A DNA stretch of 64,000 bases, from the NCBI GenBank assembly GCA_903831085.1, contig CAIKWE010000044.1, positions 1 through 64,000 of the forward strand. Reading direction: 5' to 3'. The DNA is from an uncultured Verrucomicrobiota bacterium (GTDB lineage Bacteria > Verrucomicrobiota > Kiritimatiellia > Kiritimatiellales > Tichowtungiaceae). A program made the position numbers and the translations under genes. Positions 1-64,000 of this stretch are shown here, piece by piece. Each line of letters begins with the position of its first letter. The stretch's first letter is position 1. The notes beneath the pieces are model-generated. The model worked only from the letters and a program-made list of their open reading frames with translations, was not told the DNA's origin and did not search any database.

Positions 1-2
1 CG

Positions 3-1280
3 GACTATGCGTTCTTCAGTCATTCCACCATCCGGGCCTTCACCAACGGCTATGTGTATACGCTGATCTTCCAGGACAACAACGTGCAGGCGGGCGACTG
101 GTATTATTCGACGCCGCTGCTGGCTCTGGAGCAGACCGCCACCAACGCGGCTCAGCAAAGCATCGAGATGAACACCGATACGATCAATGGCGACCCGATT
201 GATGGCACGAATGGCGCGCAGGTCATCGCGGGACAGACCGTTGAAACTTTTGTGCTGACGGTCATCAACGGCGCTGGCAGCGGAACGTGTACCAACGGGC
301 AGCAGGTGGCGATCTCAGCGAACACTCCGGCATCCGGGAAGCTCTTTGATAAGTGGACCGGCGATACGCAAGTTGTGAACAACGTCACCTACACGAACGC
401 GCTGGTGACGATGTCAACCAATGCGGTCACGCTAACTGCGACATACAAGGATATCACGTACGCTCTGACGGTCATCAACGGCGCTGGCAGCGGAACGTGT
501 ACCAACGGGCAGCAGGTGGCGATTTCGGCGAATGCTCCGGCATCCGGGAAGCTCTTTGATAAGTGGACCGGCTCCACCCAATACGTGAACAACATCACCT
601 ACACGAATGCGCTGGTGACGATGTCGACCAACGCGGTCAGCCTGACGGCGACGTACAAAGACATTATCTACACGCTGACGGCCAACGGATCGGCCGGCGG
701 TTCGGTTTCGCCGGCGAGCACCAACGTGGTGTATGGCGGCAGTGCGAGTTTTGCGATTACGGCGAGTAATTATTACCGGATCGTAACGCTCTCTACCAAC
801 GGAACAGCCGTGACGGGAATGGCGTTTGACAATAACAGCACGACCAACAACTTCACCTGGAGCAACGTGCAGTATTCCGGCGTATTGGCCGCGACCTTCA
901 CGAATCAGGTGACGACCAATGCCGCGGCACCGGTGCCGTACTCGTGGCTGGCAAGTTACGGACTGACCAACAGCGGAGCCACGTTCGATCAGGCGGCCGC
1001 CGCTGACCAGGATGGTGACGGCCTGACCGCATGGCAGGAATACATTGCCGGAACCGATCCGACCAACGCGGCGTCCTGCTTCAAGGCGACCCAGAATACC
1101 CCGAACAAGGTCAGCTGGAGCGCGGTTTCCGGACGGGTTTATTCGGTGTACTGGTCGACGAATCTGATGAAAGGATTCACGGCGCTGAATACCAACATTC
1201 CGTATACGCAAAGCAGTTACACCAACGCGACTCCCGACTCGAGAGTGAATAATTATCAAATCAAAGTCCGGTTGCAGTAA
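3..1280 (+). CDS. Secreted InlB-repeat protein, C-terminal part (5' truncated)
   Basis: The reading frame is open from base 3, so the true start lies outside the window. Two nearly identical 70-residue repeats (bases about 255-464 and 465-674) carry the G-S-G/N-G-Q-x-V and F-x-x-W-T-G pattern of bacterial InlB-type B repeats. A divergent third copy follows. Next comes a DQDGDGL-type calcium-loop-like segment ending in YIAGTDPTN, then a C-terminal region with GRVYSVY and STNLMKGF. That region is shared with the beta-helix protein at 61459. It is probably a large surface or exported adhesin-like protein. The function is unknown; family recognition is from repeat pattern only. Confidence 0.8.
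   Translation, partial: DYAFFSHSTIRAFTNGYVYTLIFQDNNVQAGDWYYSTPLLALEQTATNAAQQSIEMNTDTINGDPIDGTNGAQVIAGQTVETFVLTVINGAGSGTCTNGQQVAISANTPASGKLFDKWTGDTQVVNNVTYTNALVTMSTNAVTLTATYKDITYALTVINGAGSGTCTNGQQVAISANAPASGKLFDKWTGSTQYVNNITYTNALVTMSTNAVSLTATYKDIIYTLTANGSAGGSVSPASTNVVYGGSASFAITASNYYRIVTLSTNGTAVTGMAFDNNSTTNNFTWSNVQYSGVLAATFTNQVTTNAAAPVPYSWLASYGLTNSGATFDQAAAADQDGDGLTAWQEYIAGTDPTNAASCFKATQNTPNKVSWSAVSGRVYSVYWSTNLMKGFTALNTNIPYTQSSYTNATPDSRVNNYQIKVRLQ
255..674 (+). repeat. Tandem 210-bp coding repeat (two units)
   Basis: Two direct copies with a period of 210 bp start at about 255 and 465 and encode the InlB-type repeat units. They match almost exactly over their first 60 bases. This suggests recent duplication or gene conversion inside the gene. 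Confidence 0.85.
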
Positions 1281-1301
1281 CAGGTCTGAGAAGGACGAAG
1301 A

Positions 1302-1330
1302 CCCGCTCCGATATTTCGGGGCGGGTTTTT
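1302..1330 (+). terminator. Rho-independent terminator after the InlB-repeat gene
   Basis: A nine-pair stem (CCCGCTCCG with CGGGGCGGG, one G-U pair) has a six-base loop and is followed by a run of T. It lies 21 bases past the stop codon. Confidence 0.8.
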
Positions 1331-1504
1331 CTTAATCCGGCGCAGGGATCATCCAGCCCATCTGCCATGTCAGAGTCTGGAGATAAAGTTGAGAAAAACC
1401 GCAGGATCCTAAATCATAACAGTTGCGTCCGGTTGCGGAATGTTGTATTCGATTCTATTCGTGATTGAAGGCGGGAACGTAAAATAACAGGAGGGGTAAT
1501 TATT

Positions 1505-2398
1505 ATGAAAACGATCTTTTTCAAGACTGTCCGGTTGAAATGGCTTTTGCTCGCGCTCAGCGGCTTTCTGGCGGCGCTGTCCGTTAACGCCCAGACCACG
1601 ACGCTGTCAGCGGATGGCTCCAAAGACACCTACGCACTGATCGACAAGATTCTGGGAAAGAGCGCCGCGTCAGAAACGCCGGATTGCGCCCATCCGGACT
1701 TCGGCCCGCACATCACTCAAACTATGGACGAAACGCTCGGCAAATACGTTTTCAGTTTCTTTATTCATGTTACGCCGGATAACGACCGGTGTAAGGCCAG
1801 TATCACCGACCGGCAGCGCAATGAAATCAAAACCATAAGCAAATCGACTGAGGCTGTGCAGGGATTCTATGGCGACACCTGCACGTTCCGCTGGTTGTTC
1901 AAACTCGATTCCGGGTTTCAGCCTTCTTCCCGGTTCACACACATTCACCAGATCAAAGCCGGTGATGGCGATGCTAACCAGCCGCTCATCACGATTACCC
2001 CGCGCGCCGGAAAGCCAGAAAAACTTGAGCTCATCTATGCGGCTAAGACTGGCGGCAAAGACAGCAAGTTGGCGTTTGCAAACCTGTCTGAGTTCAAAGG
2101 CCAGTGGGTTGAAGCGACCGAGCGGATTTTATACGCAACCAACGGAACGTATGAACTCACGCTGAAGAAGGTTAGTGACGGCACCGTTTTGCTTTCCTAC
2201 ACCACCAACAGTCTAAACATGTGGCGCGTCGACACCACATACATCAGGCCCAAGTGGGGAATCTATCGCGGCAGCGCCAGCACTCTGCGCGACGAAGAAG
2301 TTCGGTTCGCCGACTTTTCTATCACCAAAGAGGCCAACAGCGGCTCCCTCAAGGCACCCGCCGCCAGCGGTTCTGGCAAGGCGTCTGCCGCCGAATAA
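1505..2398 (+). CDS. Secreted polysaccharide-lyase-like protein
   Basis: The 297-residue product begins with a clear signal peptide (hydrophobic stretch ending at about residue 29, NAQ). The mature part resembles concanavalin-A-fold heparin-lyase-like proteins: a FRWLFKLD-type strand, an HIHQIKAGDGD segment near residue 143 and a late PKWGIYRG motif near residue 250. These are the segments expected of that fold. The exact substrate and the catalytic residues cannot be assigned by eye. A strong ribosome site (AGGAGG) lies just upstream. It stands alone between a terminator and mnmA. The last 20 residues are Ala/Ser-rich and probably unstructured. Confidence 0.6.
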   Translation: MKTIFFKTVRLKWLLLALSGFLAALSVNAQTTTLSADGSKDTYALIDKILGKSAASETPDCAHPDFGPHITQTMDETLGKYVFSFFIHVTPDNDRCKASITDRQRNEIKTISKSTEAVQGFYGDTCTFRWLFKLDSGFQPSSRFTHIHQIKAGDGDANQPLITITPRAGKPEKLELIYAAKTGGKDSKLAFANLSEFKGQWVEATERILYATNGTYELTLKKVSDGTVLLSYTTNSLNMWRVDTTYIRPKWGIYRGSASTLRDEEVRFADFSITKEANSGSLKAPAASGSGKASAAE

Positions 2399-2475
2399 GC
2401 GGTTATGGCCTTCTTAATCTGGACAGCCAGCGGAAACGCTGGCTTTTCCGTTTTGTATCCATTACAACCCGCGAC

Positions 2476-3534
2476 ATGAAAAAGCGCGCGGCAGTTGGAA
2501 TGAGCGGCGGCACGGACAGTTCCGTGGCGGCGGCTCTGCTTGTCGAGCAAGGCTGGGAAGTCATCGGCCTCACGGCCCACATGTGGAAGGACGGTTCGCG
2601 CTGTTGCTCACTCGAAGATGTCGCCCGTGCCCAGAAAGTCTGCGCGGCGCTCGGCATCCGCCACTACGTCGTCAATGCGCAGGATCGCTTCGAAGAAAAA
2701 GTGGTCACGCCGTTTGTCAGCGAATATGCCGCGGGCCGTACGCCGTCACCGTGCATTACCTGCAACCAGTTCATCAAATTCGGCTTTCTGCTCGACCGCG
2801 CGGTGCAGCTCGACTGCGACGTACTGGCGACCGGTCACTACGCCCGCATCGAAGAACGCAACGGCGCGTTTCACCTCCTGCGCGCCGTGGACCGCACCAA
2901 AGATCAGTCCTACTTCCTGCACCGCCTCTCGCAGAAACAGCTCGCGCATGTTGTTTTCCCTCTCGGCGGCTGGACAAAAGAGGAAGTAAAAAAATGGTCG
3001 ACTGACCACAACCTGCCGATTGTACCGCGCGGCGAAAGTCAGGATCTCTGCTTTGTCGAAGAGGGGATGTATCCCGAATTTGTCGAAGCGCGTGCGCCGG
3101 ACGTTAAAAAGAAAGGGCGCGTACTCGACGACCAAGGCAAACAGTTGGCCGAACACGACGGCATCCACCGCTTTACGGTCGGGCAGCGCGGCGGCACCGG
3201 TGTCGCCGTCGGCGAGCGCGTTTATGTCAGCCGGATCGACGCAGCCAAAAACGAAATCATTCTTTCACCGCGCGACGGTATGATGCAGTCCGAATGTCTG
3301 GTGCAGGACGCGCACTGGATTTCGGGAATTTTTCCAGACATTGGAAACGTCACCGTTCAACCGCGCTACGGCCACCGCGGCGCGCCCGCAACGATTGAAA
3401 AAATCAGCGACACCGGATTTAAAGTTCGTTTCAACGAACCGCAATTCGCCCTCACTCCCGGTCAGGCGGCGGTCGTCTATGACGGCGACGAAGTTCTCGG
3501 CGGCGGATGGATTTCTACGAAGGATGAAACCTGA
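2476..3534 (+). CDS. mnmA: tRNA-specific 2-thiouridylase MnmA
   Basis: MnmA activates U34 of Lys, Glu and Gln tRNAs with ATP and inserts sulfur. The 352-residue protein has the PP-loop SGGTDSS at residues 10-16, the first catalytic cysteine in CITCNQFIKF (about C96) and the second in GESQDLCF (about C192), in the usual order. The open frame continues 255 bases upstream, but the conserved family N-terminus begins at the ATG at 2476, so I chose that start. A near-copy of the TTCCAA palindrome lies inside at 3331 and encodes FPDIGN. The stop codon sits in an inverted repeat shared with the convergent acyltransferase gene. Confidence 0.93.
   Translation: MKKRAAVGMSGGTDSSVAAALLVEQGWEVIGLTAHMWKDGSRCCSLEDVARAQKVCAALGIRHYVVNAQDRFEEKVVTPFVSEYAAGRTPSPCITCNQFIKFGFLLDRAVQLDCDVLATGHYARIEERNGAFHLLRAVDRTKDQSYFLHRLSQKQLAHVVFPLGGWTKEEVKKWSTDHNLPIVPRGESQDLCFVEEGMYPEFVEARAPDVKKKGRVLDDQGKQLAEHDGIHRFTVGQRGGTGVAVGERVYVSRIDAAKNEIILSPRDGMMQSECLVQDAHWISGIFPDIGNVTVQPRYGHRGAPATIEKISDTGFKVRFNEPQFALTPGQAAVVYDGDEVLGGGWISTKDET
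3331..3347. repeat. TTCCAA palindrome near-copy in mnmA
   Basis: TTTCCAG-ACA-TTGGAAA, one mismatch. It encodes FPDIGN. Confidence 0.7.
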
Positions 3535-3594
3535 AACGTGAAAGCTGAATTGAGCTGAATTTTTTCAGGTTTCACATTTCAAGTTTCAGGTTTT
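3527..3594. terminator. Long inverted repeat joining two convergent gene ends (probable bidirectional terminator)
   Basis: The 17-base arms at 3527-3543 and 3578-3594 are complementary with one mismatch, separated by 34 bases. The left arm contains the end of mnmA and the right arm contains the end of the acyltransferase gene. Both proteins therefore end in Glu-Thr-stop, written by the same palindrome. Confidence 0.65.
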
Positions 3595-4487
3595 CTGATC
3601 GGGTCGAGCACCCAGCGTTTGTTGAACCAGAAGTATTGTTCGGGGCGGGCGTGGATTTCGGCGTCGAAGAGGGAGACAAGCTTTTGCATCATCCGTTGCC
3701 AGTCTTCTTTTTTGTCGAGCGACGGATCGGGGAAAATTGGATCGAACACTTTGTATTCGTGGTGCGTCCAGCCGCGGCGCAGCAGGACTGCCGGATAAAT
3801 CGGACAGTTTGCCATTTGCGCGAAGAGCGCAACGCCAGCACCGAGGTTGGCTTTGCCGCCGAGGAAATCAATCGCGAGCGCCTCGGTGCCGGAGCGTACG
3901 TCCGGCAGGATGGCAAGAACTTCTCCGGCTTTTAGCCGCCGCACGACATTCCGCAGGACGGTGGAGTCGTTCAGAACAACGTCCATTCCGGTCGCGCTGC
4001 GCATGCGGTTGAGCAGGTCGTCGGTGAGCGGATTTTTCTGCCGCCGCGCAATCGAAAACACCGGAATGCCCGCCAGCTTACAGGCGGCACCCGCCAGATC
4101 CCAGTTTCCCATGTGCACCGTGGAGAAAATAAACGCGCCGTCTTTCCGGTAAATTTCCTGCATGGCGACGATGCCGGGGTAGAGTGGCAGGAGCTTCAGT
4201 TTTTCCGGCGTCAGTTTTCCGAACCGCGCGGCCTCAACCGCGTTGAAGCAGATGTTGCGGAAGGAAAGCCACGCGATGCGGCGGCGGTCTTTTGCGGTGA
4301 AGCGGTCACCGAACACCTGCTTCAGGCGCTCTTCTGCTTTTGTCCGGCGATAGCGCAACCCGTAAAAGAAAAACAGGCCGATCAGCCAGCCGACACTCAG
4401 CGCCGCGCGTAAAGGCAGAAGATTCACAACGACGAACAGGATGCGTAGCATCGCGTATTCAAATATATGTTTGGTTCGGTTTTTCAT
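3579..4487 (-). CDS. LpxL/HtrB-family lipid A acyltransferase
   Basis: This 302-residue protein belongs to the family that adds a secondary acyl chain to lipid A at the inner membrane. An N-terminal membrane segment covers about residues 12-43. The catalytic HX4D motif reads HMGNWD (H125, D130), and RNICFNAVEAARF near residue 77 is the usual upstream region. Its start overlaps the dnaE stop by four bases (ATGA), so the two are co-transcribed. Its presence supports an outer membrane with lipid A-like lipid. Whether it transfers the first or second acyl chain cannot be read from the sequence. Confidence 0.85.
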   Translation of the reverse strand: MKNRTKHIFEYAMLRILFVVVNLLPLRAALSVGWLIGLFFFYGLRYRRTKAEERLKQVFGDRFTAKDRRRIAWLSFRNICFNAVEAARFGKLTPEKLKLLPLYPGIVAMQEIYRKDGAFIFSTVHMGNWDLAGAACKLAGIPVFSIARRQKNPLTDDLLNRMRSATGMDVVLNDSTVLRNVVRRLKAGEVLAILPDVRSGTEALAIDFLGGKANLGAGVALFAQMANCPIYPAVLLRRGWTHHEYKVFDPIFPDPSLDKKEDWQRMMQKLVSLFDAEIHARPEQYFWFNKRWVLDPIRKPET

Positions 4488-7400
4488 GACTTGCGCCCAT
4501 TAAAACGCCGACGGGGCGGTTCGTGCAAGAACGGTTGTGAGCGGGCGCCGACATAAACAGCCTCTTCGCCCAGCAGATGTTCGAGTTTATGCACCAGCTC
4601 CTGCGAGACCATCACCTGAGAGTGGCGGTCGGCTTTGATAAAAACCTTTTCACCCGAATCGAGCAGTACGCAGAGGTTCAGCGGTGTTGGGCCGGAATGT
4701 TCCGCCGCGATTTTTTTAATCGCCTGAAGTTTCTCCTGACTCAGCAATGGTTCGGGCAGGTGCAGACTGACCTTGTCGGCGAACAGGGAAGGCGCGGAGG
4801 CCAGCGGGAAAAGTTCCGACACCTGGATTTCCAGTTCATCGCGGAAATCCTTGGTGATGCGGCCTGCGGCCATCAGCGGCTCACTGCCTTCGAGCAGTTT
4901 TTCAAACTTTTGAAAATCGTCGGGCCAGACCACGGCGTTCACGGCGGCTTCGAGTCCTTCGAGCCGGAAGCGCGCATACGGCTTCGGGCTGTCTTCCGGC
5001 TTTTTCGGTTTGGTGAAAACCTTTTTATATTTGTCCACCAGTCCGCCGACACGGATAAACGCTTTCTGCTCGTCACCTCCGGCGGCTTCCAGCACATCGC
5101 CCAGCTCGCCGATGCGCTGCAGCGCGAAGGTGCGCAAGGCCCATTCATGCTCAGACAGCGGATGGCCTGAAATGTAAAAACCGATCAGCTCTTTTTCCGC
5201 TGAAAGCATCTCGCTGTCCGGCCACGGTTCGATGGCAGGCAGATCGTCGTCGCTGTTGTGCGCAGGGCCGCTGCTGAACATATCGAAGAGCGAGCTTTGT
5301 CCGCTCTGTTTGTCGCGCTGTGCGCTTTGCGCGCGGCCCATCGCCATTTCGATGCCGGCGAACAGGCGACTGCGCGGCTTATGGCAGAAATCGAACGCAC
5401 CGCATTTGATCAGGCTTTCCAGCGTCTTGCGGTTCACCTCGTGCGAATCCATGCGGGCGCAGAAATCCATCAGCCCGGTGTACGGACCGTTCTTCTCCCG
5501 CTCTTTGACCAAGGCTTCGACCGCACCGGCACCGACGTTTTTGACCCCCGCCATTCCGAAATGAAGCGCGCCTTTCGCGGGACGGAATCGCGCGGTGCTT
5601 TCGTTGACGCTCGGCGCGCGCACATCCAGATCCATTTCGCGCGCCTCGGCCAGCAGAAAGGCCAGCTTGTCTGGCGTACCCATTTCACTGGAAAGCAGGG
5701 CGGCCATAAACTCTTCGGGGTAGTTGGCCTTCAGCCATGCTGTTTGATAGGAAATGATGCCGTAGGCCGCGCTGTGCGATTTGTTGAAACCGTATTCGGC
5801 GAATTTTTCAACCATGTCCCAGAGTTTTTCGCCCAGCTTCCGGTCGATGTTGTTGGTCTTCTTGCAGCCGTCGATGAAGTTGGCCCGCTGGGCCGCCATG
5901 ACCGCTTTATCTTTTTTTCCCATCGCGCGGCGCAGAATGTCGCCTTCGCCGAGCGTGAAGCCTGCCAGCTTATTGGCGACCTGCTGAATCTGCTCCTGAT
6001 AGACGATAATGCCGTAGGTTTCTTTCAGGACGGGTTCGAGCAGCGGATGGTCGTACTGAATCTTCACCTTGCCGTGCTTACGCGCGATAAATTCATCGAT
6101 GAACTGCATCGGACCCGGACGGTAGAGCGCGATCATGGCGATCAGGTCTTCGATCCGATCCAGACCGATCTTGCGCAGGGTGTCGCGCATTCCCGCGCTT
6201 TCCACCTGAAACACGCCGATCGTGTCGCCGCGGTTGAGCAGATCGTAGGTTTTTTTGTCGTCGAGCGGAAGTTGGTTTATGTCCAGCTCGACGCCGTGGT
6301 TGGCGCGGATAGACTCCACCGCCTCCTGAATGACCGTCAGTGTTTTCAGGCCTAGAAAGTCCATCTTGAGCAGGCCGATCTCTTCCAGCGGCTTCATTTC
6401 AAACTGGGTGATCACCTGTTTATCTTTATCCCGCGAGAGCGGCAGAATATCGATCAGCGGCTTTTCGCCGATGACCACGCCAGCGGCGTGTGTACCGGTG
6501 TGGCGCGGCAGTCCTTCGAGGATCAGCGCATATTTCATGATCTCAATTGCCGTTGCGTCTTGCTTCGTTGCGCGCTTGAAGTCGGGATTTTCTTCCAACG
6601 CTTTGGCGAGGGTTGCGCCGGGCGTTTCCGGCACCATTTTTGCGAGCTTATCGCATTCGTTGAGTGGCAGAGCCAGCACGCGGCCGATGTCACGGATCAC
6701 GGTCTTTGCGCCGAGCGTTCCGAAGGTGATGATCTGCGCCACATTTTCGCGTCCGTATTTGTCTTTCACATACTCGATCACTTCGCCGCGGCGGGCCTGA
6801 CAGAAGTCGATATCAAAATCCGGCGGCGATATGCGGTCGGGATTGAGAAAGCGCTCAAAGAGCAGGTTATAGAGCAGCGGATCGAGCGCCGTGATGCCCA
6901 GCGCATAGGCCAGCATACTGCCTGCGCCCGAGCCGCGGCCCGGCCCGACCGGAATGTTCTGACTTTTTGCGTAGGCGATGAAGTCCTGCACCACAAGGAA
7001 ATAGTTGATGAAGCCCGTCTTCTCGATCACGCCGACTTCATAATTAAACCGTTCCGCCACCCGCTTTTCGATGTCGGTCTTCGGATGGTCAAAATCGTCG
7101 ATCGGATAAAGTTTCTTCAGGCCCGCCCTGCCGATAGCCATCAGGAAATCCTTCTGGCTCTTATATTCCTGCGGAACGGTATAGGTCGGGAAATGGAGCG
7201 GCTTTTTTTTGTCCACCAGCTCGACGTTACAGCGGCGGGCGATTTCGACGGTATTGGCCAGCGCCTCTGGATGGTTCGGGAAAAGCCGCTCCATTTCCGC
7301 GCCGCTCTTCATGTAAAACTGATCGCCGGAATAGCTCATCCGGTTCGTATCGCTCACCAGATTACCGTGCTGGAGACAGATCAGCACATCGTGCGCGTCG

Positions 7401-8044
7401 CGGTGCTCCTGTTTAATGTAATGCACATCGTTCGTCACCACCAGCGGCAGGCCGGTGCGCTTTGCCACCTCAAGGATGTGTTTATTAGCCGTCTTCTGCT
7501 CCGGAAGACCGTGGTCCTGCATTTCCAGGAAAAAATTATTCGGGCCGAGAATTTCGGAATACTCCTTCGCCAGCATCACCGCTTTGTCGACCGCTCCTTC
7601 GGCGCAGGCTTCCGCGATCTCGCCCTTCAGACAGGCGGACAGTCCGATCAGCCCCTTGCTGTACTGCCGGAGAATTTTTTTATCAATGCGCGGCTTGTAA
7701 TAAAATCCCTCCAGATGGCTGAGGGAAACCAGATGCATCAGGTTGTTATAGCCTGCGTTATCCTCCGCCAGTAGCACCAGATGCAGATTATCCGACTGCG
7801 ACGTTTTTTCGTCTATTCCGTTGCGGGCGATATACACCTCACAGCCGATGATCGGCTTAATGCCCGCTTCCAGCGCCTGCTTATAGAAATCAATCACGCC
7901 GTAGAGCGCGCCGTGGTCGGTAATCGCCAGATGCTCCTGACCCAGCTCCTTGGCCGTCGACACGGCGTCCGCCACCTTGCACGAGCTGTCGAGCAGGCTG
8001 TACTCCGTGTGAAAATGAAGATGGCAGAACGGTAAGGTTTTCAT
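4484..8044 (-). CDS. dnaE: DNA polymerase III subunit alpha (DnaE)
   Basis: The replicative polymerase catalytic subunit, 1186 residues, is full length for the family. The N-terminal PHP domain opens with HLHFHTEYS (residues 8-16). The polymerase active site includes GPGRGSGAGS near 368 and PDFDIDF at 408-414. The helix-hairpin-helix and OB-fold regions fill the C-terminal third. The start ATG is the first in frame and puts the PHP motif at the usual position. It heads a two-gene unit with the acyltransferase. Confidence 0.96.
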   Translation of the reverse strand: MKTLPFCHLHFHTEYSLLDSSCKVADAVSTAKELGQEHLAITDHGALYGVIDFYKQALEAGIKPIIGCEVYIARNGIDEKTSQSDNLHLVLLAEDNAGYNNLMHLVSLSHLEGFYYKPRIDKKILRQYSKGLIGLSACLKGEIAEACAEGAVDKAVMLAKEYSEILGPNNFFLEMQDHGLPEQKTANKHILEVAKRTGLPLVVTNDVHYIKQEHRDAHDVLICLQHGNLVSDTNRMSYSGDQFYMKSGAEMERLFPNHPEALANTVEIARRCNVELVDKKKPLHFPTYTVPQEYKSQKDFLMAIGRAGLKKLYPIDDFDHPKTDIEKRVAERFNYEVGVIEKTGFINYFLVVQDFIAYAKSQNIPVGPGRGSGAGSMLAYALGITALDPLLYNLLFERFLNPDRISPPDFDIDFCQARRGEVIEYVKDKYGRENVAQIITFGTLGAKTVIRDIGRVLALPLNECDKLAKMVPETPGATLAKALEENPDFKRATKQDATAIEIMKYALILEGLPRHTGTHAAGVVIGEKPLIDILPLSRDKDKQVITQFEMKPLEEIGLLKMDFLGLKTLTVIQEAVESIRANHGVELDINQLPLDDKKTYDLLNRGDTIGVFQVESAGMRDTLRKIGLDRIEDLIAMIALYRPGPMQFIDEFIARKHGKVKIQYDHPLLEPVLKETYGIIVYQEQIQQVANKLAGFTLGEGDILRRAMGKKDKAVMAAQRANFIDGCKKTNNIDRKLGEKLWDMVEKFAEYGFNKSHSAAYGIISYQTAWLKANYPEEFMAALLSSEMGTPDKLAFLLAEAREMDLDVRAPSVNESTARFRPAKGALHFGMAGVKNVGAGAVEALVKEREKNGPYTGLMDFCARMDSHEVNRKTLESLIKCGAFDFCHKPRSRLFAGIEMAMGRAQSAQRDKQSGQSSLFDMFSSGPAHNSDDDLPAIEPWPDSEMLSAEKELIGFYISGHPLSEHEWALRTFALQRIGELGDVLEAAGGDEQKAFIRVGGLVDKYKKVFTKPKKPEDSPKPYARFRLEGLEAAVNAVVWPDDFQKFEKLLEGSEPLMAAGRITKDFRDELEIQVSELFPLASAPSLFADKVSLHLPEPLLSQEKLQAIKKIAAEHSGPTPLNLCVLLDSGEKVFIKADRHSQVMVSQELVHKLEHLLGEEAVYVGARSQPFLHEPPRRRFNGRKS

Positions 8045-8310
8045 GGGTCAGGGCTTCCATATTACCCATCCCGCCCGCCGGGGAAAGACCGGAGTTTTCC
8101 AAGCATTGGAAAAAGTGAGCATGAAGGTTCCCCTTCGACTGGGCTCAGGGCCGGCAAACATCGGAAACAGAAGGACTTCGACCGCCGGATTTTTTTAACA
8201 GAAGGGCACGAAGGAAAAACCGAAGGCTCCGGCTTGTCCGCCACCGCTCGAAAAGCGACGGCGGAACAAAATGGCTTTAAAGACCGGCGGCCTTATGATT
8301 TATTCCCGCC
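8045..8310. other. Intergenic region with repeat elements
   Basis: This 266-base gap separates the divergent dnaE and spermidine-synthase-like genes. It holds a perfect TTCCAA palindrome at 8096-8112, a stretch of the 'cttcgactgggctcagg' type and an ACAGAAGG-type repeat at 8198-8216. A 60-codon open frame on the minus strand reads only through these repeats and is not a convincing gene. Confidence 0.7.
8096..8112. repeat. TTCCAA palindrome upstream of dnaE
   Basis: TTTCCAA-GCA-TTGGAAA, exact, 52 bases before the dnaE start. Confidence 0.9.
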
Positions 8311-10440
8311 ATGTTAAAGACCGTGAAAAATACGGCGAAAAGTGGCGGAGTATTTCCTTTTGCTGTATTTCTGGGGGCCTTTCTCCTTTTTCAAATCCAG
8401 CCGCTGATTGGCAAATATTTTATGCCGTGGTTCGGCGGATCTCCCGGGGTTTGGATGACCTGTCTGATGTTCTTTCAGGTGCTCCTGCTTGGCGGGTATG
8501 CCTATGCCCATCTTCTGCAACGGCTTACTCTGCGTCACCAGGTGCTGGTGCATATCAGCTTACTGGCCCTCACCGTGCTGGCCGGAGTTGTGCTTTATTT
8601 TGTCTGGGGCAGCCCCATTCTTCCATCCATCCATTGGCGGCCTGAACATACCGGACATCCGGGCTGGAATGTTTTCCGTCTGCTGCTTATCAGCATCGGA
8701 GCGGCTTACTTTCTTCTTTCGGCCAGCTCCTCTCTGCTTCAGGCTTGGGTGCATCGGGCCAAACCTTCCAGCTCGCCGTATGTTTTATACATCGTCTCAA
8801 ATGTCGCAGCCCTGCTTGCCCTGTTGAGTTATCCGGTTTTGATTGAGCCGTTGTTTACACTTAAAACACAGGCCCTGCTTTGGAGCGGAGGATTTTCGAT
8901 CTATTTGATTTTATGCCTGTTGTCTGCCCGGCAGGTGTGGCCGATTCTGACTGTTGAAAAGGAGGGCGCGGCGACCGATACCGCCGGAAGGCCCGGCTGG
9001 AAAAGCTATCTCCACTGGATCACGCTGGCCGCGTGCGGGGTTCTGGCGCTGATGGCAGTCTCAAATCAAATGACGCAGAACATTCCTCCGGTGCCGTTTC
9101 TCTTGATTCTTCCGCTGGTTCTGTTCCTGCTGACCTATATCATCGGTTTTACAGATCGGCTCTGCGGCGTGCAGAGGTATTACATCTGGCTGATCCCCCT
9201 TGCCTGTGTAACGGCTTGGCACCTGATTTTTAAAGATCAAGATTTGGCTATCGGCAGGCAAATCGCCGGATACGGGTTTATTCTCTTTTCCATCTGCCTC
9301 TTTTGTCATAACGCGCTCTACCAGCGGAAACCGCCATCACGCTATTTAACCAGTTTTTACCTCTCCATTTCGCTGGGCGGAGCGGTGGGGGGCGTCTTTG
9401 TGGCAGTCATTGCCCCGCAGATTTTCCGGCTATACTGGGAATATCAACTCTGCCTCATTTTGGCTGCAATTCTGGCGGTCATTTCAATTTATTGCGACAG
9501 GCGGAATCCGCTTTATTTAATCCGGCATGGCCTGTGGCTGGCTGTTGTTGTGCTGGCGTTCTTTGTTTCGAAAAAACTCGTCAAGGAAAATGAAGCCGCG
9601 GTGTATATGGGGCGCAACTTTTTTGGAGGCCTCGTCGTTGATCAGACCACTGTAAGCCGACCTATCCGCGGTAAGGGAGAAGAGCGCTTCCCCTTTTTCA
9701 CAATGTACCACGGGAGAATCTCACACGGCATACAAGTGGATCATCCGGAATTTAGAGATAAGCCGCCCGCCTATTTTAGCGAACACAGCGGAGTGGGGCG
9801 GGCGCTTTTAAATCATCCTAAACGCATTAGCGGCAAACCCATGCGTGTCGGGGTGCTTGGACTGGGAGTCGGTACGTTAGCCGCTTATGGAAGACCCGGC
9901 GATCTATACCGTTTTTACGAGATTAACCCGAACGTGATCCAACTGGCGCAACATTCTCCGTGGTTCTCCTATCTGGGAAATTCCCGGGCTGATATCCAGA
10001 TCGTCGAAGGAGACGGGCGGATCAGCCTGGAGGACGAACTGAAAATAGGTTCAGTCGGATATGACGTTCTGATTCTGGATGCTTTCAGCGGAGACCAACC
10101 TCCTGTGCATCTTTTGACAAAGGAGGCATTTGATATTTACCTGCGGCATTTGGCGGACGGAGGCGTTATTGCAATTAACATCTGCAACCGCTATTTGGAC
10201 CTTCTTCCGGTGCTTATTCAGGTGGGAAACCATTTCAATCTGCACCTAGCTTATATTGCGGATCGCCCACCGGAATCGCCCATCATCTACTCTTCAGATT
10301 GGGTTTTATTAAGCCGTGATGGCGGATTCATGGCACAGCCGGCAATTGCCCGCGCCGATGCACTTGGCCGCCGTTCGATCCCGACGATTCGTTTATGGAC
10401 CGACGACTACGCCAGTCTGCTGGGTCTGATAAGACCGTGA
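8311..10440 (+). CDS. Membrane-fused spermidine-synthase-like protein
   Basis: This 709-residue protein has two parts. The N-terminal 400 residues form many hydrophobic helices, starting with a GAFLLFQIQPLIGK-type segment. The C-terminal part resembles the spermidine synthase Rossmann domain: a glycine-rich SAM-site motif VLGLGVGTLAAYG near residue 515, an acidic EINP after it, and a YDVLILDAFSGDQPP motif. This is the known architecture of membrane-fused SpeE-like proteins, whose substrate is mostly unproven. No polyamine genes are adjacent. There is no obvious ribosome site before the ATG, so the start is slightly uncertain. Confidence 0.8.
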   Translation: MLKTVKNTAKSGGVFPFAVFLGAFLLFQIQPLIGKYFMPWFGGSPGVWMTCLMFFQVLLLGGYAYAHLLQRLTLRHQVLVHISLLALTVLAGVVLYFVWGSPILPSIHWRPEHTGHPGWNVFRLLLISIGAAYFLLSASSSLLQAWVHRAKPSSSPYVLYIVSNVAALLALLSYPVLIEPLFTLKTQALLWSGGFSIYLILCLLSARQVWPILTVEKEGAATDTAGRPGWKSYLHWITLAACGVLALMAVSNQMTQNIPPVPFLLILPLVLFLLTYIIGFTDRLCGVQRYYIWLIPLACVTAWHLIFKDQDLAIGRQIAGYGFILFSICLFCHNALYQRKPPSRYLTSFYLSISLGGAVGGVFVAVIAPQIFRLYWEYQLCLILAAILAVISIYCDRRNPLYLIRHGLWLAVVVLAFFVSKKLVKENEAAVYMGRNFFGGLVVDQTTVSRPIRGKGEERFPFFTMYHGRISHGIQVDHPEFRDKPPAYFSEHSGVGRALLNHPKRISGKPMRVGVLGLGVGTLAAYGRPGDLYRFYEINPNVIQLAQHSPWFSYLGNSRADIQIVEGDGRISLEDELKIGSVGYDVLILDAFSGDQPPVHLLTKEAFDIYLRHLADGGVIAINICNRYLDLLPVLIQVGNHFNLHLAYIADRPPESPIIYSSDWVLLSRDGGFMAQPAIARADALGRRSIPTIRLWTDDYASLLGLIRP

Positions 10441-10507
10441 AACTGATTGATATTAAAATCCGTTCCTACGGAACTTACCCTTAAACCCTTCCAATCCTTG
10501 GACCTGA

Positions 10508-10553
10508 GTCCCGAAATTTTCGGGACGAAAGTGCTTTTGGCCCTGCCAAAAGA
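10508..10553. repeat. Two adjacent hairpins upstream of folP
   Basis: The perfect hairpin GTCCCGAA-ATT-TTCGGGAC (10508-10526) is followed by CTTTTGG-CCCTG-CCAAAAG. They resemble dispersed intergenic hairpin elements and lie too far upstream to be a simple terminator for the previous gene. Confidence 0.6.
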
Positions 10554-10622
10554 AGCGACCCGAAGATGAGCGGCAAAAGCGGCAGGAAAAAATTCCAAAC
10601 CCCGAGGAAACGGCGTATCGTT

Positions 10623-10639
10623 TTTCCAATGTCTGGAAA
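10623..10639. repeat. TTCCAA palindrome near-copy at the folP start
   Basis: TTTCCAA-TGT-CTGGAAA, one mismatch. The ATG chosen for folP lies inside it. Confidence 0.7.
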
Positions 10640-11495
10640 CGCCAAAATCATCTGGAACTGCCGCGGACGGGAAGTGGTCTGCGGGCCGCGTACGCTGATT
10701 ATGGGCATCCTGAACGTGACACCGGATTCGTTTTCGGACGGCGGAAAGTTTCTGGCCGTGGAAACTGCCGTGGCGCACGGCCTGAAAATGGTCGAAGAGG
10801 GCGCCGACATCATTGATATCGGCGGCGAATCAACCCGGCCCGGCGCAAAACCCGTCCAAGCCTTGGAAGAAATTGCGCGCACGGTTCCGGTCATTAAAAA
10901 ACTGCGCGAAAAAACGAAGGCGCTGATTTCAATTGATACGCAAAAGGCGGAAGTCGCCCGTGCGGCGATCGCCGCCGGCGCGGATATTATCAACGATATT
11001 TCAGCGCTGGCCGACCCCGTCATGGCGGCAGTCGCCGCCGAAACCGGCGCAGGACTTGTTCTGATGCATATGCTCGGAACGCCGGAGACGATGCAGAACA
11101 ATCCGCACTACGACAATGTCGTTTCCGATGTTTGGAACTTTCTGGAGGAGCGGATGAACTTTGCCGTCTCGCGGGGCGTTGCGCCGGAACAGATCGTGCT
11201 CGATCCGGGTATTGGATTCGGCAAAACGGATGAACATAATCTGGCGCTGCTGAAGGGGATTCCAACGCTAATCGCGGCGGGCCGTCCGGTGCTAGTCGGC
11301 GCGAGCCGTAAAAGTTTTATCGGGCATATGTTCGGCGGCGGGACGGACGATCGGCTGGCGGGTTCGCTGGCGATCGCGGCGTTTGCCGTTTTGCGCGGAG
11401 CCCATATTTTGCGGGTGCACGATGTAAAGGAATCTTGCGATGCCGTGAGGCTTGTGGATACACTCCGAACCAATGAACTGGCTACACAGCATTGA
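10629..11495 (+). CDS. folP: Dihydropteroate synthase
   Basis: FolP condenses 6-hydroxymethyl-dihydropterin diphosphate with p-aminobenzoate in folate synthesis. The signature MGILNVTPDSFSDGG is at residues 25-39, IDIGGESTRPGA follows, and the late motif VGASRKSF is intact. The ATG chosen at 10629 gives 288 residues and lies inside a near-copy of the TTCCAA palindrome. An upstream in-frame ATG at 10566 would add 21 basic residues with no counterpart in the family. The 3' end overlaps cdaA by 23 bases, so the two are translated from one message. Confidence 0.93.
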   Translation: MSGNAKIIWNCRGREVVCGPRTLIMGILNVTPDSFSDGGKFLAVETAVAHGLKMVEEGADIIDIGGESTRPGAKPVQALEEIARTVPVIKKLREKTKALISIDTQKAEVARAAIAAGADIINDISALADPVMAAVAAETGAGLVLMHMLGTPETMQNNPHYDNVVSDVWNFLEERMNFAVSRGVAPEQIVLDPGIGFGKTDEHNLALLKGIPTLIAAGRPVLVGASRKSFIGHMFGGGTDDRLAGSLAIAAFAVLRGAHILRVHDVKESCDAVRLVDTLRTNELATQH

Positions 11496-12294
11496 ATATC
11501 CCGGCGTGACCGGCCTGATTGAGATTCTGATTCTCGCCGCCGTTTTCTACTTTCTGGTGAAGTTCTTTCGCGGTACGCGCGGCGCGGCTATTCTGACGGG
11601 ACTGGCCATTCTTTTCGCCTTCCTGATGCTGATTACCAAATTCACCAATCTGCTGGTTCTTAACTGGCTGCTGCAAAAGATAATGGTCTATCTTGCCCTC
11701 GCGCTGATTGTGATTTTCCAGCCGGAAATCCGCCGCGCGCTGGCGCGGCTCGGACGGAGAAGCCATTTTATGGCGGGCAAAACCCGCGGCGCGCTGGCCG
11801 ATCCGGTGACCGAGGCGGTTTTGCTGATGGCGTCCCGTAAAATCGGCGCGCTGATCGCCATTGAGCGCGAGGTCGAAACCAAGACGATTCAAAACACCGG
11901 CACCCCGATGAGCAGCGAGGTGAGCACCGAACTGCTGGCGTCCATTTTCTATCCCGGCACACCGCTGCACGACGGCGGTGTGATCATCAGCGCGGATCGC
12001 ATCGCGGCGGCGGGTTGTGTTTTTCCGCTGACGCAGACGGATAATCTGACCCGCGATCTCGGCACGCGCCACCGTGCGGCCATTGGTCTGACGGAGGAGA
12101 CGGATGCGATGGTGATTGTGGTTTCGGAAGAAACCGGCGTGATTTCGATTGCGCACAACGGGCGGCTTAAACGCGGATTCGACGGGCCGCAGTTGCACCG
12201 CGCGCTGACCGCGTTTCTCAGCCGCGAATCCGGCGGTTTTGGCGGAAACGGCGGGCCAGCGGGGTTTCTGTTCGAGGAGGACTCGAATGATTAA
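11473..12294 (+). CDS. cdaA: Diadenylate cyclase CdaA (c-di-AMP synthase)
   Basis: This 273-residue membrane protein makes c-di-AMP from two ATP. Three hydrophobic helices occupy about residues 13-82, followed by the DAC domain with LHDGGVII (residues 165-172) and RHRAAIG (199-205). The canonical first motif is DGA; here it is DGG, a conservative change. The ATG at 11473 matches the family start (short N-terminus then first helix). It overlaps folP upstream, and its last codons overlap the cdaR start. The cdaA-cdaR pairing is the classic arrangement seen in Firmicutes. Confidence 0.93.
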   Translation: MNWLHSIEYPGVTGLIEILILAAVFYFLVKFFRGTRGAAILTGLAILFAFLMLITKFTNLLVLNWLLQKIMVYLALALIVIFQPEIRRALARLGRRSHFMAGKTRGALADPVTEAVLLMASRKIGALIAIEREVETKTIQNTGTPMSSEVSTELLASIFYPGTPLHDGGVIISADRIAAAGCVFPLTQTDNLTRDLGTRHRAAIGLTEETDAMVIVVSEETGVISIAHNGRLKRGFDGPQLHRALTAFLSRESGGFGGNGGPAGFLFEEDSND

Positions 12295-13261
12295 ATTGAA
12301 CATAAAAATGCCCGCACGCCCGTTCAGTTTGAAACCCGTTTGGCGGGTGCTGGGCCGCAACCGGCTGATGAAACTGTTTTGCATCCTGCTGGCGTTCGCG
12401 GTCTGGCAGGCCGTCCGTGAAAACACCAGTTTTGAAGTGCTGGTGGCGGACATTCCGGTCACCGTCACAGCCGGCGAGGGCCGGGCGGTTTTAGATCAGT
12501 CAACCGATACAGTCAGCATCCGTTTTCGCGGCTCGCGCGACGACATCCGCTTTATCAGCAGCGATCAGGTCGAGGTGAAAATTGATCTTTCGCGCGGCGC
12601 CGACCGGTTGCGTAAAACCGTCAAATTTTCGCCGCGCTATGTCAAAGCTCCGTCGCGCGCCCATGCCGTGCAGTTCGATCCACCCGAAATCGCCGTGACA
12701 ATGGATCGTGAGGTGGAGCGGACGCTGCCAGTCAAGGTCGCGCTGGAAGGCGAGCCGCCGCCGGGCATCCAGATGGAACAGGCCGTTTGCGTTCCCGCGG
12801 TGGTGAAGGTGCGCGGAGCCGAACGGTTGTTGAACGAACTGGAACAGGTGCGGACCGTGCCGATCGGTCTCGACGGACGCTATAATTCATTCAAAACCCA
12901 TGTGGCGGTCGCATCGGTCGGGCAGCCCTGGACGGTTTCTCCGGAGCGCGTTACGGCCGAAGTGTCCCTGACGGAGCGGGTCGCGACCCGGCGGATTGAG
13001 AACAGCTATGTGCGCCCGCTGCTGGCCTCTGACGATACGCGGGTGGTAAAAATCCGGCCCGAAAAAGTAACGGTGACGCTGCGGGGCAACCCGCAGCGGA
13101 TCGCCGATTTGAATGAACGCGATGTGTACACCTACATCGACTGCACCGAGCTGACCGGGCTGGTCGACTACCAGATTTCCGTGCGCGCCGACGTGCCGTC
13201 CGGTTTACAGGTCGAAAAAATTGAACCCGCGGCGGTGCAGGTGACCGTCAAGAAAATGTGA
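12287..13261 (+). CDS. cdaR: YbbR-domain protein, CdaA regulator
   Basis: This 324-residue protein has one N-terminal membrane helix (about residues 25-43, ending KLFCILLAFAVWQAV) and several YbbR-type beta repeats outside the membrane. In other bacteria CdaR binds CdaA and tunes c-di-AMP synthesis. A perfect ribosome site GAGGAGG sits six bases before the ATG at 12287, inside the cdaA 3' end, so the pair is translationally coupled. The overlap with cdaA is eight bases. No glmM follows, unlike the Firmicutes operon. Confidence 0.85.
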   Translation: MIKLNIKMPARPFSLKPVWRVLGRNRLMKLFCILLAFAVWQAVRENTSFEVLVADIPVTVTAGEGRAVLDQSTDTVSIRFRGSRDDIRFISSDQVEVKIDLSRGADRLRKTVKFSPRYVKAPSRAHAVQFDPPEIAVTMDREVERTLPVKVALEGEPPPGIQMEQAVCVPAVVKVRGAERLLNELEQVRTVPIGLDGRYNSFKTHVAVASVGQPWTVSPERVTAEVSLTERVATRRIENSYVRPLLASDDTRVVKIRPEKVTVTLRGNPQRIADLNERDVYTYIDCTELTGLVDYQISVRADVPSGLQVEKIEPAAVQVTVKKM

Positions 13262-13268
13262 GATACCT

Positions 13269-13961
13269 ATGCGATGTTTTCTTTTTATTCTAACCGTTTT
13301 TCTTCCGACCGCTTTTGTGATGGCGCAAGGACTTCAAGAAGGATCAATGCCATTGCAGATCGGTACATACGAAGCCGCAAGCAATACGCCGGCGCGGGTC
13401 GAGACCTCCGATTCGACCAATGTGGTGAAATCCGGACGGACAGCTTTTTTGATGGATGCCGGCGTGCAGTATATCGACGAAGGGGAATATGCAGAAGCCG
13501 AGCGGGCCTACTTGCGGGCGCTGGTAAATGACCCGGGCAATCCCGACATCCGCTTTCGCCTGAGCACGCTCTATATCATGATGAAGCGCTACAAAGAGGC
13601 CGCCGACATACTGAATGCTTTGACCGTAGAATTTCCCGGAACCTCGATGATCCACAACAATCTGGCTTGGATTTATGCCACCGGCGATGAAATGAAAAAC
13701 GGGAAACTCGCGCTACGCCATGCTCGCGAAGCGATTCTAAGTGGACCGACGCAACCCCCTTTATGGAACACGCTGGCAGAAGCTTATTATGTGTTCGGCC
13801 TGTACGACGAAGCCCTGCGCGCTTCGGAATGCGCAATTGATCTGCTCAAAACACAGAACGCACCCGAAAAGAAAATCGCCGAGTTTGAAGAGCAGCGCAC
13901 AAAAATCCTTCGCGCCCAGCAGGCGTATAAACGGTTGCTGGGGACCGACGACGAAAAGTAG
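13269..13961 (+). CDS. Exported TPR-repeat protein
   Basis: This 230-residue protein begins with a signal peptide (hydrophobic FLFILTVFLPTAFVMA). Residues about 58-190 show tetratricopeptide spacing: A-x-x-Y-L-R-A-L, NPDIRFRLSTLYI and a repeat with LAEAYYVFGLYDEA. It follows cdaR by seven bases and is probably in the same transcript. It ends next to a convergent gene with no gap. Its partner is unknown. Confidence 0.75.
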   Translation: MRCFLFILTVFLPTAFVMAQGLQEGSMPLQIGTYEAASNTPARVETSDSTNVVKSGRTAFLMDAGVQYIDEGEYAEAERAYLRALVNDPGNPDIRFRLSTLYIMMKRYKEAADILNALTVEFPGTSMIHNNLAWIYATGDEMKNGKLALRHAREAILSGPTQPPLWNTLAEAYYVFGLYDEALRASECAIDLLKTQNAPEKKIAEFEEQRTKILRAQQAYKRLLGTDDEK

Positions 13962-14891
13962 CTATTGCCAAATGCTGGTCTTCATTTCCGGCATAGGGTT
14001 GGCTTCAAACGGATTCGCACGGTTAATGGGTGACGATTTCTTGATCGTTTCCAGTGGAGTCAGCGGCACGAGGTCAGGCACATTCCGTCCGGATGGAAAA
14101 ACGGAAACGGGTTTGCCCGCCAGCGAACCGGGAGTCGGGTTAAGCAATGGACTTCGGGTCGACCGGAGAGGATCTTTGTCCAGCGCCGAAGAAATTCTCG
14201 CGGCCTCCGGAGAAAAAAGCGGCGGCGGGGCCAATGGTTCCTTTTTTGGCGTCAGGCGAATCGCCGCAAGGGGGTCGGGCGTTCCGTTCTTCGGGGTCAT
14301 GTAAGAGGGCGCGTCGGCATCCTTATCTTTATCTTTGCTGCCAAAGAGGTTCGGCGGAGCGAGTTGATATTGTTTCAGGCGGTCCAGTTCCGGAGAACCG
14401 CTCTGGGGTTGAGTTTTTTCGCGCAGAAGTTTTTCAGCCAGTTCGTTTTCTTTTTTCCTAGCTTCCTGCGATTTCAATTCCTTTTTCCGATCCATCTCCC
14501 GAACCAGCCAGGCGTCTTCCGTTTGGTTGGTTTGCGCCATAGCTGCGTCATCATCCAGTAAAGCCGGTGTCAGCCAGTTTTTATTTTTCTCGGGCTTCGG
14601 CACGGTGGCGGTCGGGTCAGGCATCACCGGCATGGTTGACGGAGAGGACTGACGGTCCATTTTTGCATCCATCTCTCGGAGTTTTCTGTCCAGCTCCTGC
14701 TCCTCTTCGGTCGGGGTACGCGGCACCTCCAGATTGTGATTCTCTAGCGGCACCTTTTCCGAATAAACCCGGTGCTGAGCCTTGGTTTTCTGCGCCGCAA
14801 GCGCGGCATCCAGATCCTCCGCTGCAACCGGAATACCGATCCAGATCAGGACGGACAGCGTCGCTAAACATTTGAAAATCAGGGACTTCAT
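13962..14891 (-). CDS. Exported low-complexity protein of unknown function
   Basis: The start chosen (14891) gives a classic signal peptide: MKSLIFKCL then a hydrophobic core ending PVAAED. The remaining 285 residues are rich in Lys, Glu, Pro and Asp, with charged coiled-coil-like stretches (EEEQELDRKLREMDAK and MDRKKELKSQEARKK). They contain no recognisable domain. The protein is probably periplasmic and largely disordered. The in-frame ATG at 14957 would put 22 extra residues before the signal peptide and is unlikely. Confidence 0.65.
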   Translation of the reverse strand: MKSLIFKCLATLSVLIWIGIPVAAEDLDAALAAQKTKAQHRVYSEKVPLENHNLEVPRTPTEEEQELDRKLREMDAKMDRQSSPSTMPVMPDPTATVPKPEKNKNWLTPALLDDDAAMAQTNQTEDAWLVREMDRKKELKSQEARKKENELAEKLLREKTQPQSGSPELDRLKQYQLAPPNLFGSKDKDKDADAPSYMTPKNGTPDPLAAIRLTPKKEPLAPPPLFSPEAARISSALDKDPLRSTRSPLLNPTPGSLAGKPVSVFPSGRNVPDLVPLTPLETIKKSSPINRANPFEANPMPEMKTSIWQ

Positions 14892-14986
14892 ATAATCCAG
14901 ATAGTACTCCTTTTTCGCTGTTCCGTCAACCGAACCCCGGTTACCGCCGGTTGCCATTTGTTCAACTTCCTGTTACCGTACTCCCC

Positions 14987-16390
14987 ATGCGTAACATCCT
15001 GAATGCCGCCGTGTTAACCGTTTGCTTTTTCGCGTTTTCCTCACAGGCCGCCGTGCTGGAATTCCGTCTCGACCAAAACCGCCTGTGGCTCACGACCAAG
15101 GAAGAGCCGCTTCCGCAGCTTCTTGAACGCTTCGCCGCCGCTGGCATCGATGTGCAGGTCGATCCCTCCGCGCAGAAAATGGTCACCGGCTCCTGCCGCG
15201 CCGCCGATGTGGAAGGCGTTCTCGACGAACTCCTTTCTCCGTATGACTACCTGCTTGACTGGCGGCGCGAAACCGGCCCGCTCGGCGAGCTTAACCGCCT
15301 CACCGGTATTCGTGTGTTCCGCAAAGGCCACGCCGAATCCGTACAGCCGTTACGTAATGTGCGCCGCATCGAAACCTCCTTTGACGGGAAATCCCGTTTC
15401 ATGGCCCGCGAAATCCTTGTCGGTTTCGGTGCGGGATCCTCCATCGAAAACCTGCGCGCCTTCCTCGCCCGCACCGGCGGAACCGTGATCGAGGCCAACC
15501 AGAAGCTGGGCATCTACCGGATTCTTCTGCCCGAAGGCACCAACGTTCTCGACCTCATCGCCCAGCTTGGCAATGACCCAGGCATCGCCGTCGCCGAACC
15601 TAATTATGTCTACGACACGCCCAAGCTTCTGCCCGCCGAAGGCGGGAAGTCAACTGTTCCGGCGCAGTGGAACGCGCCCTCCGGCGACAATCCGATTGCT
15701 GTGGCCGTTCTCGACACCGGTCTTGCGCCGGATGAAAACCTGAACCGCGCCGTTATCGGATCTTTTGATGCCACCCATCCCGGCACACAGCTCACCACCG
15801 ACTCTGTCGGCCACGGCACCCTCATGGCGCGGCTTGCCGCCGGCCTGGTTGATCCGTATGCGACCCCGATCGGAGAAGGTGTACCGGTCATTGCTGTGAA
15901 AGCCTTTGCTGATGACGGCTACGCCGACTCCTTCACCCTCATGAACGCCATGACGTACGCCGTGCAAAAAAGCTCCGGCCCGATCAGTCTCAGCTGGGGA
16001 TCTGAAATTTCCAGCAAATTCATCGAAGCCGCCGTGCAGTACGCCAATGCGCAGGGGCATCCCGTTTTTGCCGCCGTCGGCAACGCGAACACCGGCAAGC
16101 CGATGTACCCGGCCGCCTATCCCGGAGTCATTGGTGTCGCCGCTTCAAACGGGGACAAACTGGCCGACTATTCCAACCGCGGTGACTTTGTGGGTATCGT
16201 TGCGCCTGGCTCCGCAGGCGGCTCGCAAGGCACCTCTGTGGCCACCGCCTACGTTGCCCACGTCGCCGCGCTCTACATGAAGAATCATCCCGGCGCCACG
16301 GCGACCGAAACCGTCGCCGCACTCAAAAAAGCCGCCGGCTCGACCGGCTTCCTCACCGAATCCGTCGTCAAACAGCTCCTCGCCAAATAA
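14987..16390 (+). CDS. Secreted subtilisin-like serine protease (S8)
   Basis: This 467-residue protein has a signal peptide and an N-terminal propeptide region of about 200 residues ending in a VAEPNYVYD-type junction. The catalytic domain follows with a complete triad: Asp243 in AVLDTGLAP, His276 in GHGTLMA and Ser417 in GTSVATA. The oxyanion Asn is near 376 (AVGNANTG). The ATG at 14987 puts the signal peptide at the N-terminus; an upstream in-frame ATG at 14951 adds 12 residues without benefit. It ends near residue 467 with no sorting signal, so it is probably released or periplasmic. Confidence 0.88.
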   Translation: MRNILNAAVLTVCFFAFSSQAAVLEFRLDQNRLWLTTKEEPLPQLLERFAAAGIDVQVDPSAQKMVTGSCRAADVEGVLDELLSPYDYLLDWRRETGPLGELNRLTGIRVFRKGHAESVQPLRNVRRIETSFDGKSRFMAREILVGFGAGSSIENLRAFLARTGGTVIEANQKLGIYRILLPEGTNVLDLIAQLGNDPGIAVAEPNYVYDTPKLLPAEGGKSTVPAQWNAPSGDNPIAVAVLDTGLAPDENLNRAVIGSFDATHPGTQLTTDSVGHGTLMARLAAGLVDPYATPIGEGVPVIAVKAFADDGYADSFTLMNAMTYAVQKSSGPISLSWGSEISSKFIEAAVQYANAQGHPVFAAVGNANTGKPMYPAAYPGVIGVAASNGDKLADYSNRGDFVGIVAPGSAGGSQGTSVATAYVAHVAALYMKNHPGATATETVAALKKAAGSTGFLTESVVKQLLAK

Positions 16391-16391
16391 T

Positions 16392-16408
16392 TTTCCAATG
16401 TTTGGACG
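16392..16408. repeat. TTCCAA palindrome near-copy after the S8 protease gene
   Basis: TTTCCAA-TGT-TTGGACG, imperfect at the right end, just after the stop codon. Confidence 0.65.
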
Positions 16409-16584
16409 CAGGCGCAACGAAAGCGCTGGTTTATATGGCGTCCCTACATATGCCGACTACACGGAAGTCAGGAGAAGCTTCACACACGAAAAATTCGTCT
16501 TCGTCAGGAGGGGGGGGTAAAGTACCGGTAACCTTTACAGATTTTATTTTTTACAAAGGTAACACTTGAGAAAAGGAGTAAACG

Positions 16585-19500
16585 GTGAAGACAAGATGGA
16601 TAATGATCATGGTACTGGTTGCGCTGTGCGGCATGACGCAATCGGTTTTGGCCGCCCTCACCGCTACTGTTATTCCATCAGCTGGCCCGTTTGTCGGCGG
16701 GAACCGCGTAGTGATCACCAATGCCACCGGCAGCATCGGCAGCGGCAACAACATAACCAACATTACGGTCGGCGGCGTAAACGCGACGGGGTTCGCGACG
16801 TCGCAAGGTGCAACCTGGGTATCGTTCATAACCCCTGCCACCGGCTCTGCAGGAGCGAAGGATATTGTGATCCAGTCCGCGACCATAGGCACGACAACCC
16901 TAACCGGCAAATATACCGTCAATCCGGCCGGTGAAATCGGCGCGGCCACACAAGATTGGACGCGCTGGGATGAAGTGGCGCCGTTGCCGGTTCAATACGG
17001 GCGCTATTCCCTTGCGGCGGCGGTATTAAACGGATCATTGTATGTTATGGGCGGATACGCTCCCGGTGGTACTAAGACCAACGTGTACAAGTATAACGGA
17101 ACAGTTTGGTCAGAAGTGGCGGGGTTGCCGATGGGGGTCGGGTCAGCGACAGCGGCAACGCTAAATGGAGCGCTGTATAGCGTTGGCGGAGCGACCATAA
17201 CCAATGTATACCGATACGATGAGACGAACTGGACGCAAGTAGCGGGGTTGCCGGCTGCGCGTCAGATGCTTGCGGCGGCGACGCTGAATGGTGCCATGTA
17301 CTCCGTGGGTGGGTATAATAGCGGTGCCAAAACCAACGTGTACAAGTACAATGGAACGAACTGGACGCAAGTGGCGGGTTTGCCGAAGACGCGCTGGTGT
17401 CACACGGCGACGACGCTAAACAGCGCATTGTATTCCGTTGGCGGACATGATGGAGCCTTAACTACAACTAACGTGTACAAGTATAACGGAACAGTTTGGT
17501 CAGAAGTGGTGGGTTTGCCGATCGAACTTGAAACTCATGCGGCGGATGTTCTGAACGGTGCGTTGTATGTTGTTGGCGGCGTAACAAACCATAGCACGAT
17601 GACGGATGTGTCTACCGTGTATAAGTACGACGGGACGAGCTGGACGACGGTCGCGAGTTTGCCGGTCACACGCCATTATCATACGGTCTCGACGCTGAAC
17701 GGTTCATTGTATTCGGTGGGCGGAATTTCCGGCCCCGGCGGAGGGGCTACAACCAACGTCTTCCGTTATCCGGCGGTTGTGGCAGGGGTCAGTACCGCAC
17801 CCTCTTCCGGTTCCTATACCGGCGGTTATCAGGTGGTCATCAATGGCGCGAATCTCGGCAGTGGCACAGACATCACGAATGTGACGCTGTGCGGGATCAG
17901 CGCTTCCATACAGAGCCAGTCGGCCACGCAGATCGTGGTCGCGGCAGGGGCGGCCGCAGCGGTCACTCTGGGCGATGTGTGCGTTTATTCCACCAGTTTC
18001 GGCGCGACGCTGAGGACCAGCGCCTTCACCTACACCTATCCGCCGCCATCCATCGCCAGCCAGCCGGTCGGTGCCGTGGTGGCGGTGGGTCAACCGGCCA
18101 GTTTGAGCGTTACCGCTGGCGGCATCGCGCCGTTTGGCTATCAATGGCTCAGGAACGGGGCGATCTTGCCGGGGCAGACCAACGCTACGCTGACGTATTC
18201 CTCTTTCCAGTTCACCAACAGCGGCAGTGTTTCCGTGGTGGTCTCCAATTTAGGTGGGTTGGCCATCAGCCTGCCGGCCAGCCTGAGCATTCCCAACGCG
18301 CCACTCAAGGGCTGGGGGTACAATGGTGCCGGCCAGTTGCGTAATGCCAGCCAGTCGCAAACCTTGCCCATCACCTTGGCCAGCAATGTCGTAACCATGG
18401 CGGCTGGCGATACGCACTCCCTTTTTGTGACATCGGATAGCACCCTCTGGGGCATGGGCGATAACACGTATGGCCCTGGCGAATTGGGACTCGGTGCGCT
18501 GAGTAGCACCACCGTGCCCATGGTGGTGGCCAGTAATGTGGTGGCGGTGACCGCCGGCACAGGGAATTCATTTTTCATAAAGGCGGACGGGACCCTCTGG
18601 GGTATGGGTAATAATACATACGGCTCGTTGGGAAACGGCACATTCACCTCCGCTGGTACACTGCCCATCTTTGTGGCGAGCAACGTGGTGGTGGCGGTTG
18701 TCGGACAGTACAATTCGTTGTTTGTGAAGGCGGACGGCACACTCTGGGGCATGGGCCTGAACGGAAGTGGCCAGTTGGGCATCGGTACAACCGCGAATAC
18801 GAATCTGCCCACCTATGTGACCAACAACGTGGTGGCGGTGGCTGCCGGGAGCAGTCATTCCTTGTTTATGAGAGCAGACGGCTCGGTATGGGGTATGGGT
18901 GATAATAGCCAAGGGCAGTTCGGGCTCGGTAATAATACGACCCCGCAAATCCGGCCGGTTTATGTGACCAACAACGTGGTGTCCATCGCTGTCGGTAGTT
19001 CGCATTCCATGTTTGTGAAGACGGATGGCACGCTCTGGAACACGGGCTATAATGCCAATGGAGAGTTGGGTAGCGGCACGTTGATTGCCACTAACCGGCT
19101 TACCTATGTGACCAACAACGTGGTGACAGCGATTGGCGGCAACCGGCATTCCCTGTTTATGAAAGCGGACGGCAGTCTGTGGACGATGGGCTGGAATTAC
19201 TATGGCACTTTAGGCAATGGCACGAGCGGTAATACCAAATACACCAATGCGGCCGCAGTCAAAGGCGGTTTGCTGGCCGCCAGTCTGGCCAACAATAGCG
19301 GTTGTCTGAACTACCATTGTTTGGCAATCGCAGGGGCCGCGCCAGTGGTGGGTACTTTGACGAACCGGACGGTTTTGGCTGGTCAGCCAACCGTCTTTAC
19401 CGCGTCGGTGGCCAGCGGCGACGGACCGTTCACTTATCAGTGGCAGAAGATCGGCACTAACATCCTGAATGCCACCAACGCGGTTCTCACCATCGGCAGC

Positions 19501-20352
19501 GCCGCCTTGACGGATGCCGGCAGTTACGCGGTGCTCGTCTCCAGCACCTATGGCACAATCAGTACCAATGCCGTCTTGACCGTGAACAAGGCCAGCCAGA
19601 CGATCACGTTCTCCGCGATCAGTGATAAAGTTGCGACGGACACGGTCGGTCTGACGGCGACGGCTTCTTCCGGTCTGACGGCATCGTTCAGTGTGCTCAG
19701 CGGATTGGCTTCGATCAGCGACGGAACAAACCTGACCTTCAGCGGAGCGGGCAGCGTTAGTATTGTAGTCAGTCAGGCGGGCGATGGTAGTTACAACGCG
19801 GCACCGAATGTGACGAACAGCTTCACGGTGCACGGAATTCCTGCGGTTGGAACGGTGACATTGCAGCGGGCGACGAATCAGATTTTGAAAGTCACGACAA
19901 CGACACTTCTGGGAAACACCACCGATCCCGAAGGCTCGGCCCTATCTGTGGTGTGGCTGTCGCCGGGTTCGACCAACGGGGGATCGGTGACACTGGCCGG
20001 CCGGTGGGTGACCTACACGCCGCCGGCAGGGAACAACACGGATGATTTCTTCCAGTTCCGCGTACGCAATGCATTTGGTGGCGAAGCGGTGGGTACGGCA
20101 AAAATAGAGACCTTTACACAGACTAGCGGCGGTTCTCAGACGTTGAATTTCAACGCCGCGTCTGTCGGCGGCAACGCGGAGCTGAGAATCTTTGGAATTC
20201 CGGGACGCACTTATATCGTGCAAGGAGCGACCCAACTGGTCGAGCCGAATTGGACCAATCTGAGCGGGTGTGTTATCGGAGTAGGTGGTTACGTGGACTT
20301 CACGGAAACCAGTCCGCCTTCGCCTCGTTTTTACCGGACTGTAAAACCCTGA
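16585..20352 (+). CDS. Giant secreted Kelch / RCC1 repeat protein
   Basis: This 1255-residue exported protein starts with signal peptide MKTRWIMIMVLVALCGM (GTG start, AAAGGAG ribosome site). Domains in order: an IPT/TIG-like domain (about 25-115); six or more Kelch-type repeats with W-x-x-V-A-x-L-P and Y-x-V-G-G (about 128-390); a second IPT/TIG domain (395-485); an Ig-like domain; about seven RCC1-type repeats with G-x-N/D-x-x-G-Q-L-G and H-S-L-F-x-K-x-D-G-T-L-W (570-900); Ig-like domains; and a C-terminal 'GRTYIVQ..TQL' region ending RFYRTVKP. Two different beta-propeller types in one chain suggest carbohydrate or protein binding at the surface. Confidence 0.85.
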   Translation: MKTRWIMIMVLVALCGMTQSVLAALTATVIPSAGPFVGGNRVVITNATGSIGSGNNITNITVGGVNATGFATSQGATWVSFITPATGSAGAKDIVIQSATIGTTTLTGKYTVNPAGEIGAATQDWTRWDEVAPLPVQYGRYSLAAAVLNGSLYVMGGYAPGGTKTNVYKYNGTVWSEVAGLPMGVGSATAATLNGALYSVGGATITNVYRYDETNWTQVAGLPAARQMLAAATLNGAMYSVGGYNSGAKTNVYKYNGTNWTQVAGLPKTRWCHTATTLNSALYSVGGHDGALTTTNVYKYNGTVWSEVVGLPIELETHAADVLNGALYVVGGVTNHSTMTDVSTVYKYDGTSWTTVASLPVTRHYHTVSTLNGSLYSVGGISGPGGGATTNVFRYPAVVAGVSTAPSSGSYTGGYQVVINGANLGSGTDITNVTLCGISASIQSQSATQIVVAAGAAAAVTLGDVCVYSTSFGATLRTSAFTYTYPPPSIASQPVGAVVAVGQPASLSVTAGGIAPFGYQWLRNGAILPGQTNATLTYSSFQFTNSGSVSVVVSNLGGLAISLPASLSIPNAPLKGWGYNGAGQLRNASQSQTLPITLASNVVTMAAGDTHSLFVTSDSTLWGMGDNTYGPGELGLGALSSTTVPMVVASNVVAVTAGTGNSFFIKADGTLWGMGNNTYGSLGNGTFTSAGTLPIFVASNVVVAVVGQYNSLFVKADGTLWGMGLNGSGQLGIGTTANTNLPTYVTNNVVAVAAGSSHSLFMRADGSVWGMGDNSQGQFGLGNNTTPQIRPVYVTNNVVSIAVGSSHSMFVKTDGTLWNTGYNANGELGSGTLIATNRLTYVTNNVVTAIGGNRHSLFMKADGSLWTMGWNYYGTLGNGTSGNTKYTNAAAVKGGLLAASLANNSGCLNYHCLAIAGAAPVVGTLTNRTVLAGQPTVFTASVASGDGPFTYQWQKIGTNILNATNAVLTIGSAALTDAGSYAVLVSSTYGTISTNAVLTVNKASQTITFSAISDKVATDTVGLTATASSGLTASFSVLSGLASISDGTNLTFSGAGSVSIVVSQAGDGSYNAAPNVTNSFTVHGIPAVGTVTLQRATNQILKVTTTTLLGNTTDPEGSALSVVWLSPGSTNGGSVTLAGRWVTYTPPAGNNTDDFFQFRVRNAFGGEAVGTAKIETFTQTSGGSQTLNFNAASVGGNAELRIFGIPGRTYIVQGATQLVEPNWTNLSGCVIGVGGYVDFTETSPPSPRFYRTVKP

Positions 20353-20359
20353 GGAAACA

Positions 20360-21058
20360 ATGAAAACTAAACGAATGATAAACTGGATCGTCGGGCTGAG
20401 CCTATTCTGGTGCACGCTGAGCGCTTTCGGCAGCTGGGTTTATTTCGATGTGAATCAGGCCGTTCCGGATAACGATCCGACCGGACTGCAGAACACGCAA
20501 ACGCTCAGCGGTTTTGATCCGAAGATCGATTACGTTGAGGCCTATCTGAAGCTATCCGGCAGCCCGGATGCTTTCAGCGGCGATTATTATGTCACCCTGA
20601 TTGGGCCTAACGGCGGATTTTCGGTGTTGCTCAACCGGGTGGGCAGAACTATGTCCAGTTCATTAGGCTATGGTGATAATGGTTTTGATATTACCTTCTC
20701 ATCTGGCACGAATGATGTGCATCTGTATCAGAACTACAGTCCGGTGTTTGACGGACAGTTCCTACTGACCGGAACTTGGGATGCCGACGGACGCAATGTG
20801 GATCCGGATATCGTTCTGGATACAGACAGCCGGACTGCTGGGCTGGACGCTTTCAATGGATTGAATCCGAACGGCAACTGGACGCTGTTTGTAGCGGACC
20901 TGAATCAAAACGGCACCGCGTCTGTTGTTTCCTGGGGGATGAATATCAACGCATCCATTCCTGAACCTGCAACAGCTCTCTTGTTTGGTCTCGGCGGCAT
21001 GGGCGCCTGGATGCTTCGCCGCAACAAGGTGAAATCAAAAGAAGCAATGGATGATTAA
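20360..21058 (+). CDS. PEP-CTERM exported protein
   Basis: This 232-residue protein has a signal peptide. Its central beta-rich domain resembles a subtilase P-domain-like fold (DPKIDYVEAYLKLSG..., ending NPNGNWTLFVADLNQNG...SWGM). The C-terminus is a PEP-CTERM sorting signal: IPEPATALLFGLGG, a hydrophobic helix, then RRNKVKSKE. PEP-CTERM tails are normally cut by exosortase during export; no exosortase gene is in the window. It starts seven bases after the Kelch/RCC1 gene, so the two are likely one operon. The tail is nearly identical to that of the gene at 48453. Confidence 0.83.
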   Translation: MKTKRMINWIVGLSLFWCTLSAFGSWVYFDVNQAVPDNDPTGLQNTQTLSGFDPKIDYVEAYLKLSGSPDAFSGDYYVTLIGPNGGFSVLLNRVGRTMSSSLGYGDNGFDITFSSGTNDVHLYQNYSPVFDGQFLLTGTWDADGRNVDPDIVLDTDSRTAGLDAFNGLNPNGNWTLFVADLNQNGTASVVSWGMNINASIPEPATALLFGLGGMGAWMLRRNKVKSKEAMDD

Positions 21059-21081
21059 TCCCTAATTTATTTTCTTTTGGC

Positions 21082-21113
21082 AATCCGCCCCTAAAGTCCG
21101 GGGCGGATTTTTT
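21082..21113 (+). terminator. Rho-independent terminator
   Basis: A ten-pair stem (AATCCGCCCC with GGGGCGGATT) is followed by a T run, just after the PEP-CTERM gene. The same terminator type follows the other two PEP-CTERM genes. Confidence 0.85.
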
Positions 21114-21199
21114 GTGGTCACGGGAGCCCAATGGTCTCGCCATGTATTCCGTGGTGATTTTTTTTCCAAACCCCGGACAAAGCGGGTAATGTCCTGCCC

Positions 21200-22975
21200 G
21201 TGAATCAACACATCCAGATGCTTCCGGACCATGTGATCAATAAGATCGCGGCGGGAGAGGTGATCGAGCGGCCCGCTTCGGTAATGAAGGAGCTGGTCGA
21301 AAATGCGATCGATGCCGGTGCGACACAAGTGGATGTCGAGGTGGTGCAGGGCGGGATGCAGCTGATTGCGGTTTCCGATAACGGCTCCGGCATGAACCGT
21401 GACGACGCGCTGCTTTCCATCGAACGCCACGCGACCAGTAAAATCCGCACGGCGGAACAGGTTGAAGCAATTTCCACACTCGGGTTTCGCGGCGAGGCGC
21501 TTTCGTCCATCGCCGCCGTGTCACGCTTTACGCTGATTACACGGCCCGCCGAGGAACTGAGCGGTACGCAGATTCAAGTCAGCGGCGGGAAGATGCAGGA
21601 CGTGCTCGATGCGGGCTGTCCGCCCGGCACGCGCATGGAAATCCGCAATCTGTTTTTCAACGTCCCTGCGCGGCGCAAGTTTCTACGCACCGAGGCGACC
21701 GAGCTGGCGCAGATCCGCCAGCTCTTCGCGGTCTATGCGTTGGCGCATCCGGAAACGGGGCTGACGTTCACTTCTGATGGGCGCGAGGTTTATAATTTGC
21801 CGGGCGGTTCCGCGCTGGCCGACCGCATTACCGCGCTGTACAGCCCATCGTTTCTGAGCAATTTGCGTCCGCTCGATTATGAAGTCGATGCAGTGAAAAT
21901 CACCGGTTTTGCGGGTCTGCCGCAGACGGGACGCTCGGACCGTTCGGATCAATATGTGTTCATCAACGGACGTCCGGCCTCCGCGCCGGTGATCTATCAT
22001 GCGCTGAACGAGGCTTATCACGCCGTACTGGCGCGCGGACGGTATCCGTCGGCCTTTCTTTTTATCGAATCACCGCCCGCGCTGGTCGATGTGAATGTGC
22101 ATCCGGCGAAAAAGGAAGTGCGCTTCCGCCATCCCAATGCCGTGCGCGACGCGGTGATTGCCGCCGTGCAGAAGGCGCTGGCGCTGGAAGCGCCGGAGGC
22201 GGAACGGCGCGAGCCGGTATTTAAATTCGATGCGCCGCGCCCCGCGCCGCGTGTCGAAAAACAGCACGAACTGGATATGGCGGTGCAAAGGCACAAAGGT
22301 GCAGAGGCACAAAGAAACGACGGTTCAAAATCACTGCCGCCATCTGATCCTGAAAAGCCTAAAGCCCAAAGCCTAAAGCCTTCCACCTCTCCATGGAAGT
22401 GGTGCCGCGTGCTGGGGCAGGCGGGTGGCCTTTACGCGGTGCTGGAAACGGAAGAGGGCATTGTGCTGATGGATCCGCAGGCGGCGCATGAGCGGGTGCT
22501 GTTCGAAAAATTTATGCACGACCTGACCGTCGGAAAACCGTCACGACAGGGCCTACTGACGCCTGAGACGATCGAGCTGATGCCTGCGGATGCCGACGCG
22601 TTGCGCCGTCAACTGCCGGTGCTTGATGAGATGGGCTTTGGGATTTCAGATTTTGGGCAGGACACATTTATTGTCGATGCGCTTCCGGTTCATTTGCAGA
22701 ACGGCTCGCCGATTGTGATCCTGAGCGGTATTGCCCGGGCTTTGGAAAAGAGCGGTGCGGCTTCCAGAGCGACACGCGAAGCCTTGCGCGAAACAGTGGC
22801 GCAAGCCGCCTGCCGCACGTCGATCAAGGCGAAAGATTCGCTTTCGACCGCGGCGATTGAACGGCTGGTGGAGGACTTGGCGAAGACGGAAATGCCGTAC
22901 ACCTGTCCGCATGGGCGTCCGACATTGATTTTCACCAGCTTTACCGAACTGAATCGCAAGTTCGGCAGATCTTAA
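21200..22975 (+). CDS. mutL: DNA mismatch repair protein MutL
   Basis: The GHKL ATPase of mismatch repair, 591 residues. The N-terminal domain carries KIAAGEVIERPASV (about 15-28), DNGSGM and TLGFRGEALSS, all conserved. The C-terminal dimerisation domain ends with the ACRTSIKA segment and a CPHGRPT motif near the end. The start is GTG at 21200, the first codon giving the usual N-terminus. The linker near residues 358-395 contains simple repeats of the aaaggcacaaagg and aaagcctaaagccc types that are normally intergenic. Its 3' end overlaps a convergent gene by four bases. Confidence 0.95.
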   Translation: MNQHIQMLPDHVINKIAAGEVIERPASVMKELVENAIDAGATQVDVEVVQGGMQLIAVSDNGSGMNRDDALLSIERHATSKIRTAEQVEAISTLGFRGEALSSIAAVSRFTLITRPAEELSGTQIQVSGGKMQDVLDAGCPPGTRMEIRNLFFNVPARRKFLRTEATELAQIRQLFAVYALAHPETGLTFTSDGREVYNLPGGSALADRITALYSPSFLSNLRPLDYEVDAVKITGFAGLPQTGRSDRSDQYVFINGRPASAPVIYHALNEAYHAVLARGRYPSAFLFIESPPALVDVNVHPAKKEVRFRHPNAVRDAVIAAVQKALALEAPEAERREPVFKFDAPRPAPRVEKQHELDMAVQRHKGAEAQRNDGSKSLPPSDPEKPKAQSLKPSTSPWKWCRVLGQAGGLYAVLETEEGIVLMDPQAAHERVLFEKFMHDLTVGKPSRQGLLTPETIELMPADADALRRQLPVLDEMGFGISDFGQDTFIVDALPVHLQNGSPIVILSGIARALEKSGAASRATREALRETVAQAACRTSIKAKDSLSTAAIERLVEDLAKTEMPYTCPHGRPTLIFTSFTELNRKFGRS

Positions 22976-23532
22976 GCTGGAAACTCGGCAGCTTTTTCCG
23001 CCTCGCCGTCGGCCAGTTCTTCAAAATGTTTTTGCGCCTTCTCGTAACGGGCTTTGTCGACAACGGACATTTTAGCGAGGCTGGTCTGCCGGAGCGCTTG
23101 AAACGGTTTTTCAGCCTGTTGCAGCATGTTGAGCAGACCCTTCAGAATCAGAATTCCGCAACGCCGGTAATACCCGCTCATTTTTGCGCTGGTGCCGGTG
23201 GAGCCGATAAAGCCATCGAGCGGATTGTCCGAGGCATTCGCGTTGATCTGGCGGCGGAGCATGCGGGCGATCGACAGCGTGTTATCGATCACAGTGTCCA
23301 TGAAGTTCACAAACAACCGGCTTTGCGTTGAGGTTTTTTCTGAAAGATTGGCGGCTTCAGCGTGGCGGCGGGCTTCGCGAAGCAGATAAAGCGCCTGTTC
23401 AGCGGTTTTGCGTTGTTCGGAGATCGACTTCTGCCCCGGGAGCTTTTTGACGAGCACGCCGGCCTTTTGGTAAAACACGTCGCGGCGGGCGAGGTGAACG
23501 GGCCGGTTAAGATGGAATGGGTCGGCGCTCAT
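22972..23532 (-). CDS. Helical protein of unknown function
   Basis: The 186-residue product is predicted mostly helical by its Ala/Leu/Glu/Arg pattern. It lacks a signal peptide or membrane segment. Segments LYLLREARRHAEAA, FVNFMDTVIDN and CGILILKGLLNMLQQAEKPF look amphipathic, suggesting a helical bundle. I do not recognise the family. The stop overlaps the convergent mutL stop by four bases. The codon usage matches its neighbours, and the reading frame is uninterrupted, so I call it a real gene. Confidence 0.6.
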   Translation of the reverse strand: MSADPFHLNRPVHLARRDVFYQKAGVLVKKLPGQKSISEQRKTAEQALYLLREARRHAEAANLSEKTSTQSRLFVNFMDTVIDNTLSIARMLRRQINANASDNPLDGFIGSTGTSAKMSGYYRRCGILILKGLLNMLQQAEKPFQALRQTSLAKMSVVDKARYEKAQKHFEELADGEAEKAAEFPA

Positions 23533-23660
23533 GGGCGTAAGATAACAGGGCGGCGACGAGGCGGCAACTCCTGAAAAAGCCGCAGTTTAGGGTGGCAATC
23601 GGAGGTTCCTTCGTTAGAATTCGCGCTCAATTTGACCCAAACGAAAGCAGGAGAAGAACC

Positions 23661-24611
23661 ATGATTGTAACAACAAAAGAACTGTTCAAACACGCCTACG
23701 GCAAATACGCCGTCGGTGCCTACAATATCAACAATGCCGAACAGGTGATGGGTCTGTTCCGCGGCAATATGGACAGCAAAGCGCCGTTTATCGTGCAGCT
23801 TTCCAAAGGCGCCCGGTCCTACACCGACAAACGCATGCTCGAAGCGATGCTGCGCGCGGCCGACGAAATTTTCCCGGATGCCATCTTCGCGGTGCATCTT
23901 GACCACGGCGATGAAGCCACCTGTATGGAATGTATCGACAGCGGCTTCTACAGCTCCGTCATGATCGACGCCAGCCACGCTTCGTTCGACGAAAACATCG
24001 CTATCACTAAACGGGTCGCGGATGCCGCCCACGCCAAAGGTCTTGTGGTCGAAGCGGAACTCGGTCAGCTCGGCGGTGTTGAAGAACACGTTTCAGTCGC
24101 CGAATCCGATGCGAAACTGACCGACCCCGCACAGGCTAAAGAATTTGTGACCCGCAGCGGTTGCGACAGCCTCGCCTGCGCCATCGGCACCTCGCACGGC
24201 GCGTTCAAATTCAGCGGCTCGCAGGGCCTGCACTTCGACGTGCTTCAGGAAATCCAGAAGCGTCTGCCGGGCTTCCCGCTCGTCATGCACGGATCCAGCT
24301 CGGTTCCGCAGGACGAAGTCGCCCGCATTAACGCCGCCGGCGGCAAGCTGGCCGGTGCCAAAGGCGTGGACGAAAAACAGTTCCTGCCCGCCGCGAAACT
24401 TGGTGTGACCAAAATCAACATCGACACCGACGGCCGTCTGGTCTGGTGCCGTGTACACCGCGAAGAGCTTCTGAAGCATCCGGAAAACTTCGACCTGCGT
24501 CCGCCGGGCAAAGTGTTTATGGCCGAATATGCCAAGTATATCGCCAGCAAGAATGCCGCTCTCGGCAGCACCGGACAGCTCGACGGCGTTCGCGCCAGCC
24601 TCAAGAAGTAA
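23661..24611 (+). CDS. fba: Class II fructose-bisphosphate aldolase
   Basis: This 316-residue zinc aldolase interconverts fructose-1,6-bisphosphate with dihydroxyacetone phosphate and glyceraldehyde-3-phosphate. Conserved segments: GAYNINN near 19, AVHLDHGD (79-84, with the zinc or catalytic residues), VMIDASHASFDENI, EAELGQLGG, GTSHGAFKF, VMHGSSS and KINIDTD. The ATG at 23661 follows a GCAGGAG ribosome site; the frame runs 69 bases further upstream but that segment is not aldolase-like. A strong terminator follows, so it is a single-gene unit. Confidence 0.94.
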   Translation: MIVTTKELFKHAYGKYAVGAYNINNAEQVMGLFRGNMDSKAPFIVQLSKGARSYTDKRMLEAMLRAADEIFPDAIFAVHLDHGDEATCMECIDSGFYSSVMIDASHASFDENIAITKRVADAAHAKGLVVEAELGQLGGVEEHVSVAESDAKLTDPAQAKEFVTRSGCDSLACAIGTSHGAFKFSGSQGLHFDVLQEIQKRLPGFPLVMHGSSSVPQDEVARINAAGGKLAGAKGVDEKQFLPAAKLGVTKINIDTDGRLVWCRVHREELLKHPENFDLRPPGKVFMAEYAKYIASKNAALGSTGQLDGVRASLKK

Positions 24612-24636
24612 GTGGAGTTTTAGTTCCGCTTCTGAA

Positions 24637-24665
24637 AACGCTCCGGAACTCCGGAGCGTTTTTTG
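24637..24665 (+). terminator. Rho-independent terminator after fba
   Basis: A perfect ten-pair stem (AACGCTCCGG with CCGGAGCGTT) has a four-base loop and is followed by a T run. Confidence 0.9.
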
Positions 24666-24724
24666 TTTTCAGGAATCAGCCAGATCGGGCAGAGTGAAGC
24701 CCGTTTAAAAACCGGAGAATCCCG

Positions 24725-25270
24725 ATGTCTGAACTTTCTATTGTCGCCTTGCTGATCGGTCTTCTTATTCTCACCATCGGAGGGCTTTCTTTGCTGATCC
24801 CTGAACGGATTCGCGCCGGACTGGTGGCCTTTCCGCGCAGTATCTGGCCGGGCCGGATTCTGGCCGTCATTGATCTGATCTGGGCGGCCTATGCGCTCTC
24901 GCTGATGCACCTCGGCATGTTCGATGCCTGGAAAGTTCACCTCTACTGGATGGTTCCAATCGCGATTTTCCTGTGCGTCAAATATCTCGACGAACTGCTC
25001 AGTCCGCGCGCCCTCGGCGGGTTCTTTCTGCTGGTCGCCGGGCCGGTGCTCAACATTGCGCGCTGGCATCCGTCCGAATGGCGGCTCGTGGTCACCGTCA
25101 TCGCCTATGTCTGGATCCTGCTTGGACTTACTTTTCTGCTTTCGCCGTGGTGGTTCCGTCGGCTGTCTCCCTGGATTGCCGGATCGAACGACCGCGCTGT
25201 CCGCATCACCGGCTTCATCAAGGCGCTCGCCGGCCTCGGACTGATTGCCTTGGCTCTGCTGGTGTACTAG
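24725..25270 (+). CDS. Integral membrane protein, unknown function
   Basis: The 181-residue product has about five hydrophobic helices (residues 5-27, 42-60, 73-88, 96-110, 119-136, with one more at the C-terminus) and no soluble domain. A GGAG ribosome site precedes the ATG. It sits three bases before the HD-domain gene, so the pair is probably one transcript. I do not recognise the family. Confidence 0.7.
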   Translation: MSELSIVALLIGLLILTIGGLSLLIPERIRAGLVAFPRSIWPGRILAVIDLIWAAYALSLMHLGMFDAWKVHLYWMVPIAIFLCVKYLDELLSPRALGGFFLLVAGPVLNIARWHPSEWRLVVTVIAYVWILLGLTFLLSPWWFRRLSPWIAGSNDRAVRITGFIKALAGLGLIALALLVY

Positions 25271-25273
25271 GCC

Positions 25274-26050
25274 ATGACGACTGAGACACTTGATCTGCTG
25301 ACCCAGCGCTTCCGCGACTATGTTGACCGCTTCCGTATAGACGGCGTTCTCCAGCCGATGCATCAGCTTAAACTCGAGCACACCATCCGCGTCGCCGCCG
25401 ATGCCCGCGCCATCGCCGCTGGTATGAACTGGCCGGAAAAGGAAGTGAACCTCGCTGAAGCCGTCGGCCTGTTTCACGACATCGCCCGCTTTCCGCAGTT
25501 TCAGCAGTACCGTTCTTTTTCCGATGCCGACACCGTCGATCACGGCGATCTCGGTTTCCAAACCTTGGAAGAAGAAGGACTGCTTGACGGCGTGGCCGCC
25601 GAACCGCGGGCACTGATTCTGCATTCTGTTCAATATCACAACAAAAGAGACCTGCCGCGTGTGTTGACGGCGCACGAAGAAAAACATCTTCGGCTTATAC
25701 GCGATGCGGACCGGCTCGACATTTTTTTTATCGGCTGGGACACCATCAAGACCGGGCATATCCATGATCATCCTGAAATCATCATGAATATTGATTTCAA
25801 AGGCCCGCCGACTCCGGCGGTGCTGGAGCAGTTTGAGCGCGGCGACAAGATCGACTACCGCGACATGAGAAGCATGGCCGACCGTTTTATCCTCCAGCTC
25901 AGCTGGATTCACGACATGAGTTACGATTCAACCAAACGGCTTGTCCGCGAGCGTGGCATTCTTGAAAAATTCATCGATGTCCTGCCGGTTAAAACAGACC
26001 GCCTGCTGAACTGCTTTGAAAAGACCGCCGCGTTTCTCGCAGAGGTTTGA
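25274..26050 (+). CDS. HD-domain phosphohydrolase
   Basis: The 258-residue product has the HD metal-site series: an early His in LEHTIRV (about 36), LFHDIARFPQF near 69-79, HSVQYHNKR near 117 and RDADRLDIFFIGW near 140. It is therefore a probable metal-dependent phosphohydrolase of unknown substrate. An exact TTCCAA palindrome at 25555 encodes FQTLE between the conserved motifs. It follows the membrane protein closely and ends 20 bases from the convergent trxA. Confidence 0.82.
   Translation: MTTETLDLLTQRFRDYVDRFRIDGVLQPMHQLKLEHTIRVAADARAIAAGMNWPEKEVNLAEAVGLFHDIARFPQFQQYRSFSDADTVDHGDLGFQTLEEEGLLDGVAAEPRALILHSVQYHNKRDLPRVLTAHEEKHLRLIRDADRLDIFFIGWDTIKTGHIHDHPEIIMNIDFKGPPTPAVLEQFERGDKIDYRDMRSMADRFILQLSWIHDMSYDSTKRLVRERGILEKFIDVLPVKTDRLLNCFEKTAAFLAEV
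25555..25571. repeat. TTCCAA palindrome in the HD hydrolase gene
   Basis: TTTCCAA-ACC-TTGGAAG. The inner 15 bases are exact. It is read as FQTLE. Confidence 0.9.
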
Positions 26051-26052
26051 TT

Positions 26053-26069
26053 TTTCCAAAGGCTGGAAA
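26053..26069. repeat. TTCCAA palindrome near-copy between HD hydrolase and trxA genes
   Basis: TTTCCAA-AGG-CTGGAAA, one mismatch, in the short convergent gap. Confidence 0.7.
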
Positions 26070-26070
26070 C

Positions 26071-26385
26071 TCAGACAGCCAGCATTTCGAGGATCGTCGG
26101 TTCCTGCTGCACGCCGATGAAGTCGCGGACTTTCTGTCCGTCTTTGAAAAGAATCAGCGTCGGAATCGAGCGCACGCCGAACTGCGCGGCGAGCGGCGCG
26201 TTTTCATCGACATTCACTTTAGCGATGACGGCTTTATCGCCGACCTTGGCGGCCACCTTGTCGAGAATCGGCCCCTGCATTTTACACGGGCCGCACCACG
26301 GGGCCCAGAAGTCAACCAGTACGGTTCCTTTTGCAATGGTTTCGCTGAAGTTGGTCGCATTAAGCTCTTTTACATTACCAGCCAT
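26071..26385 (-). CDS. trxA: Thioredoxin
   Basis: The 104-residue protein has the standard thioredoxin size. The active site WCGPCK is at residues 30-35, followed by the cis-proline region RSIPTLILFKDG near 73-84. It is a cytoplasmic dithiol reductant. No signal peptide is present. It lies between a convergent HD hydrolase and the divergent tat genes. Confidence 0.95.
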   Translation of the reverse strand: MAGNVKELNATNFSETIAKGTVLVDFWAPWCGPCKMQGPILDKVAAKVGDKAVIAKVNVDENAPLAAQFGVRSIPTLILFKDGQKVRDFIGVQQEPTILEMLAV

Positions 26386-26498
26386 TCGGAGCCTCCATTC
26401 TCTTTACGCCGCTGAGTATAAAACTAAGGTGCCTGCGGAACAAGGCGGATGTCGCACCGATGTTGACCCTGCCGGTGAAAAGGAGTACACAGAGAACC

Positions 26499-26759
26499 AT
26501 GAATACGTTCCATTGCATATTGGGTTTCTGGTCTCCGAGCCTTCCGGAAGTGATCGTTCTCGGGATTGTTGCGGTGCTGCTGTTTGGAAAACGGCTCCCG
26601 GAAGTGGGTCGTCAGCTGGGTCGCGGTATTGTCGAGTTCAAGAAAGGACTCAGAGAGGCCAAGGACGAACTGAATGACACCGTGAAAAAAGCCGATAAAG
26701 ACGCGGGCAAGGATGATTCCACCTCTACGAAGCCCTACGACGACATCGACAAAGCCTGA
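26499..26759 (+). CDS. tatA: Twin-arginine translocase subunit TatA/TatE
   Basis: The 86-residue protein has a short N-terminal membrane helix with PEVIVLGIVAVLLFGKRLPEVGR, then an amphipathic helix and a charged tail rich in Lys and Asp, the TatA layout. The ATG at 26499 was chosen because the preceding 13 in-frame residues are not family-like. It is followed by tatC 23 bases later. The pair exports folded proteins. Confidence 0.88.
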   Translation: MNTFHCILGFWSPSLPEVIVLGIVAVLLFGKRLPEVGRQLGRGIVEFKKGLREAKDELNDTVKKADKDAGKDDSTSTKPYDDIDKA

Positions 26760-26782
26760 CCGTTTAACCGGAGAATTCCGCT

Positions 26783-27556
26783 GTGAAGGATAATCCGGAA
26801 AAACGTATGTCGCTCGGCGAACACATCGAAGATCTTCGTCGGTGTCTTGTCATCTCGGTCGGCTCATTCGCCGTTGCCTTTTTCCTCTGCTTCTGTTTCG
26901 GCCGCCAGATCATCGACTTTGCCCGCTGGCCGCTGTGGCTGACCATCAAACAAATGGGGCTGTCGCCGGACGCCGTCGGCCGGCTGAGCGGCGCTCTCTC
27001 GCCGATGGACGGGTTTACCGCGCTGGTTCGTTTTTCGCTCCTGATTTCACTTCTGATCGCGTTGCCGGTTCTGGCGCGCCAGCTGTGGATTTTTATTTCG
27101 CCCGGTCTCACGGAAAAAGAACGCGCGGCCATTCAGCCGGTTTTCATCTTCGGCGGCGTCATGTTCGCGTTCGGTATGCTGGTCGGATTTTTTGTCGCCT
27201 GTCCAATCGCGTTGCAGGCGCTCTTTTTTTTCAACAACTGGCTGGGCTTCGATAACCGCTGGACCGGCGCGAGCATTATCGAACTGGTCACTGCGATCTG
27301 CCTTGGGTTCGGCGCGGTTTTTGAAATGCCGCTGGTGCTGATGATTTTCGGGCGGCTCGGTCTGGTGTCGCCCGCATGGCTCCGGAAACATCGCCGCTAT
27401 TCCATTATGGCGATATTCATCGTCGCGACCATTCTGGCTCCGCCCGATCCGTTCACACAGGTGATCATGGCGACCGTGCTGATGGCCCTTTACGAATTCA
27501 GCATTATTCTCGTCGCCCGCGTTTATCCGAAGGAACGGCTGGGGGACGGCGGGTAA
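26783..27556 (+). CDS. tatC: Twin-arginine translocase subunit TatC
   Basis: The 257-residue product begins with the family signature SLGEHIEDLRRCL (residues 10-22) and has six hydrophobic helices, with the conserved FGAVFEMPL segment near 175. The start codon is GTG, preceded by GGAG. Together with tatA it forms a minimal Tat system; no separate tatB is seen here. The downstream gap carries intergenic hairpins. Confidence 0.93.
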   Translation: MKDNPEKRMSLGEHIEDLRRCLVISVGSFAVAFFLCFCFGRQIIDFARWPLWLTIKQMGLSPDAVGRLSGALSPMDGFTALVRFSLLISLLIALPVLARQLWIFISPGLTEKERAAIQPVFIFGGVMFAFGMLVGFFVACPIALQALFFFNNWLGFDNRWTGASIIELVTAICLGFGAVFEMPLVLMIFGRLGLVSPAWLRKHRRYSIMAIFIVATILAPPDPFTQVIMATVLMALYEFSIILVARVYPKERLGDGG

Positions 27557-27574
27557 TACCAGATTTGTGTATTA

Positions 27575-27600
27575 CCGCGCCCACCGTGCGCGGCTACAGA
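27575..27600. repeat. Hairpin of the 'stem-CTACAGAA' family
   Basis: CCGCGC-CCACCGT-GCGCGG is followed directly by CTACAGA. The same flank follows different stems elsewhere in the window. Confidence 0.7.
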
Positions 27601-27740
27601 ACATCTTTATCACTGTGGGTGCGGACGGCGGCCGCGCCTGTACCGAATTCAGAAAAACTGCAGCCGCGATCCACTTGTCGCGCCATAGCCGCAAGCGACG
27701 GCGGATGATCGCGGATGAATAAGAAGAATTCGTCAGCTTT

Positions 27741-27764
27741 CCGAGGTCTTGGACCTCGGCTACA
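27741..27764. repeat. Hairpin of the 'stem-CTACA' family
   Basis: CCGAGGTC-TTG-GACCTCGG is followed by CTACA. Its flank matches the neighbouring element but the stem sequence differs. Confidence 0.7.
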
Positions 27765-27773
27765 AAAAATAGA

Positions 27774-28874
27774 TCACACGTTAAACAGAAACTCGACGAC
27801 ATCGCCGTCCTGCATGACGTAATCTTTGCCTTCGGTGCGCATCAGCCCTTTTTCGCGGCAGCCGGTTTCGCCGCCGTAGGTGATATAATCTTTATAGGCG
27901 ATCACCTGGGCGCGGATGAAGCCGCGCTCAAAGTCGGTATGAATCACGCCTGCCGCCTGCGGAGCTTTCCAGCCGCGGTGAATCGTCCACGCATGAACTT
28001 CCAGCGGCCCGGCGGTGAGATAACTGATGAGCCCAAGCGTGTGGTAACCGGTGCGTGCGATCTGGTCGAGGCCGCTTTCGGTCACGTTGTATTCCTTGAG
28101 AAACTCAGCCGCTTCGGCTTCGTCCATGCCGATCAGATCCTCTTCCATCTTCGCGCAAATTTTTACGGTGTCCGCGCCTTTGGAATCGGCGTAGGCGCGA
28201 ACGGCCTTCACATAAGCGCTGTCTTCGGCCATGCCGGTTTCGTCCACATTGGCGCAGTAGATGATTTTTTTATCGGTCAGCAGCGGGGACTCTTTCAGGA
28301 AAACTTTCATCTCGTCCGTATCGTGCTCCGGAAAACTGACGGCCGGTTTGCCTTCGCCGAGATGGGCGAATAGACGCTTCGCCACAACCAGCTGCTCGGC
28401 AGCCTTTTTATCTGTGCGCGCCAGTTTTTCCATCCGTTGCAGGCGCGTTTCCAAGGTTTGGAAATCGGCCAGCACCAGCTCGGTTTCGATCACATCAATA
28501 TCGCGCATCGGATCGACCGAGCCGTCCACATGCACCACGTTTTCGTCTTCAAAACAGCGGATGACGTGAAGCAGGGCGTCCGCTTCGCGGATGTTGGCGA
28601 GGAACTTGTTGCCGAGACCTTCGCCGCGGCTCGCGCCTTTCACCAGACCGGCGATATCGACAAAATCAACGGTGGCATAAACCACTTTCTTCGGATGGGC
28701 GATGGTTGCCAGTTTAACAACCCGTTCGTCCGGCACCGGCACGACGGCCTTGTTCGGCTCAATGGTGCAGAAAGGATAGTTGGCGGCCTCCGCGTTTTGA
28801 GCGCGTGTCAGCGCGTTGAAAATCGTCGACTTTCCAACGTTCGGAAGACCCAGAATACCGATATTCAAACCCAT
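27774..28874 (-). CDS. ychF: Redox-responsive ATPase/GTPase YchF
   Basis: The 366-residue YchF/OLA1-family P-loop protein is ribosome-associated and prefers ATP in characterised members. The P loop GLPNVGKST is at residues 9-17, followed by [18 protein letters not shown] and a C-terminal TGS-like domain ending with the [16 protein letters not shown] segment. An exact TTCCAA palindrome at 28448 encodes FQTLE in the middle. The frame and length are standard. Confidence 0.95.
28448..28464. repeat. TTCCAA palindrome in ychF
   Basis: TTTCCAA-GGT-TTGGAAA, exact 17 bases. It is read on the minus strand as FQTLE. Confidence 0.9.
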
Positions 28875-28942
28875 AAAATTACTCCGTAAAAGCTGGGGAA
28901 GTTAGCCGCAAAAGCGCGCAAAGACCACAAAAAAGAAAGCGC

Positions 28943-29905
28943 TTATTTCACCGTGGCGTAGGCTGTGGCGGCGCGGACGGCTTCGAGGACTTTTTCGCGC
29001 AGTTCAACCACACGCGGGACATCCGAATCGAAGGCGGCCAGCATGTCGGCTTCGCTGAGTTCCTGCGGCTCTTTGATGGACAGTGCTTCGAGATGTTTGG
29101 TGAACGACACCCTTTCCAAACCTTGGAAACGGACTTCCTGCGGAATGCGTTCGATCAGGTCGCGGTAGGCTTTGATCGCCGGGCCCCAGGCTTCGGAATC
29201 CTCGAAGCGGTTGAAGACCTTGGTTGCTTCCTCCCAGTACGGACTCTTTTTGCCGGCGAGCAGCGCGAAGAAGGAGGCGGCCAGTTTCTGGGCGATGCCT
29301 TCTTCGCCGCCGATCGGCCGTTTGGGGAAGAGGAGCTTTTCGTGTTTTTCGATCAGCGCGTGCAGAATGGCTTCGAAGAAATAGACCGTTTCGGTTTTCG
29401 GCGGCTTGCCGCCGAGCAGTCCGACAACCTCTTCCTGAACTTTTTCGATCTCGGCCAGTTTCAGTTCGGGGTCAACGACGAGAAATGTTTCGCCGGTTTT
29501 TTTGTGTTCGTAAACGCGGACTTTGGTTTTGTCTTCGCGGATCTGAACGTCCTTCTCGGCCAGTATCTTTTTGCGCTCAAGCATGACGGCGAGGATGTAG
29601 ATGGCGTTGGTGTCGTCGGCGTCTTCTTTAGCGACCATCTTACGCAGGAGCGTTTCCGCGTTTTCCTTCTTCACCACCTCGGTCGGGGGCGGCGGAACAT
29701 GAAAGATGCTTTTCCACGAGCTGAGGCCGTGGTCGAGGTCGTGCTGATTCCACCAGGAGAGGCAGTAGTCTTCGCGGATATATTCGCCGTTCTCGAAGCG
29801 CAGGCGGGTGACAATTTCCTCTTTATCCACAAACGGCGTATTGGTTCCGGCGCAGAGGTCGGAGCGCCGTTTAATCTGCCAGCTTTCTTCGCGTACGGAT
29901 GACAT
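28943..29905 (-). CDS. Conserved protein of unknown function
   Basis: The 320-residue product seems to have two parts. The first 170 residues include an RRSDLCAGTNTPF start, DYCLSWW near 48 and a middle AILMLERKK-like helix, with paired cysteines and aromatic residues. The second half is helical (KLAASFFALLAGKKSPYW, then a charged C-terminal tail). It has no signal peptide. I do not recognise a family with certainty; the Cys pair could bind metal. An exact TTCCAA palindrome at 29113 encodes FQGLE. Confidence 0.6.
   Translation of the reverse strand: MSSVREESWQIKRRSDLCAGTNTPFVDKEEIVTRLRFENGEYIREDYCLSWWNQHDLDHGLSSWKSIFHVPPPPTEVVKKENAETLLRKMVAKEDADDTNAIYILAVMLERKKILAEKDVQIREDKTKVRVYEHKKTGETFLVVDPELKLAEIEKVQEEVVGLLGGKPPKTETVYFFEAILHALIEKHEKLLFPKRPIGGEEGIAQKLAASFFALLAGKKSPYWEEATKVFNRFEDSEAWGPAIKAYRDLIERIPQEVRFQGLERVSFTKHLEALSIKEPQELSEADMLAAFDSDVPRVVELREKVLEAVRAATAYATVK
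29113..29129. repeat. TTCCAA palindrome in the 320-residue unknown gene
   Basis: TTTCCAA-ACC-TTGGAAA, exact. It is read on the minus strand as FQGLE. Confidence 0.9.
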
Positions 29906-29943
29906 AGGGTGAACAGGTTACAGAGCCGGCCGCCTTTTTCAAT

Positions 29944-30507
29944 TCAATTGCTGAACAGCGACAGATTTTCGCGGAAGTAGAGAATGCCGCTCCAGACGGT
30001 GAGAGCCGTCACGGCGCCGCCCGACCACAGCACGATCTGCCAAAAGAGTCCGCTTTCCAGAAAACCCCACGGGTAAATCGAGTAGGCGGCCTGTGTCATC
30101 AATACGGCGATGATAAAGGTCATCTGCCAGATCGTTTTATGTTTTCCCCAAATGCCGGCGGAGAGAATAATGCCTTTGTCGACCGCCAGCAGGCGCAGTC
30201 CGGTCACCATCATTTCGCGGGAGATAATCAGCGTAACCATCCATGCGGGCATGAAACCCAGCTCGACGAAGCCGATAAAGGCGGCGGCGGTGAGGATTTT
30301 ATCGGCCAGCGGATCCATCAGCTTGCCGAAGGCGGAGCAGCCATACACATGGCGGGCGAGATGGCCGTCGAGCGCATCCGTCAGCGCGGCGACGCCGAAG
30401 ACGAGCAGCGCGGCGACCGGCGCCCAGCGGAAGGAGACACTCAGGCAGACCACAAAAACAGCGGTCAGACCAAAGCGGCTGACGGTGAGAATATTTGGAA
30501 GTTTCAT
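29944..30507 (-). CDS. pgsA: CDP-diacylglycerol-glycerol-3-phosphate 3-phosphatidyltransferase
   Basis: The 187-residue membrane enzyme makes phosphatidylglycerophosphate, the precursor of phosphatidylglycerol. The CDP-alcohol phosphatidyltransferase signature D-x2-DG-x2-AR-x8-G-x3-D-x3-D runs from Asp44 to Asp69. Hydrophobic helices surround it. Its start overlaps the RodZ-like gene by four bases, giving a tight ftsK-rodZ-like-pgsA transcript. Confidence 0.92.
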   Translation of the reverse strand: MKLPNILTVSRFGLTAVFVVCLSVSFRWAPVAALLVFGVAALTDALDGHLARHVYGCSAFGKLMDPLADKILTAAAFIGFVELGFMPAWMVTLIISREMMVTGLRLLAVDKGIILSAGIWGKHKTIWQMTFIIAVLMTQAAYSIYPWGFLESGLFWQIVLWSGGAVTALTVWSGILYFRENLSLFSN

Positions 30508-31112
30508 CGGGAGCTTTCAATTTTGCCGGGTTCAACAAGGTAAAGATCGGGCAGCGGCCCGTCGAGAAGTGTGCGCGCAGGCGCGGCGACCGGCTGTTTT
30601 GCCGATTTTTCAGCAACATGGCGGCGCACGCAGTTGGAAACGCTGACGATTAGGATGATCAGCACCAGCATGCCGGCTACACCGACGGCGAGGAGGCGGA
30701 TATCTTTCACCACATACGGCTTTAAGCCCATGGAAAAATTTTTGGCGCGACCGCTGAGCCATGTCAGCGGATTGAGTTTTGCGGGAAGCCATTTGAGGCT
30801 GATGGAAAGCGCCGGCCGCTTCCGGCTGTTTTGTTCGAGCTGGCTGTTTTCATCGATCAGCGGTTTAGGAGCGGTGGCCGGGGCATGCCGCTGCATATAT
30901 TCCTCAACGAGCGGCTCCGGGTTGAGCCCGAGGTACCCGGCGTAAATCCGGATGAACCCTTTGGCATAGGTCGGCGCGGCCATGCTGGAGAAATCGTCGG
31001 CTTCCAGGGCGACGATCATTTTGGTCAGGATCTTCGTCGCGGCGCCGGCGTCATGTGCACTGACTCCTTTGGCTTCGCGAGCGGCCTTCAACTGCTGTCC
31101 GAGTGTCGCCAT
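30504..31112 (-). CDS. RodZ-like helix-turn-helix membrane protein
   Basis: The 202-residue product has an N-terminal HTH domain of the RodZ/HTH_25 type (GQQLKAAREAKGVSAHDAGAAT, residues about 5-25), with SSMAAPTYAKGFIRIYAGYLGL near 41-63. A proline-rich linker follows, then one membrane helix near 150-170 and a short outer tail. RodZ links the MreB cytoskeleton to the cell wall machinery. The periplasmic part is unusually short, so this may be a trimmed relative. Confidence 0.75.
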   Translation of the reverse strand: MATLGQQLKAAREAKGVSAHDAGAATKILTKMIVALEADDFSSMAAPTYAKGFIRIYAGYLGLNPEPLVEEYMQRHAPATAPKPLIDENSQLEQNSRKRPALSISLKWLPAKLNPLTWLSGRAKNFSMGLKPYVVKDIRLLAVGVAGMLVLIILIVSVSNCVRRHVAEKSAKQPVAAPARTLLDGPLPDLYLVEPGKIESSR

Positions 31113-31117
31113 GGCGG

Positions 31118-33547
31118 TTACTCCTTCGGTTTATGCCCTTCTTCCTCATCAGCAAATTCCTGAGAAGCTTCTGCTTCGGAAAGCGGCTCATCGTTGCCGC
31201 CGTGTTCGGGGATTTCTCCGTCGAGATCAATAAGAATATCGCGCGGGCCGGTTTCGGTCGGCGGGCCGATGATGCCTTTTTCTTCGAGAATGTCCATCAG
31301 GCGGGCGGCGCGGTTATAGCCGATCTTCAGGCGGCGCTGGAGCGAAGAGGTTGAAGCCCGCTTGGTGCTGCGAAGCACTTCGACCGCGGCTTCCATCAGG
31401 TCATCACTGTCGTCCATCTCCGGAAGTTCCGGCCGGTTGTTTTCGATCTTCTGTTTAATCTCCGTGATGAACTCCGGCATGCCCTGAGTGCGGATAAAGT
31501 CGGTGACGCGGTGCATTTCGCCGTCGCTGGTCAAGGTTCCCTGCAGACGGACCGGCTTATCTTTGCCCGGCGGCAGATAAAGCATGTCGCCTTTGCCGAG
31601 CAGTTTTTCAGCGCCGATGGTGTCGAGAATGGTGCGGCTGTCGTTACCCTGCGCCACCCGGAAAGCGATGCGTCCCGGAATGTTCGCTTTGATGGTGCCG
31701 GTGATGACATCAACAGACGGACGCTGTGTGGCGAGAATCATGTGGATACCCGCAGCGCGTGAAAGCTGGGCCAGACGCACAATGCACGGCTCGATTTCCT
31801 GCTGCACCTGACTCATCAGATCGGCCAGCTCGTCCACCGCAATTACGATATAGGGCAGCCTGGCCGGAATCATATCCTTCGGTTGTTCGTCTTCCTCTTC
31901 AATCACCGCGCCGAACAGATCAGTCTGCTTTTCGATCGGACGGGTATTGAATCCCTTGATGTCGCGCACCTTCACTTTTTTGAAAAGGGCGTAGCGTTTT
32001 TCCATTTCCTTAATGGCCCAGCGCAGACCGAGCGTCACCTTCTTGGCATCGGTGATAATCGGAACGACGAGATGCTTGAGGTTTTCATAGGCCTGAAACT
32101 CAAACGTTTTCGGATCAACCAGAATCAGGCGGAGCTGTTCCGGCGTGCGCGAAAGGAGCAGGCCGGTCAGAATGGAGTTCATGCACACGGTTTTGCCGGA
32201 GTTGGTTGCGCCGGCGATCAGCAGGTGCGGCATGGCGGAAAGATCGCCAACGATCATGCGGCCGCTGACATCCTTGCCCAGCGCCAGCGGCAGGGCGATT
32301 TCCGGATTATGGAAAACGGGGCTTTCGACGACTTCGCGGAGATAAACTGACGCGCCCTTGGTGTTCGGCGCTTCAATGCCGACCACGCCTTTGCCGGGAA
32401 TCGGCGCCTGAATGCGGATACTCTGCGCCTTCAAAGCCAGCGCGATATTTTTTTCAAGAGCGGTGATCCGCTCAACCCGCACGCCGGCGGCGGGGGTGAT
32501 TTCATATGAGGTGACGGTCGGGCCGGTTTCAACATGCGTCACCTGACCTTCGACGCCGAACTCTTCAAGTGTGGCCTGCAGAATTTTGGCTTTTTCCGCG
32601 GTGTTTTCGGTGGCGGTGCGCGCGGCCAGCGAAGGCAGTTCATCAAGAATGGTCAGCGGCGGGAGCTGATAGCCCGACTCGTCGCGGCCCGGCGCTATAT
32701 TGACCGAAACGTTGGCGAGATCATCGGCGGGCGGCGGGGCAACCGGTTTGGATTTGGCGGGCTTCACCGGTTCCACTTTCGGCTCGGGTTTCGGTGCTAA
32801 AACAACCGGTGGTATAAAGAGCTCGCCATCAGTCGGCTCAGGTTCCGGCGGCAGAACAGCTTTTTTCGGTTTTTCAGTTTTTTCCGGTTCCGGTCTGGTC
32901 GTCTTGCCGCCGAACCTTGGTGCTGATACCGGCTTCACGATTGGCTCCTCGGCTGCAACACGGGCTTCTTTGCGACGGGCGCGGAACGCTTTGATTTTTT
33001 CCCAGAGGAAAGCGAACGGAGTGAACGGGTGCATGCCGGTCAGTTGCAGAAGGGCGAGGATGAATACCGTGACGAAAATAATTCCTGCGCCGGTATGATT
33101 GATCAGCCGCCCCAGCGTGCGGATCGCCAGCATCTGTCCAACCAGTCCGCCCGCGCTGCCGATATTCAGGATATCCTTCAGCCCGGCCCAGAGGGCGGGC
33201 TGATATTCAAAAATACTCGAAAGAGAAACCAGGCCGGCCGTCAGCCAGGCCCAGACCGGCCAGACGCGTTCGTAGGAACGGAAAGTCATCATCAGGCCGC
33301 CGGTCAGCAGAACAAACGGCACCAGATAACCACCAACGCCAAAAAGCAGAAACCCGATGAAAGCGAACCATGCGCCGAGAGGGCCGACCAGATTATGCGG
33401 CGGCGATGCGGGCGGATCGTGCAGGAAGCCGATATCCTGAGCGTCAAAGGAGAAAACACAAAGGAAGCTGAGCAGACAGAGAGCCAGAAGAATGACGCCG
33501 ATTGCTTCGCGCTTCGGAGAACGGACGGTTTCAGATGATTTTGCCAT
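31118..33547 (-). CDS. ftsK: DNA translocase FtsK
   Basis: This 809-residue protein pumps DNA during chromosome segregation at division. The N-terminal membrane region has about four helices (to residue 175). A Pro/Lys-rich linker follows to about 290. The motor domain carries Walker A GATNSGKT near 446 and Walker B VIAVDELADLM, and a C-terminal gamma winged-helix domain begins around 745. The ATG at 33547 was chosen over an upstream alternative TTG. It leads the ftsK-rodZ-like-pgsA transcript. Confidence 0.94.
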   Translation of the reverse strand: MAKSSETVRSPKREAIGVILLALCLLSFLCVFSFDAQDIGFLHDPPASPPHNLVGPLGAWFAFIGFLLFGVGGYLVPFVLLTGGLMMTFRSYERVWPVWAWLTAGLVSLSSIFEYQPALWAGLKDILNIGSAGGLVGQMLAIRTLGRLINHTGAGIIFVTVFILALLQLTGMHPFTPFAFLWEKIKAFRARRKEARVAAEEPIVKPVSAPRFGGKTTRPEPEKTEKPKKAVLPPEPEPTDGELFIPPVVLAPKPEPKVEPVKPAKSKPVAPPPADDLANVSVNIAPGRDESGYQLPPLTILDELPSLAARTATENTAEKAKILQATLEEFGVEGQVTHVETGPTVTSYEITPAAGVRVERITALEKNIALALKAQSIRIQAPIPGKGVVGIEAPNTKGASVYLREVVESPVFHNPEIALPLALGKDVSGRMIVGDLSAMPHLLIAGATNSGKTVCMNSILTGLLLSRTPEQLRLILVDPKTFEFQAYENLKHLVVPIITDAKKVTLGLRWAIKEMEKRYALFKKVKVRDIKGFNTRPIEKQTDLFGAVIEEEDEQPKDMIPARLPYIVIAVDELADLMSQVQQEIEPCIVRLAQLSRAAGIHMILATQRPSVDVITGTIKANIPGRIAFRVAQGNDSRTILDTIGAEKLLGKGDMLYLPPGKDKPVRLQGTLTSDGEMHRVTDFIRTQGMPEFITEIKQKIENNRPELPEMDDSDDLMEAAVEVLRSTKRASTSSLQRRLKIGYNRAARLMDILEEKGIIGPPTETGPRDILIDLDGEIPEHGGNDEPLSEAEASQEFADEEEGHKPKE

Positions 33548-33587
33548 TTCGGCGATTATAGGGAGGGAACTTTTATTTTGAAGCAAA

Positions 33588-34391
33588 TTAAACGCGGCGG
33601 CATTTGAAAATCACCACCACCGGAATCCGGGCCAGCTGGGGGTAAAGCGCACGCCAGTCCGCGCTGTCATACGGCACTTTTGCGATGATTTCCTCTTCGC
33701 TCATGTCGGGAATCGGCATTGGAGCGGGTTCCAGCAGTCGTTCGACGACCAGTCCGGCGGCATGAATCCACTCCGCGAGGGTCGAAATCGGCCAAGTTTG
33801 CGCCGCGCTCATGGTTTTATCGTCGAGCGACATCCGTACATCCGGAGCGGGACGGAAATAGTCTGGTAGAAAGAGGCCGTCTTCACCGTCGCCGATATCG
33901 AGCCATTCGCCCGCATAAAGCGGATGGCCGGTCGTCAGCAGAAACGTTCCGCCGGGCTTGAGTATGGCGGCGGCATCGGCGATCACTTTTTGCGGGTTGG
34001 CGGAGAAGGGCAGTGCGTAGGTCGAATGAATTAGATCGAACGCGCCAAGGTCGCCCATCGCATCCATAGAAACGCGCCGGAAGTCGACTTCGACCTTTTC
34101 GGCGTCGGCGAGTTTACGTCCGTGCGCGAGCTGCTCTTCGGAAATATCGGTGGCGATACAGTGGGCGCCCTGCTTCGCCAGGAAAATGGAATTCTGTCCG
34201 GCGCCGCAGCCGATTTCCAAACATTGGAAACTTTTTCCAGTGTTTGGAAGAAGCCGGAGTGAGGAATCACCGGGCAGGAGCGGGCCGTAATGAAAATCGT
34301 CCGTCGAGATGCGCGTTTCCTTTTGATAGAGCTCTGCGAGATCGTCCCAGTAACGCGCGCTGCTCTGGTCGCTGTTGCCTTTGAACCGCAT
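33588..34391 (-). CDS. SAM-dependent methyltransferase
   Basis: The 267-residue class I methyltransferase has motif I CLEIGCGAGQN near 57-67, motif post-I ATDIS and motif IV FDLIHSTYALPF. The ATG at 34391 is the natural start; the frame extends upstream but without family sequence. Two TTCCAA palindromes (34214 and 34234) overlap the motif I region: one encodes FQCLE, so the palindrome helps write the SAM-binding motif itself. The substrate is unknown. Confidence 0.8.
   Translation of the reverse strand: MRFKGNSDQSSARYWDDLAELYQKETRISTDDFHYGPLLPGDSSLRLLPNTGKSFQCLEIGCGAGQNSIFLAKQGAHCIATDISEEQLAHGRKLADAEKVEVDFRRVSMDAMGDLGAFDLIHSTYALPFSANPQKVIADAAAILKPGGTFLLTTGHPLYAGEWLDIGDGEDGLFLPDYFRPAPDVRMSLDDKTMSAAQTWPISTLAEWIHAAGLVVERLLEPAPMPIPDMSEEEIIAKVPYDSADWRALYPQLARIPVVVIFKCRRV
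34214..34250. repeat. Two TTCCAA palindromes in the methyltransferase gene
   Basis: Exact copy 34214-34230 (read FQCLE) and near-copy 34234-34250 (read LPNTGK), spaced 20 bases apart and read in two different frames. Confidence 0.85.
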
Positions 34392-34404
34392 ACGATAGAA
34401 CCTG

Positions 34405-34995
34405 TTATGGCTTATCGATGAGCGCCTGAAGCTTTTGCGCGAGATCCGTGAATCCGCGCTGTTTGGCAAAGCTGGCGGCGGTATCGTTATCTTTGTCTTT
34501 CATTTTCGGGTCGGCGCCGTGCTCGAGCAGGATATCGACAACCGGCGAGAGCCCTTCGGCGGCGGCAAACATCAATGCGCTGAAATGATCCACGTTATCC
34601 ACCGCATTGATCTCGGCGCCTTTTTCGAGAAGAAGACGGACTGCCGCAGGATAGGGGCCGGAAGCGGCGAACATCAGCGCGGTGCGGCCGTTGCTGTCGC
34701 GCAGGTTGATGTTTGCACCGGCGCTGAGCAGTGTCTGCATGGTTTCAATATGACCATCGAAAGACGCCAGCATCAGCGCGGTATTGCCGTTCTCGTCTTT
34801 CTGATCGACCGGCATTCCGTTTTTGATGGCTGCGGAAATCTGCTGCGTATCGTTGCTGAAAGCGGCCGTTGCAAACGCGGCGATGGCTTCAGTCGTTGGC
34901 GGCGGAACAGGTTTTGGCTGCGGTTTTTTTTCACAACCGGTGAGTGCGATAGAAAGAGCGAGAAGCAGCAGAGTTGAAGGCGTCAGTTTATGCAT
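34405..34995 (-). CDS. Ankyrin-repeat lipoprotein
   Basis: This 196-residue protein has a lipoprotein signal peptide with lipobox ALTGC (Cys21). It then has four ankyrin repeats with DENGNTALMLASFDGH, DSNGRTALMFAAS, VDHFSALMFAAAEG and DKDNDTAASFAK, in residues about 60-190. It is probably anchored in the outer membrane facing the periplasm. The frame extends upstream but the lipoprotein signal fixes the start at 34995. Confidence 0.85.
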   Translation of the reverse strand: MHKLTPSTLLLLALSIALTGCEKKPQPKPVPPPTTEAIAAFATAAFSNDTQQISAAIKNGMPVDQKDENGNTALMLASFDGHIETMQTLLSAGANINLRDSNGRTALMFAASGPYPAAVRLLLEKGAEINAVDNVDHFSALMFAAAEGLSPVVDILLEHGADPKMKDKDNDTAASFAKQRGFTDLAQKLQALIDKP

Positions 34996-35051
34996 AAAAT
35001 CCCCTTGGTTAATCGCGAACCATAAAGTTGCTGCCATTGGATTGCCAGCAC

Positions 35052-36323
35052 TTATTCGCAGGCACGTTCGGTGATCAGGAACACCTTGTCCTGACGGCGT
35101 GCTTTGCGGGGCAGGGCGAGCGTGACGACATCGTTCGGTTGTGCGGTCCCGGCGGGCTCGCCGTTGACGCGGAGATTCTCGACGGTGAAACGTAGCGCGC
35201 CGGTGGTCGGCCCTTCGATCAGAAGCGGGTCGCCGTTTTTAATCGCGTGGCGCCGCACGGTAAATTCGGCGATGTTGGCTTTGCTGAAAAAATTGCTGAG
35301 CACACCGACTTCGTCGCGCTGTTCAGTCGCTTGCGAATCCGCGGCACCGGCCCACTCGCCGAGCTTCTCGCCGCAGTAATAGCCGCCGTGCCAGAAACCG
35401 CGGTTGAACACTTTGCCGAGTTCGGCAATCCACGGTTCAAATTTTTCCGGCGTGTAGGTTCCGGCGGCCAGTGCGTCGAGCGCCTCGCGGTAAATTCGTG
35501 TGGTGACTTCAACGTAATCGGCGGAACGCCCGCGCCCCTCGATTTTCAGAACCGAAATTCCGGCGGCGGTGATTTTGTCCAGATATTGGATGGTGCAGAT
35601 GTCTTTGGGCGACATGACGTATTTGTTGTCGATCACCAGTTCCTCGCCGGTTTCCTCGTCGGTGACGCGGTAACTGCGGCGGCAGGGTTGGAAGCAGGCG
35701 CCGCGGTTGGCGGAGTGGTTGTACTGCGAGAGGCTCATAAAACATTTGCCGCTGACGGCGACGCAGAGCGCGCCGTGCGCGAACAGTTCGAGGCGGATCA
35801 GTTCGCCGGACGGCCCGCGCAGGTTTTTCTCCTGAACTTTTTTCCAGATATTGGAAATCTGTTCGAGCGAGAGTTCGCGCGCCAGCACTACGGTGTCGGC
35901 ATAGCGGGCATAAAATTCCAAGGCTTGGAAATTGGTGACGTTGGCCTGCACCGAAATATGCACTTCGAGGCCGATGGAGCGGGCGTATTCAATCGCGGCG
36001 ATGTCCGTGGCGATGACAGCGGAAACGCCCGCGGTTTTGGCGGCGTCGCACAGCGCGTGCATTTCCTCCATCTCGCCGTCGTAAACAATCGTATTGAGCG
36101 CGAGATAGCTCTTCACGCCCGCCGTGCGGCAAAGGCGCGCGATCTTTGGCAGGTCTTCGGGGGCGAGACCGGCGGAGCGGGCGCGCATGTTGAGTTTGCC
36201 GACGCCGAAATAAACGGAATCCGCGCCGGCGCGGATCGCGGCGGCCAGCGCCGCTTCCGATCCCGCTGGGCTCATCAGCTCGATTGCCGATTTATGATTG
36301 CCGATTTTAGATTGAGTGTTCAT
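35052..36323 (-). CDS. U32-family peptidase (TrhP/YegQ-like)
   Basis: The 423-residue U32-family protein has the family N-terminal ELMSPAGSEAALAAAI (about 15-30) and DSVYFGVGKLNMRA. The conserved SGKCFMSL, NRGACFQPCRRSY and MSPKDIC segments supply several cysteines. U32 members include tRNA and rRNA hydroxylation factors with a possible iron-sulfur cluster, so the peptidase label may be historical. Two TTCCAA palindromes lie within 75 bases (35841 and 35915) and are read in different frames as SNIWK and FQALE. Confidence 0.85.
   Translation of the reverse strand: MNTQSKIGNHKSAIELMSPAGSEAALAAAIRAGADSVYFGVGKLNMRARSAGLAPEDLPKIARLCRTAGVKSYLALNTIVYDGEMEEMHALCDAAKTAGVSAVIATDIAAIEYARSIGLEVHISVQANVTNFQALEFYARYADTVVLARELSLEQISNIWKKVQEKNLRGPSGELIRLELFAHGALCVAVSGKCFMSLSQYNHSANRGACFQPCRRSYRVTDEETGEELVIDNKYVMSPKDICTIQYLDKITAAGISVLKIEGRGRSADYVEVTTRIYREALDALAAGTYTPEKFEPWIAELGKVFNRGFWHGGYYCGEKLGEWAGAADSQATEQRDEVGVLSNFFSKANIAEFTVRRHAIKNGDPLLIEGPTTGALRFTVENLRVNGEPAGTAQPNDVVTLALPRKARRQDKVFLITERACE
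35841..35931. repeat. Two TTCCAA palindromes in the U32 gene
   Basis: Near-copy 35841-35857 (read SNIWK) and 35915-35931, exact in the inner 15 bases (read FQALE). Two frames within one gene. Confidence 0.85.
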
Positions 36324-36495
36324 GGGTTAAGCGCCGAGAGTGTCCACGTTTTGGTCTGGCTTCGCAATCTTGAAGAGTTGCCGTAAAGGACGCTTAGGTT
36401 GCAATCATTCCCATCCTCCGCTACTCTTCGTAAAACGAAGTTGGATAATATCATGCTGGGCGAATACGCATGTAGATCATTGGAGGCGGCGGGTC
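36324..36495. other. Intergenic region between divergent genes
   Basis: This 172-base gap carries a small CTTCGTAAAACGAAG hairpin and the GGAGG ribosome site of the SOUL gene at 36482. I see no gene in it. Confidence 0.6.
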
Positions 36496-37125
36496 ATGAA
36501 ATGTTCAATTCGAATCGTGCTTGCAGCCGCGGTCACAATCATTGGAGCAGGGGAAGCCATGGCGATTGAAGAGGCGGCGTACAAAGTAGCGAGTAAAGAT
36601 AACCAGTTCGAGCTTCGTGATTATGCACCCCATATTCTCGCCGAAACAGTTGTGGAAGGAACCCTTGAAGAGGCCGGAAACAAGGCGTTCAACAGGCTTT
36701 TTCGCTATATCTCCGGCGACAACCGGACGCGCAACAAGGTGGCGATGACCGCACCCGTATCCCAGGAGCCAACGGGAGAGAAGATCAAGATGACCGCTCC
36801 GGTCGGGCAGCAGCGTGTTCAGGAAAGATGGGCTGTGAGCTTTATGATGCCGGCAACTTACACGCTGGAAACTCTTCCCGCGCCGGATGACCCCAAGGTT
36901 ACGCTGCGGCAGGTTCCCGCCCGCCGGATCGCCGCCGTGCGTTACTCCGGTTTCTGGAGCGAGAAGAACTACCTTCAAAACAAGCTGGAACTGGAGTCGT
37001 GGATTCACGAACAGGGCCTTACCATTGCTGGCGATCCTGTATGGGCCCGCTATAATCCCCCTTTCACTCCGTGGTTCTTGCGGCGGAATGAGATTCTGAT
37101 TCCGGTCGATGCGGGTGCAGACTAA
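36496..37125 (+). CDS. SOUL-family heme-binding protein
   Basis: The 209-residue product has a signal peptide (MKCSIRIVLAAAVTIIGAG...AMA) and the SOUL domain: FELRDYAPHILAETVVEG, AFNRLFRYISGDN, KVAMTAPVSQE, KIKMTAPVGQQ and VAAVRYSGFW-type segments. The paired MTAPV motifs are diagnostic. SOUL proteins bind heme or fatty acids; here it should act outside the cytoplasm. The strong GGAGG site selects the ATG at 36496. Confidence 0.88.
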   Translation: MKCSIRIVLAAAVTIIGAGEAMAIEEAAYKVASKDNQFELRDYAPHILAETVVEGTLEEAGNKAFNRLFRYISGDNRTRNKVAMTAPVSQEPTGEKIKMTAPVGQQRVQERWAVSFMMPATYTLETLPAPDDPKVTLRQVPARRIAAVRYSGFWSEKNYLQNKLELESWIHEQGLTIAGDPVWARYNPPFTPWFLRRNEILIPVDAGAD

Positions 37126-37167
37126 GCTCCGCAGAGTTTACATACATAAAGATAAGGAGATCTGAGA

Positions 37168-38622
37168 ATGCAATTGTTCAAGAAATCATGGCTGTTGTCC
37201 TCGTTGGCCGCCTGCTGTTTTTCAGCCGCCGCAGTCGCAAAAGAATATCCGGTGTCCTCCGCGAGCGAAATCCACGCCGTGATGGGTACGGTCAAGCCCG
37301 GCGACACACTGATCATGAAAAACGGGGCGTGGAAAGATCAGAACATCAGGCTGACCAGCAGCGGCAAGGTGGAAGCGCCGGTCACTCTCCGTGCGGAGAC
37401 GCCCGGTCAGGCCGTTCTGTGCGGGAACAGCTCTCTGCAGGTAGACGGTTCATACGTTGTGGTCAGCGGACTGCTGTTCACGGACGGCTATTTGCCGTCG
37501 GGGTCTGCGGTTATCCGGCTGAACGGCGATCATAACCGGCTCACCGATTGCGCCGTCGTGGACTACAATCCGCCCAGCAAGAAGTCCCGTTATTCCTGGG
37601 TGTCTCTTAAGGGGAACAGCCACCGGGTGGATCACTGCCGCCTTTCCGGACAGAATCATTCGGGCGTAACCTTGGTCGTTGAGCTTGACGGAACGGACAA
37701 TACCGGCCGGCATCTCGTTGAGCACAACTATTTCGGGAACCGTCCCGAAGGCGACGGAAACGGATTCGAAACCATTCGCGTCGGAACCAGCACCTATTCC
37801 ATGCAGAACGCGCGGGTCACGGTGGAGCACAATCTGTTCGAAAAATGTGACGGCGAAATCGAAATGATTTCCAACAAGTCCTGCGAAAATATCTACCGGT
37901 TCAACACCTTCCGGGAGAACGCGGCCTGCCTGACGCTCCGTCACGGGAACGGCTGTCTGGTTGAAGGCAATTTCTTTCTGGGCGGGAAGAAGAAGGACTC
38001 GGGCGGGGTGCGGGTGATTGGTCAGAACCACACCGTCATCAACAACTACTTTGAAGGGACGATGGGAAGGGCCGGCGGCGTTATTTCTTTGTGGGTGGGC
38101 ATCCCGAATTCGGAACTCAACGGGTATTTTCAGGTCACGAATGCCCTGATCGCGTTCAATACCATCGTGAACAACAGCGGGCCGTGCATCATGCTGGAGG
38201 CCGGGCTTGGCTCGCGGGACCGGACGCTGCTTCCCGAAGACGTGGTCATTGCCAATAATATTCTGCACAACACCGTGACCAAAGACACTCTCATCAAGGG
38301 AAAGAAAAACGACAAGATTCAATGGGTTGGAAACATTGGCTTTGGCTCCGCGCCTGGGTACGATGCCGGAGAAGGTCTTTTGAAAGCCGATCCGGAAATG
38401 GTCCGCGGCAAAGATAATCTGTTGCATCCTTCCCCGACGAGCGTTGCCCGTGGAAGCGCTGTTGGAGACTATCCGGTTGTGAAAATCGATATAGACGGAC
38501 AGGCCAGAGGCGACAAGAAAGACGTTGGCTGCGATCAGCAGTCCGATGCGCCTGTCATAAATGTGCCGCTCACAGCGGCTGATGTCGGGGTATCGTGGAC
38601 GATTGCCAAAGCGGCGCAATAA
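37168..38622 (+). CDS. Secreted PL6-family polysaccharide lyase
   Basis: The 484-residue protein has a signal peptide and the parallel beta-helix fold of polysaccharide lyase family 6, which includes alginate lyases and chondroitinase B. Repeated beta-helix turns run from residue 80 to 350. The active-site region contains MISNKSCENIYRFNTF, with the probable catalytic Lys near 237, and LTLRHGN with Arg near 258. A good GGAG ribosome site precedes the ATG. It follows the SOUL gene by 42 bases. The substrate is not determinable by eye. Confidence 0.85.
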   Translation: MQLFKKSWLLSSLAACCFSAAAVAKEYPVSSASEIHAVMGTVKPGDTLIMKNGAWKDQNIRLTSSGKVEAPVTLRAETPGQAVLCGNSSLQVDGSYVVVSGLLFTDGYLPSGSAVIRLNGDHNRLTDCAVVDYNPPSKKSRYSWVSLKGNSHRVDHCRLSGQNHSGVTLVVELDGTDNTGRHLVEHNYFGNRPEGDGNGFETIRVGTSTYSMQNARVTVEHNLFEKCDGEIEMISNKSCENIYRFNTFRENAACLTLRHGNGCLVEGNFFLGGKKKDSGGVRVIGQNHTVINNYFEGTMGRAGGVISLWVGIPNSELNGYFQVTNALIAFNTIVNNSGPCIMLEAGLGSRDRTLLPEDVVIANNILHNTVTKDTLIKGKKNDKIQWVGNIGFGSAPGYDAGEGLLKADPEMVRGKDNLLHPSPTSVARGSAVGDYPVVKIDIDGQARGDKKDVGCDQQSDAPVINVPLTAADVGVSWTIAKAAQ

Positions 38623-38649
38623 ACTGAAAACCTATTTGGGAGCGAGAAG

Positions 38650-38829
38650 ATGAAAAGGATTGTCTGTCTGGTGACCTATTGGTTGTTGCTCCTCGCGCCC
38701 ATAGCGCTGATCCTGGCGTCCATGCCGCAAAAGCGGCGGCTCATCCTCGCCATTCCGGTCGGTATGGTTCTGGCCTTGTTCGGGGATCGCGGAATCAAAA
38801 AGTGGAAGCGGCTCTGGCGTGTGGGATGA
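38650..38829 (+). CDS. Small two-helix membrane protein (59 aa)
   Basis: An ATG at 38650, after a GGGAGCGAGAAG ribosome-like stretch, opens a 59-residue protein. It has hydrophobic helices near residues 4-24 and 31-45 and a basic C-terminus (IKKWKRLWRVG). It is probably a membrane peptide. The 3' end overlaps the convergent rlmN gene by 35 bases. The case rests on the start context and the clean helix pattern. Confidence 0.5.
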   Translation: MKRIVCLVTYWLLLLAPIALILASMPQKRRLILAIPVGMVLALFGDRGIKKWKRLWRVG

Positions 38830-39856
38830 TGTGATTTGTGCCGGCGAGCATTCCGCAAGCGGCGCAGATATCTTTGCCGCCGCTGTAGCGGCGGGCGACG
38901 GGCGCGGCGAGGTGCATGCGTAAGGCGTCGCGGAACGCGTGCAATTCTTCCGGCGAGGGCGGCGCATATTTTCCGGACGGATCGTTCACATCAATCAAAT
39001 CGAGTTTGACCGGAAGTCCGCGGGTCAGTTCGGCCAGTTGTCTGGCATCTTCTTCGCCGGTGTTGAGGCCGGAAATCATCGTCCACGCCAGCGTGATCCG
39101 CTCGCCGATGACTTGATGGCGTTCGCGGAGCGCGTCCATCAGTTCGACGGTCGGGTGCAACTTTTCGACCGGCATCAGTTCGCGTCGCTTCTGCGGATCG
39201 GCGGAAGTGAGCGAGACGACCAGCCGGAACGGATGTTTTTCGGCAGTGTATCGCCGGATGGCGGGGACGATTCCTGCCGTTGAAATGGTGATGGCTTTGG
39301 CGGAAATGGCGCCGCCGCACGGTTCGGAGAGAATGCGTGCGGCGCGGATGACTTCGTCGTAGTTGAGCAGCGGTTCGCCCATGCCCATAAAGACTACGCC
39401 GCGTACCGGATGTTCCGAGTCGTCGCGGATTTTGAGTGCCTGATCGACCATTTCCCACGCGGAAAGGTTGCGGATGAATCCCATTTTGCCGGTGTAGCAG
39501 AAGGCGCAACCCAGCGCACAGCCGACCTGCGAGCTGACGCAGACGATATATTTCTGGTCTTCTTCGCGGTGCAGCAGCGGAATGCGGACGGCTTCGAACG
39601 GTTCCGGACCGTCGCCGCGAAACAAATATTTGGCGAAGCCGTCCTGCGGCGAAATTTTCTTATCCACCACCATCAGATTCGGAATCTCTGTCGCGACCCG
39701 GAGAGCTTTCAGCGCCTTTTCAGAAATCTCGGCCTGCACCTCCGGCAGTTTGCCTTTCCGGATGACGACGGCCTGAATCATCCGCGCCTGACGGAGCGTG
39801 ATGCCGAGCTGGCCGTGCAACTCTGCGGCAGTTTGATTTTTTAAGAGGATAGGCAT
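38795..39856 (-). CDS. rlmN: RlmN-like radical SAM rRNA/tRNA methyltransferase
   Basis: The 353-residue RlmN-type enzyme methylates C2 of adenine 2503 in 23S rRNA and A37 of tRNA. The radical SAM cluster motif C-x3-C-x2-C is CALGCAFC (113-120); GVVFMGMGEPLLNYD follows, and the catalytic cysteine region DICAACGMLAG is near residue 335. The C-terminal end overlaps the small membrane protein. It is standard in length. Confidence 0.9.
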   Translation of the reverse strand: MPILLKNQTAAELHGQLGITLRQARMIQAVVIRKGKLPEVQAEISEKALKALRVATEIPNLMVVDKKISPQDGFAKYLFRGDGPEPFEAVRIPLLHREEDQKYIVCVSSQVGCALGCAFCYTGKMGFIRNLSAWEMVDQALKIRDDSEHPVRGVVFMGMGEPLLNYDEVIRAARILSEPCGGAISAKAITISTAGIVPAIRRYTAEKHPFRLVVSLTSADPQKRRELMPVEKLHPTVELMDALRERHQVIGERITLAWTMISGLNTGEEDARQLAELTRGLPVKLDLIDVNDPSGKYAPPSPEELHAFRDALRMHLAAPVARRYSGGKDICAACGMLAGTNHIIPHARAASTF

Positions 39857-39883
39857 TTGATCCGGATGTTTAAACTTCCGCAG

Positions 39884-39900
39884 TGTCCAATGTTTGGATA
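39884..39900. repeat. TTCCAA palindrome near-copy between rlmN and tspO
   Basis: TGTCCAA-TGT-TTGGATA, imperfect at both ends. Confidence 0.55.
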
Positions 39901-39912
39901 GATTTCACAACT

Positions 39913-40383
39913 ATGAAGAACATCAAGAGGGCTGGTCTGGTCGCGTTGTTCATCGTCATCGCCTTTCTGCCATCGCTCAGTGCGGTTTTTGTGAAGACCG
40001 GCGGCTGGTATGCGATAGTACTGGACAAGCCGAGCTGGAATCCGCCGAACTGGATATTCGGTCCGGTCTGGACGACGCTTTACATCCTGATCGGTCTGGC
40101 GGGTTATTTCGCCTGGACGCGCGGCAACCGCGAAGATCGGAACACGGCGTTCAACGTGTACGGCGCGCAGCTTCTTCTCAACGCTCTCTGGACCCCGCTC
40201 TTTTTCGGATTGCATCGGATCAACTGGGCGCTGGCTGATCTCGTGATGATGTGGTTTATGATTCTGTTCAATATCGTTCTGTTCAGCCGGCGCAGCCGTC
40301 TGGCGGCGTGGCTGTTGATCCCGTACCTTCTCTGGGTCTCGTTCGCCGGCGTGCTCAACGCGGCGATTCTGGCGCTCAACTGA
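39913..40383 (+). CDS. tspO: TspO/MBR family protein
   Basis: The 156-residue protein has five hydrophobic helices and the family motifs KPSWNPPNWIFGPVWTTLY (near 46-64) and NALWTPLFF near 106. TspO proteins bind porphyrins or cholesterol-like ligands. The ATG at 39913 is preferred to an upstream GTG at 39883 that sits in a near-copy of the TTCCAA palindrome. Confidence 0.85.
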   Translation: MKNIKRAGLVALFIVIAFLPSLSAVFVKTGGWYAIVLDKPSWNPPNWIFGPVWTTLYILIGLAGYFAWTRGNREDRNTAFNVYGAQLLLNALWTPLFFGLHRINWALADLVMMWFMILFNIVLFSRRSRLAAWLLIPYLLWVSFAGVLNAAILALN

Positions 40384-40418
40384 CACACAATTAACCGAAT
40401 CGATATTTGTAACAGAAG

Positions 40419-40484
40419 GCCCTGAGTGACCGATGCCGCCGGATTGACTTGTTAAAACGGCTGTTTTGATTTATCACTCAGGGC
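40419..40484. promoter_or_regulatory. Inverted repeat ending at the phosphatase start codon
   Basis: Arms GCCCTGAGTGA (40419-40429) and TCACTCAGGGC (40474-40484) are perfect complements. The right arm ends one base before the ATG. A TTGACT box with a possible -10 near 40467 lies between them. The right arm leaves no room for a normal ribosome site, so regulation or leaderless initiation is possible. Confidence 0.5.
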
Positions 40485-40991
40485 ATGTTTTCCTTCCGGA
40501 AGAAGTTTCATCTGGTCATCGTTTGCACGGCGAACCGCACGCGCAGCGCCTATTTCGCCGGCTACCTCGGGCACTATCTCGATCAGTACCGGCCCAGTGC
40601 GCTGAAACGTATCAAAATCACGTCGGCGGGCACGAAGGCGGCGAGCGGCGGGCGGGTGAACGACGTCGTTGCGCTGATCGCCCGCAATAACGGCTTTAGC
40701 CTGCGGCAGCACACCGCGGAACCGCTTTCCGACAGCCTGATGAAAAGCGCTGACCTGATTCTGGTGATGGAGCAGGAGCACAAAGATTTCGTTCTCGAAA
40801 AACATCCGGAGGCGAAAGATAAAGTTTTCAGGCTGATGGAGTACGGCTGGCAGGGCGAAGACGAAATCGAAACGCTCGACGTGCCCGACCCGACCGGTAA
40901 AAACGTTGAGGACTTCAAGGCGTTTATCGAAACCGCGCACGCCGAGGCCGACCGGCTGGTTCACGAGCTGGTTCATCGGGAGATCATATGA
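40485..40991 (+). CDS. Low-molecular-weight protein tyrosine phosphatase-like protein
   Basis: The 168-residue product has the LMW-PTP P loop VCTANRTRS (Cys14 to Arg20) and the general-acid motif DVPDPTG near residue 130, so it is probably catalytically competent. Arsenate reductases share this fold. The last bases overlap the glycosyltransferase start by four, so the two are translationally coupled. The pairing with a lipid glycosyltransferase suggests a regulatory link, but the target is unknown. Confidence 0.85.
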   Translation: MFSFRKKFHLVIVCTANRTRSAYFAGYLGHYLDQYRPSALKRIKITSAGTKAASGGRVNDVVALIARNNGFSLRQHTAEPLSDSLMKSADLILVMEQEHKDFVLEKHPEAKDKVFRLMEYGWQGEDEIETLDVPDPTGKNVEDFKAFIETAHAEADRLVHELVHREII

Positions 40992-42256
40992 AGAAGACAC
41001 GTCGGAAGCTGCCGGGACATCGCGTGCTGATTCTTTCGGTCAGCGCAGGCACCGGCCACATCCGTGCCGGCGAGGCGCTCGCCGCCGCCGCCGCCGCCCA
41101 TCCGTCGACCGGCGAGGTGCTGCACATTGACGCGCTGCGCTACACCAACAAAATATTCCGCCGGTTCTACGGACAGTTCTACATTGATCTGGTCAAAAGC
41201 GCGCCGACTCTGCTGGGCTGGTTTTATGAATCGCAGGATGAACCGTGGAAAACCGAGAAGATGCGCCTGATGCTCGACCGGATGAACACCGGGCCGCTGG
41301 TGCGGCAGATTAAAAAGTTCAGACCGGATATCACCATCTGCACCCATTTCCTGCCCTCGGAAATTCTCTCTCACCTGATCAAGCACGGCAAGGTGGACAC
41401 GCAACTTTCGACGACCATCACGGATTACCATGTGCATGCCATGTGGTTGTCGCGGCTGATCCACCACTACTTTGTGGCCAATGACGAGTCGCGGGCGCAG
41501 CTTGAAAACATAGGCTTCCCGCCAGAATGCATCACCGTTTCCGGTATACCAATCGATCCGGTGTTTTGTGAGTCGAAAGACAGAGAAACGCTGCGGGCGA
41601 AACAGGGGCTGCGTAATGACATTCCGATGCTGCTGGTTTCCGCCGGCGCACTCGGTGTCAGCTCGGCCGAGCGGATCGTCGAGGTGCTGAGCCATCTGAC
41701 GATGCCGGTGCAGATTGTGGTGATCTGTGGGAAAAATGAAAAGTTGCGGCAGAGCGTGCTCGATCAGCTCAACCAGTGCCCCGCATCAGCGGCGCATCTC
41801 GACTTTAAAGTGCTGGGTTACACCACCGAAATGGACGAATGGATGAAGTCCGCCGATCTCTATATCGGCAAACCCGGCGGACTGACCACCGCCGAGGCGA
41901 TGAGTTGCGGTCTGCCGATGGTGATTTACCAGCCGATTCCCGGGCAGGAGGAGCGCAACAGCGACTTTCTGCTCGAAAACGGCGCGGCCGTGAAATGCAA
42001 CCAGCTCGCCACCATGGCCTACAAGGTGGATCTGCTACTGAAGAATCCGGAACGGATGGCCAAGATGCGCCGCCGGGCTTTTGAGCTGTCTCATCCGGAC
42101 GCCGCGAAACGGATCATCCAGAAGCTGATTGACGAGTTCTACACGGAGGCGGTGACGATTCCGCAGGAAAGCCCCGGTGAAAAAGCGAAGGGCAAGCTCC
42201 GTCGCCTCGGAGAGAAGCTGTCACTTAGTGGCGAAGACTCCATCTTCAAAATCTGA
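40988..42256 (+). CDS. MGDG-synthase-like lipid glycosyltransferase
   Basis: The 422-residue GT28-type protein starts with the MGDG synthase domain (ILSVSAGTGHIRAGEAL near residues 13-29). Its C-terminal half has the donor-sugar region GKPGGLTTAEAMSCGLPMVIY near 297 and PIPGQEERNSDFL. Relatives transfer glucose or galactose to diacylglycerol. It is coupled to the phosphatase gene at its start and overlaps the convergent transporter gene by 36 bases. The acceptor lipid is inferred. Confidence 0.85.
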   Translation: MKKTRRKLPGHRVLILSVSAGTGHIRAGEALAAAAAAHPSTGEVLHIDALRYTNKIFRRFYGQFYIDLVKSAPTLLGWFYESQDEPWKTEKMRLMLDRMNTGPLVRQIKKFRPDITICTHFLPSEILSHLIKHGKVDTQLSTTITDYHVHAMWLSRLIHHYFVANDESRAQLENIGFPPECITVSGIPIDPVFCESKDRETLRAKQGLRNDIPMLLVSAGALGVSSAERIVEVLSHLTMPVQIVVICGKNEKLRQSVLDQLNQCPASAAHLDFKVLGYTTEMDEWMKSADLYIGKPGGLTTAEAMSCGLPMVIYQPIPGQEERNSDFLLENGAAVKCNQLATMAYKVDLLLKNPERMAKMRRRAFELSHPDAAKRIIQKLIDEFYTEAVTIPQESPGEKAKGKLRRLGEKLSLSGEDSIFKI

Positions 42257-43150
42257 TTTTTTTTCCGGGTGGTGTTTAAAGGCCGCCAGCAGGAAAAGTC
42301 CGGCAAGCCCCAGCGCGATTCCCGCGAGATAGAAATGCCAGTGGGCCGCGCGCTGTCCGAAAATAACAATTCCGCCCGCGACGGCCACCACATTGTTGAC
42401 CGTTTGCGCGATCGGCATAAACCGCGATGCCGTTTTCTTTTGCAGGCCGACCTGCATGCAGTAATCCGCGAACACATTCAGCGGCACGGCGATCAACACG
42501 GCGGCCAGACTGAACATCAGGTCTTCGTTGCGGATCAGCGCGTGAAACGTTCTGGTGCCGCGCAGTTCGTCCAGAGTCAGATAGCTGATGGCCATTTGCG
42601 CGAACACTGCCCCGGCACCGAACAGCGCGCCGGAAATCATCGCCCAGCAGATCGGGTGTTTCCTGGTGAAAAAGATCAAGACGCCGCCGCTCAGCAGAAT
42701 GACCAGCATGAATATACCGAGGCTGGACTGTGTGCTTTGCTGGGTGATGTCATACTGCACACCGGAGACATCGCCGAAGGCGATCAGCATCGGCATAAGA
42801 ATCAGCATCGCCATCGCCAGCCGGGCCGCCGGATGCAGCTTTTCATGCAGCATAAGACGCGACACGGTGAGCAGCACAATGAAGCCGAAGCCGTAAAGCG
42901 GTTGCACCACAGCCACGCCGACCAGCCGCAATGCCGCCGCATAGGGTAGCAGGCCGAGGCAGCCGACGGCGAACCCGAGCATCCAGCGCCGGTCTTTCAG
43001 CAGACTCAAAACGGATTTCCAAACATTGGAAAACGTGAGCTTCGGCAGCCGATCAAGCGCCGACTTCTGCAACACCGGCGCCAGGCTGAACAGGCTCATG
43101 GCCAGCAGGGCCAACCCGATACCGGCGGTTTTATAAAGGTGTTCAGGCAT
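42221..43150 (-). CDS. DMT-superfamily transporter-like membrane protein
   Basis: The 309-residue protein has about ten hydrophobic helices in two repeated halves, the layout of drug/metabolite transporters. The first helix is GIGLALLAMSLFSLAPVLQ. An exact TTCCAA palindrome at 43016 encodes SNVWK in the loop after helix one. The substrate is unknown. The C-terminus overlaps the glycosyltransferase gene end. Confidence 0.7.
   Translation of the reverse strand: MPEHLYKTAGIGLALLAMSLFSLAPVLQKSALDRLPKLTFSNVWKSVLSLLKDRRWMLGFAVGCLGLLPYAAALRLVGVAVVQPLYGFGFIVLLTVSRLMLHEKLHPAARLAMAMLILMPMLIAFGDVSGVQYDITQQSTQSSLGIFMLVILLSGGVLIFFTRKHPICWAMISGALFGAGAVFAQMAISYLTLDELRGTRTFHALIRNEDLMFSLAAVLIAVPLNVFADYCMQVGLQKKTASRFMPIAQTVNNVVAVAGGIVIFGQRAAHWHFYLAGIALGLAGLFLLAAFKHHPEKKSDFEDGVFATK
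43016..43032. repeat. TTCCAA palindrome in the DMT-like gene
   Basis: TTTCCAA-ACA-TTGGAAA, exact. It is read on the minus strand as SNVWK. Confidence 0.9.
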
Positions 43151-43159
43151 GTGCCGAAT

Positions 43160-44686
43160 CTACACTAAACGGTCCAGCGTGCGGTACTGAATTGCTTCGG
43201 CAATGTGTTCCGTGCCGATCTTCTCTTCGTTCGCAAGATCGGCGATGGTCCGCGCCACTTTCAGAATCCGGTCGTAGGCGCGGGCGCTGAAATTCATTTC
43301 CGCCACGGCGGTTTTCAGCAGTTGCGCTGCCTCGTCGGACGGACGGCAGTATTTCCGTGAATGCTTCGGCTGCATACCGGCGTTGCAGTGGACGTGTCGG
43401 TCTTTGGCGTAACGCTCCTGCTGAATTTTCCGCGCCGCGACAATCCGTGTACGGATCGATGCTGACGGCTCGCCTTTCTCTAGGTTGGAAAGCTGTTCAT
43501 ATTTAACCGCAGGCACTTCGATGTGAATGTCGATGCGGTCGAGCAGCGGGCCGGAGATTTTACTTTGATAGCGGCTGACTTGCAGTGGCGTCGAAGTGGA
43601 GCGCGGGTCGTCGGGACAATAACCGTCGGGCGTTGGATTCATCGCCGCCACCAGCATGAAGCGGCAGGGAAAAGTGACGCTTGCCGCGGCGCGGGCAATC
43701 GTCACCACGCCGTCTTCCAGCGGCTGGCGCAAAACCTCCAGCGCGTTGCGGTGAAACTCCGGCAGTTCGTCGAGAAAGAGCACGCCGTTATGCGCGAGGC
43801 TGACCGCGCCTGGCACCGGATGCGCACCGCCGCCGAGCAGTCCGGCATCGGAAACGGTGTGGTGCGGCGAGTGGAATGGCCGTGTGGCGATCAGCGATTC
43901 ATGCGCGTCGAGCTTGCCGGCAATGCTGTGAATCTTGGTGGTCTCCAGCGCCTCTTCGAGCGTCATCGGCGGCAGGATGGACGGAATTCGTTTCGCCAGC
44001 ATCGTCTTGCCGGTTCCCGGCGGGCCGATCATCAACAGGTTGTGTCCGCCAGCCACGGCGACTTCGATGGCGCGTTTGGCATATTCCTGTCCCTTCACAT
44101 CTTCGAAGTCGGCGAGATATTGATTGTGCAAACGAAAGGTCTCGGTCAGATCGACGGCGTGCGGCTTCAACGTCAGCTCCATGTTCAGGAAATCCGCCGC
44201 TTCACGCAGATTTTTTACGGCGAACACCTTGATGCCGTCCACGACGGCGGCTTCTTCAGCGTTTTCCGCCGGAACAAGGATCGCCTTACGTCCTGCGGCG
44301 CGAGCTGCCAGCGTGATCGGCAGAACGCCGCGCACACGGCGCACCGCGCCGGACAGCGCCAGCTCGCCGACCATGCAGGCGCGGTCGAGCAGGTCGGGCT
44401 TAATGTCGTTTTCCGCCGCCAGCATGCCGAGCGCGATCGGCAGGTCGAAGCTCGGGCCTTCCTTTTTAATATTGGCCGGTGCGAGATTGATGGTCACACG
44501 CCCTTGCGGCGGCGTGAAGCCGGAGTTGATCAAGGCGGTGGTGACGCGGTGTTCGCTTTCCTTTACCGCGATGTCGGGCAGGCCGACAATCAACGTCTTT
44601 GGTTCGCCGTGGCCGCTATTGACCTCGATTTCCACCGTATAGGCATCGACGCCAAAAACAGCGCCGGAAAAAACTTTGGCGAGCAT
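43160..44686 (-). CDS. comM: ComM/YifB magnesium-chelatase-like ATPase
   Basis: The 508-residue AAA+ protein has an N-terminal ChlI-like domain (SGAVFGVDAYTVEIEV), Walker A IGPPGTGKTM near 220, Walker B GVLFLDELPEFHR near 297 and the C-terminal Mg-chelatase domain with YDRILKVARTIADL near 479. ComM promotes branch migration during natural transformation in competent bacteria. Its start is 390 bases from the helicase gene across a hairpin-rich gap. Confidence 0.92.
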   Translation of the reverse strand: MLAKVFSGAVFGVDAYTVEIEVNSGHGEPKTLIVGLPDIAVKESEHRVTTALINSGFTPPQGRVTINLAPANIKKEGPSFDLPIALGMLAAENDIKPDLLDRACMVGELALSGAVRRVRGVLPITLAARAAGRKAILVPAENAEEAAVVDGIKVFAVKNLREAADFLNMELTLKPHAVDLTETFRLHNQYLADFEDVKGQEYAKRAIEVAVAGGHNLLMIGPPGTGKTMLAKRIPSILPPMTLEEALETTKIHSIAGKLDAHESLIATRPFHSPHHTVSDAGLLGGGAHPVPGAVSLAHNGVLFLDELPEFHRNALEVLRQPLEDGVVTIARAAASVTFPCRFMLVAAMNPTPDGYCPDDPRSTSTPLQVSRYQSKISGPLLDRIDIHIEVPAVKYEQLSNLEKGEPSASIRTRIVAARKIQQERYAKDRHVHCNAGMQPKHSRKYCRPSDEAAQLLKTAVAEMNFSARAYDRILKVARTIADLANEEKIGTEHIAEAIQYRTLDRLV

Positions 44687-44712
44687 AAGCAGAATCTCCG
44701 CAACGTGTTTTT

Positions 44713-44812
44713 ACAGAAGGTAACCAAGGACAACGAAGGTGTTGGTCAAACTTCAGGGAATTTTATTCCCCCCTCATCTGTCCGGCTTTGTTTCCCTTCG
44801 TTTCCTTCTGTT
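44713..44812. repeat. Inverted pair of ACAGAAGG-type repeats
   Basis: The left copy is 44713-44739 and the right copy 44786-44812 is its reverse complement with a few differences. Single copies lie just upstream of dnaE (8198-8216) and of the helicase (47016-47041). Confidence 0.7.
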
Positions 44813-44906
44813 GAAAATATTATTCAGACTCCCGTATCAACCAGTTTGCTGCGGCATATTGCTGTTTACCAGAAGTCTCGGCAAGACAGTTCAGACAGAA
44901 ACCTTA

Positions 44907-44923
44907 TTTCCAAGTATTGGAAA
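44907..44923. repeat. TTCCAA palindrome in the comM-helicase gap
   Basis: TTTCCAA-GTA-TTGGAAA, exact, three bases before a hairpin array. Confidence 0.9.
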
Positions 44924-44925
44924 AC

Positions 44926-45071
44926 GGTTGCGACGGAGCGCAACCCTCCCGGCTTGCCCGCCGCAGGAGGAAACGCGCCCGGCGGTCGCGTTCCACCTTG
45001 GTTTGGTAGGGACGGATCGCCGAGCCGTCCGTCCTTCAACTAAGCGGCGCGTTCGGCGAACGCGCCCTACC
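44926..45071. repeat. Array of three variable-stem hairpins
   Basis: The stems are GGTTGCG/CGCAACC (44926-44945), GGACGG/CCGTCC (45010-45030) and GGCGCGTTCG/CGAACGCGCC (45046-45066). GGTAGGG at 45005 and CCCTACC at 45065 are mirror flanks of the last two. Confidence 0.7.
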
Positions 45072-45075
45072 TTTT

Positions 45076-47001
45076 TTAGAAAAATCCGCCGTCCTGTTTC
45101 AGGAGGTGCGGCGGGATTTCGCGAATAAACTGCGAGGGTTCGTAGAAGATGACGCCGCCGTCGTGTTTGCGGCGGACTTGCGGCGCGCAAAGGAAGAGCT
45201 GGTCTTCGGCGCGGGTGATGGCGACGTAGAAGAGTCGGCGTTCTTCGGATTCGCCGCCGACCTGTTCCACCGATTTGGAACTAGGGAAAAGTCCTTCGTT
45301 CAGCCAGATGACGAAGACGGCTTTCCATTCGAGACCTTTGGCCTGGTGCACAGTGCTGAGGCGCACGCCGTCCAGCGCGGCGGGCGCGGTTTCGGCTTCG
45401 GCGTCGAGATTGGTCAGCAGCGCCATTTCGCTGAGGAATGCGGAGCAGGATTCGAAGCGGGCGGTGAAATCGATCAGGCTGTCGAGGTCTTCCTGGCGGT
45501 GCTTGGCATTGTCGAAGGTTTCGATGAGATATTCGCCGTAAAACGCTTTGTTGAAGCGGTAGATGATTTCGCCGGGATCTTCGCTGAGCGATTCGGCATC
45601 GTAGGCGAGGAAGACCGGCTGAATTTCTTTCCAGATGGAAACCGCGGAGGCGGGCAGGGCGGCGAGCAGTTGCTGGTGCGCTTCCGGTTTGCGAGCTTCG
45701 AACCGTTTACCGAGCTTCTGCCAGATTTTATCGGCGGTTTTCGGTCCAAGCTTTGGAAACATTTCGAGCAGACGCTTGAAGGCCAGTTCGTCCGCCGGAT
45801 TTTCCAGCAGGCGCAGAACGGTGCAGGCGTCTTTGACGTGCGCCTGTTCGAAGAAGCGGATGCCGGAAGTCACCTGATACGGAAATCGCGCGTGGGTCAG
45901 CGCCAGTTGCAGTTCCATGGCGTGGAAGTGCGAGCGGTAGAGTACGGCGATGTCGGAGAGTTTGGTGCCTTTGCGCTTCAGCTCTTCAATTTTGGCGATG
46001 ACATAGCGCGCCTGTTCGTCGCCGTCACGAAGCAGGGCGAGTTTCGGTTCGGCAATGCTTTCACGGACGGCACGCAGTTCTTTCTGGAATTGGAGCGGAT
46101 TGCCTTTGATACAGGCGTTGGCGACGTCGAGAATTTCCGGCGTACTGCGGTAGTTGACTTCGAGCTTGTAGGTGCGCGTGTCGGGATAACGCTTCGGAAA
46201 CGAAAGAAAGTTATGATAGTCCGCGCCGCGCCACGAATAGATGCTTTGGAAGTCGTCGCCAACCACCATCAGGTTTTTATGTTTACCGGCGAGCAGATGA
46301 ACCCATTCGGCCTGAATGGTATTGGTGTCCTGATATTCGTCCACCAGCACATACTGGAACCGCTCCTGATACAGATTGCGGACGTATTCCGAAGTTTGGA
46401 AAAGTTTCAGCGCGTAAAGCAGCAGATCGTCGAAGTCCATCACGTTCAGCTCTTTTTTGCGCTTCTCATAATGATCGCGGAGCTTGAGCACGTTGCCGAT
46501 ATCGATCGGCGCGTCCTCGAACCAGGTATAGGCCAGATCGTCGAGCGGCTTCTGCGAGCCGGAGGCGAGGCCGTAGAGACTGAGCAGAACCTGCGGCTTC
46601 GGAAAATGTTTATCGTCCAGTTCGAGTTCATCAATGCAGGACTTCATCAGCTTCTTGGCGTCGTCGGAATCGAGAATCGTATAGTCGTTGCCGAAGCCGA
46701 TCTCGCGGGCATGCTGACGAAGCAGCCGGTTGGCGAGATGATGGAATGTTCCGCCGAGCATTCCGCTGACTCCGCCGCCGGTGAGATCGTGGGCGCGGTC
46801 GAGCATTTCGCGGGCGGCCTTGTTGGTGAAGGTGAGCAGCAGAATACGGTTCGGGTCGACACCTTGTTCGACCAGCCACGCGACGCGGTAAACCAGCGTG
46901 CGGGTTTTTCCGGTACCGGCGGCGGCGATCACCAGCGACGGCCCGTCCGGCGCGGTCACGGCGGCGTATTGTTCATCGTTCAGTTCTTCCCGGAAATTCA
47001 T
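45076..47001 (-). CDS. UvrD/PcrA-family DNA helicase
   Basis: The 641-residue SF1A helicase unwinds DNA with 3' to 5' polarity in repair or replication. Walker A AAAGTGKT is at residues 26-33, motif Ia TFTNKAAREM, motif II VDEYQDTN near 222 and motif III GDDFQSIYSWRGA, followed by motifs V-VI (TVHQAKGLEWKAVF, VAITRAEDQL). It is slightly shorter than typical UvrD because it lacks the long C-terminal tail. Its start faces the PEP-CTERM gene. Confidence 0.9.
   Translation of the reverse strand: MNFREELNDEQYAAVTAPDGPSLVIAAAGTGKTRTLVYRVAWLVEQGVDPNRILLLTFTNKAAREMLDRAHDLTGGGVSGMLGGTFHHLANRLLRQHAREIGFGNDYTILDSDDAKKLMKSCIDELELDDKHFPKPQVLLSLYGLASGSQKPLDDLAYTWFEDAPIDIGNVLKLRDHYEKRKKELNVMDFDDLLLYALKLFQTSEYVRNLYQERFQYVLVDEYQDTNTIQAEWVHLLAGKHKNLMVVGDDFQSIYSWRGADYHNFLSFPKRYPDTRTYKLEVNYRSTPEILDVANACIKGNPLQFQKELRAVRESIAEPKLALLRDGDEQARYVIAKIEELKRKGTKLSDIAVLYRSHFHAMELQLALTHARFPYQVTSGIRFFEQAHVKDACTVLRLLENPADELAFKRLLEMFPKLGPKTADKIWQKLGKRFEARKPEAHQQLLAALPASAVSIWKEIQPVFLAYDAESLSEDPGEIIYRFNKAFYGEYLIETFDNAKHRQEDLDSLIDFTARFESCSAFLSEMALLTNLDAEAETAPAALDGVRLSTVHQAKGLEWKAVFVIWLNEGLFPSSKSVEQVGGESEERRLFYVAITRAEDQLFLCAPQVRRKHDGGVIFYEPSQFIREIPPHLLKQDGGFF
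45743..45759. repeat. TTCCAA palindrome near-copy in the helicase gene
   Basis: GGTCCAA-GCT-TTGGAAA. It is read on the minus strand as FPKLGP. Confidence 0.55.
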
Positions 47002-47176
47002 AGGGCAGAAGTTCTACAGAAGGACACGAAGGAAGCAAAGGGGAAACCATATTCAATAACCAATGCTCAATGTTCAGCGGACAAAAAGATTGGATTTCCG
47101 GTGGTGGTGGGTAAATTGCGGGCAACCCGCACGGGGTTTGGCAAACTGCTGCGGAAGTAAGAGAAAGGAGAAAGCG

Positions 47177-48004
47177 ATGAGGACAAGATGGATGATGATG
47201 GCAGGATTAGTTGCTCTGTGCGGAATGGCTCAGGCGGCGCTTGTAACGATTGGAAACGCGGGCAATGCAGCGGACGGTACGACCGGCTACGGCGCGGTGG
47301 GCTACACCTACCAAATCTCGGCAACCGAAGTAACGATTGCGGAATTCACAGCTTCCGGTGCGGGCAACGGCAATGAAAACTACTGGAACGATGGCACCCG
47401 TACCGTGGGCCCCAACGCCCCGGCGAGTTATGTCTCGCTCTACGAAGCGATGAAATACTGCAACTGGCTCACTAGCGGCAACATCAACAATGGAGCCTAT
47501 CAGTTCGGCGGCGGGGTCTATCAGTCCACCGACCGCGCCACGGCGGTCACCACCTATGGCACGGTCTATGCCCTGCCGACAGAAGACGAATGGTACAAAG
47601 CGGCCTACTTCAAGCCCGACGCCTCCGGCTATTCACTCTACGCCAACGGGACGGACATTGCGCCATCCGGAACGGAGGCAAATTACAGTGCAAATGGAAA
47701 TTATACCGCATGGACTGTCGGGGCGGGATTACAGGAACAGAACGGCACGGTTGACATGATGGGCAACGTCTGGGAATGGATGGAAGATTCGGGCGGCGTG
47801 ATCCGCAGCGGCAGTTACTTCGACAGCGAGCCCTTCCTGCGTTCGCCGCATCGCTACGGCAGCTACAATCCGGCGGATGAGAACCTCAGTATCGGGTTCC
47901 GCGTCGTTGCAATCCCTGAACCGGCGACGGCGCTTTCTCTCGTGCTGGGCGGGCTTCTCATCGTCGGCTACCGCCGCATGCGGAAATCGTACGGGCACTT
48001 TTAA
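47177..48004 (+). CDS. PEP-CTERM protein with formylglycine-enzyme-like domain (copy 1)
   Basis: This 275-residue exported protein starts with signal peptide MRTRWMMMAGLVALCGM, preceded by AAAGGAG. The mature part is FGE-sulfatase-like: VSLYEAMKYCNWLTS, LPTEDEWYKAAYF, MMGNVWEWMED and GFRVV. The paired active-site cysteines of true formylglycine-generating enzymes are not seen, so it is probably non-catalytic. The C-terminus is IPEPATALSLVLGG, a helix, then arginines, a PEP-CTERM signal. It is the first of two tandem copies. Confidence 0.85.
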   Translation: MRTRWMMMAGLVALCGMAQAALVTIGNAGNAADGTTGYGAVGYTYQISATEVTIAEFTASGAGNGNENYWNDGTRTVGPNAPASYVSLYEAMKYCNWLTSGNINNGAYQFGGGVYQSTDRATAVTTYGTVYALPTEDEWYKAAYFKPDASGYSLYANGTDIAPSGTEANYSANGNYTAWTVGAGLQEQNGTVDMMGNVWEWMEDSGGVIRSGSYFDSEPFLRSPHRYGSYNPADENLSIGFRVVAIPEPATALSLVLGGLLIVGYRRMRKSYGHF

Positions 48005-48030
48005 TTTTCAGCTCGTTTCCCTTTAACGAT

Positions 48031-48059
48031 CCGCCCCGGATTCCCGGGGCGGTTTTTTT
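48031..48059 (+). terminator. Rho-independent terminator
   Basis: The nine-pair stem CCGCCCCGG with CCGGGGCGG has a four-base loop and seven T. Confidence 0.9.
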
Positions 48060-48185
48060 GTGGCCGCGACCGGTGGTCGCGGAAAAAGTGCGGCCACCGT
48101 CCGCACCCACAGAATCGGAGAAGTTTTCTGCGGCGGCTTAGAAATAATTGTGGCCGCGTGAGCCGATTGTATTTCGTCTGTGGGT

Positions 48186-48257
48186 GAGCCCGGTGGGCTC
48201 GCCTTTCCGGGGTCACGGTTCGACTGCGCTCACCGGAGCCCGACCCCGGCTACAGAA
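48186..48257. repeat. GAGCCC hairpin followed by a CTACAGAA-type hairpin
   Basis: GAGCCC-GGT-GGGCTC is followed at once by a CCGGGGTC...GACCCCGG pair and CTACAGAA. The same two-part arrangement recurs at 49379-49426 with a different second stem. Confidence 0.75.
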
Positions 48258-48452
48258 CAGCCACATTTAAAAGCGGTGATACGGCGCGGCCTTTATCACC
48301 GCAGTCCAAATTCAATAAACGATGTTCCGCAGACAAATCCTTATTAAACATTAACACAGGAAAAGGTTGTGTTTTATGGTGAGGGGGTAAAAATACGGGC
48401 ACACCGTAGGTTTTTTGAGAACGGTTGCGGAAATAAGAGAAAAGGAACAACA

Positions 48453-49286
48453 ATGAAAATAAAATGGATGATGCTGGCATTGGTTGCGCTGTGCGGCATG
48501 GCGCAGGCGGCGCTAGTAACGATCGGCAACGCGGGCAACGCGGCGGATACCGACACTGGCTACGGTGCGGTGGGCTACACCTACCAAATCTCAGCGACCG
48601 AAGTGACGATTGCGGAGTTTACGGCTTCCGGCGCAGGCAACGGCAATGAAAACTGGTGGAACGACGGCACCCGTACCGTGGGCCCCAACGCTCCGGCCTC
48701 AAATGTCTCGCTCTACGAAGCGATGAAATATTGCAACTGGCTGACCAGTGGCAACATCAACAACGGAGCCTATAAGTTCAACGGCGGAGGAGGCTATATG
48801 TTCACCGACCGCGCCTCGGCGGTCACTACCTACGGAACGATCTACGCCTTGCCGACAGAAGACGAGTGGTACAAAGCGGCCTACTTTAAATCCGATGCCT
48901 CCGGATATTCAGTCTTTGCCAACGGGACGGGCGCTGCGCCATCCGGAACGGAGGCAAATTACGATGCAAATGGAAATTATACCGCATGGGTTGTCGGGTC
49001 GGGATTACAGGAACAGAACGGTACGTATGACATGATGGGCAACGTCTTTGAGTGGATGGAATTGTCGGGCGGCGTGGTCCGCGGCGGCGATTGCTTCAAC
49101 TACGAGTACTACCTGCGTTCGTGGGATCGCGTCGGCAGCTATACGGCGAATGAGAATGAAGGTATCGGATTCCGCGTTGTCGCAATCCCTGAACCGGCAA
49201 CTGCGCTTTTATTTGGCCTCGGCGGTCTAGGCGCTTGGCTGGTTCGCCGCAACAAGGTGAAATCAAAAGAAGAGATGGATGATTAG
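48453..49286 (+). CDS. PEP-CTERM protein with formylglycine-enzyme-like domain (copy 2)
   Basis: The 277-residue tandem paralogue of the preceding gene has signal peptide MKIKWMMLALVALCGM. Most of the mature region is the same, including LYEAMKYCNWLTS, LPTEDEWYKAAYF and MMGNVFEWME. The two copies differ mainly around the central loop and the C-terminal 60 residues. The tail IPEPATALLFGLGG...RRNKVKSKE matches the protein at 20360 far better than copy 1. The usual FGE catalytic cysteine pair is again not seen. Confidence 0.85.
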   Translation: MKIKWMMLALVALCGMAQAALVTIGNAGNAADTDTGYGAVGYTYQISATEVTIAEFTASGAGNGNENWWNDGTRTVGPNAPASNVSLYEAMKYCNWLTSGNINNGAYKFNGGGGYMFTDRASAVTTYGTIYALPTEDEWYKAAYFKSDASGYSVFANGTGAAPSGTEANYDANGNYTAWVVGSGLQEQNGTYDMMGNVFEWMELSGGVVRGGDCFNYEYYLRSWDRVGSYTANENEGIGFRVVAIPEPATALLFGLGGLGAWLVRRNKVKSKEEMDD

Positions 49287-49312
49287 CCCTTAACTCTTTT
49301 TCCCTTTAATGC

Positions 49313-49342
49313 TCCGCCCCGGATTTCCGGGGCGGATTTTTT
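49313..49342 (+). terminator. Rho-independent terminator
   Basis: The ten-pair stem TCCGCCCCGG with CCGGGGCGGA is followed by a T run. It closely matches the one at 48031. Confidence 0.9.
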
Positions 49343-49378
49343 GTGGGTACGAGAGTCGATTTCATTCTTTCTGTGGGT

Positions 49379-49426
49379 GAGCCCGGTGGGCTCGCCATAT
49401 TCCGAGGCCACCGGCCTCGGCTACAG
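49379..49426. repeat. GAGCCC hairpin followed by a CTACAG-type hairpin
   Basis: GAGCCC-GGT-GGGCTC is followed by CCGAGGCC-ACC-GGCCTCGG and CTACAG. The first hairpin is identical to the one at 48186; the second stem differs. Confidence 0.75.
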
Positions 49427-49629
49427 GAGACCGCGCCAGCGGACGCGGTAGAATCGGCCCTATGGTTAAAAGCTCTTGAGGATTTGTTTTTCCAGGTTTG
49501 CCAGTCAGTTGCCATTCCCTCCGGTCATTGCTCCGCAAATGCGGAGCCTGTCTCCCGCTGGTCGGCTCGTTCCTTGCCGCACAAGAGTGCGGCCTCTCTC
49601 GCTGCGCTCGGGTGGAAGCTTTCGCCGGA

Positions 49630-50925
49630 TTAAAAGTTTTTAAGGAACTCTTTTTCCAATTCTTGGAAACTGGCGTTTGTGATTTTTCCGAACATTGGAA
49701 AGTCATCTTTCATACCGAGCTCATTCGGGTCGGCCCCTTCGTTAAGGATGGCGTCGGCGATAGCGCGGGCGGAAACGTCGGCGGGATCGCGGAGCAGGGC
49801 GTAGCATCCCTGCTGTTCGGCGGCTTCGGCGACGAGGCCGTTTTTCGCCAGAATGGCAATGACGTCGTTGATGAGCCGGACAGGAATGCGGGCGGCGGTT
49901 CCGTAGGCGATGGTATCAAACGGGCCTTTGCCGGCTTCAAAAGCAGCGGTGATTTTTTTCATGAGGGCGAAGGCGAGGCAGAGGCGCGAGCGGGCGCTGG
50001 GGTTGACGGCGAGCCGTTCACGGGCGTAGGTTCCGGCGTTCTGGATGGAGAAGGCGACTTCCGCGCCGAGCAGCATGATCATCCAGCTGGTCTGCACCCA
50101 GAAGAGGAAGAGCGGAATGGCGGCGAGGGTTCCGTACACTTTGTTATAGCTGGTGACGCCGACGCCGAGTTTGATGATGAGGACCTGAAAGATGATGGAA
50201 CACAGCGCGCTGAACAGCGCGCCGGTGAAGGCGGCGCAGAATTTAACTTTGGTGTTGGGCAGGAAGATGTAGATGATGGTGAAGGCCAGCGCCATGACTA
50301 GAACCGGCGCGGCGCGCAGGCCCAGTTTCATTAGCGGGCCCATCCAGGTCAGTTTGGCGGCAAATCCCATGATGACCGGAATACCGGCATTGGCGACAAT
50401 CAGCAGGATCGGCGCGGCGACCAGTACGACGATGTAGTTGCGGATTTTGTCGATCAATGTCCGCGGGATTTTAACGCCCCAGACGATATTGAAGGTGTCT
50501 TCGACACTGCTGAGCATTTTTATGGCCGCCCAGAGGAACAGAGCGGTGCCGACGGAACCGAGTGTTCCGGCGCTGGCGGACTGGACAATCTGGAGAAGGT
50601 TGGTGACGGCCTGCTGAAACGCCTCAGGCATATCGACGGTTCGCTGAGCCAGCAGTTCGCTGGCCTTTTCAAAACCAAAGCCTTTGGCGATGGCGAAGAG
50701 GATGACCAGGAAAGGCACCATAGCCATGACCGTGGTGAAGGTCAGCGCCGAGGCATGGATCGGGCACATATCCTCTTTGAATCCTTTGACGACCAGCATG
50801 CAGACGCGCAGGAATTTCAGGCCGTGACGGCGGGCCTTTGACAGCGAGTCTGGTTCAAGCTCCCAGAGGTCGCGGTTGAGAAACAGTTTTGTTTTTCCGA
50901 TGAGTCCGGCTGGCTTGCTGTTCAT
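49630..50925 (-). CDS. YihY/BrkB-family membrane protein
   Basis: The 431-residue protein has an N-terminal charged region, then the YihY membrane core: HASALTFTTVMAMVPFLVIL near 58, six helices to about residue 300, and a TAIPLFLFWVQTSWMI-like region. The C-terminal 130 residues look like a winged-helix domain (FDTIAYGTAARIPVRLINDVIAILAKNG). Two TTCCAA palindromes lie in its last 25 codons (49653 and 49685). YihY proteins are unassigned permease-like proteins, sometimes labelled ribonuclease BN in error. Confidence 0.82.
   Translation of the reverse strand: MNSKPAGLIGKTKLFLNRDLWELEPDSLSKARRHGLKFLRVCMLVVKGFKEDMCPIHASALTFTTVMAMVPFLVILFAIAKGFGFEKASELLAQRTVDMPEAFQQAVTNLLQIVQSASAGTLGSVGTALFLWAAIKMLSSVEDTFNIVWGVKIPRTLIDKIRNYIVVLVAAPILLIVANAGIPVIMGFAAKLTWMGPLMKLGLRAAPVLVMALAFTIIYIFLPNTKVKFCAAFTGALFSALCSIIFQVLIIKLGVGVTSYNKVYGTLAAIPLFLFWVQTSWMIMLLGAEVAFSIQNAGTYARERLAVNPSARSRLCLAFALMKKITAAFEAGKGPFDTIAYGTAARIPVRLINDVIAILAKNGLVAEAAEQQGCYALLRDPADVSARAIADAILNEGADPNELGMKDDFPMFGKITNASFQELEKEFLKNF
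49653..49701. repeat. Two TTCCAA palindromes at the 3' end of the YihY gene
   Basis: Exact copy 49653-49669 (read FQELE) and near-copy 49685-49701 (read FPMFGK), both within the last 25 codons. Confidence 0.85.
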
Positions 50926-51093
50926 ATTTTTTTCTCCTGTGGGCGATTACATGGAATCGCCTTTACAAAAGCTAGGCTTCTTGTTCAGTGGGCTGAGCAT
51001 AGGACGGGCAGGTTTAAAATAAAACCTAAAAACAGGGTTTCCCCGTGCGGGCTTCTATGGCTTAATCCCCGCTCATTTCAGAAAGGAATTTTT
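50926..51093. other. Intergenic region
   Basis: This 168-base gap has the small hairpin GGCGATT-ACATGG-AATCGCC at 50942-50961 and a GAAAGGAA ribosome site before the next gene. No gene was seen. Confidence 0.5.
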
Positions 51094-51462
51094 ATGAGCG
51101 AGCCCGAAAAACTGAGCGATGTCAAAATGGACATGGCCAATCTCTACCGCGAAGAAGCGTACACCGACCTGAAAACCGGCGGTATCCGCAGGCTGGTGCC
51201 GGTTAAGCTCGACGGTTCCGAAGACACTTCACGCAAACCGATTTTCAGCGGCCACACCCAGCTGATGAGTCCGCACGGACCGCTTCCGCTCCAAGGCGCT
51301 ATCGAAGCCAAGACGCTGGAAGATGCCGTGCTGAAATTTCCGCAGGCGATGGAAGATGCGATGAACAAAATGATCGAAGAGGCTCAGCAGTATCAGCGCG
51401 AACAGGCCAATAAAATCATTACGCCGGCGGATCTGAAAAAAGAAGGCGGACTGATTATCTAA
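51094..51462 (+). CDS. Small conserved protein of unknown function
   Basis: This 122-residue cytoplasmic protein has a central beta-type region (TGGIRRLVPVKLDGSEDTSRKP, TQLMSPHGPLPLQGAIEAK) and a helical C-terminal half (EDAMNKMIEEAQQYQREQ). A GAAAGGAA ribosome site precedes the ATG. It has no signal peptide. I cannot name the family. Confidence 0.65.
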   Translation: MSEPEKLSDVKMDMANLYREEAYTDLKTGGIRRLVPVKLDGSEDTSRKPIFSGHTQLMSPHGPLPLQGAIEAKTLEDAVLKFPQAMEDAMNKMIEEAQQYQREQANKIITPADLKKEGGLII

Positions 51463-51488
51463 ACTGGCCGGATCGGCCCGGTTATTAG

Positions 51489-52223
51489 TTATTCGTTATT
51501 GGTTGTTGGGACAGTGGGTTTTTCCTGCAGATGCTCGGCGAGCAGATCGTCCATCTTCAATCCGGTCAGATGGGTGAGCGTTTTGATCAGCGCCATCAGC
51601 ACGAGAATCATCACGGCCATGCAGGGAATCATAATGACGATATAACTCAGGCCGGCCATTTTGCCGATCTCGGCGGCGAAGGCCTCTGTGCCCGGTTCGC
51701 TTTTCAGAACGATTTTCGCCAGCGCGTAGTTGAGCGCGGAGGAAAGGAACATCGAGGAGGCCAGCCCCCAGGTCAGGCCGACCAGCCGTTTTTCAAACTT
51801 CGCTTCATTGCCGAGTTCGCGCAGTTTTTCGTGGAGCAGCGGCACATTGAAAAGTTTTTCGTTCATCAGCATTTTTTTGATGAGCGGGTAAGGCGTTTTC
51901 AGGGAGATCACAATCGCCAGCCCGATAATCAGCGGAATGGCCGCTTCCTTGATGGCGATCCACTGCGGCGGCAGTTTCAGGATGCCGAACACGCCCGTCA
52001 GCAGGACGCTGATGATGCCGATGATGGAAACAAAGTCCGCGCGCTTCTCCTTGATCAGTGTGTGGATTCCGTAGCCGATCGGCAGAATCAGCGCAACGAC
52101 CAGACCCCAGACCGGGCCGAGATATTTATCTTTGCTCAGGTAGGTGAGGATAACGACGGGGATGACGACGTTCAGCATAATGCTGATCAGCGGATTTTCT
52201 TCCTTTGGCCGGGGCTTGGTCAT
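51489..52223 (-). CDS. VC0807-family integral membrane protein
   Basis: The 244-residue product has about six hydrophobic helices and charged loops. PQWIAIKEAAIPLIIGLAIV and the FEKRLVGLTWGLASSMFLSS segment resemble the uncharacterised VC0807 family. It stands between a small plus-strand gene and the phospholipid operon. The function is unknown. Confidence 0.65.
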   Translation of the reverse strand: MTKPRPKEENPLISIMLNVVIPVVILTYLSKDKYLGPVWGLVVALILPIGYGIHTLIKEKRADFVSIIGIISVLLTGVFGILKLPPQWIAIKEAAIPLIIGLAIVISLKTPYPLIKKMLMNEKLFNVPLLHEKLRELGNEAKFEKRLVGLTWGLASSMFLSSALNYALAKIVLKSEPGTEAFAAEIGKMAGLSYIVIMIPCMAVMILVLMALIKTLTHLTGLKMDDLLAEHLQEKPTVPTTNNE

Positions 52224-52327
52224 GGTGTCCTTTCAATCAGTTCGGGTTTGGAGCCGCGCTTGCGGAGAAAAAGCAGAACAGCTCACCTGTAAAAATTACG
52301 AAATATTCTGCCGTTTTCATTTCCGGT

Positions 52328-53152
52328 CTATGTGCGGCGCGAATGCCTTCTGCCAAACGGAAAGAACAGGAACGCCAGCGCGGGCCGTCCGGCTCTTTTC
52401 CTCACCAGCAGTTCGGCCAGCGGGGCGACCAGGAAATAGATATAGGCCCAGATGACCATCGCGGTTAGCCCGAACATCACGACGGAGCCCAGCACGGCGC
52501 AGACAAAAACAAAACTGAGCACGCGCGGTTCGCCGGAGACGCAGCGGCGAACGTGCGGATAGGGGATGTCGCTGATCATCAGCAGGCCGGTGAGAAAGGC
52601 GTATCCCAGCGAAAAGTAAAAAAGCAGATGCGGGCCGAAATCGAGGCTCGGAAGAAGCAACCCGGCGCTGTAGATCATGCTGGCGGCCGCCGGCGACGGA
52701 AGGCCCAGAAAACAGCCGTCATTTTTATTTTCTACGGTCAGCAGGGTGTTATAACGCGCAAGCCGCCATAAGGTGCATCCGAGATAAAACAAGGAGACAG
52801 CCCAGATCAGCAGCACGCCGCCGGTCGAAGCCTCGGGGCAGTTACGCCGGATGAAAACAAAAACAGTAACCGCCGGAGCGACGCCGAAAGAAATCGCGTC
52901 GGCCAGAGAATCCAGATTGGCTCCATGCAGGCTTTTGGCATGCAACATCCGCGCCGCCAGTCCGTCGAGGCAGTCGAACACCATCGCGCCCAGCAGCAGC
53001 CAGATACAGGTCTCGGGAAACGGTTGACCGCGCGCATAGCTGGCGACCGCATAGACAATGGATGCGAAGCCGCAAGAGGCATTGCATAGCGTGATCAGGC
53101 TTGGCACCGGATTAAACCGGGGTTCGGCAGTCTCAATATCAGACTCGCTCAT
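52328..53152 (-). CDS. pssA: CDP-diacylglycerol-serine O-phosphatidyltransferase
   Basis: This 274-residue enzyme makes phosphatidylserine. The CDP-alcohol phosphatidyltransferase motif runs FDCLDGLAAR...GANLDSLADAISFG, about residues 58-88, with membrane helices around it. The ATG at 53152 is ten bases after the psd stop. A GTG at 53176 is an alternative in-frame start. It is the last gene of a four-gene minus-strand operon. Confidence 0.9.
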   Translation of the reverse strand: MSESDIETAEPRFNPVPSLITLCNASCGFASIVYAVASYARGQPFPETCIWLLLGAMVFDCLDGLAARMLHAKSLHGANLDSLADAISFGVAPAVTVFVFIRRNCPEASTGGVLLIWAVSLFYLGCTLWRLARYNTLLTVENKNDGCFLGLPSPAAASMIYSAGLLLPSLDFGPHLLFYFSLGYAFLTGLLMISDIPYPHVRRCVSGEPRVLSFVFVCAVLGSVVMFGLTAMVIWAYIYFLVAPLAELLVRKRAGRPALAFLFFPFGRRHSRRT

Positions 53153-53162
53153 AATTTCTGAA

Positions 53163-53852
53163 TCAGTTTCTAACACGACCCATCAGGGTGCTTCCAGACC
53201 GGACCTTATCGCCGATCTGAACGCAGACGGTTATGCCGCTTTCGCAGGGGAAATACAACTCGGTACGTGAACCAAACTTGATCATGCCGTAAATCGCCCC
53301 CTTTTTCAGGGCATCTCCCGGTTGCGGGACGCAGACAATCCGCCGGGCAATCGCCCCCGAAATCTGCCGGATGGCCACCGGGAAGCTTTTGCCTCCTGCC
53401 GAGCCGGTGCCGGCGATCACCAGAGACTCGTTCTCTTTCGCGCACCGTTTGTCACGCGCATCCAGGAACTTGCCCTCTTTATATTTCCGGTACTGCACCT
53501 TCATGTCGCACGGCGCGCGGTTCACATGCACATCCAGCACCGACAGAAAAATACCGACACGCATCAGTTTTTGTCCGGCGAAAATTTCGATTCCATGGTC
53601 TTCGACCTCCTCAATGTCACGCACTACGCCGTCGGCCGGCGAAACCAGCGCCGCCGGATCCGCGATGATTTGGCGGTTTGGAACCCGGAAAAAAGCCGCG
53701 ACCGCCAGCCACAGCAGCCAGGTGATTCCCAGCAGAACATATCCAGTTGCCGGACAGTAGCACATTGTCACCCAAACCCATACCAACGACAACACCAGCG
53801 CGATCACCGCACCGCCCAGCCATTCCCGCAATCCATGTTTTGTCAGTCGCAT
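53163..53852 (-). CDS. psd: Phosphatidylserine decarboxylase
   Basis: This 229-residue short-form enzyme converts phosphatidylserine to phosphatidylethanolamine. N-terminal membrane helices are followed by VSPADGVVRDIEEV, LSVLDVHVNRAP and the C-terminal self-cleavage region with SGSTLMGRV, where the Gly-Ser bond is the processing site. Its gene is two bases from the DUF2062 gene and ten from pssA, so synthesis and decarboxylation are co-regulated. Confidence 0.92.
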   Translation of the reverse strand: MRLTKHGLREWLGGAVIALVLSLVWVWVTMCYCPATGYVLLGITWLLWLAVAAFFRVPNRQIIADPAALVSPADGVVRDIEEVEDHGIEIFAGQKLMRVGIFLSVLDVHVNRAPCDMKVQYRKYKEGKFLDARDKRCAKENESLVIAGTGSAGGKSFPVAIRQISGAIARRIVCVPQPGDALKKGAIYGMIKFGSRTELYFPCESGITVCVQIGDKVRSGSTLMGRVRN

Positions 53853-53854
53853 CC

Positions 53855-54367
53855 TTATAGTCCTTCCGTTTTCCAGCGGTTTATCTTCGACTCTTTGCGC
53901 TTAATTTTCCGCGCCCGGTAGCGTCGCACCAGTTCTATTGTGAGAAAATACCCCGGCACCGCCGACAACAGTCCAAAAAGTATACCGCCCGCCAAAAAGC
54001 AAGCAACCAGCTCGCCGCCCAGAGCCCACGCCGTTTTCATAGAGGGATTGTGAAGGGCGTTCAATACCAGCAGTTTAATTTCCTCATACGACAGCGGATT
54101 TCCGACGATGAAACTGCCCAGATAGCACTGGACGGAATAAATCACGGGCATGTTGAGAGGATTAGTGATCCAGGTGGACAATAGTGCCGCGCCTTTCGCC
54201 CCGCGAAGCGGCAGTGCCAGCAGCAGCGCCAGCGGCATCTGGCCGACGGGCGTTATGAAGGCAGAAAACAAACCAGCCGCGACACCGCGCCCGACACTCT
54301 CCGGAGAGCCCGGATGCCGCATCAACCGCAAATAAAATTTTAATGATTTGCCCGACCGTTTACGCAT
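53855..54367 (-). CDS. DUF2062 membrane protein (copy B)
   Basis: The 170-residue protein has three hydrophobic segments and the DUF2062 core (SPESVGRGVAAGLFSAFITPVGQ, then STWITNPLNMPVIY). It starts at the ATG at 54367; the frame continues upstream through a TTCCAA palindrome. The neighbouring gene at 54437 encodes a close relative with the same layout. They were probably produced by tandem duplication. Confidence 0.8.
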   Translation of the reverse strand: MRKRSGKSLKFYLRLMRHPGSPESVGRGVAAGLFSAFITPVGQMPLALLLALPLRGAKGAALLSTWITNPLNMPVIYSVQCYLGSFIVGNPLSYEEIKLLVLNALHNPSMKTAWALGGELVACFLAGGILFGLLSAVPGYFLTIELVRRYRARKIKRKESKINRWKTEGL

Positions 54368-54399
54368 AACGCTCTTTCTAAAAAACCAGCGTAGCGAAT

Positions 54400-54416
54400 T
54401 TTCCAAATATTGGAAC
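54400..54416. repeat. TTCCAA palindrome between the DUF2062 genes
   Basis: TTTCCAA-ATA-TTGGAAC. The inner 15 bases are exact. Confidence 0.9.
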
Positions 54417-54436
54417 CTCGCACTTCGCAAAATTCA

Positions 54437-54931
54437 TCAAATGGGCGCAGACGGCCTTGTCCCCGCGCCCCGTCTTGCCCGGTAGCGCCGCGCCATTTCC
54501 GTTGTGCAAAAATAGCCAATGACCGCAACCACAGCTCCCAGAAGCAACCCGCCCGCAAAAAACGACACGATCAGCTCTCGGCTTAGAGCCCCCACGGTTT
54601 CCGTCGATGGAGTATGAATCGCATCCAAAACCAGTTTTTTAATCAGCGCATATGACAACGGCACTCCAATCAAAAAACTGCCCAGATAGCACTGGACAGG
54701 ATAAACCACGGAAAGCGTGAGTGGGTTGATGATCCAGGTCGCGAGCAGGGCCGAGCCGCGCGCTCCGCGAACCAGCATCGCCAGCAGAAATGCCAGCGGC
54801 ATATGACCGACGGGTATGATGAAGGCCGAAAACAATCCGGCCGCGACACCGCGTCCGACACTCTCAGGTGTGCCCGGATGCTGAATTAACCGTAAAAAAA
54901 ACGGCACCGATTTTTCTGACCGTTTGCGCAT
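54437..54931 (-). CDS. DUF2062 membrane protein (copy A)
   Basis: The 164-residue paralogue of copy B opens with MRKRSEKS. The core GTPESVGRGVAAGLFSAF and ATWIINPLTLSVVYPVQCYLGS are nearly the same. It heads the DUF2062-DUF2062-psd-pssA operon. DUF2062 proteins are of unknown function. The link to phospholipid synthesis is positional only. Confidence 0.8.
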   Translation of the reverse strand: MRKRSEKSVPFFLRLIQHPGTPESVGRGVAAGLFSAFIIPVGHMPLAFLLAMLVRGARGSALLATWIINPLTLSVVYPVQCYLGSFLIGVPLSYALIKKLVLDAIHTPSTETVGALSRELIVSFFAGGLLLGAVVAVIGYFCTTEMARRYRARRGAGTRPSAPI

Positions 54932-55034
54932 AACTTTCTTCCAAGAAGGGGGTCAACATAATGGAGTTTCCTCCTTCCTGCAACGCTGTAGCATGGCGGA
55001 CAGAAACATTTGAAACCCTCCGTCGCAGAAAAAG

Positions 55035-55082
55035 GTTCCAATGTTTGGAAAAAGCGGCTCTTATGGTTCCAAGGTTTGGAAA
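55035..55082. repeat. Two TTCCAA palindromes just upstream of era
   Basis: GTTCCAA-TGT-TTGGAAA (55035-55051) and GTTCCAA-GGT-TTGGAAA (55066-55082) are exact in the inner 15 bases. The second ends three bases before the era ATG. Confidence 0.9.
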
Positions 55083-55085
55083 TTT

Positions 55086-56000
55086 ATGGACGAAACAATG
55101 AGCAGCGAAATGCGTACCGGTGTGGTGGCGGTGGTCGGACGGACCAATGTCGGCAAGTCGACGCTGCTGAACGCGCTGGTCGGCGAGAAGGTGAGCATTG
55201 TCAGCGATACGGTGCAGACCACGCGCAACATTATCCGCGCGATTCTGACGGAGCCGCGCGGGCAGATCGTTTTTCTGGATACGCCCGGCGTGCATAAGGC
55301 GATGGGCGAGCTGGGCAAAAACCTTAACAAAATGGCGCGCTCCTCGGTGAACGGCGCGGACGCCGTTTTGCTGGTGCTGGACGCCTCTTCCAAACCCTGG
55401 CAGGAGGACGACGGCTGGATGCGCCGCCTTGCCACCGAAGCGACGCCCTGTCTGATTCTTCTCAATAAGACCGACCTCGGCACCTCGTTTGTTGAAACCT
55501 ACAAAACGCTCTGGAAAGAGATTGCGGTGGAAAAAAATTCCGTGGTGAAGCCGGTCTGGATTGAAGGCTCGGCGCTGAAGGGCGGCGGACTGCCGGAGCT
55601 GACCGCCGCGCTGTTTGCCATGGTTCCTGAAGGGCCGCCGCTGTTTCCTGAAGATATTCTGACTGACTATCCGCGCAAACTGAACATGGCCGATGTGATC
55701 CGTGAAAAACTTTTTGAACGTCTGCACGACGAACTGCCGCACTGCGTCGCCGTCTGGGTCGAGACGATTACCGAAGGCGAAACCGAGTGGAAGGTCGAGG
55801 CCGATATCTATATTGAACGCCACTCCCAGAAGGGCATTGTGATCGGCGAAAAGGGCCGCCTGCTCAAGTCGGTCAAACATCACGCCGAAAAAGAACTGGC
55901 GGAAATGTACGGCCTGCCGGTCCGGCTGAGTCTTTGGGTGAAGGTCGAAAAGGACTGGCGCAAGAATTTCTGGATTCTCAGGAAACTCGGTTACGCATAA
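55086..56000 (+). CDS. era: GTPase Era
   Basis: Era binds 16S rRNA during 30S ribosome assembly. The 304-residue protein has the P loop GRTNVGKS at 18-25, DTPGVHKA near 65, NKTDLGT near 127 and the C-terminal KH domain with IVIGEKGRLLK. I chose the ATG at 55086; the frame extends to 55041 through two TTCCAA palindromes that would add MFGKSGSYGSKVWKF, which has no Era counterpart. Confidence 0.92.
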   Translation: MDETMSSEMRTGVVAVVGRTNVGKSTLLNALVGEKVSIVSDTVQTTRNIIRAILTEPRGQIVFLDTPGVHKAMGELGKNLNKMARSSVNGADAVLLVLDASSKPWQEDDGWMRRLATEATPCLILLNKTDLGTSFVETYKTLWKEIAVEKNSVVKPVWIEGSALKGGGLPELTAALFAMVPEGPPLFPEDILTDYPRKLNMADVIREKLFERLHDELPHCVAVWVETITEGETEWKVEADIYIERHSQKGIVIGEKGRLLKSVKHHAEKELAEMYGLPVRLSLWVKVEKDWRKNFWILRKLGYA

Positions 56001-56024
56001 CGTGCTCGTGACGACCTGCGGCAA

Positions 56025-56489
56025 CTACTTGGGTTGCAAATCCCATCGGCTGGTGGTTCTATGCGAAAGCATTTGCCAGCGACCTTCGCGTATTTGGTAG
56101 ACGCGCAAATAGGATATCCCATACCACGATTCACCAGTATCCCGGCGGCTCTTTATGAGCAAACGACCGGAAGCAAGCGCGACATCACCATGCTGTTCAA
56201 TCTCAAGCGATTCCTGTTTGCGTTCGATATATCGAACGCGTTTGACACTGTCCAGCCACTCGGTTTTATTCTGCACCAGCCCGGTGCCGTGCGTAAACCG
56301 GAAGTCAGTCGCATAGATACCGTCGAGATAGACAACGTCACCGCGAACCACGGCCGCCTCTATTTGAGGCTCCAGTTCCGAAAGCAGAGCTGTCGCATCT
56401 TGAGTTTGTTCCGGCGCGCCGGTGCTTTGCGCTGAAGCCGGTAATTGCGACACGATTATGAGAGTGGCAAATGCGATTAATTTCAGCAT
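56025..56489 (-). CDS. Exported NTF2-like (DUF4440) protein
   Basis: The 154-residue product has a signal peptide and a SnoaL/NTF2-like domain: ALLSELEPQIEAAVVRGDVVYLDGIYATDFRFTHGTG. It ends with YGISYLRVYQIREGRWQMLSH. DUF4440 proteins fold like ketosteroid isomerase; no catalytic residues can be assigned. It converges on era. Confidence 0.75.
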   Translation of the reverse strand: MLKLIAFATLIIVSQLPASAQSTGAPEQTQDATALLSELEPQIEAAVVRGDVVYLDGIYATDFRFTHGTGLVQNKTEWLDSVKRVRYIERKQESLEIEQHGDVALASGRLLIKSRRDTGESWYGISYLRVYQIREGRWQMLSHRTTSRWDLQPK

Positions 56490-56558
56490 AGGGCCTCAAC
56501 CGTTAACTTCAGTTTATACCTTTTCATAAAGCGAACCGCCGGAGCCGCTCTCGGATAA

Positions 56559-57338
56559 TTATTTCCCCAGCAGTCCGCCGAGACCTTTCTTGACGGAATC
56601 GACCGCGCCCTTAGCGGCGTCGGTTGCGCCTTTGGCCGCACCGGCGGCGGCTCCGCTTGCGTCTTTGAGCGCCTTGCCGGCTATATCGCCGCTGGAGGCG
56701 ACGGCGTCCACCACAGCCTTGCTGATGGAGTCGAACACTTCAGAAATAACTTCTGCCGGATTGGCTCCGCCGGAACTCTTGCCGATGTCTTTCATTTTGA
56801 TGTTCGGCAGCGGAAGGGTGAATTTTTTTCCACCCAGTGCGGTGATCGTGACATTGACTTTGGCTCCGTTGAGCTGGAAGTCTTCAATGATGACTTTCTT
56901 CGCGGCGCCTTTTTTCTTTTCCGGAGCGGCTTCGGCTTTCGGGGCGGCGGCTCCTTTGGGGGCCAGATTCTCCTGAAGTGTGCTCAGGTTGCTGGACTTA
57001 AGCCCTTTTTCGTAGGTGATCTGCGGTGCATCGATCAAAATCTCTTTAATCACGATTGCATCGGAGAACAGAGAAGACATCTTGATGTTCAACTTAAAGT
57101 CGTTCAATTCCATGGCGCTCGGCGTATTGAATCCTGCGGGATTGCCGACGACCAGACCTTTAATGCGCACCATTCCGGTCAGCGGATTGACGACAACGCT
57201 GTTTAGATGAACCGGAACTCCGGCCAGTTTGGGCCCGGCAGTGTTTACCGCCGCCTTGATGATCCGGCCGAGGGAAAGCACCAGCACCACAATCAGAATC
57301 AGAACAACCGCACCCGTAATCAACAACACCTTCTTCAT
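56559..57338 (-). CDS. AsmA-like membrane-anchored protein
   Basis: The 259-residue protein has one N-terminal membrane helix (residues 3-26) and an AsmA/DUF748-like stretch (VHLNSVVVNPLTGMVRIKGL, IKEILIDAPQITYE). A Pro/Ala/Lys-rich linker follows. The last 60 residues are an Ala/Gly/Lys repeat (GAAKGATDAAKGAVDSVKKG) that should form an amphipathic helix. It probably faces the periplasm and may contact lipids. Confidence 0.7.
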   Translation of the reverse strand: MKKVLLITGAVVLILIVVLVLSLGRIIKAAVNTAGPKLAGVPVHLNSVVVNPLTGMVRIKGLVVGNPAGFNTPSAMELNDFKLNIKMSSLFSDAIVIKEILIDAPQITYEKGLKSSNLSTLQENLAPKGAAAPKAEAAPEKKKGAAKKVIIEDFQLNGAKVNVTITALGGKKFTLPLPNIKMKDIGKSSGGANPAEVISEVFDSISKAVVDAVASSGDIAGKALKDASGAAAGAAKGATDAAKGAVDSVKKGLGGLLGK

Positions 57339-57410
57339 ACAAGCACCCCTTTCTTCGTTGGCCGCATTTTGAAGTTCTTTGTACGGGCGGGCAAGCGCGA
57401 AGTCCGGACA

Positions 57411-57446
57411 AAATAAAAGGCCGCGACCGGAATCCGGCGCGGCCTG
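57411..57446 (-). terminator. Rho-independent terminator for the minus-strand lipoprotein gene
   Basis: Read on the minus strand, the stem AGGCCGCG...CGCGGCCT is followed by TTTTATTTT. It lies 25 bases past the stop of the gene at 57471. Confidence 0.75.
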
Positions 57447-57470
57447 TCAGTATGGGATGAATCGAGACGG

Positions 57471-57839
57471 CTACTTAGCTTCGCTCTGGTCTTTGAAATA
57501 AATGACTTCGTCGTTGATGGCGAATATGGCGGAGTTGGCGAATACCTTATGTTTTTTACGGGCCTTCTCGCACTTGATCATCGCATTTGTAGTCGCTTCT
57601 CCCAGCGTGGCGCGGCTGTCGTCATAACCGAAAGCCCAGTTCGGCTCACGGTCAACGCCCAGCGGCACCGGATCAATGGCAACGACCATCACCTTTTGTC
57701 CGGGCATTTCCTTATATCGCAGGAAAACCGGACTGAAGGCATCGGGCGGTGCGTAACGGGTTTCGTAGGGTTCGGACTTGCAACCGCAAAGCGTTGTCAG
57801 TATCGCGGACAGAAGGACCAACTTAATGAATGTTTTCAT
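57471..57839 (-). CDS. Small lipoprotein of unknown function
   Basis: The 122-residue product has a lipoprotein signal peptide (MKTFIKLVLLSAILTTLCGC, Cys20) and a mature domain with ETRYAPPDAFSPVFLRY and MVVAIDPVPLGVDREPNWAFGYDDS. A GAGGAAAATCC ribosome site precedes the ATG at 57839. It ends with a terminator and is a single-gene unit. I do not recognise a family. Confidence 0.7.
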   Translation of the reverse strand: MKTFIKLVLLSAILTTLCGCKSEPYETRYAPPDAFSPVFLRYKEMPGQKVMVVAIDPVPLGVDREPNWAFGYDDSRATLGEATTNAMIKCEKARKKHKVFANSAIFAINDEVIYFKDQSEAK

Positions 57840-57941
57840 GGATTTTCCTCGTTGAGACAGCCTAATCAGACCGTAAAACGGCCCCGGAGTCAACGACAAA
57901 GCCCGTTAGGAGAGTGTTCGGCGGCTTCCGTCCGGCATGTC

Positions 57942-60900
57942 TTACTGCTTTTCGATGACCGCGGCCCCGAAGGTGAAGCCGCCGCCGAACGCGGTGAGTC
58001 CGACGAGCGCGTCTTTTTCCATTTGAGGCATCAGTTCGACCAGCGCGAACGGAATGGTGTTCGACGAGGTGTTGGCATACTTGCGGATATGGTTGAACAT
58101 CTTTTCCGGCGGGCAGTGGATGGTTTTACGGATTGCCTCGATGATCCGCTCGTTGGCCTGATGCGGCACGATCATGTCGAGCGCTTCCACGCCAATGCCG
58201 CGCATTTCGCAGGCTTCGGCCAGCATATCGATCATCTTGCGCACGGCCAGCTTGAAGACCGTAAGTCCTTCCATCTCGATGACCTTCCCGCTGCCCATGT
58301 GGGGGACGTAAAGCACCTTCTGGTCCACGCCGGCGGCGGAAAGAACGGGGCGGTTGACGAGCACGTTGACGTTGCCGCCGCGCGGTTCACAGGAGATCAG
58401 CGAAGCGGTCGCGGCGTCGCCGAAGAGCGCCAGCGTCTTCTGGTCTTCATGATTGATCATCGGCGAAAGCGTTTCGGCGGTGATGACGATGACCTTTTTC
58501 GTCGGATCGTCGCGCAGAATATCACAGGCGTTTTGCAGGGCGTACATGTAGCCGGAGCAGGCGGCGCTGATATCGTGCGCCTGCATCTGAACTTCGCCCT
58601 TGGGCGGGCTCAGTTCGTTGAGAACGCGGCAGGCGAGCGACGGCGTCATCGCCAGCGGTGTGCCGGTTGAGCAGACGATGGCATCGATGTCGGCCAGCGT
58701 CAGCTTTTCCATCTCAAGCAGATCGCGCACCGCTTTAACGGCCAGCGTTTCGACATTTTCGTCGCCGGTGATCCAGTAGCGGTTTTCGCAGCCGGTGCGC
58801 GAACGGATCGCTTCGGAATCCCACTCGCCATGTCCTTTCAGCAATTCCTCGTTGGTGATGTGGCGCGAGGCAAGTACGGTGGCGATCGAAGAAATCAAAA
58901 CAGGTTTTGTTTCGACGGTTGCGGTCTTTCCAACCCTCGGAACAGTGGCAGTCCGTTTTTCAAGGATTGGGGTGCCGGGATCGTCTTTGGTGACCGGCTT
59001 TTTAATCAGATCGGTTTCTGTGGTGACGATGCGCGCCAGCGGCGTGCCGACATCGACGGAATCGCCTTCGGCGAGAAAAAGTTCATCGACCGTGCCGCTG
59101 ACCGGTGATGAAATTTCCATCGTTGCTTTGTCAGCTTCGACGGAAGCGAGCAGTTCGCCCGCTTTAACGGCCTGTCCGGCTTTAACGTGCAGTTCGGTGA
59201 CTTTGACCGTTTTATCGGACGGGCTGGATCCGATCGCGTTGACGGTGACGGAGCCTTCCGCTTCTTCAACCGGCTTCTGCCACGTCAGCGAGTAGCCGAG
59301 CAGTTCGGCGGCTTTGCCGAGCACGGTGCGGAACGACGGTAGCACTTGGATCTGCGTTTCAAACAGATAAGGAATGTAGGTGTCGTGCCGCGTAACGCGC
59401 GCCATCTGCACCGGCACATTCGCTTTTTCGGCGACGGTGGCCAGCACTTCGCCGCCGAGTCCGCAGGTGTGGTTGTCTTCGTGGACGACCAGCAGTCTGC
59501 CGGTCTTCTGCGCGGAGGCGATGACGGCTTCCTGATCCCACGGAACGAGCGAACGCAGATCAATCACTTCAACCGATGCTCCGGCGGCTTGAAGCGCATC
59601 GGCGGTTTTTTCGCAGAGCGGCATCGTACTGCCCCAACTGACAATCGTCAGGTCGCGGCCCGGACGGGTGACGCGTGCTTTGCCGATCGGCACGAACTGT
59701 TTCGCCGCATCGGCGGCGGCGGTGACGGAACGGTCGTTGATCAGATTTTTCGGGAAGAGGAAAACGGTCGGACGTCCGGATTCAAAGGCGGCGTTGAGCA
59801 GTCCGGCGGCGTCCGGCGCGGTGGACGGCATAAAAACATCGAGGCCGGGAATATGCGCGAAGGTGGCATCGAACGTTTGCGCGTGGTACGGGCCGAGGCC
59901 TGGACGGTAAGCTCCGCAAATCGCCATCAGAATGACCGGACATTCCCACTGCCCGTTGGTACGCCAGTAGATCGCGCCGAGTTCGGCGGCGATCTGATTG
60001 AAAGCGGGCAGCATGAAGTCGGCAAACTGAATGCAGGCGACCGGTTTTTTACCAACCATCGCCTGACCGATGGCCGCGCCGACAATCGTGGATTCGCTGA
60101 GCGGCGCGTTGATGACCTGTCCGGGGAACGCGGTGCTCAGTCCGCGCGTCAGACCGAATACATCGCCCTTCGGGTCTTCGATGTCTTCGCCGTAAAGATA
60201 AACATTGGCGTCGGCGCCGAGGCGGGCGCGGAATACTTCGCGCATCGCTTCGAGCATCGTGAGCGCATCGCCTTCGGTGCGTTTTTCGCTTTTTGCGTCG
60301 GTGAGTTTCGCTGGCAGCGGTTTTTTGGCGCGGAGTTCGACTTTTGCATTCGGCGCTTTACGGGCGGCGGCGAAGGCCGCTTCGAGCTCCTGATTGACCT
60401 CGTGTTCGATCGCTTTGAGCTGCGCTTCGGGAATACCGGCGGCGATCAGCTGTTTGGCCAGAATCAGAATCGGATCGGAGTTTTCGCGCATGTCGCGGAT
60501 GTCATCCGCCGAGCGGTAGAGCGTATGGTCGTCGGCATTAGTGTGGCTGGTCAGCCGCTCGACATCGACGACGACGATCTGCGGGCCGCGGGTTTTCCGA
60601 ATCTTGGAAACCGCCTCGCCGAAAACGCGGTGCGTTTCGACGACGTCGGTACCGTCGGCGCGCAGAATCGGCAGGCCGTAAAATTCTTTGGCGTCGCCGT
60701 CCGGCAGGGAATAAAAGGTGCGGCCCTTAGACTTTGTGGAAAGAGCGTAGCGGTTGTTCTGGACGACGAAGAGAACGGGGAGTTGCGAGCGGACCGCTTC
60801 GGCGACTGCTTCGAAAAATTCGCCTTCCTGCGTGCCGCCATCGCCGATACCGCAGTAGACGATATCGTTGCCGTCCTTGATGGCTTGCGCCACACCGACG

Positions 60901-61265
60901 GCTTGCAACGTGTTAGTGCCGACGCCGGTCGGGGCTCCGAGCAGGTTTAGTTTCCGGTCGCAGGCGAAGCCGGGCATGTTGCGGCCTTCGGAAGGCGATC
61001 CTGTTTTTCCGAGCAGCTCGAGCAGTAAATCCTTCTGGGTCACGCCGCGGGCGAGCATCAGAGCCCGGTCGCGGTAGTGGCAGTGGAGCCAGTCCGTTGC
61101 CGTCAGATGGGGCGCCAGCGCCGCCATGACTTCATGGCCGGAAGAGGGGACGTAGAAAAAAGCCTCGCCGCGCTGGGCGGCATCTTCCTGAACGACGTCG
61201 GCTTTGCGCGACGCGAGCATGTGACGATAGAGGCCGGTAAAAAGTTTGGTATTGAGTTTATCCAT
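57942..61265 (-). CDS. E1alpha-E1beta-lipoyl-ketoacyl synthase III fusion enzyme
   Basis: The 1107-residue protein has four modules. Residues 1-310: branched-chain-type 2-oxoacid dehydrogenase E1 alpha, with the thiamine diphosphate motif GIGDGGTQEGEFF...NN (139-171) and SHTNADDHTLYRS (240-252). Residues 335-660: E1 beta, with LYGEDI, LSESTIVGAAIG and GPYHAQTFDA. Residues 680-747: lipoyl domain, with Lys713 in EADKATM. Residues 785-1107: ketoacyl-ACP synthase III, with Cys903 in ISAACSGY, His1035 in IVPHQANE and Asn1065 in ANTSSN. No E2 catalytic or E3-binding domain is present. The gene is alone and divergent to the beta-helix gene. It probably initiates fatty-acid chains; the substrate is inferred. 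Confidence 0.92.
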   Translation of the reverse strand: MDKLNTKLFTGLYRHMLASRKADVVQEDAAQRGEAFFYVPSSGHEVMAALAPHLTATDWLHCHYRDRALMLARGVTQKDLLLELLGKTGSPSEGRNMPGFACDRKLNLLGAPTGVGTNTLQAVGVAQAIKDGNDIVYCGIGDGGTQEGEFFEAVAEAVRSQLPVLFVVQNNRYALSTKSKGRTFYSLPDGDAKEFYGLPILRADGTDVVETHRVFGEAVSKIRKTRGPQIVVVDVERLTSHTNADDHTLYRSADDIRDMRENSDPILILAKQLIAAGIPEAQLKAIEHEVNQELEAAFAAARKAPNAKVELRAKKPLPAKLTDAKSEKRTEGDALTMLEAMREVFRARLGADANVYLYGEDIEDPKGDVFGLTRGLSTAFPGQVINAPLSESTIVGAAIGQAMVGKKPVACIQFADFMLPAFNQIAAELGAIYWRTNGQWECPVILMAICGAYRPGLGPYHAQTFDATFAHIPGLDVFMPSTAPDAAGLLNAAFESGRPTVFLFPKNLINDRSVTAAADAAKQFVPIGKARVTRPGRDLTIVSWGSTMPLCEKTADALQAAGASVEVIDLRSLVPWDQEAVIASAQKTGRLLVVHEDNHTCGLGGEVLATVAEKANVPVQMARVTRHDTYIPYLFETQIQVLPSFRTVLGKAAELLGYSLTWQKPVEEAEGSVTVNAIGSSPSDKTVKVTELHVKAGQAVKAGELLASVEADKATMEISSPVSGTVDELFLAEGDSVDVGTPLARIVTTETDLIKKPVTKDDPGTPILEKRTATVPRVGKTATVETKPVLISSIATVLASRHITNEELLKGHGEWDSEAIRSRTGCENRYWITGDENVETLAVKAVRDLLEMEKLTLADIDAIVCSTGTPLAMTPSLACRVLNELSPPKGEVQMQAHDISAACSGYMYALQNACDILRDDPTKKVIVITAETLSPMINHEDQKTLALFGDAATASLISCEPRGGNVNVLVNRPVLSAAGVDQKVLYVPHMGSGKVIEMEGLTVFKLAVRKMIDMLAEACEMRGIGVEALDMIVPHQANERIIEAIRKTIHCPPEKMFNHIRKYANTSSNTIPFALVELMPQMEKDALVGLTAFGGGFTFGAAVIEKQ
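60594..60610. repeat. TTCCAA palindrome near-copy in the fusion enzyme gene
   Basis: TTTCCGA-ATC-TTGGAAA, one mismatch, in the E1 alpha part. Confidence 0.65.
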
Positions 61266-61371
61266 GTGTGCCGAAGTTCTTTAAATGGTGCGGCCATAGT
61301 AGGTTGCCACTCCGGTCAGGTCGAATAAATTTTGCCGTTCCTTCATAGTTTTACCGCCCTGGGCGGCAGAA

Positions 61372-61388
61372 GTTCCAAGGCTTGGAAG
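61372..61388. repeat. TTCCAA palindrome between the fusion enzyme and beta-helix genes
   Basis: GTTCCAA-GGC-TTGGAAG. The inner 15 bases are exact. It lies in a divergent promoter region. Confidence 0.9.
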
Positions 61389-61458
61389 CGCACCCGACAG
61401 AAGTCTTGTTAAAGGTGGAGAATTCGTTTAGCTTGCCCCGAATATAATTGGGAGCCGC

Positions 61459-62967
61459 ATGAAACAAAAACTGATCCTACTGACCGTTCTTCTCGCCGCA
61501 CTATCCGCCTTTTCCTCCGAATACTACGTGGATGCCTCCCGTCCGGATGACAGCGGTGCGGCGACGAACTGGGCGACGGCGAAGCAAACCATTCAGGCAG
61601 CGGTGGACGTAGCGACCGACGGGGACACGGTGCTGGTCACCAACGGAGTTTATGACATCGGCGGTGCGATTGCTCCGGAATACTTGCCTGGATGGGGCAA
61701 TATGCTGACAAACCGTGTTTGCGTCACCAATGCAATTACGGTGCATAGTGTCAATGGTGCGGATGTAACGGTTATTCAGGGAGCTTCGGACCACGGAACG
61801 AACGGCCCGACAGCGGTACGCTGTGTATATCTACTATCTGGTGCTGCTATGGAAGGCTTTACGCTTCAGGGTGGGCACACACACGCGAAAGATGGTTGGT
61901 ACTACGATAAAATGGGAGGTGGCGCTCTTATTTTTACCAACTCTACACTCACTAAGTGCATACTGCGCGGAAATACTGCTGAGTATTCTGGGGGCGGCGC
62001 ATGCTGTCTAGGTGGCGGAACACTGAATAACTGTACGTTGATTGGTAACACTACAGCGGGAGAAGGAGGCGGCGCGATTTGCTGGGGAAGTGGAATGCTG
62101 AGTAACTGCAGCATAGCCGAAAACGCTGCAACAGTCGGCGGTGGAGTAATTTTGCTAAATGGAGGGATGCTCAGAAACTGTAGGTTAACTGGAAATATTG
62201 CAACAACTGGCGGCGGAACTTTTTCAAGCGGGGGAGTATTAGATAGCTGTACACTAACTGGGAACACTGCAATGTACGGCAACGGGTTGTATCTTACTAA
62301 TACTGTTGTAAATAATAGTATTATATGGGGGGACGACATTATAATAGCAGCAGGTAGTACGAACGTTGTGTTTCGTTACACCTGTTCATCTTCTCTTCAG
62401 TTTGGCAAAGGCAACATCTGCGCTGACCCACTGTTTGTCGACAGTGTAAACAGTAATTTCCAATTGCAGGCGGGCTCGCCTTGTATAAATGCCGGGCATA
62501 ACAGCTACGTTTCTTCCGAGAGCGATTTAGAAGGTAATCCGCGCGTTGTTGGCGGGGTGGTTGATATGGGCGCGTATGAAAATCAAACTGCTGGGACGGA
62601 TGCTGACAATGACGGCATGGATGACCTATGGGAACTGAATCAGTTCGGCGGACGGCATTTCGCCGCTCCGGATACGATCTGTTTGAACGGTGTGAACACG
62701 ATTCGCGAAGCGTATATCGCCGGGCTTGATCCCAACGATGCGGCGGCCTTCTTTGAAATGGACGGGGATTGTACCGCCGAAAAGAGTGTTCTTTGGTGGA
62801 ACGCGACCTCCGGGCGCGTTTATTCTGTCTATTTTTCCACCAACCTGATGAACGGCTTCCAACCTTTGGAAACCAATATTCCGTGGACGGCGGGCGCTTT
62901 CACCGACAGCGTTCACAACGCGCAGAGACAGCTTTTCTATAAGGTTGATGTTCAATTGGCGCCGTAA
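61459..62967 (+). CDS. Secreted parallel beta-helix protein with shared C-terminal domain
   Basis: The 502-residue product has a signal peptide (KLILLTVLLAALSAF) and an Asp-box-like start, then a beta-helix built of short repeats with G-G-G-x and L-x-N-C-x-x-x-G-N (residues about 130-290). From about 375 a DADNDGMDDLWELNQFGG calcium-loop region leads to the C-terminal domain with GRVYSVYFSTNLMNGF. That domain is also in the first protein of the window. Bases about 61900-62500 are visibly more AT-rich. It could be a surface-bound polysaccharide-binding protein. Confidence 0.78.
   Translation: MKQKLILLTVLLAALSAFSSEYYVDASRPDDSGAATNWATAKQTIQAAVDVATDGDTVLVTNGVYDIGGAIAPEYLPGWGNMLTNRVCVTNAITVHSVNGADVTVIQGASDHGTNGPTAVRCVYLLSGAAMEGFTLQGGHTHAKDGWYYDKMGGGALIFTNSTLTKCILRGNTAEYSGGGACCLGGGTLNNCTLIGNTTAGEGGGAICWGSGMLSNCSIAENAATVGGGVILLNGGMLRNCRLTGNIATTGGGTFSSGGVLDSCTLTGNTAMYGNGLYLTNTVVNNSIIWGDDIIIAAGSTNVVFRYTCSSSLQFGKGNICADPLFVDSVNSNFQLQAGSPCINAGHNSYVSSESDLEGNPRVVGGVVDMGAYENQTAGTDADNDGMDDLWELNQFGGRHFAAPDTICLNGVNTIREAYIAGLDPNDAAAFFEMDGDCTAEKSVLWWNATSGRVYSVYFSTNLMNGFQPLETNIPWTAGAFTDSVHNAQRQLFYKVDVQLAP
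62856..62872. repeat. TTCCAA palindrome in the beta-helix gene
   Basis: CTTCCAA-CCT-TTGGAAA. The inner 15 bases are exact. It is read as FQPLE within the shared C-terminal domain; the related first protein has no palindrome at that site. Confidence 0.9.
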
Positions 62968-63003
62968 TCCCGGAGAGATTCGGTTGATCTTCGGTTTTTA
63001 TTA

Positions 63004-63030
63004 CCGCGCCCGCCGTGCGCGGCTACAGAA
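63004..63030. repeat. Hairpin of the 'stem-CTACAGAA' family
   Basis: CCGCGC-CCGCCGT-GCGCGG is followed by CTACAGAA. It is nearly identical to the element at 27575, including about 40 bases after it. Confidence 0.75.
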
Positions 63031-63182
63031 AATCTTTCTCACTGTGGGTGCCTGTCACGCCGCAGCGTGAAACGCGAAGGAGGACGGACGGGCTCCGGTG
63101 AGCGCAGTCGAACCGTGGCCGCGCCTTGTACCAAGCATCATGGGTATTTGGTATCATAGCGGCCCGCCCGCCAATAATAAAT

Positions 63183-63199
63183 TTTCCAAGGATTGGAAA
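63183..63199. repeat. TTCCAA palindrome upstream of ygiQ
   Basis: TTTCCAA-GGA-TTGGAAA, exact, 21 bases before the ATG. Confidence 0.9.
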
Positions 63200-63219
63200 A
63201 TTTGAGACCGTCCTTGCCA

Positions 63220-64000
63220 ATGGCTGAGGCGAAACAATTTTTACCGATGACTCGTGCGGAGATGAAGGCGCGTGGCTGGGACGAGCTGGATGTGCTGATT
63301 ATCACCGGCGATGCCTATATTGACCATCCGGCGTTCGGCGCGGCGGTGATCGGCCGCGTGCTGGAGGCCGACGGCTGGCGCGTCGGCATTATCGCCCAGC
63401 CGGACTGGACGAAGCCAGAGTCGCTGACGGTGATGGGCCGTCCGCGTCTGTTTTGCGGAATCACGGCAGGCAATCTCGATTCAATGCTTTCGCACTACAC
63501 CGCCGCACGGCGCAAGCGCAAAGAGGATTCCTATACGCCGGGCGGTGCGGTTGGTAAGCGGCCCAATCTGGCGGGCATGGTTTATACGCAACTGGCGAAG
63601 AAGGCGTTTCCGGGAGTGGTGGCGGTACTTGGCGGCATCGAGGCGAGCCTGCGGCGCACGGCACATTACGATTACTGGCAGGATAAGTTGCGTCCCTCCA
63701 TCTTGCAGGATTCGAAGGCCGATATTCTGGTTTACGGCATGGGCGAAAGGGCGATCCGCGAAATTGCCCGCCGGATTGATGGTCAAAAACCGCTGGATGC
63801 AATCCCCGGAACGGCGCGGCTGCTCGGCGGTAAGGAATCGGCGGAACACGATTTTTCGAAAAGCGTCAAACTGCCGTCGTTTGAAGAATGTCTGGCGGAT
63901 AAAAAAGCGGTGCTGGAACTGACGCGGCTGACTGAGCGTGAACAGAATCCGTTTACCGGAAAACCGCTGATCCAGTTTCACGGAGCGCGCGCCGTGCTGA
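63220..64000 (+). CDS. ygiQ: YgiQ-family radical SAM protein (3' truncated by window)
   Basis: The frame is open from the ATG at 63220 to the window edge (260 residues, no stop). The N-terminal YgiQ signature is clear: FLPMTRAEMKARGWDELDVL, then ITGDAYIDHPAFGAAVIGRVLE and GIIAQPDW. GGIEASLRRTAHYDYW and YGMGERAIREI follow. The radical SAM cysteine cluster should lie beyond the edge. YgiQ proteins have no proven reaction. Confidence 0.9.
   Translation, partial: MAEAKQFLPMTRAEMKARGWDELDVLIITGDAYIDHPAFGAAVIGRVLEADGWRVGIIAQPDWTKPESLTVMGRPRLFCGITAGNLDSMLSHYTAARRKRKEDSYTPGGAVGKRPNLAGMVYTQLAKKAFPGVVAVLGGIEASLRRTAHYDYWQDKLRPSILQDSKADILVYGMGERAIREIARRIDGQKPLDAIPGTARLLGGKESAEHDFSKSVKLPSFEECLADKKAVLELTRLTEREQNPFTGKPLIQFHGARAVL

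Follow-up and report, generated by a model that had tools for sequence, protein, structure and literature searches.

Whether a fatty acid chain can be started from a lipoyl arm, with neither an E2 acyltransferase nor an acyl-CoA in between, is the question raised by a gene in the 64,000-nucleotide stretch of DNA analysed here (the window), which comes from an uncultured Verrucomicrobiota bacterium. In the textbook scheme, the primer of type II fatty acid synthesis is an acyl-CoA (or an acyl-ACP). The gene (57942..61265, minus strand, as are all features below) joins the two E1 modules of a 2-oxoacid dehydrogenase to a lipoyl domain and a ketoacyl synthase III, and it had been predicted from the window alone that an acyl group might pass within the chain from the lipoyl domain to the ketosynthase, bypassing CoA.

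A four-module chain in two phyla

The gene is one uninterrupted open frame of 1107 amino acids with an ATG start, and a profile search of its protein returned six Pfam domains, all above their gathering cut-offs, confirming the predicted order of E1alpha, E1beta, lipoyl domain and complete KAS III in one polypeptide. The E1alpha domain (E1_dh, PF00676, E 1.1e-47; residues 13-309, 60339..61229) carries the ThDP-binding motif G141-D-G ... N171 (60753..60845), and E1beta consists of a pyrimidine-binding domain (Transket_pyr, PF02779; residues 335-509, 59739..60263) and a C-terminal domain (Transketolase_C, PF02780; residues 528-636, 59358..59684). These are followed by the lipoyl domain (Biotin_lipoyl, PF00364, E 3.3e-18; residues 686-746, 59028..59210), in which Lys713 of the motif EADKATMEI (59127..59129) is the predicted lipoyl acceptor, and by the KAS III domain (NCBIfam PRK09352; residues 789-1105, 57951..58901), with ACP_syn_III at 898-960 and ACP_syn_III_C at 1020-1105. 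The catalytic residues of the latter are Cys903 (58557..58559), His1035 (58161..58163) and Asn1065 (58071..58073), equivalent to C112, H244 and N274 of the E. coli enzyme; each of the four residues named in the original prediction was found at its place.

Lys713, Cys903, His1035 and Asn1065 are identical in 38/38 aligned full-length homologues, as are G141, D142, G143 and N171 of the ThDP motif. A degenerate module, such as a dead KAS III or lipoyl domain, was thus ruled out. All six Pfam models were matched by each of the 26 members of alignment A1, while PF00198 (E2 catalytic) and PF02817 (E3-binding) were not among the 15 families that these members matched at E<=0.001. Neither model matched the window protein at E<=0.1, in keeping with the predicted absence of both domains from the chain, and PF00550 (ACP) was likewise absent from it. 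Mapping of the architecture by domain search, which had been proposed with the prediction, placed the same chain in two phyla, its carriers belonging to the Kiritimatiellia, other Verrucomicrobiota and the Planctomycetota. Since the fusion is full length in many genomes and is present on a complete chromosome (CP043547.1), it is not a product of misassembly or chance read-through. A literature search, with most subscription journals outside its reach, listed no description of this architecture.

KAS III in the place of E2, and its CoA contacts

Related single chains from other Verrucomicrobiota and from Planctomycetota also run from E1alpha through E1beta to a lipoyl domain, but end in an E2 acyltransferase. 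In 9/9 such chains given to Pfam (L104-L110, L113 and L114), whose E1 is approximately 37-42% identical to that of the window, PF00198 was found where the fusion has KAS III; L117, which loses its frame towards the C-terminus, was left out and L121 gave no match. KAS III thus occupies the place held by E2 in the related chains, the order of the preceding modules being common to both types. In an E1 tree of 57 rows, the 41 KAS fusions formed one group (SH-like support 0.962), and in a smaller tree of 49 rows, with E2-type chains from Verrucomicrobiota only and lacking the Planctomycetota ones of the larger tree, 38 KAS fusions grouped at 0.984. The deeper splits of the 57-row tree have a support of 0.328 at the root side, and no claim is made that E2 came first. 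One genome (G764) carries both a KAS fusion and a separate related E1, showing that the two types are not mutually exclusive.

The fusion has in common with the branched-chain 2-oxoacid dehydrogenase complex (1um9, 1qs0, 1dtw) the folds of E1alpha and E1beta, a ThDP-dependent E1 with its GDG..N motif, and a lipoyl domain with a predicted acceptor lysine. It differs in having alpha and beta in one chain, in lacking an E2 acyltransferase and a peripheral-subunit-binding domain in the lipoyl-bearing chain, and probably in passing its product to KAS III instead of CoA.

By its Cys-His-Asn triad and ACP_syn_III domains, the last module is a beta-ketoacyl-ACP synthase III, scoring 262.8 bits against PRK09352 (cut-off 249). 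It is not an acyl-CoA-primed FabH in the narrow sense, as it reaches 225.8 bits against TIGR00747 (fabH; cut-off 292.1) and lacks the equivalents of Thr28, Trp32 and Arg151, which in E. coli FabH hold the CoA adenine (PMC4606726). The window protein has Trp815 (58821..58823), Ala819 (58809..58811) and Gln942 (58440..58442) at these places, and each of the three FabH residues was found in 0/38 fusions and in 26/26 standalone KAS III proteins. The catalytic and ACP-side residues, on the other hand, stay: the fold is that of FabH, Asn247 and Arg249 are kept in 38/38 fusions and Arg36 in 34/38. Arg249 is an ACP-side residue. Thus, as judged from the alignment, the KAS III of the fusion has lost its contacts to the CoA adenine while its catalytic and ACP-side residues are retained. 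The module also differs from FabH in standing behind a lipoyl domain, and in a shortened loop: the stretch corresponding to residues 190-207 of the E. coli enzyme, 18 residues long there, has 11-16 residues in the fusions and 25 in 26/26 standalone proteins. At the place of the gate residue Phe87 the window has Thr874 (58644..58646), which would open the acyl pocket; the 38 fusions have T (35), S (2) or I (1) here, as against F (24), L (1) or Q (1) in the 26 standalone proteins. A small residue at position 87 of FabH goes with larger acyl groups (PMC3734052).

As standalone controls, the loci with the highest PF08541 scores were taken, a choice that leans towards true FabH. Of 30 such loci, 26 were used (L079, L093, L094 and L103 had no FabH-like frame); one of them, L078, is the C60 gene of the window genome itself, and four (L074, L076, L082 and L092) come from genomes in which no fusion was seen. 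The loss of the adenine contacts is not overwhelming on its own, because 35 of the 120 columns fixed in the standalone proteins are lost in the fusions, and all three contacts would fall among the lost columns by chance with p ~0.023. Another non-fused KAS III of the window genome (L005, C60:60437) has lysine at both positions 32 and 151, and thus loss of the tryptophan and arginine happens in unfused KAS III too.

A proposed starter of iso-branched chains

We propose, with a probability of roughly 0.6, that the fusion is self-contained and starts iso-branched fatty acids independently of CoA. With thiamine diphosphate as cofactor, E1alpha/E1beta would decarboxylate a branched 2-oxoacid, most probably 2-oxoisovalerate, and pass the isobutyryl group to the lipoyl arm on Lys713, which would swing to the KAS III, where Cys903 would take the acyl group straight from dihydrolipoamide, doing what E2, CoA and FabH together do in other systems. 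Malonyl-ACP would then enter the same KAS III tunnel and condensation would yield 4-methyl-3-oxopentanoyl-ACP, to be extended by the ordinary FAS II to i-C12, i-C14, i-C16 and i-C18. The dihydrolipoyl group would be reoxidised by the cell's separate, shared dihydrolipoyl dehydrogenase (E3), and the ordinary FabH of the FAS gene run would start straight chains in parallel. The CoA bypass of the original prediction is retained as the best-supported reading, in view of the position of KAS III, the loss of the adenine contacts, the change at the acyl-pocket gate and the even iso acids published for cultured relatives.

Genes on which such a scheme would depend are present in the window genome. The predicted need for a separate dihydrolipoyl dehydrogenase is answered by a single E3 match apart from the fusion, LipA lies above its cut-off, and a plsX-fabH-fabD-fabG-fabF-like run includes a FabH with W32 and R151. 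Speaking against the scheme, among the 45 genomes searched PF02852 (E3-type) was unmatched in three drafts of 73-86% completeness (G012, G037 and G040), all with fusion sequence, and in three drafts of 59-84% completeness (G012, G013 and G042) the fusion was the only KAS III found.

The same direct chemistry could be envisaged with pyruvate (or 2-oxobutyrate), giving a starter of straight chains that spares acetyl-CoA, and the E1 modules point in both directions. In a phmmer search of the PDB, E1alpha found 1um9 chain A (2-oxo acid dehydrogenase alpha subunit) first and human pyruvate E1 second. The three best structures for E1beta (1um9, 2bp7 and 1qs0) are all branched-chain enzymes by title, and the fusion has QFADF where these three have QFADY; however, 1ik6 and 3duf, named pyruvate dehydrogenase, outscore human branched-chain E1beta, and among curated E1 models those nearest to the fusion bear the name pyruvate dehydrogenase, all falling below cut-off. 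The occurrence of the fusion in Planctomycetota, many of which make mainly straight-chain fatty acids, is also consistent with pyruvate. Against it stand the threonine at the gate, the ordinary FabH with which the window genome can already use acetyl-CoA, and the fatty acids of cultured relatives, since the major acids of Pontiella and Tichowtungia strains are C18:0 with i-C12:0, i-C14:0, i-C16:0 or i-C18:0 (PMC10880615, PMC7356697). These data cover the Kiritimatiellia relatives, and C18:0 together with even iso acids is what would be expected of a 2-oxoisovalerate-fed starter beside an ordinary FabH. The fusion was found in four putative Pontiella/Tichowtungia genomes (G010, G014, G024 and G025). 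We thus consider pyruvate an unlikely substrate.

On balance, we also favour the view that the CoA-independent starter represents an undescribed route of fatty acid initiation, running from decarboxylation of a branched 2-oxoacid through the lipoyl arm to the ketosynthase cysteine with no acyl-CoA and no E2, KAS III standing in E2's place, and that the Kiritimatiellia carriers obtain their even iso acids mainly from it. If so, dihydrolipoamide would be a third kind of primer donor, a branched chain would be begun from a product of amino acid breakdown without coenzyme A, and whether iso or straight chains are made would depend on the acting starter enzyme, not on the acyl-CoA pool, which would help to explain the major even iso acids of Pontiella and Tichowtungia. 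The gene could then serve as a single-gene marker for the iso fatty acid trait in uncultured lineages and as a one-gene part for producing iso fatty acids, and the E2-type and KAS-type chains would offer a natural comparison of partner choice by swinging-arm domains.

Alternative uses of the lipoyl arm

It could also be argued that the E1-lipoyl part works with a separate E2 to make isobutyryl-CoA, which the KAS III then uses, the fusion just keeping the enzymes together. An E2 gene (PF00198) was indeed matched in 40/45 genomes searched, with two matches each in G010, G024 and G025, and an E2 gene elsewhere, if required for activity, had been named as evidence against the prediction. An E2 gene does exist in the window genome, as one match outside the fusion, but it belongs to a sugar-type gene run, where it adjoins an E1 and an E3 of its own. 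Furthermore, the fusion chain is without an E3-/E1-binding domain, the adenine contacts are lost in 38/38 fusions, and of the five genomes with no E2 match, three have a full-length fusion (the drafts G007, G013 and G026, 87%, 84% and 94% complete). We therefore regard a CoA-linked fusion as rather improbable. Supply of isobutyryl-CoA by a separate VOR/IOR is unsupported, as the sole PF01558 match in the window genome is on a chain of 1172 amino acids that looks like PFOR by its size and start, giving no sign of a separate VOR.

Lipoyl-borne acyl groups are known to enter biosynthetic lines. The C2-loading system NapB/NapD supplies its acyl group via a ThDP E1 and a lipoyl domain. In QncN/QncL/QncM and SclQ1-4 (PMC6335953), a ThDP E1 and lipoyl domain likewise feed an acyl group, proposed to be a glycolyl unit loaded on a carrier, to a biosynthetic line and not to metabolism, but these systems also have an ACP and an acyltransferase domain of the E2 type; the fusion shares the E1-lipoyl part alone, having neither of these, and its lipoyl domain lies directly before KAS III. 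BCDH loading of an acyl group into a biosynthetic line is also described for virginiamycin M. Among Streptomyces, relatives of the fusion E1 stand before a megasynthase (PKS/NRPS) that starts lipoyl-E2-ACP-KS, a placement that also speaks for the proposed starter. That the KAS III might by analogy act as an acyltransferase from lipoyl to ACP, or condense onto another acceptor, giving isobutyryl-ACP or a special metabolite and no membrane fatty acid starter, is nevertheless the least probable of the readings, as the full Cys-His-Asn triad and Arg249 are kept in 38/38 fusions and, unlike in a biosynthetic cluster, no neighbour family recurs in more than 6/27 neighbourhoods.

These neighbourhoods comprised 26 named loci and the window, with genes of at least 100 amino acids within ~6 kb, and an operon partner was dropped as a functional clue. 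The most widespread neighbour family, presumably a YgiQ-like radical SAM protein, was found beside the fusion in five close relatives and in the window.

Architecture of the fusion protein and its E2-type relatives

The fusion gene (57942-61265, minus strand) is a single frame of 1107 aa, in which a Pfam search placed E1_dh, Transket_pyr, Transketolase_C, Biotin_lipoyl, ACP_syn_III and ACP_syn_III_C, each above its cut-off, and found neither an E2 catalytic nor an E3-binding domain. This bore out the original prediction of an E1alpha, E1beta, lipoyl and KAS III chain lacking both of the latter domains, and the residues it had named (K713, C903, H1035 and N1065) were exactly those present. All six domains were matched in 26/26 aligned fusion members. 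The fold predicted by AlphaFold2 with 26 homologues as input had a mean pLDDT of 81.7 and a pTM of 0.65, and the top two PDB matches of the model in Foldseek were chain B of 1um9, from a branched-chain E1, and a structure of FabH from E. coli.

Seven loci were fetched from each of the two sets of E1-only matches (27 and 44 genomes; L104-L110, and L113-L117, L120 and L121), of which L117 and L121 were left out as unusable. All nine chains run through Pfam (L104-L110, L113 and L114) had the order E1alpha-E1beta-lipoyl-E2 with the E2 catalytic domain, PF00198, at the C-terminus; these are frames of about 1010-1175 aa from Verrucomicrobiota and Planctomycetota, with a whole E1-E2 dehydrogenase per polypeptide. 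An E2-like terminal motif, DHRPFNG, was recognised by eye in L115 and L116; L120 is a separate E1 with an adjoining 418-aa lipoyl-bearing frame. Thus related chains can pass the acyl group from lipoyl to E2, and KAS III occupies the place of E2 in the fusion. The E1 tree (57 rows) united the 41 KAS fusions in one group (SH-like support 0.962), the E2-type chains of Planctomycetota in a second (1.0, four rows) and those of Verrucomicrobiota in a third (0.998, seven rows). The split joining all E2-type and separate chains reached only 0.328, so that the tree does not rank E2 and KAS III by age as the C-terminal module.

The acyl group and its likely source

We put at roughly 60% the probability that the fusion uses 2-oxoisovalerate, that dihydrolipoyl would hand the acyl group straight to the KAS cysteine, and that the acylated KAS III would then condense with malonyl-ACP. 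Direct acyl transfer would jointly explain the KAS III in the place of E2, the loss of the CoA site, the retention of ACP-side residues and a wider acyl gate. This gate, Phe87 in E. coli FabH numbering (used throughout), is Phe in 24 of 26 standalone KAS III sequences and is replaced in all 38 fusions by Thr (35), Ser (2) or Ile (1). In the part of PMC3734052 dealing with this residue, bulky side chains are linked to acetyl-CoA and small ones to longer acyl groups.

The fatty acid comparison covers Kiritimatiellia relatives only. Extracts of PMC10880615 and PMC7356697 give as major components C18:0 plus i-C12:0 and i-C14:0, i-C16:0 or i-C18:0 for Pontiella agarivorans, P. desulfatans, P. sulfatireligans and Tichowtungia aerotolerans, and i-C14:0 plus C18:0 for Kiritimatiella glycovorans, and state that Pontiella needs no yeast extract. 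The starter is thus probably made inside the cell. Even iso chains require an isobutyryl starter, i.e. 2-oxoisovalerate; C18:0 would then come from FabH and the iso chains from the fusion. All four candidate Pontiella/Tichowtungia genomes carry the fusion, but they also hold E2 matches (two each in G010, G024 and G025, one in G014), so that a classical route is possible there.

The same direct chemistry could be envisaged with pyruvate. E1beta bit scores were 210 for 1um9, 198 for 2bp7 and 1qs0, 187 and 182 for 1ik6 and 3duf (both named pyruvate dehydrogenase), and 173 and 134 for the human branched-chain and pyruvate enzymes; for E1alpha they were 142 for 1um9, 101 for human pyruvate, 97 for 1qs0 and 92 for human branched-chain. 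Taken together these scores weakly favour branched-chain enzymes. More weight falls on the wide acyl gate and on the relatives' fatty acids, and pyruvate seems an unlikely substrate.

The CoA site and the route of acyl transfer

In the portion of PMC4606726 describing FabH-bound CoA, Trp32 and Arg151 sandwich the adenine, Thr28 forms a hydrogen bond, and the pantetheine is held by Arg36 and two asparagines, numbered 209 and 246 there. Thr28, Trp32 and Arg151 are each kept in 26/26 standalone sequences and in 0/38 fusions. These asparagines would correspond to Asn210 and Asn247 of the E. coli enzyme: Asn210 is kept neither in the fusions nor in standalone KAS III, and Asn247, Arg249 and the Cys-His-Asn triad are kept in 38/38 fusions, Arg36 in 34/38. 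The pattern was the same when the 20 fusions from Kiritimatiellia and the 18 others were counted separately, the residues substituted being mostly different, and three more fusions read by motif (L111, L118, L119) have neither Trp nor Arg at those sites. This loss calls for caution: of 120 columns fixed in standalone KAS III, the fusions have lost 35, and the chance of all three adenine contacts falling among them is 0.023. The segment corresponding to E. coli residues 190-207, presumably near the tunnel mouth, is 11-16 residues long in fusions, against 25 in standalone sequences and 18 in E. coli itself.

Judged by alignment, the lost residues are those gripping the nucleotide end of CoA, and those kept include most of what malonyl-ACP should need. 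A further caution is that the unfused KAS III L005 of the window genome itself has Lys at both 32 and 151. A fusion still linked to CoA is an improbable reading.

All three Streptomyces E1s examined lie directly upstream of a megasynthase starting lipoyl-E2-ACP-KS, an arrangement which is a precedent for an assembly line fed from lipoyl. These megasynthases (L071:9963-, L072:9955- and L073:9920-) are on plasmids, behind an E1 alpha/beta gene, and two of the three clusters include ornithine cyclodeaminase, pabB and a chorismate mutase family gene. A pathway figure for virginiamycin M includes a BCDH unit (PMC10006238, figure), and the Qnc/Scl systems provide known or proposed cases of carriers loaded from lipoyl (PMC6335953). 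That the KAS III of the fusion passes its acyl group to ACP or another acceptor is the least probable of the readings weighed. Every module of the fusion is already known; coupling lipoyl directly to KAS III to start a fatty acid did not come up in searches of an open-licence library aimed at it, and the fusion has a fair chance of being a new way to start fatty acid synthesis.

Metabolic setting and distribution

The window genome, at 2.14 Mb and 94.6% completeness, holds a plsX-fabH-fabD-fabG ... fabF-like run (names assigned by eye, using gene order and how the sequences begin), whose FabH (L002) keeps Trp32 and Arg151, so that the fusion would be a second starter. Its one E2 match and one E3 adjoin each other and an 817-aa E1 alpha/beta fusion, within a run on contig C49 (L067:2818-11040) that also includes a DeoR-like regulator (by eye), a 405-aa protein that matches no NCBIfam model at 1e-20 and an SDR whose nearest model, sorbitol-6-phosphate dehydrogenase, it matches below cut-off; the run looks like a catabolic 2-oxoacid dehydrogenase operon. 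One PF01558 protein and LipA above cut-off were also found. Two more KAS III genes (L069:5471-6466 and 14036-15019, contig C60) lie in what by eye resembles a polysaccharide-biosynthesis region, the first having K/K at FabH positions 32/151.

Across 45 genomes, the window genome included, E2 was found in 40, LipA above cut-off in 40 and PF02852, an E3-type family that also takes in other disulfide reductases, in 42. Three of the five genomes in which E2 was not found have a full-length fusion (G007, G013, G026). Counting against the preferred reading, PF02852 found no match in G012, G037 and G040, which all have fusion sequence, and the fusion is the sole KAS III seen in G012, G013 and G042. 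Since the genomes are drafts, the missing E2 and the missing E3 or KAS III are both only suggestive. Four further genomes of named carriers (L036, L049, L052 and the finished Planctomycetales chromosome L046, CP043547.1) each have 1 to 3 E2 matches.

By our reading of the match rows, the fusion is present in 54/97 genomes (own included), the remaining matches being other E1s at 29-41% identity. It forms one full-length frame in 42 carriers; in the other 12 a contig end or a frame break interrupts it, and three of these (G005, G027 and G041) show the E1 part alone. Counting these three, 41 of the 43 genomes of the host order (G000-G042) carry it, G033 and G035 being without. Two wider samples placed carriers in Verrucomicrobiota and in the phylum of L046. 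Of 387 genomes sampled from the former, the family model hits 64 at E<=1e-150. The KAS fusion accounts for 37 of these, 35 spanning the whole model and two (G049 and G075) lying in pieces, further pieces of which turned up in the 97-genome search; in the remaining 27 the match begins at the model start and stops at position 611-760. The 392 genomes from the latter gave 49 matches. Five have the KAS fusion, four of them complete and one (G664) covering positions 7-963; in the other 44 the match is confined to the E1 part or reaches position 773 at the furthest. Among the named carriers are records of Pirellulaceae, Planctomycetales, Phycisphaerae and Verrucomicrobiales, and no neighbour of the gene was conserved across phyla in the neighbourhood comparison. 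Partial fusion matches lie on MAG contigs labelled Thiotrichales (L057), Akkermansia muciniphila (L059) and Haloferula (L062), which may be misbinned or transferred. In G764 (contig C14), a KAS III fusion and a related E1 alpha/beta (682-aa frame) lie about 112 kb apart.
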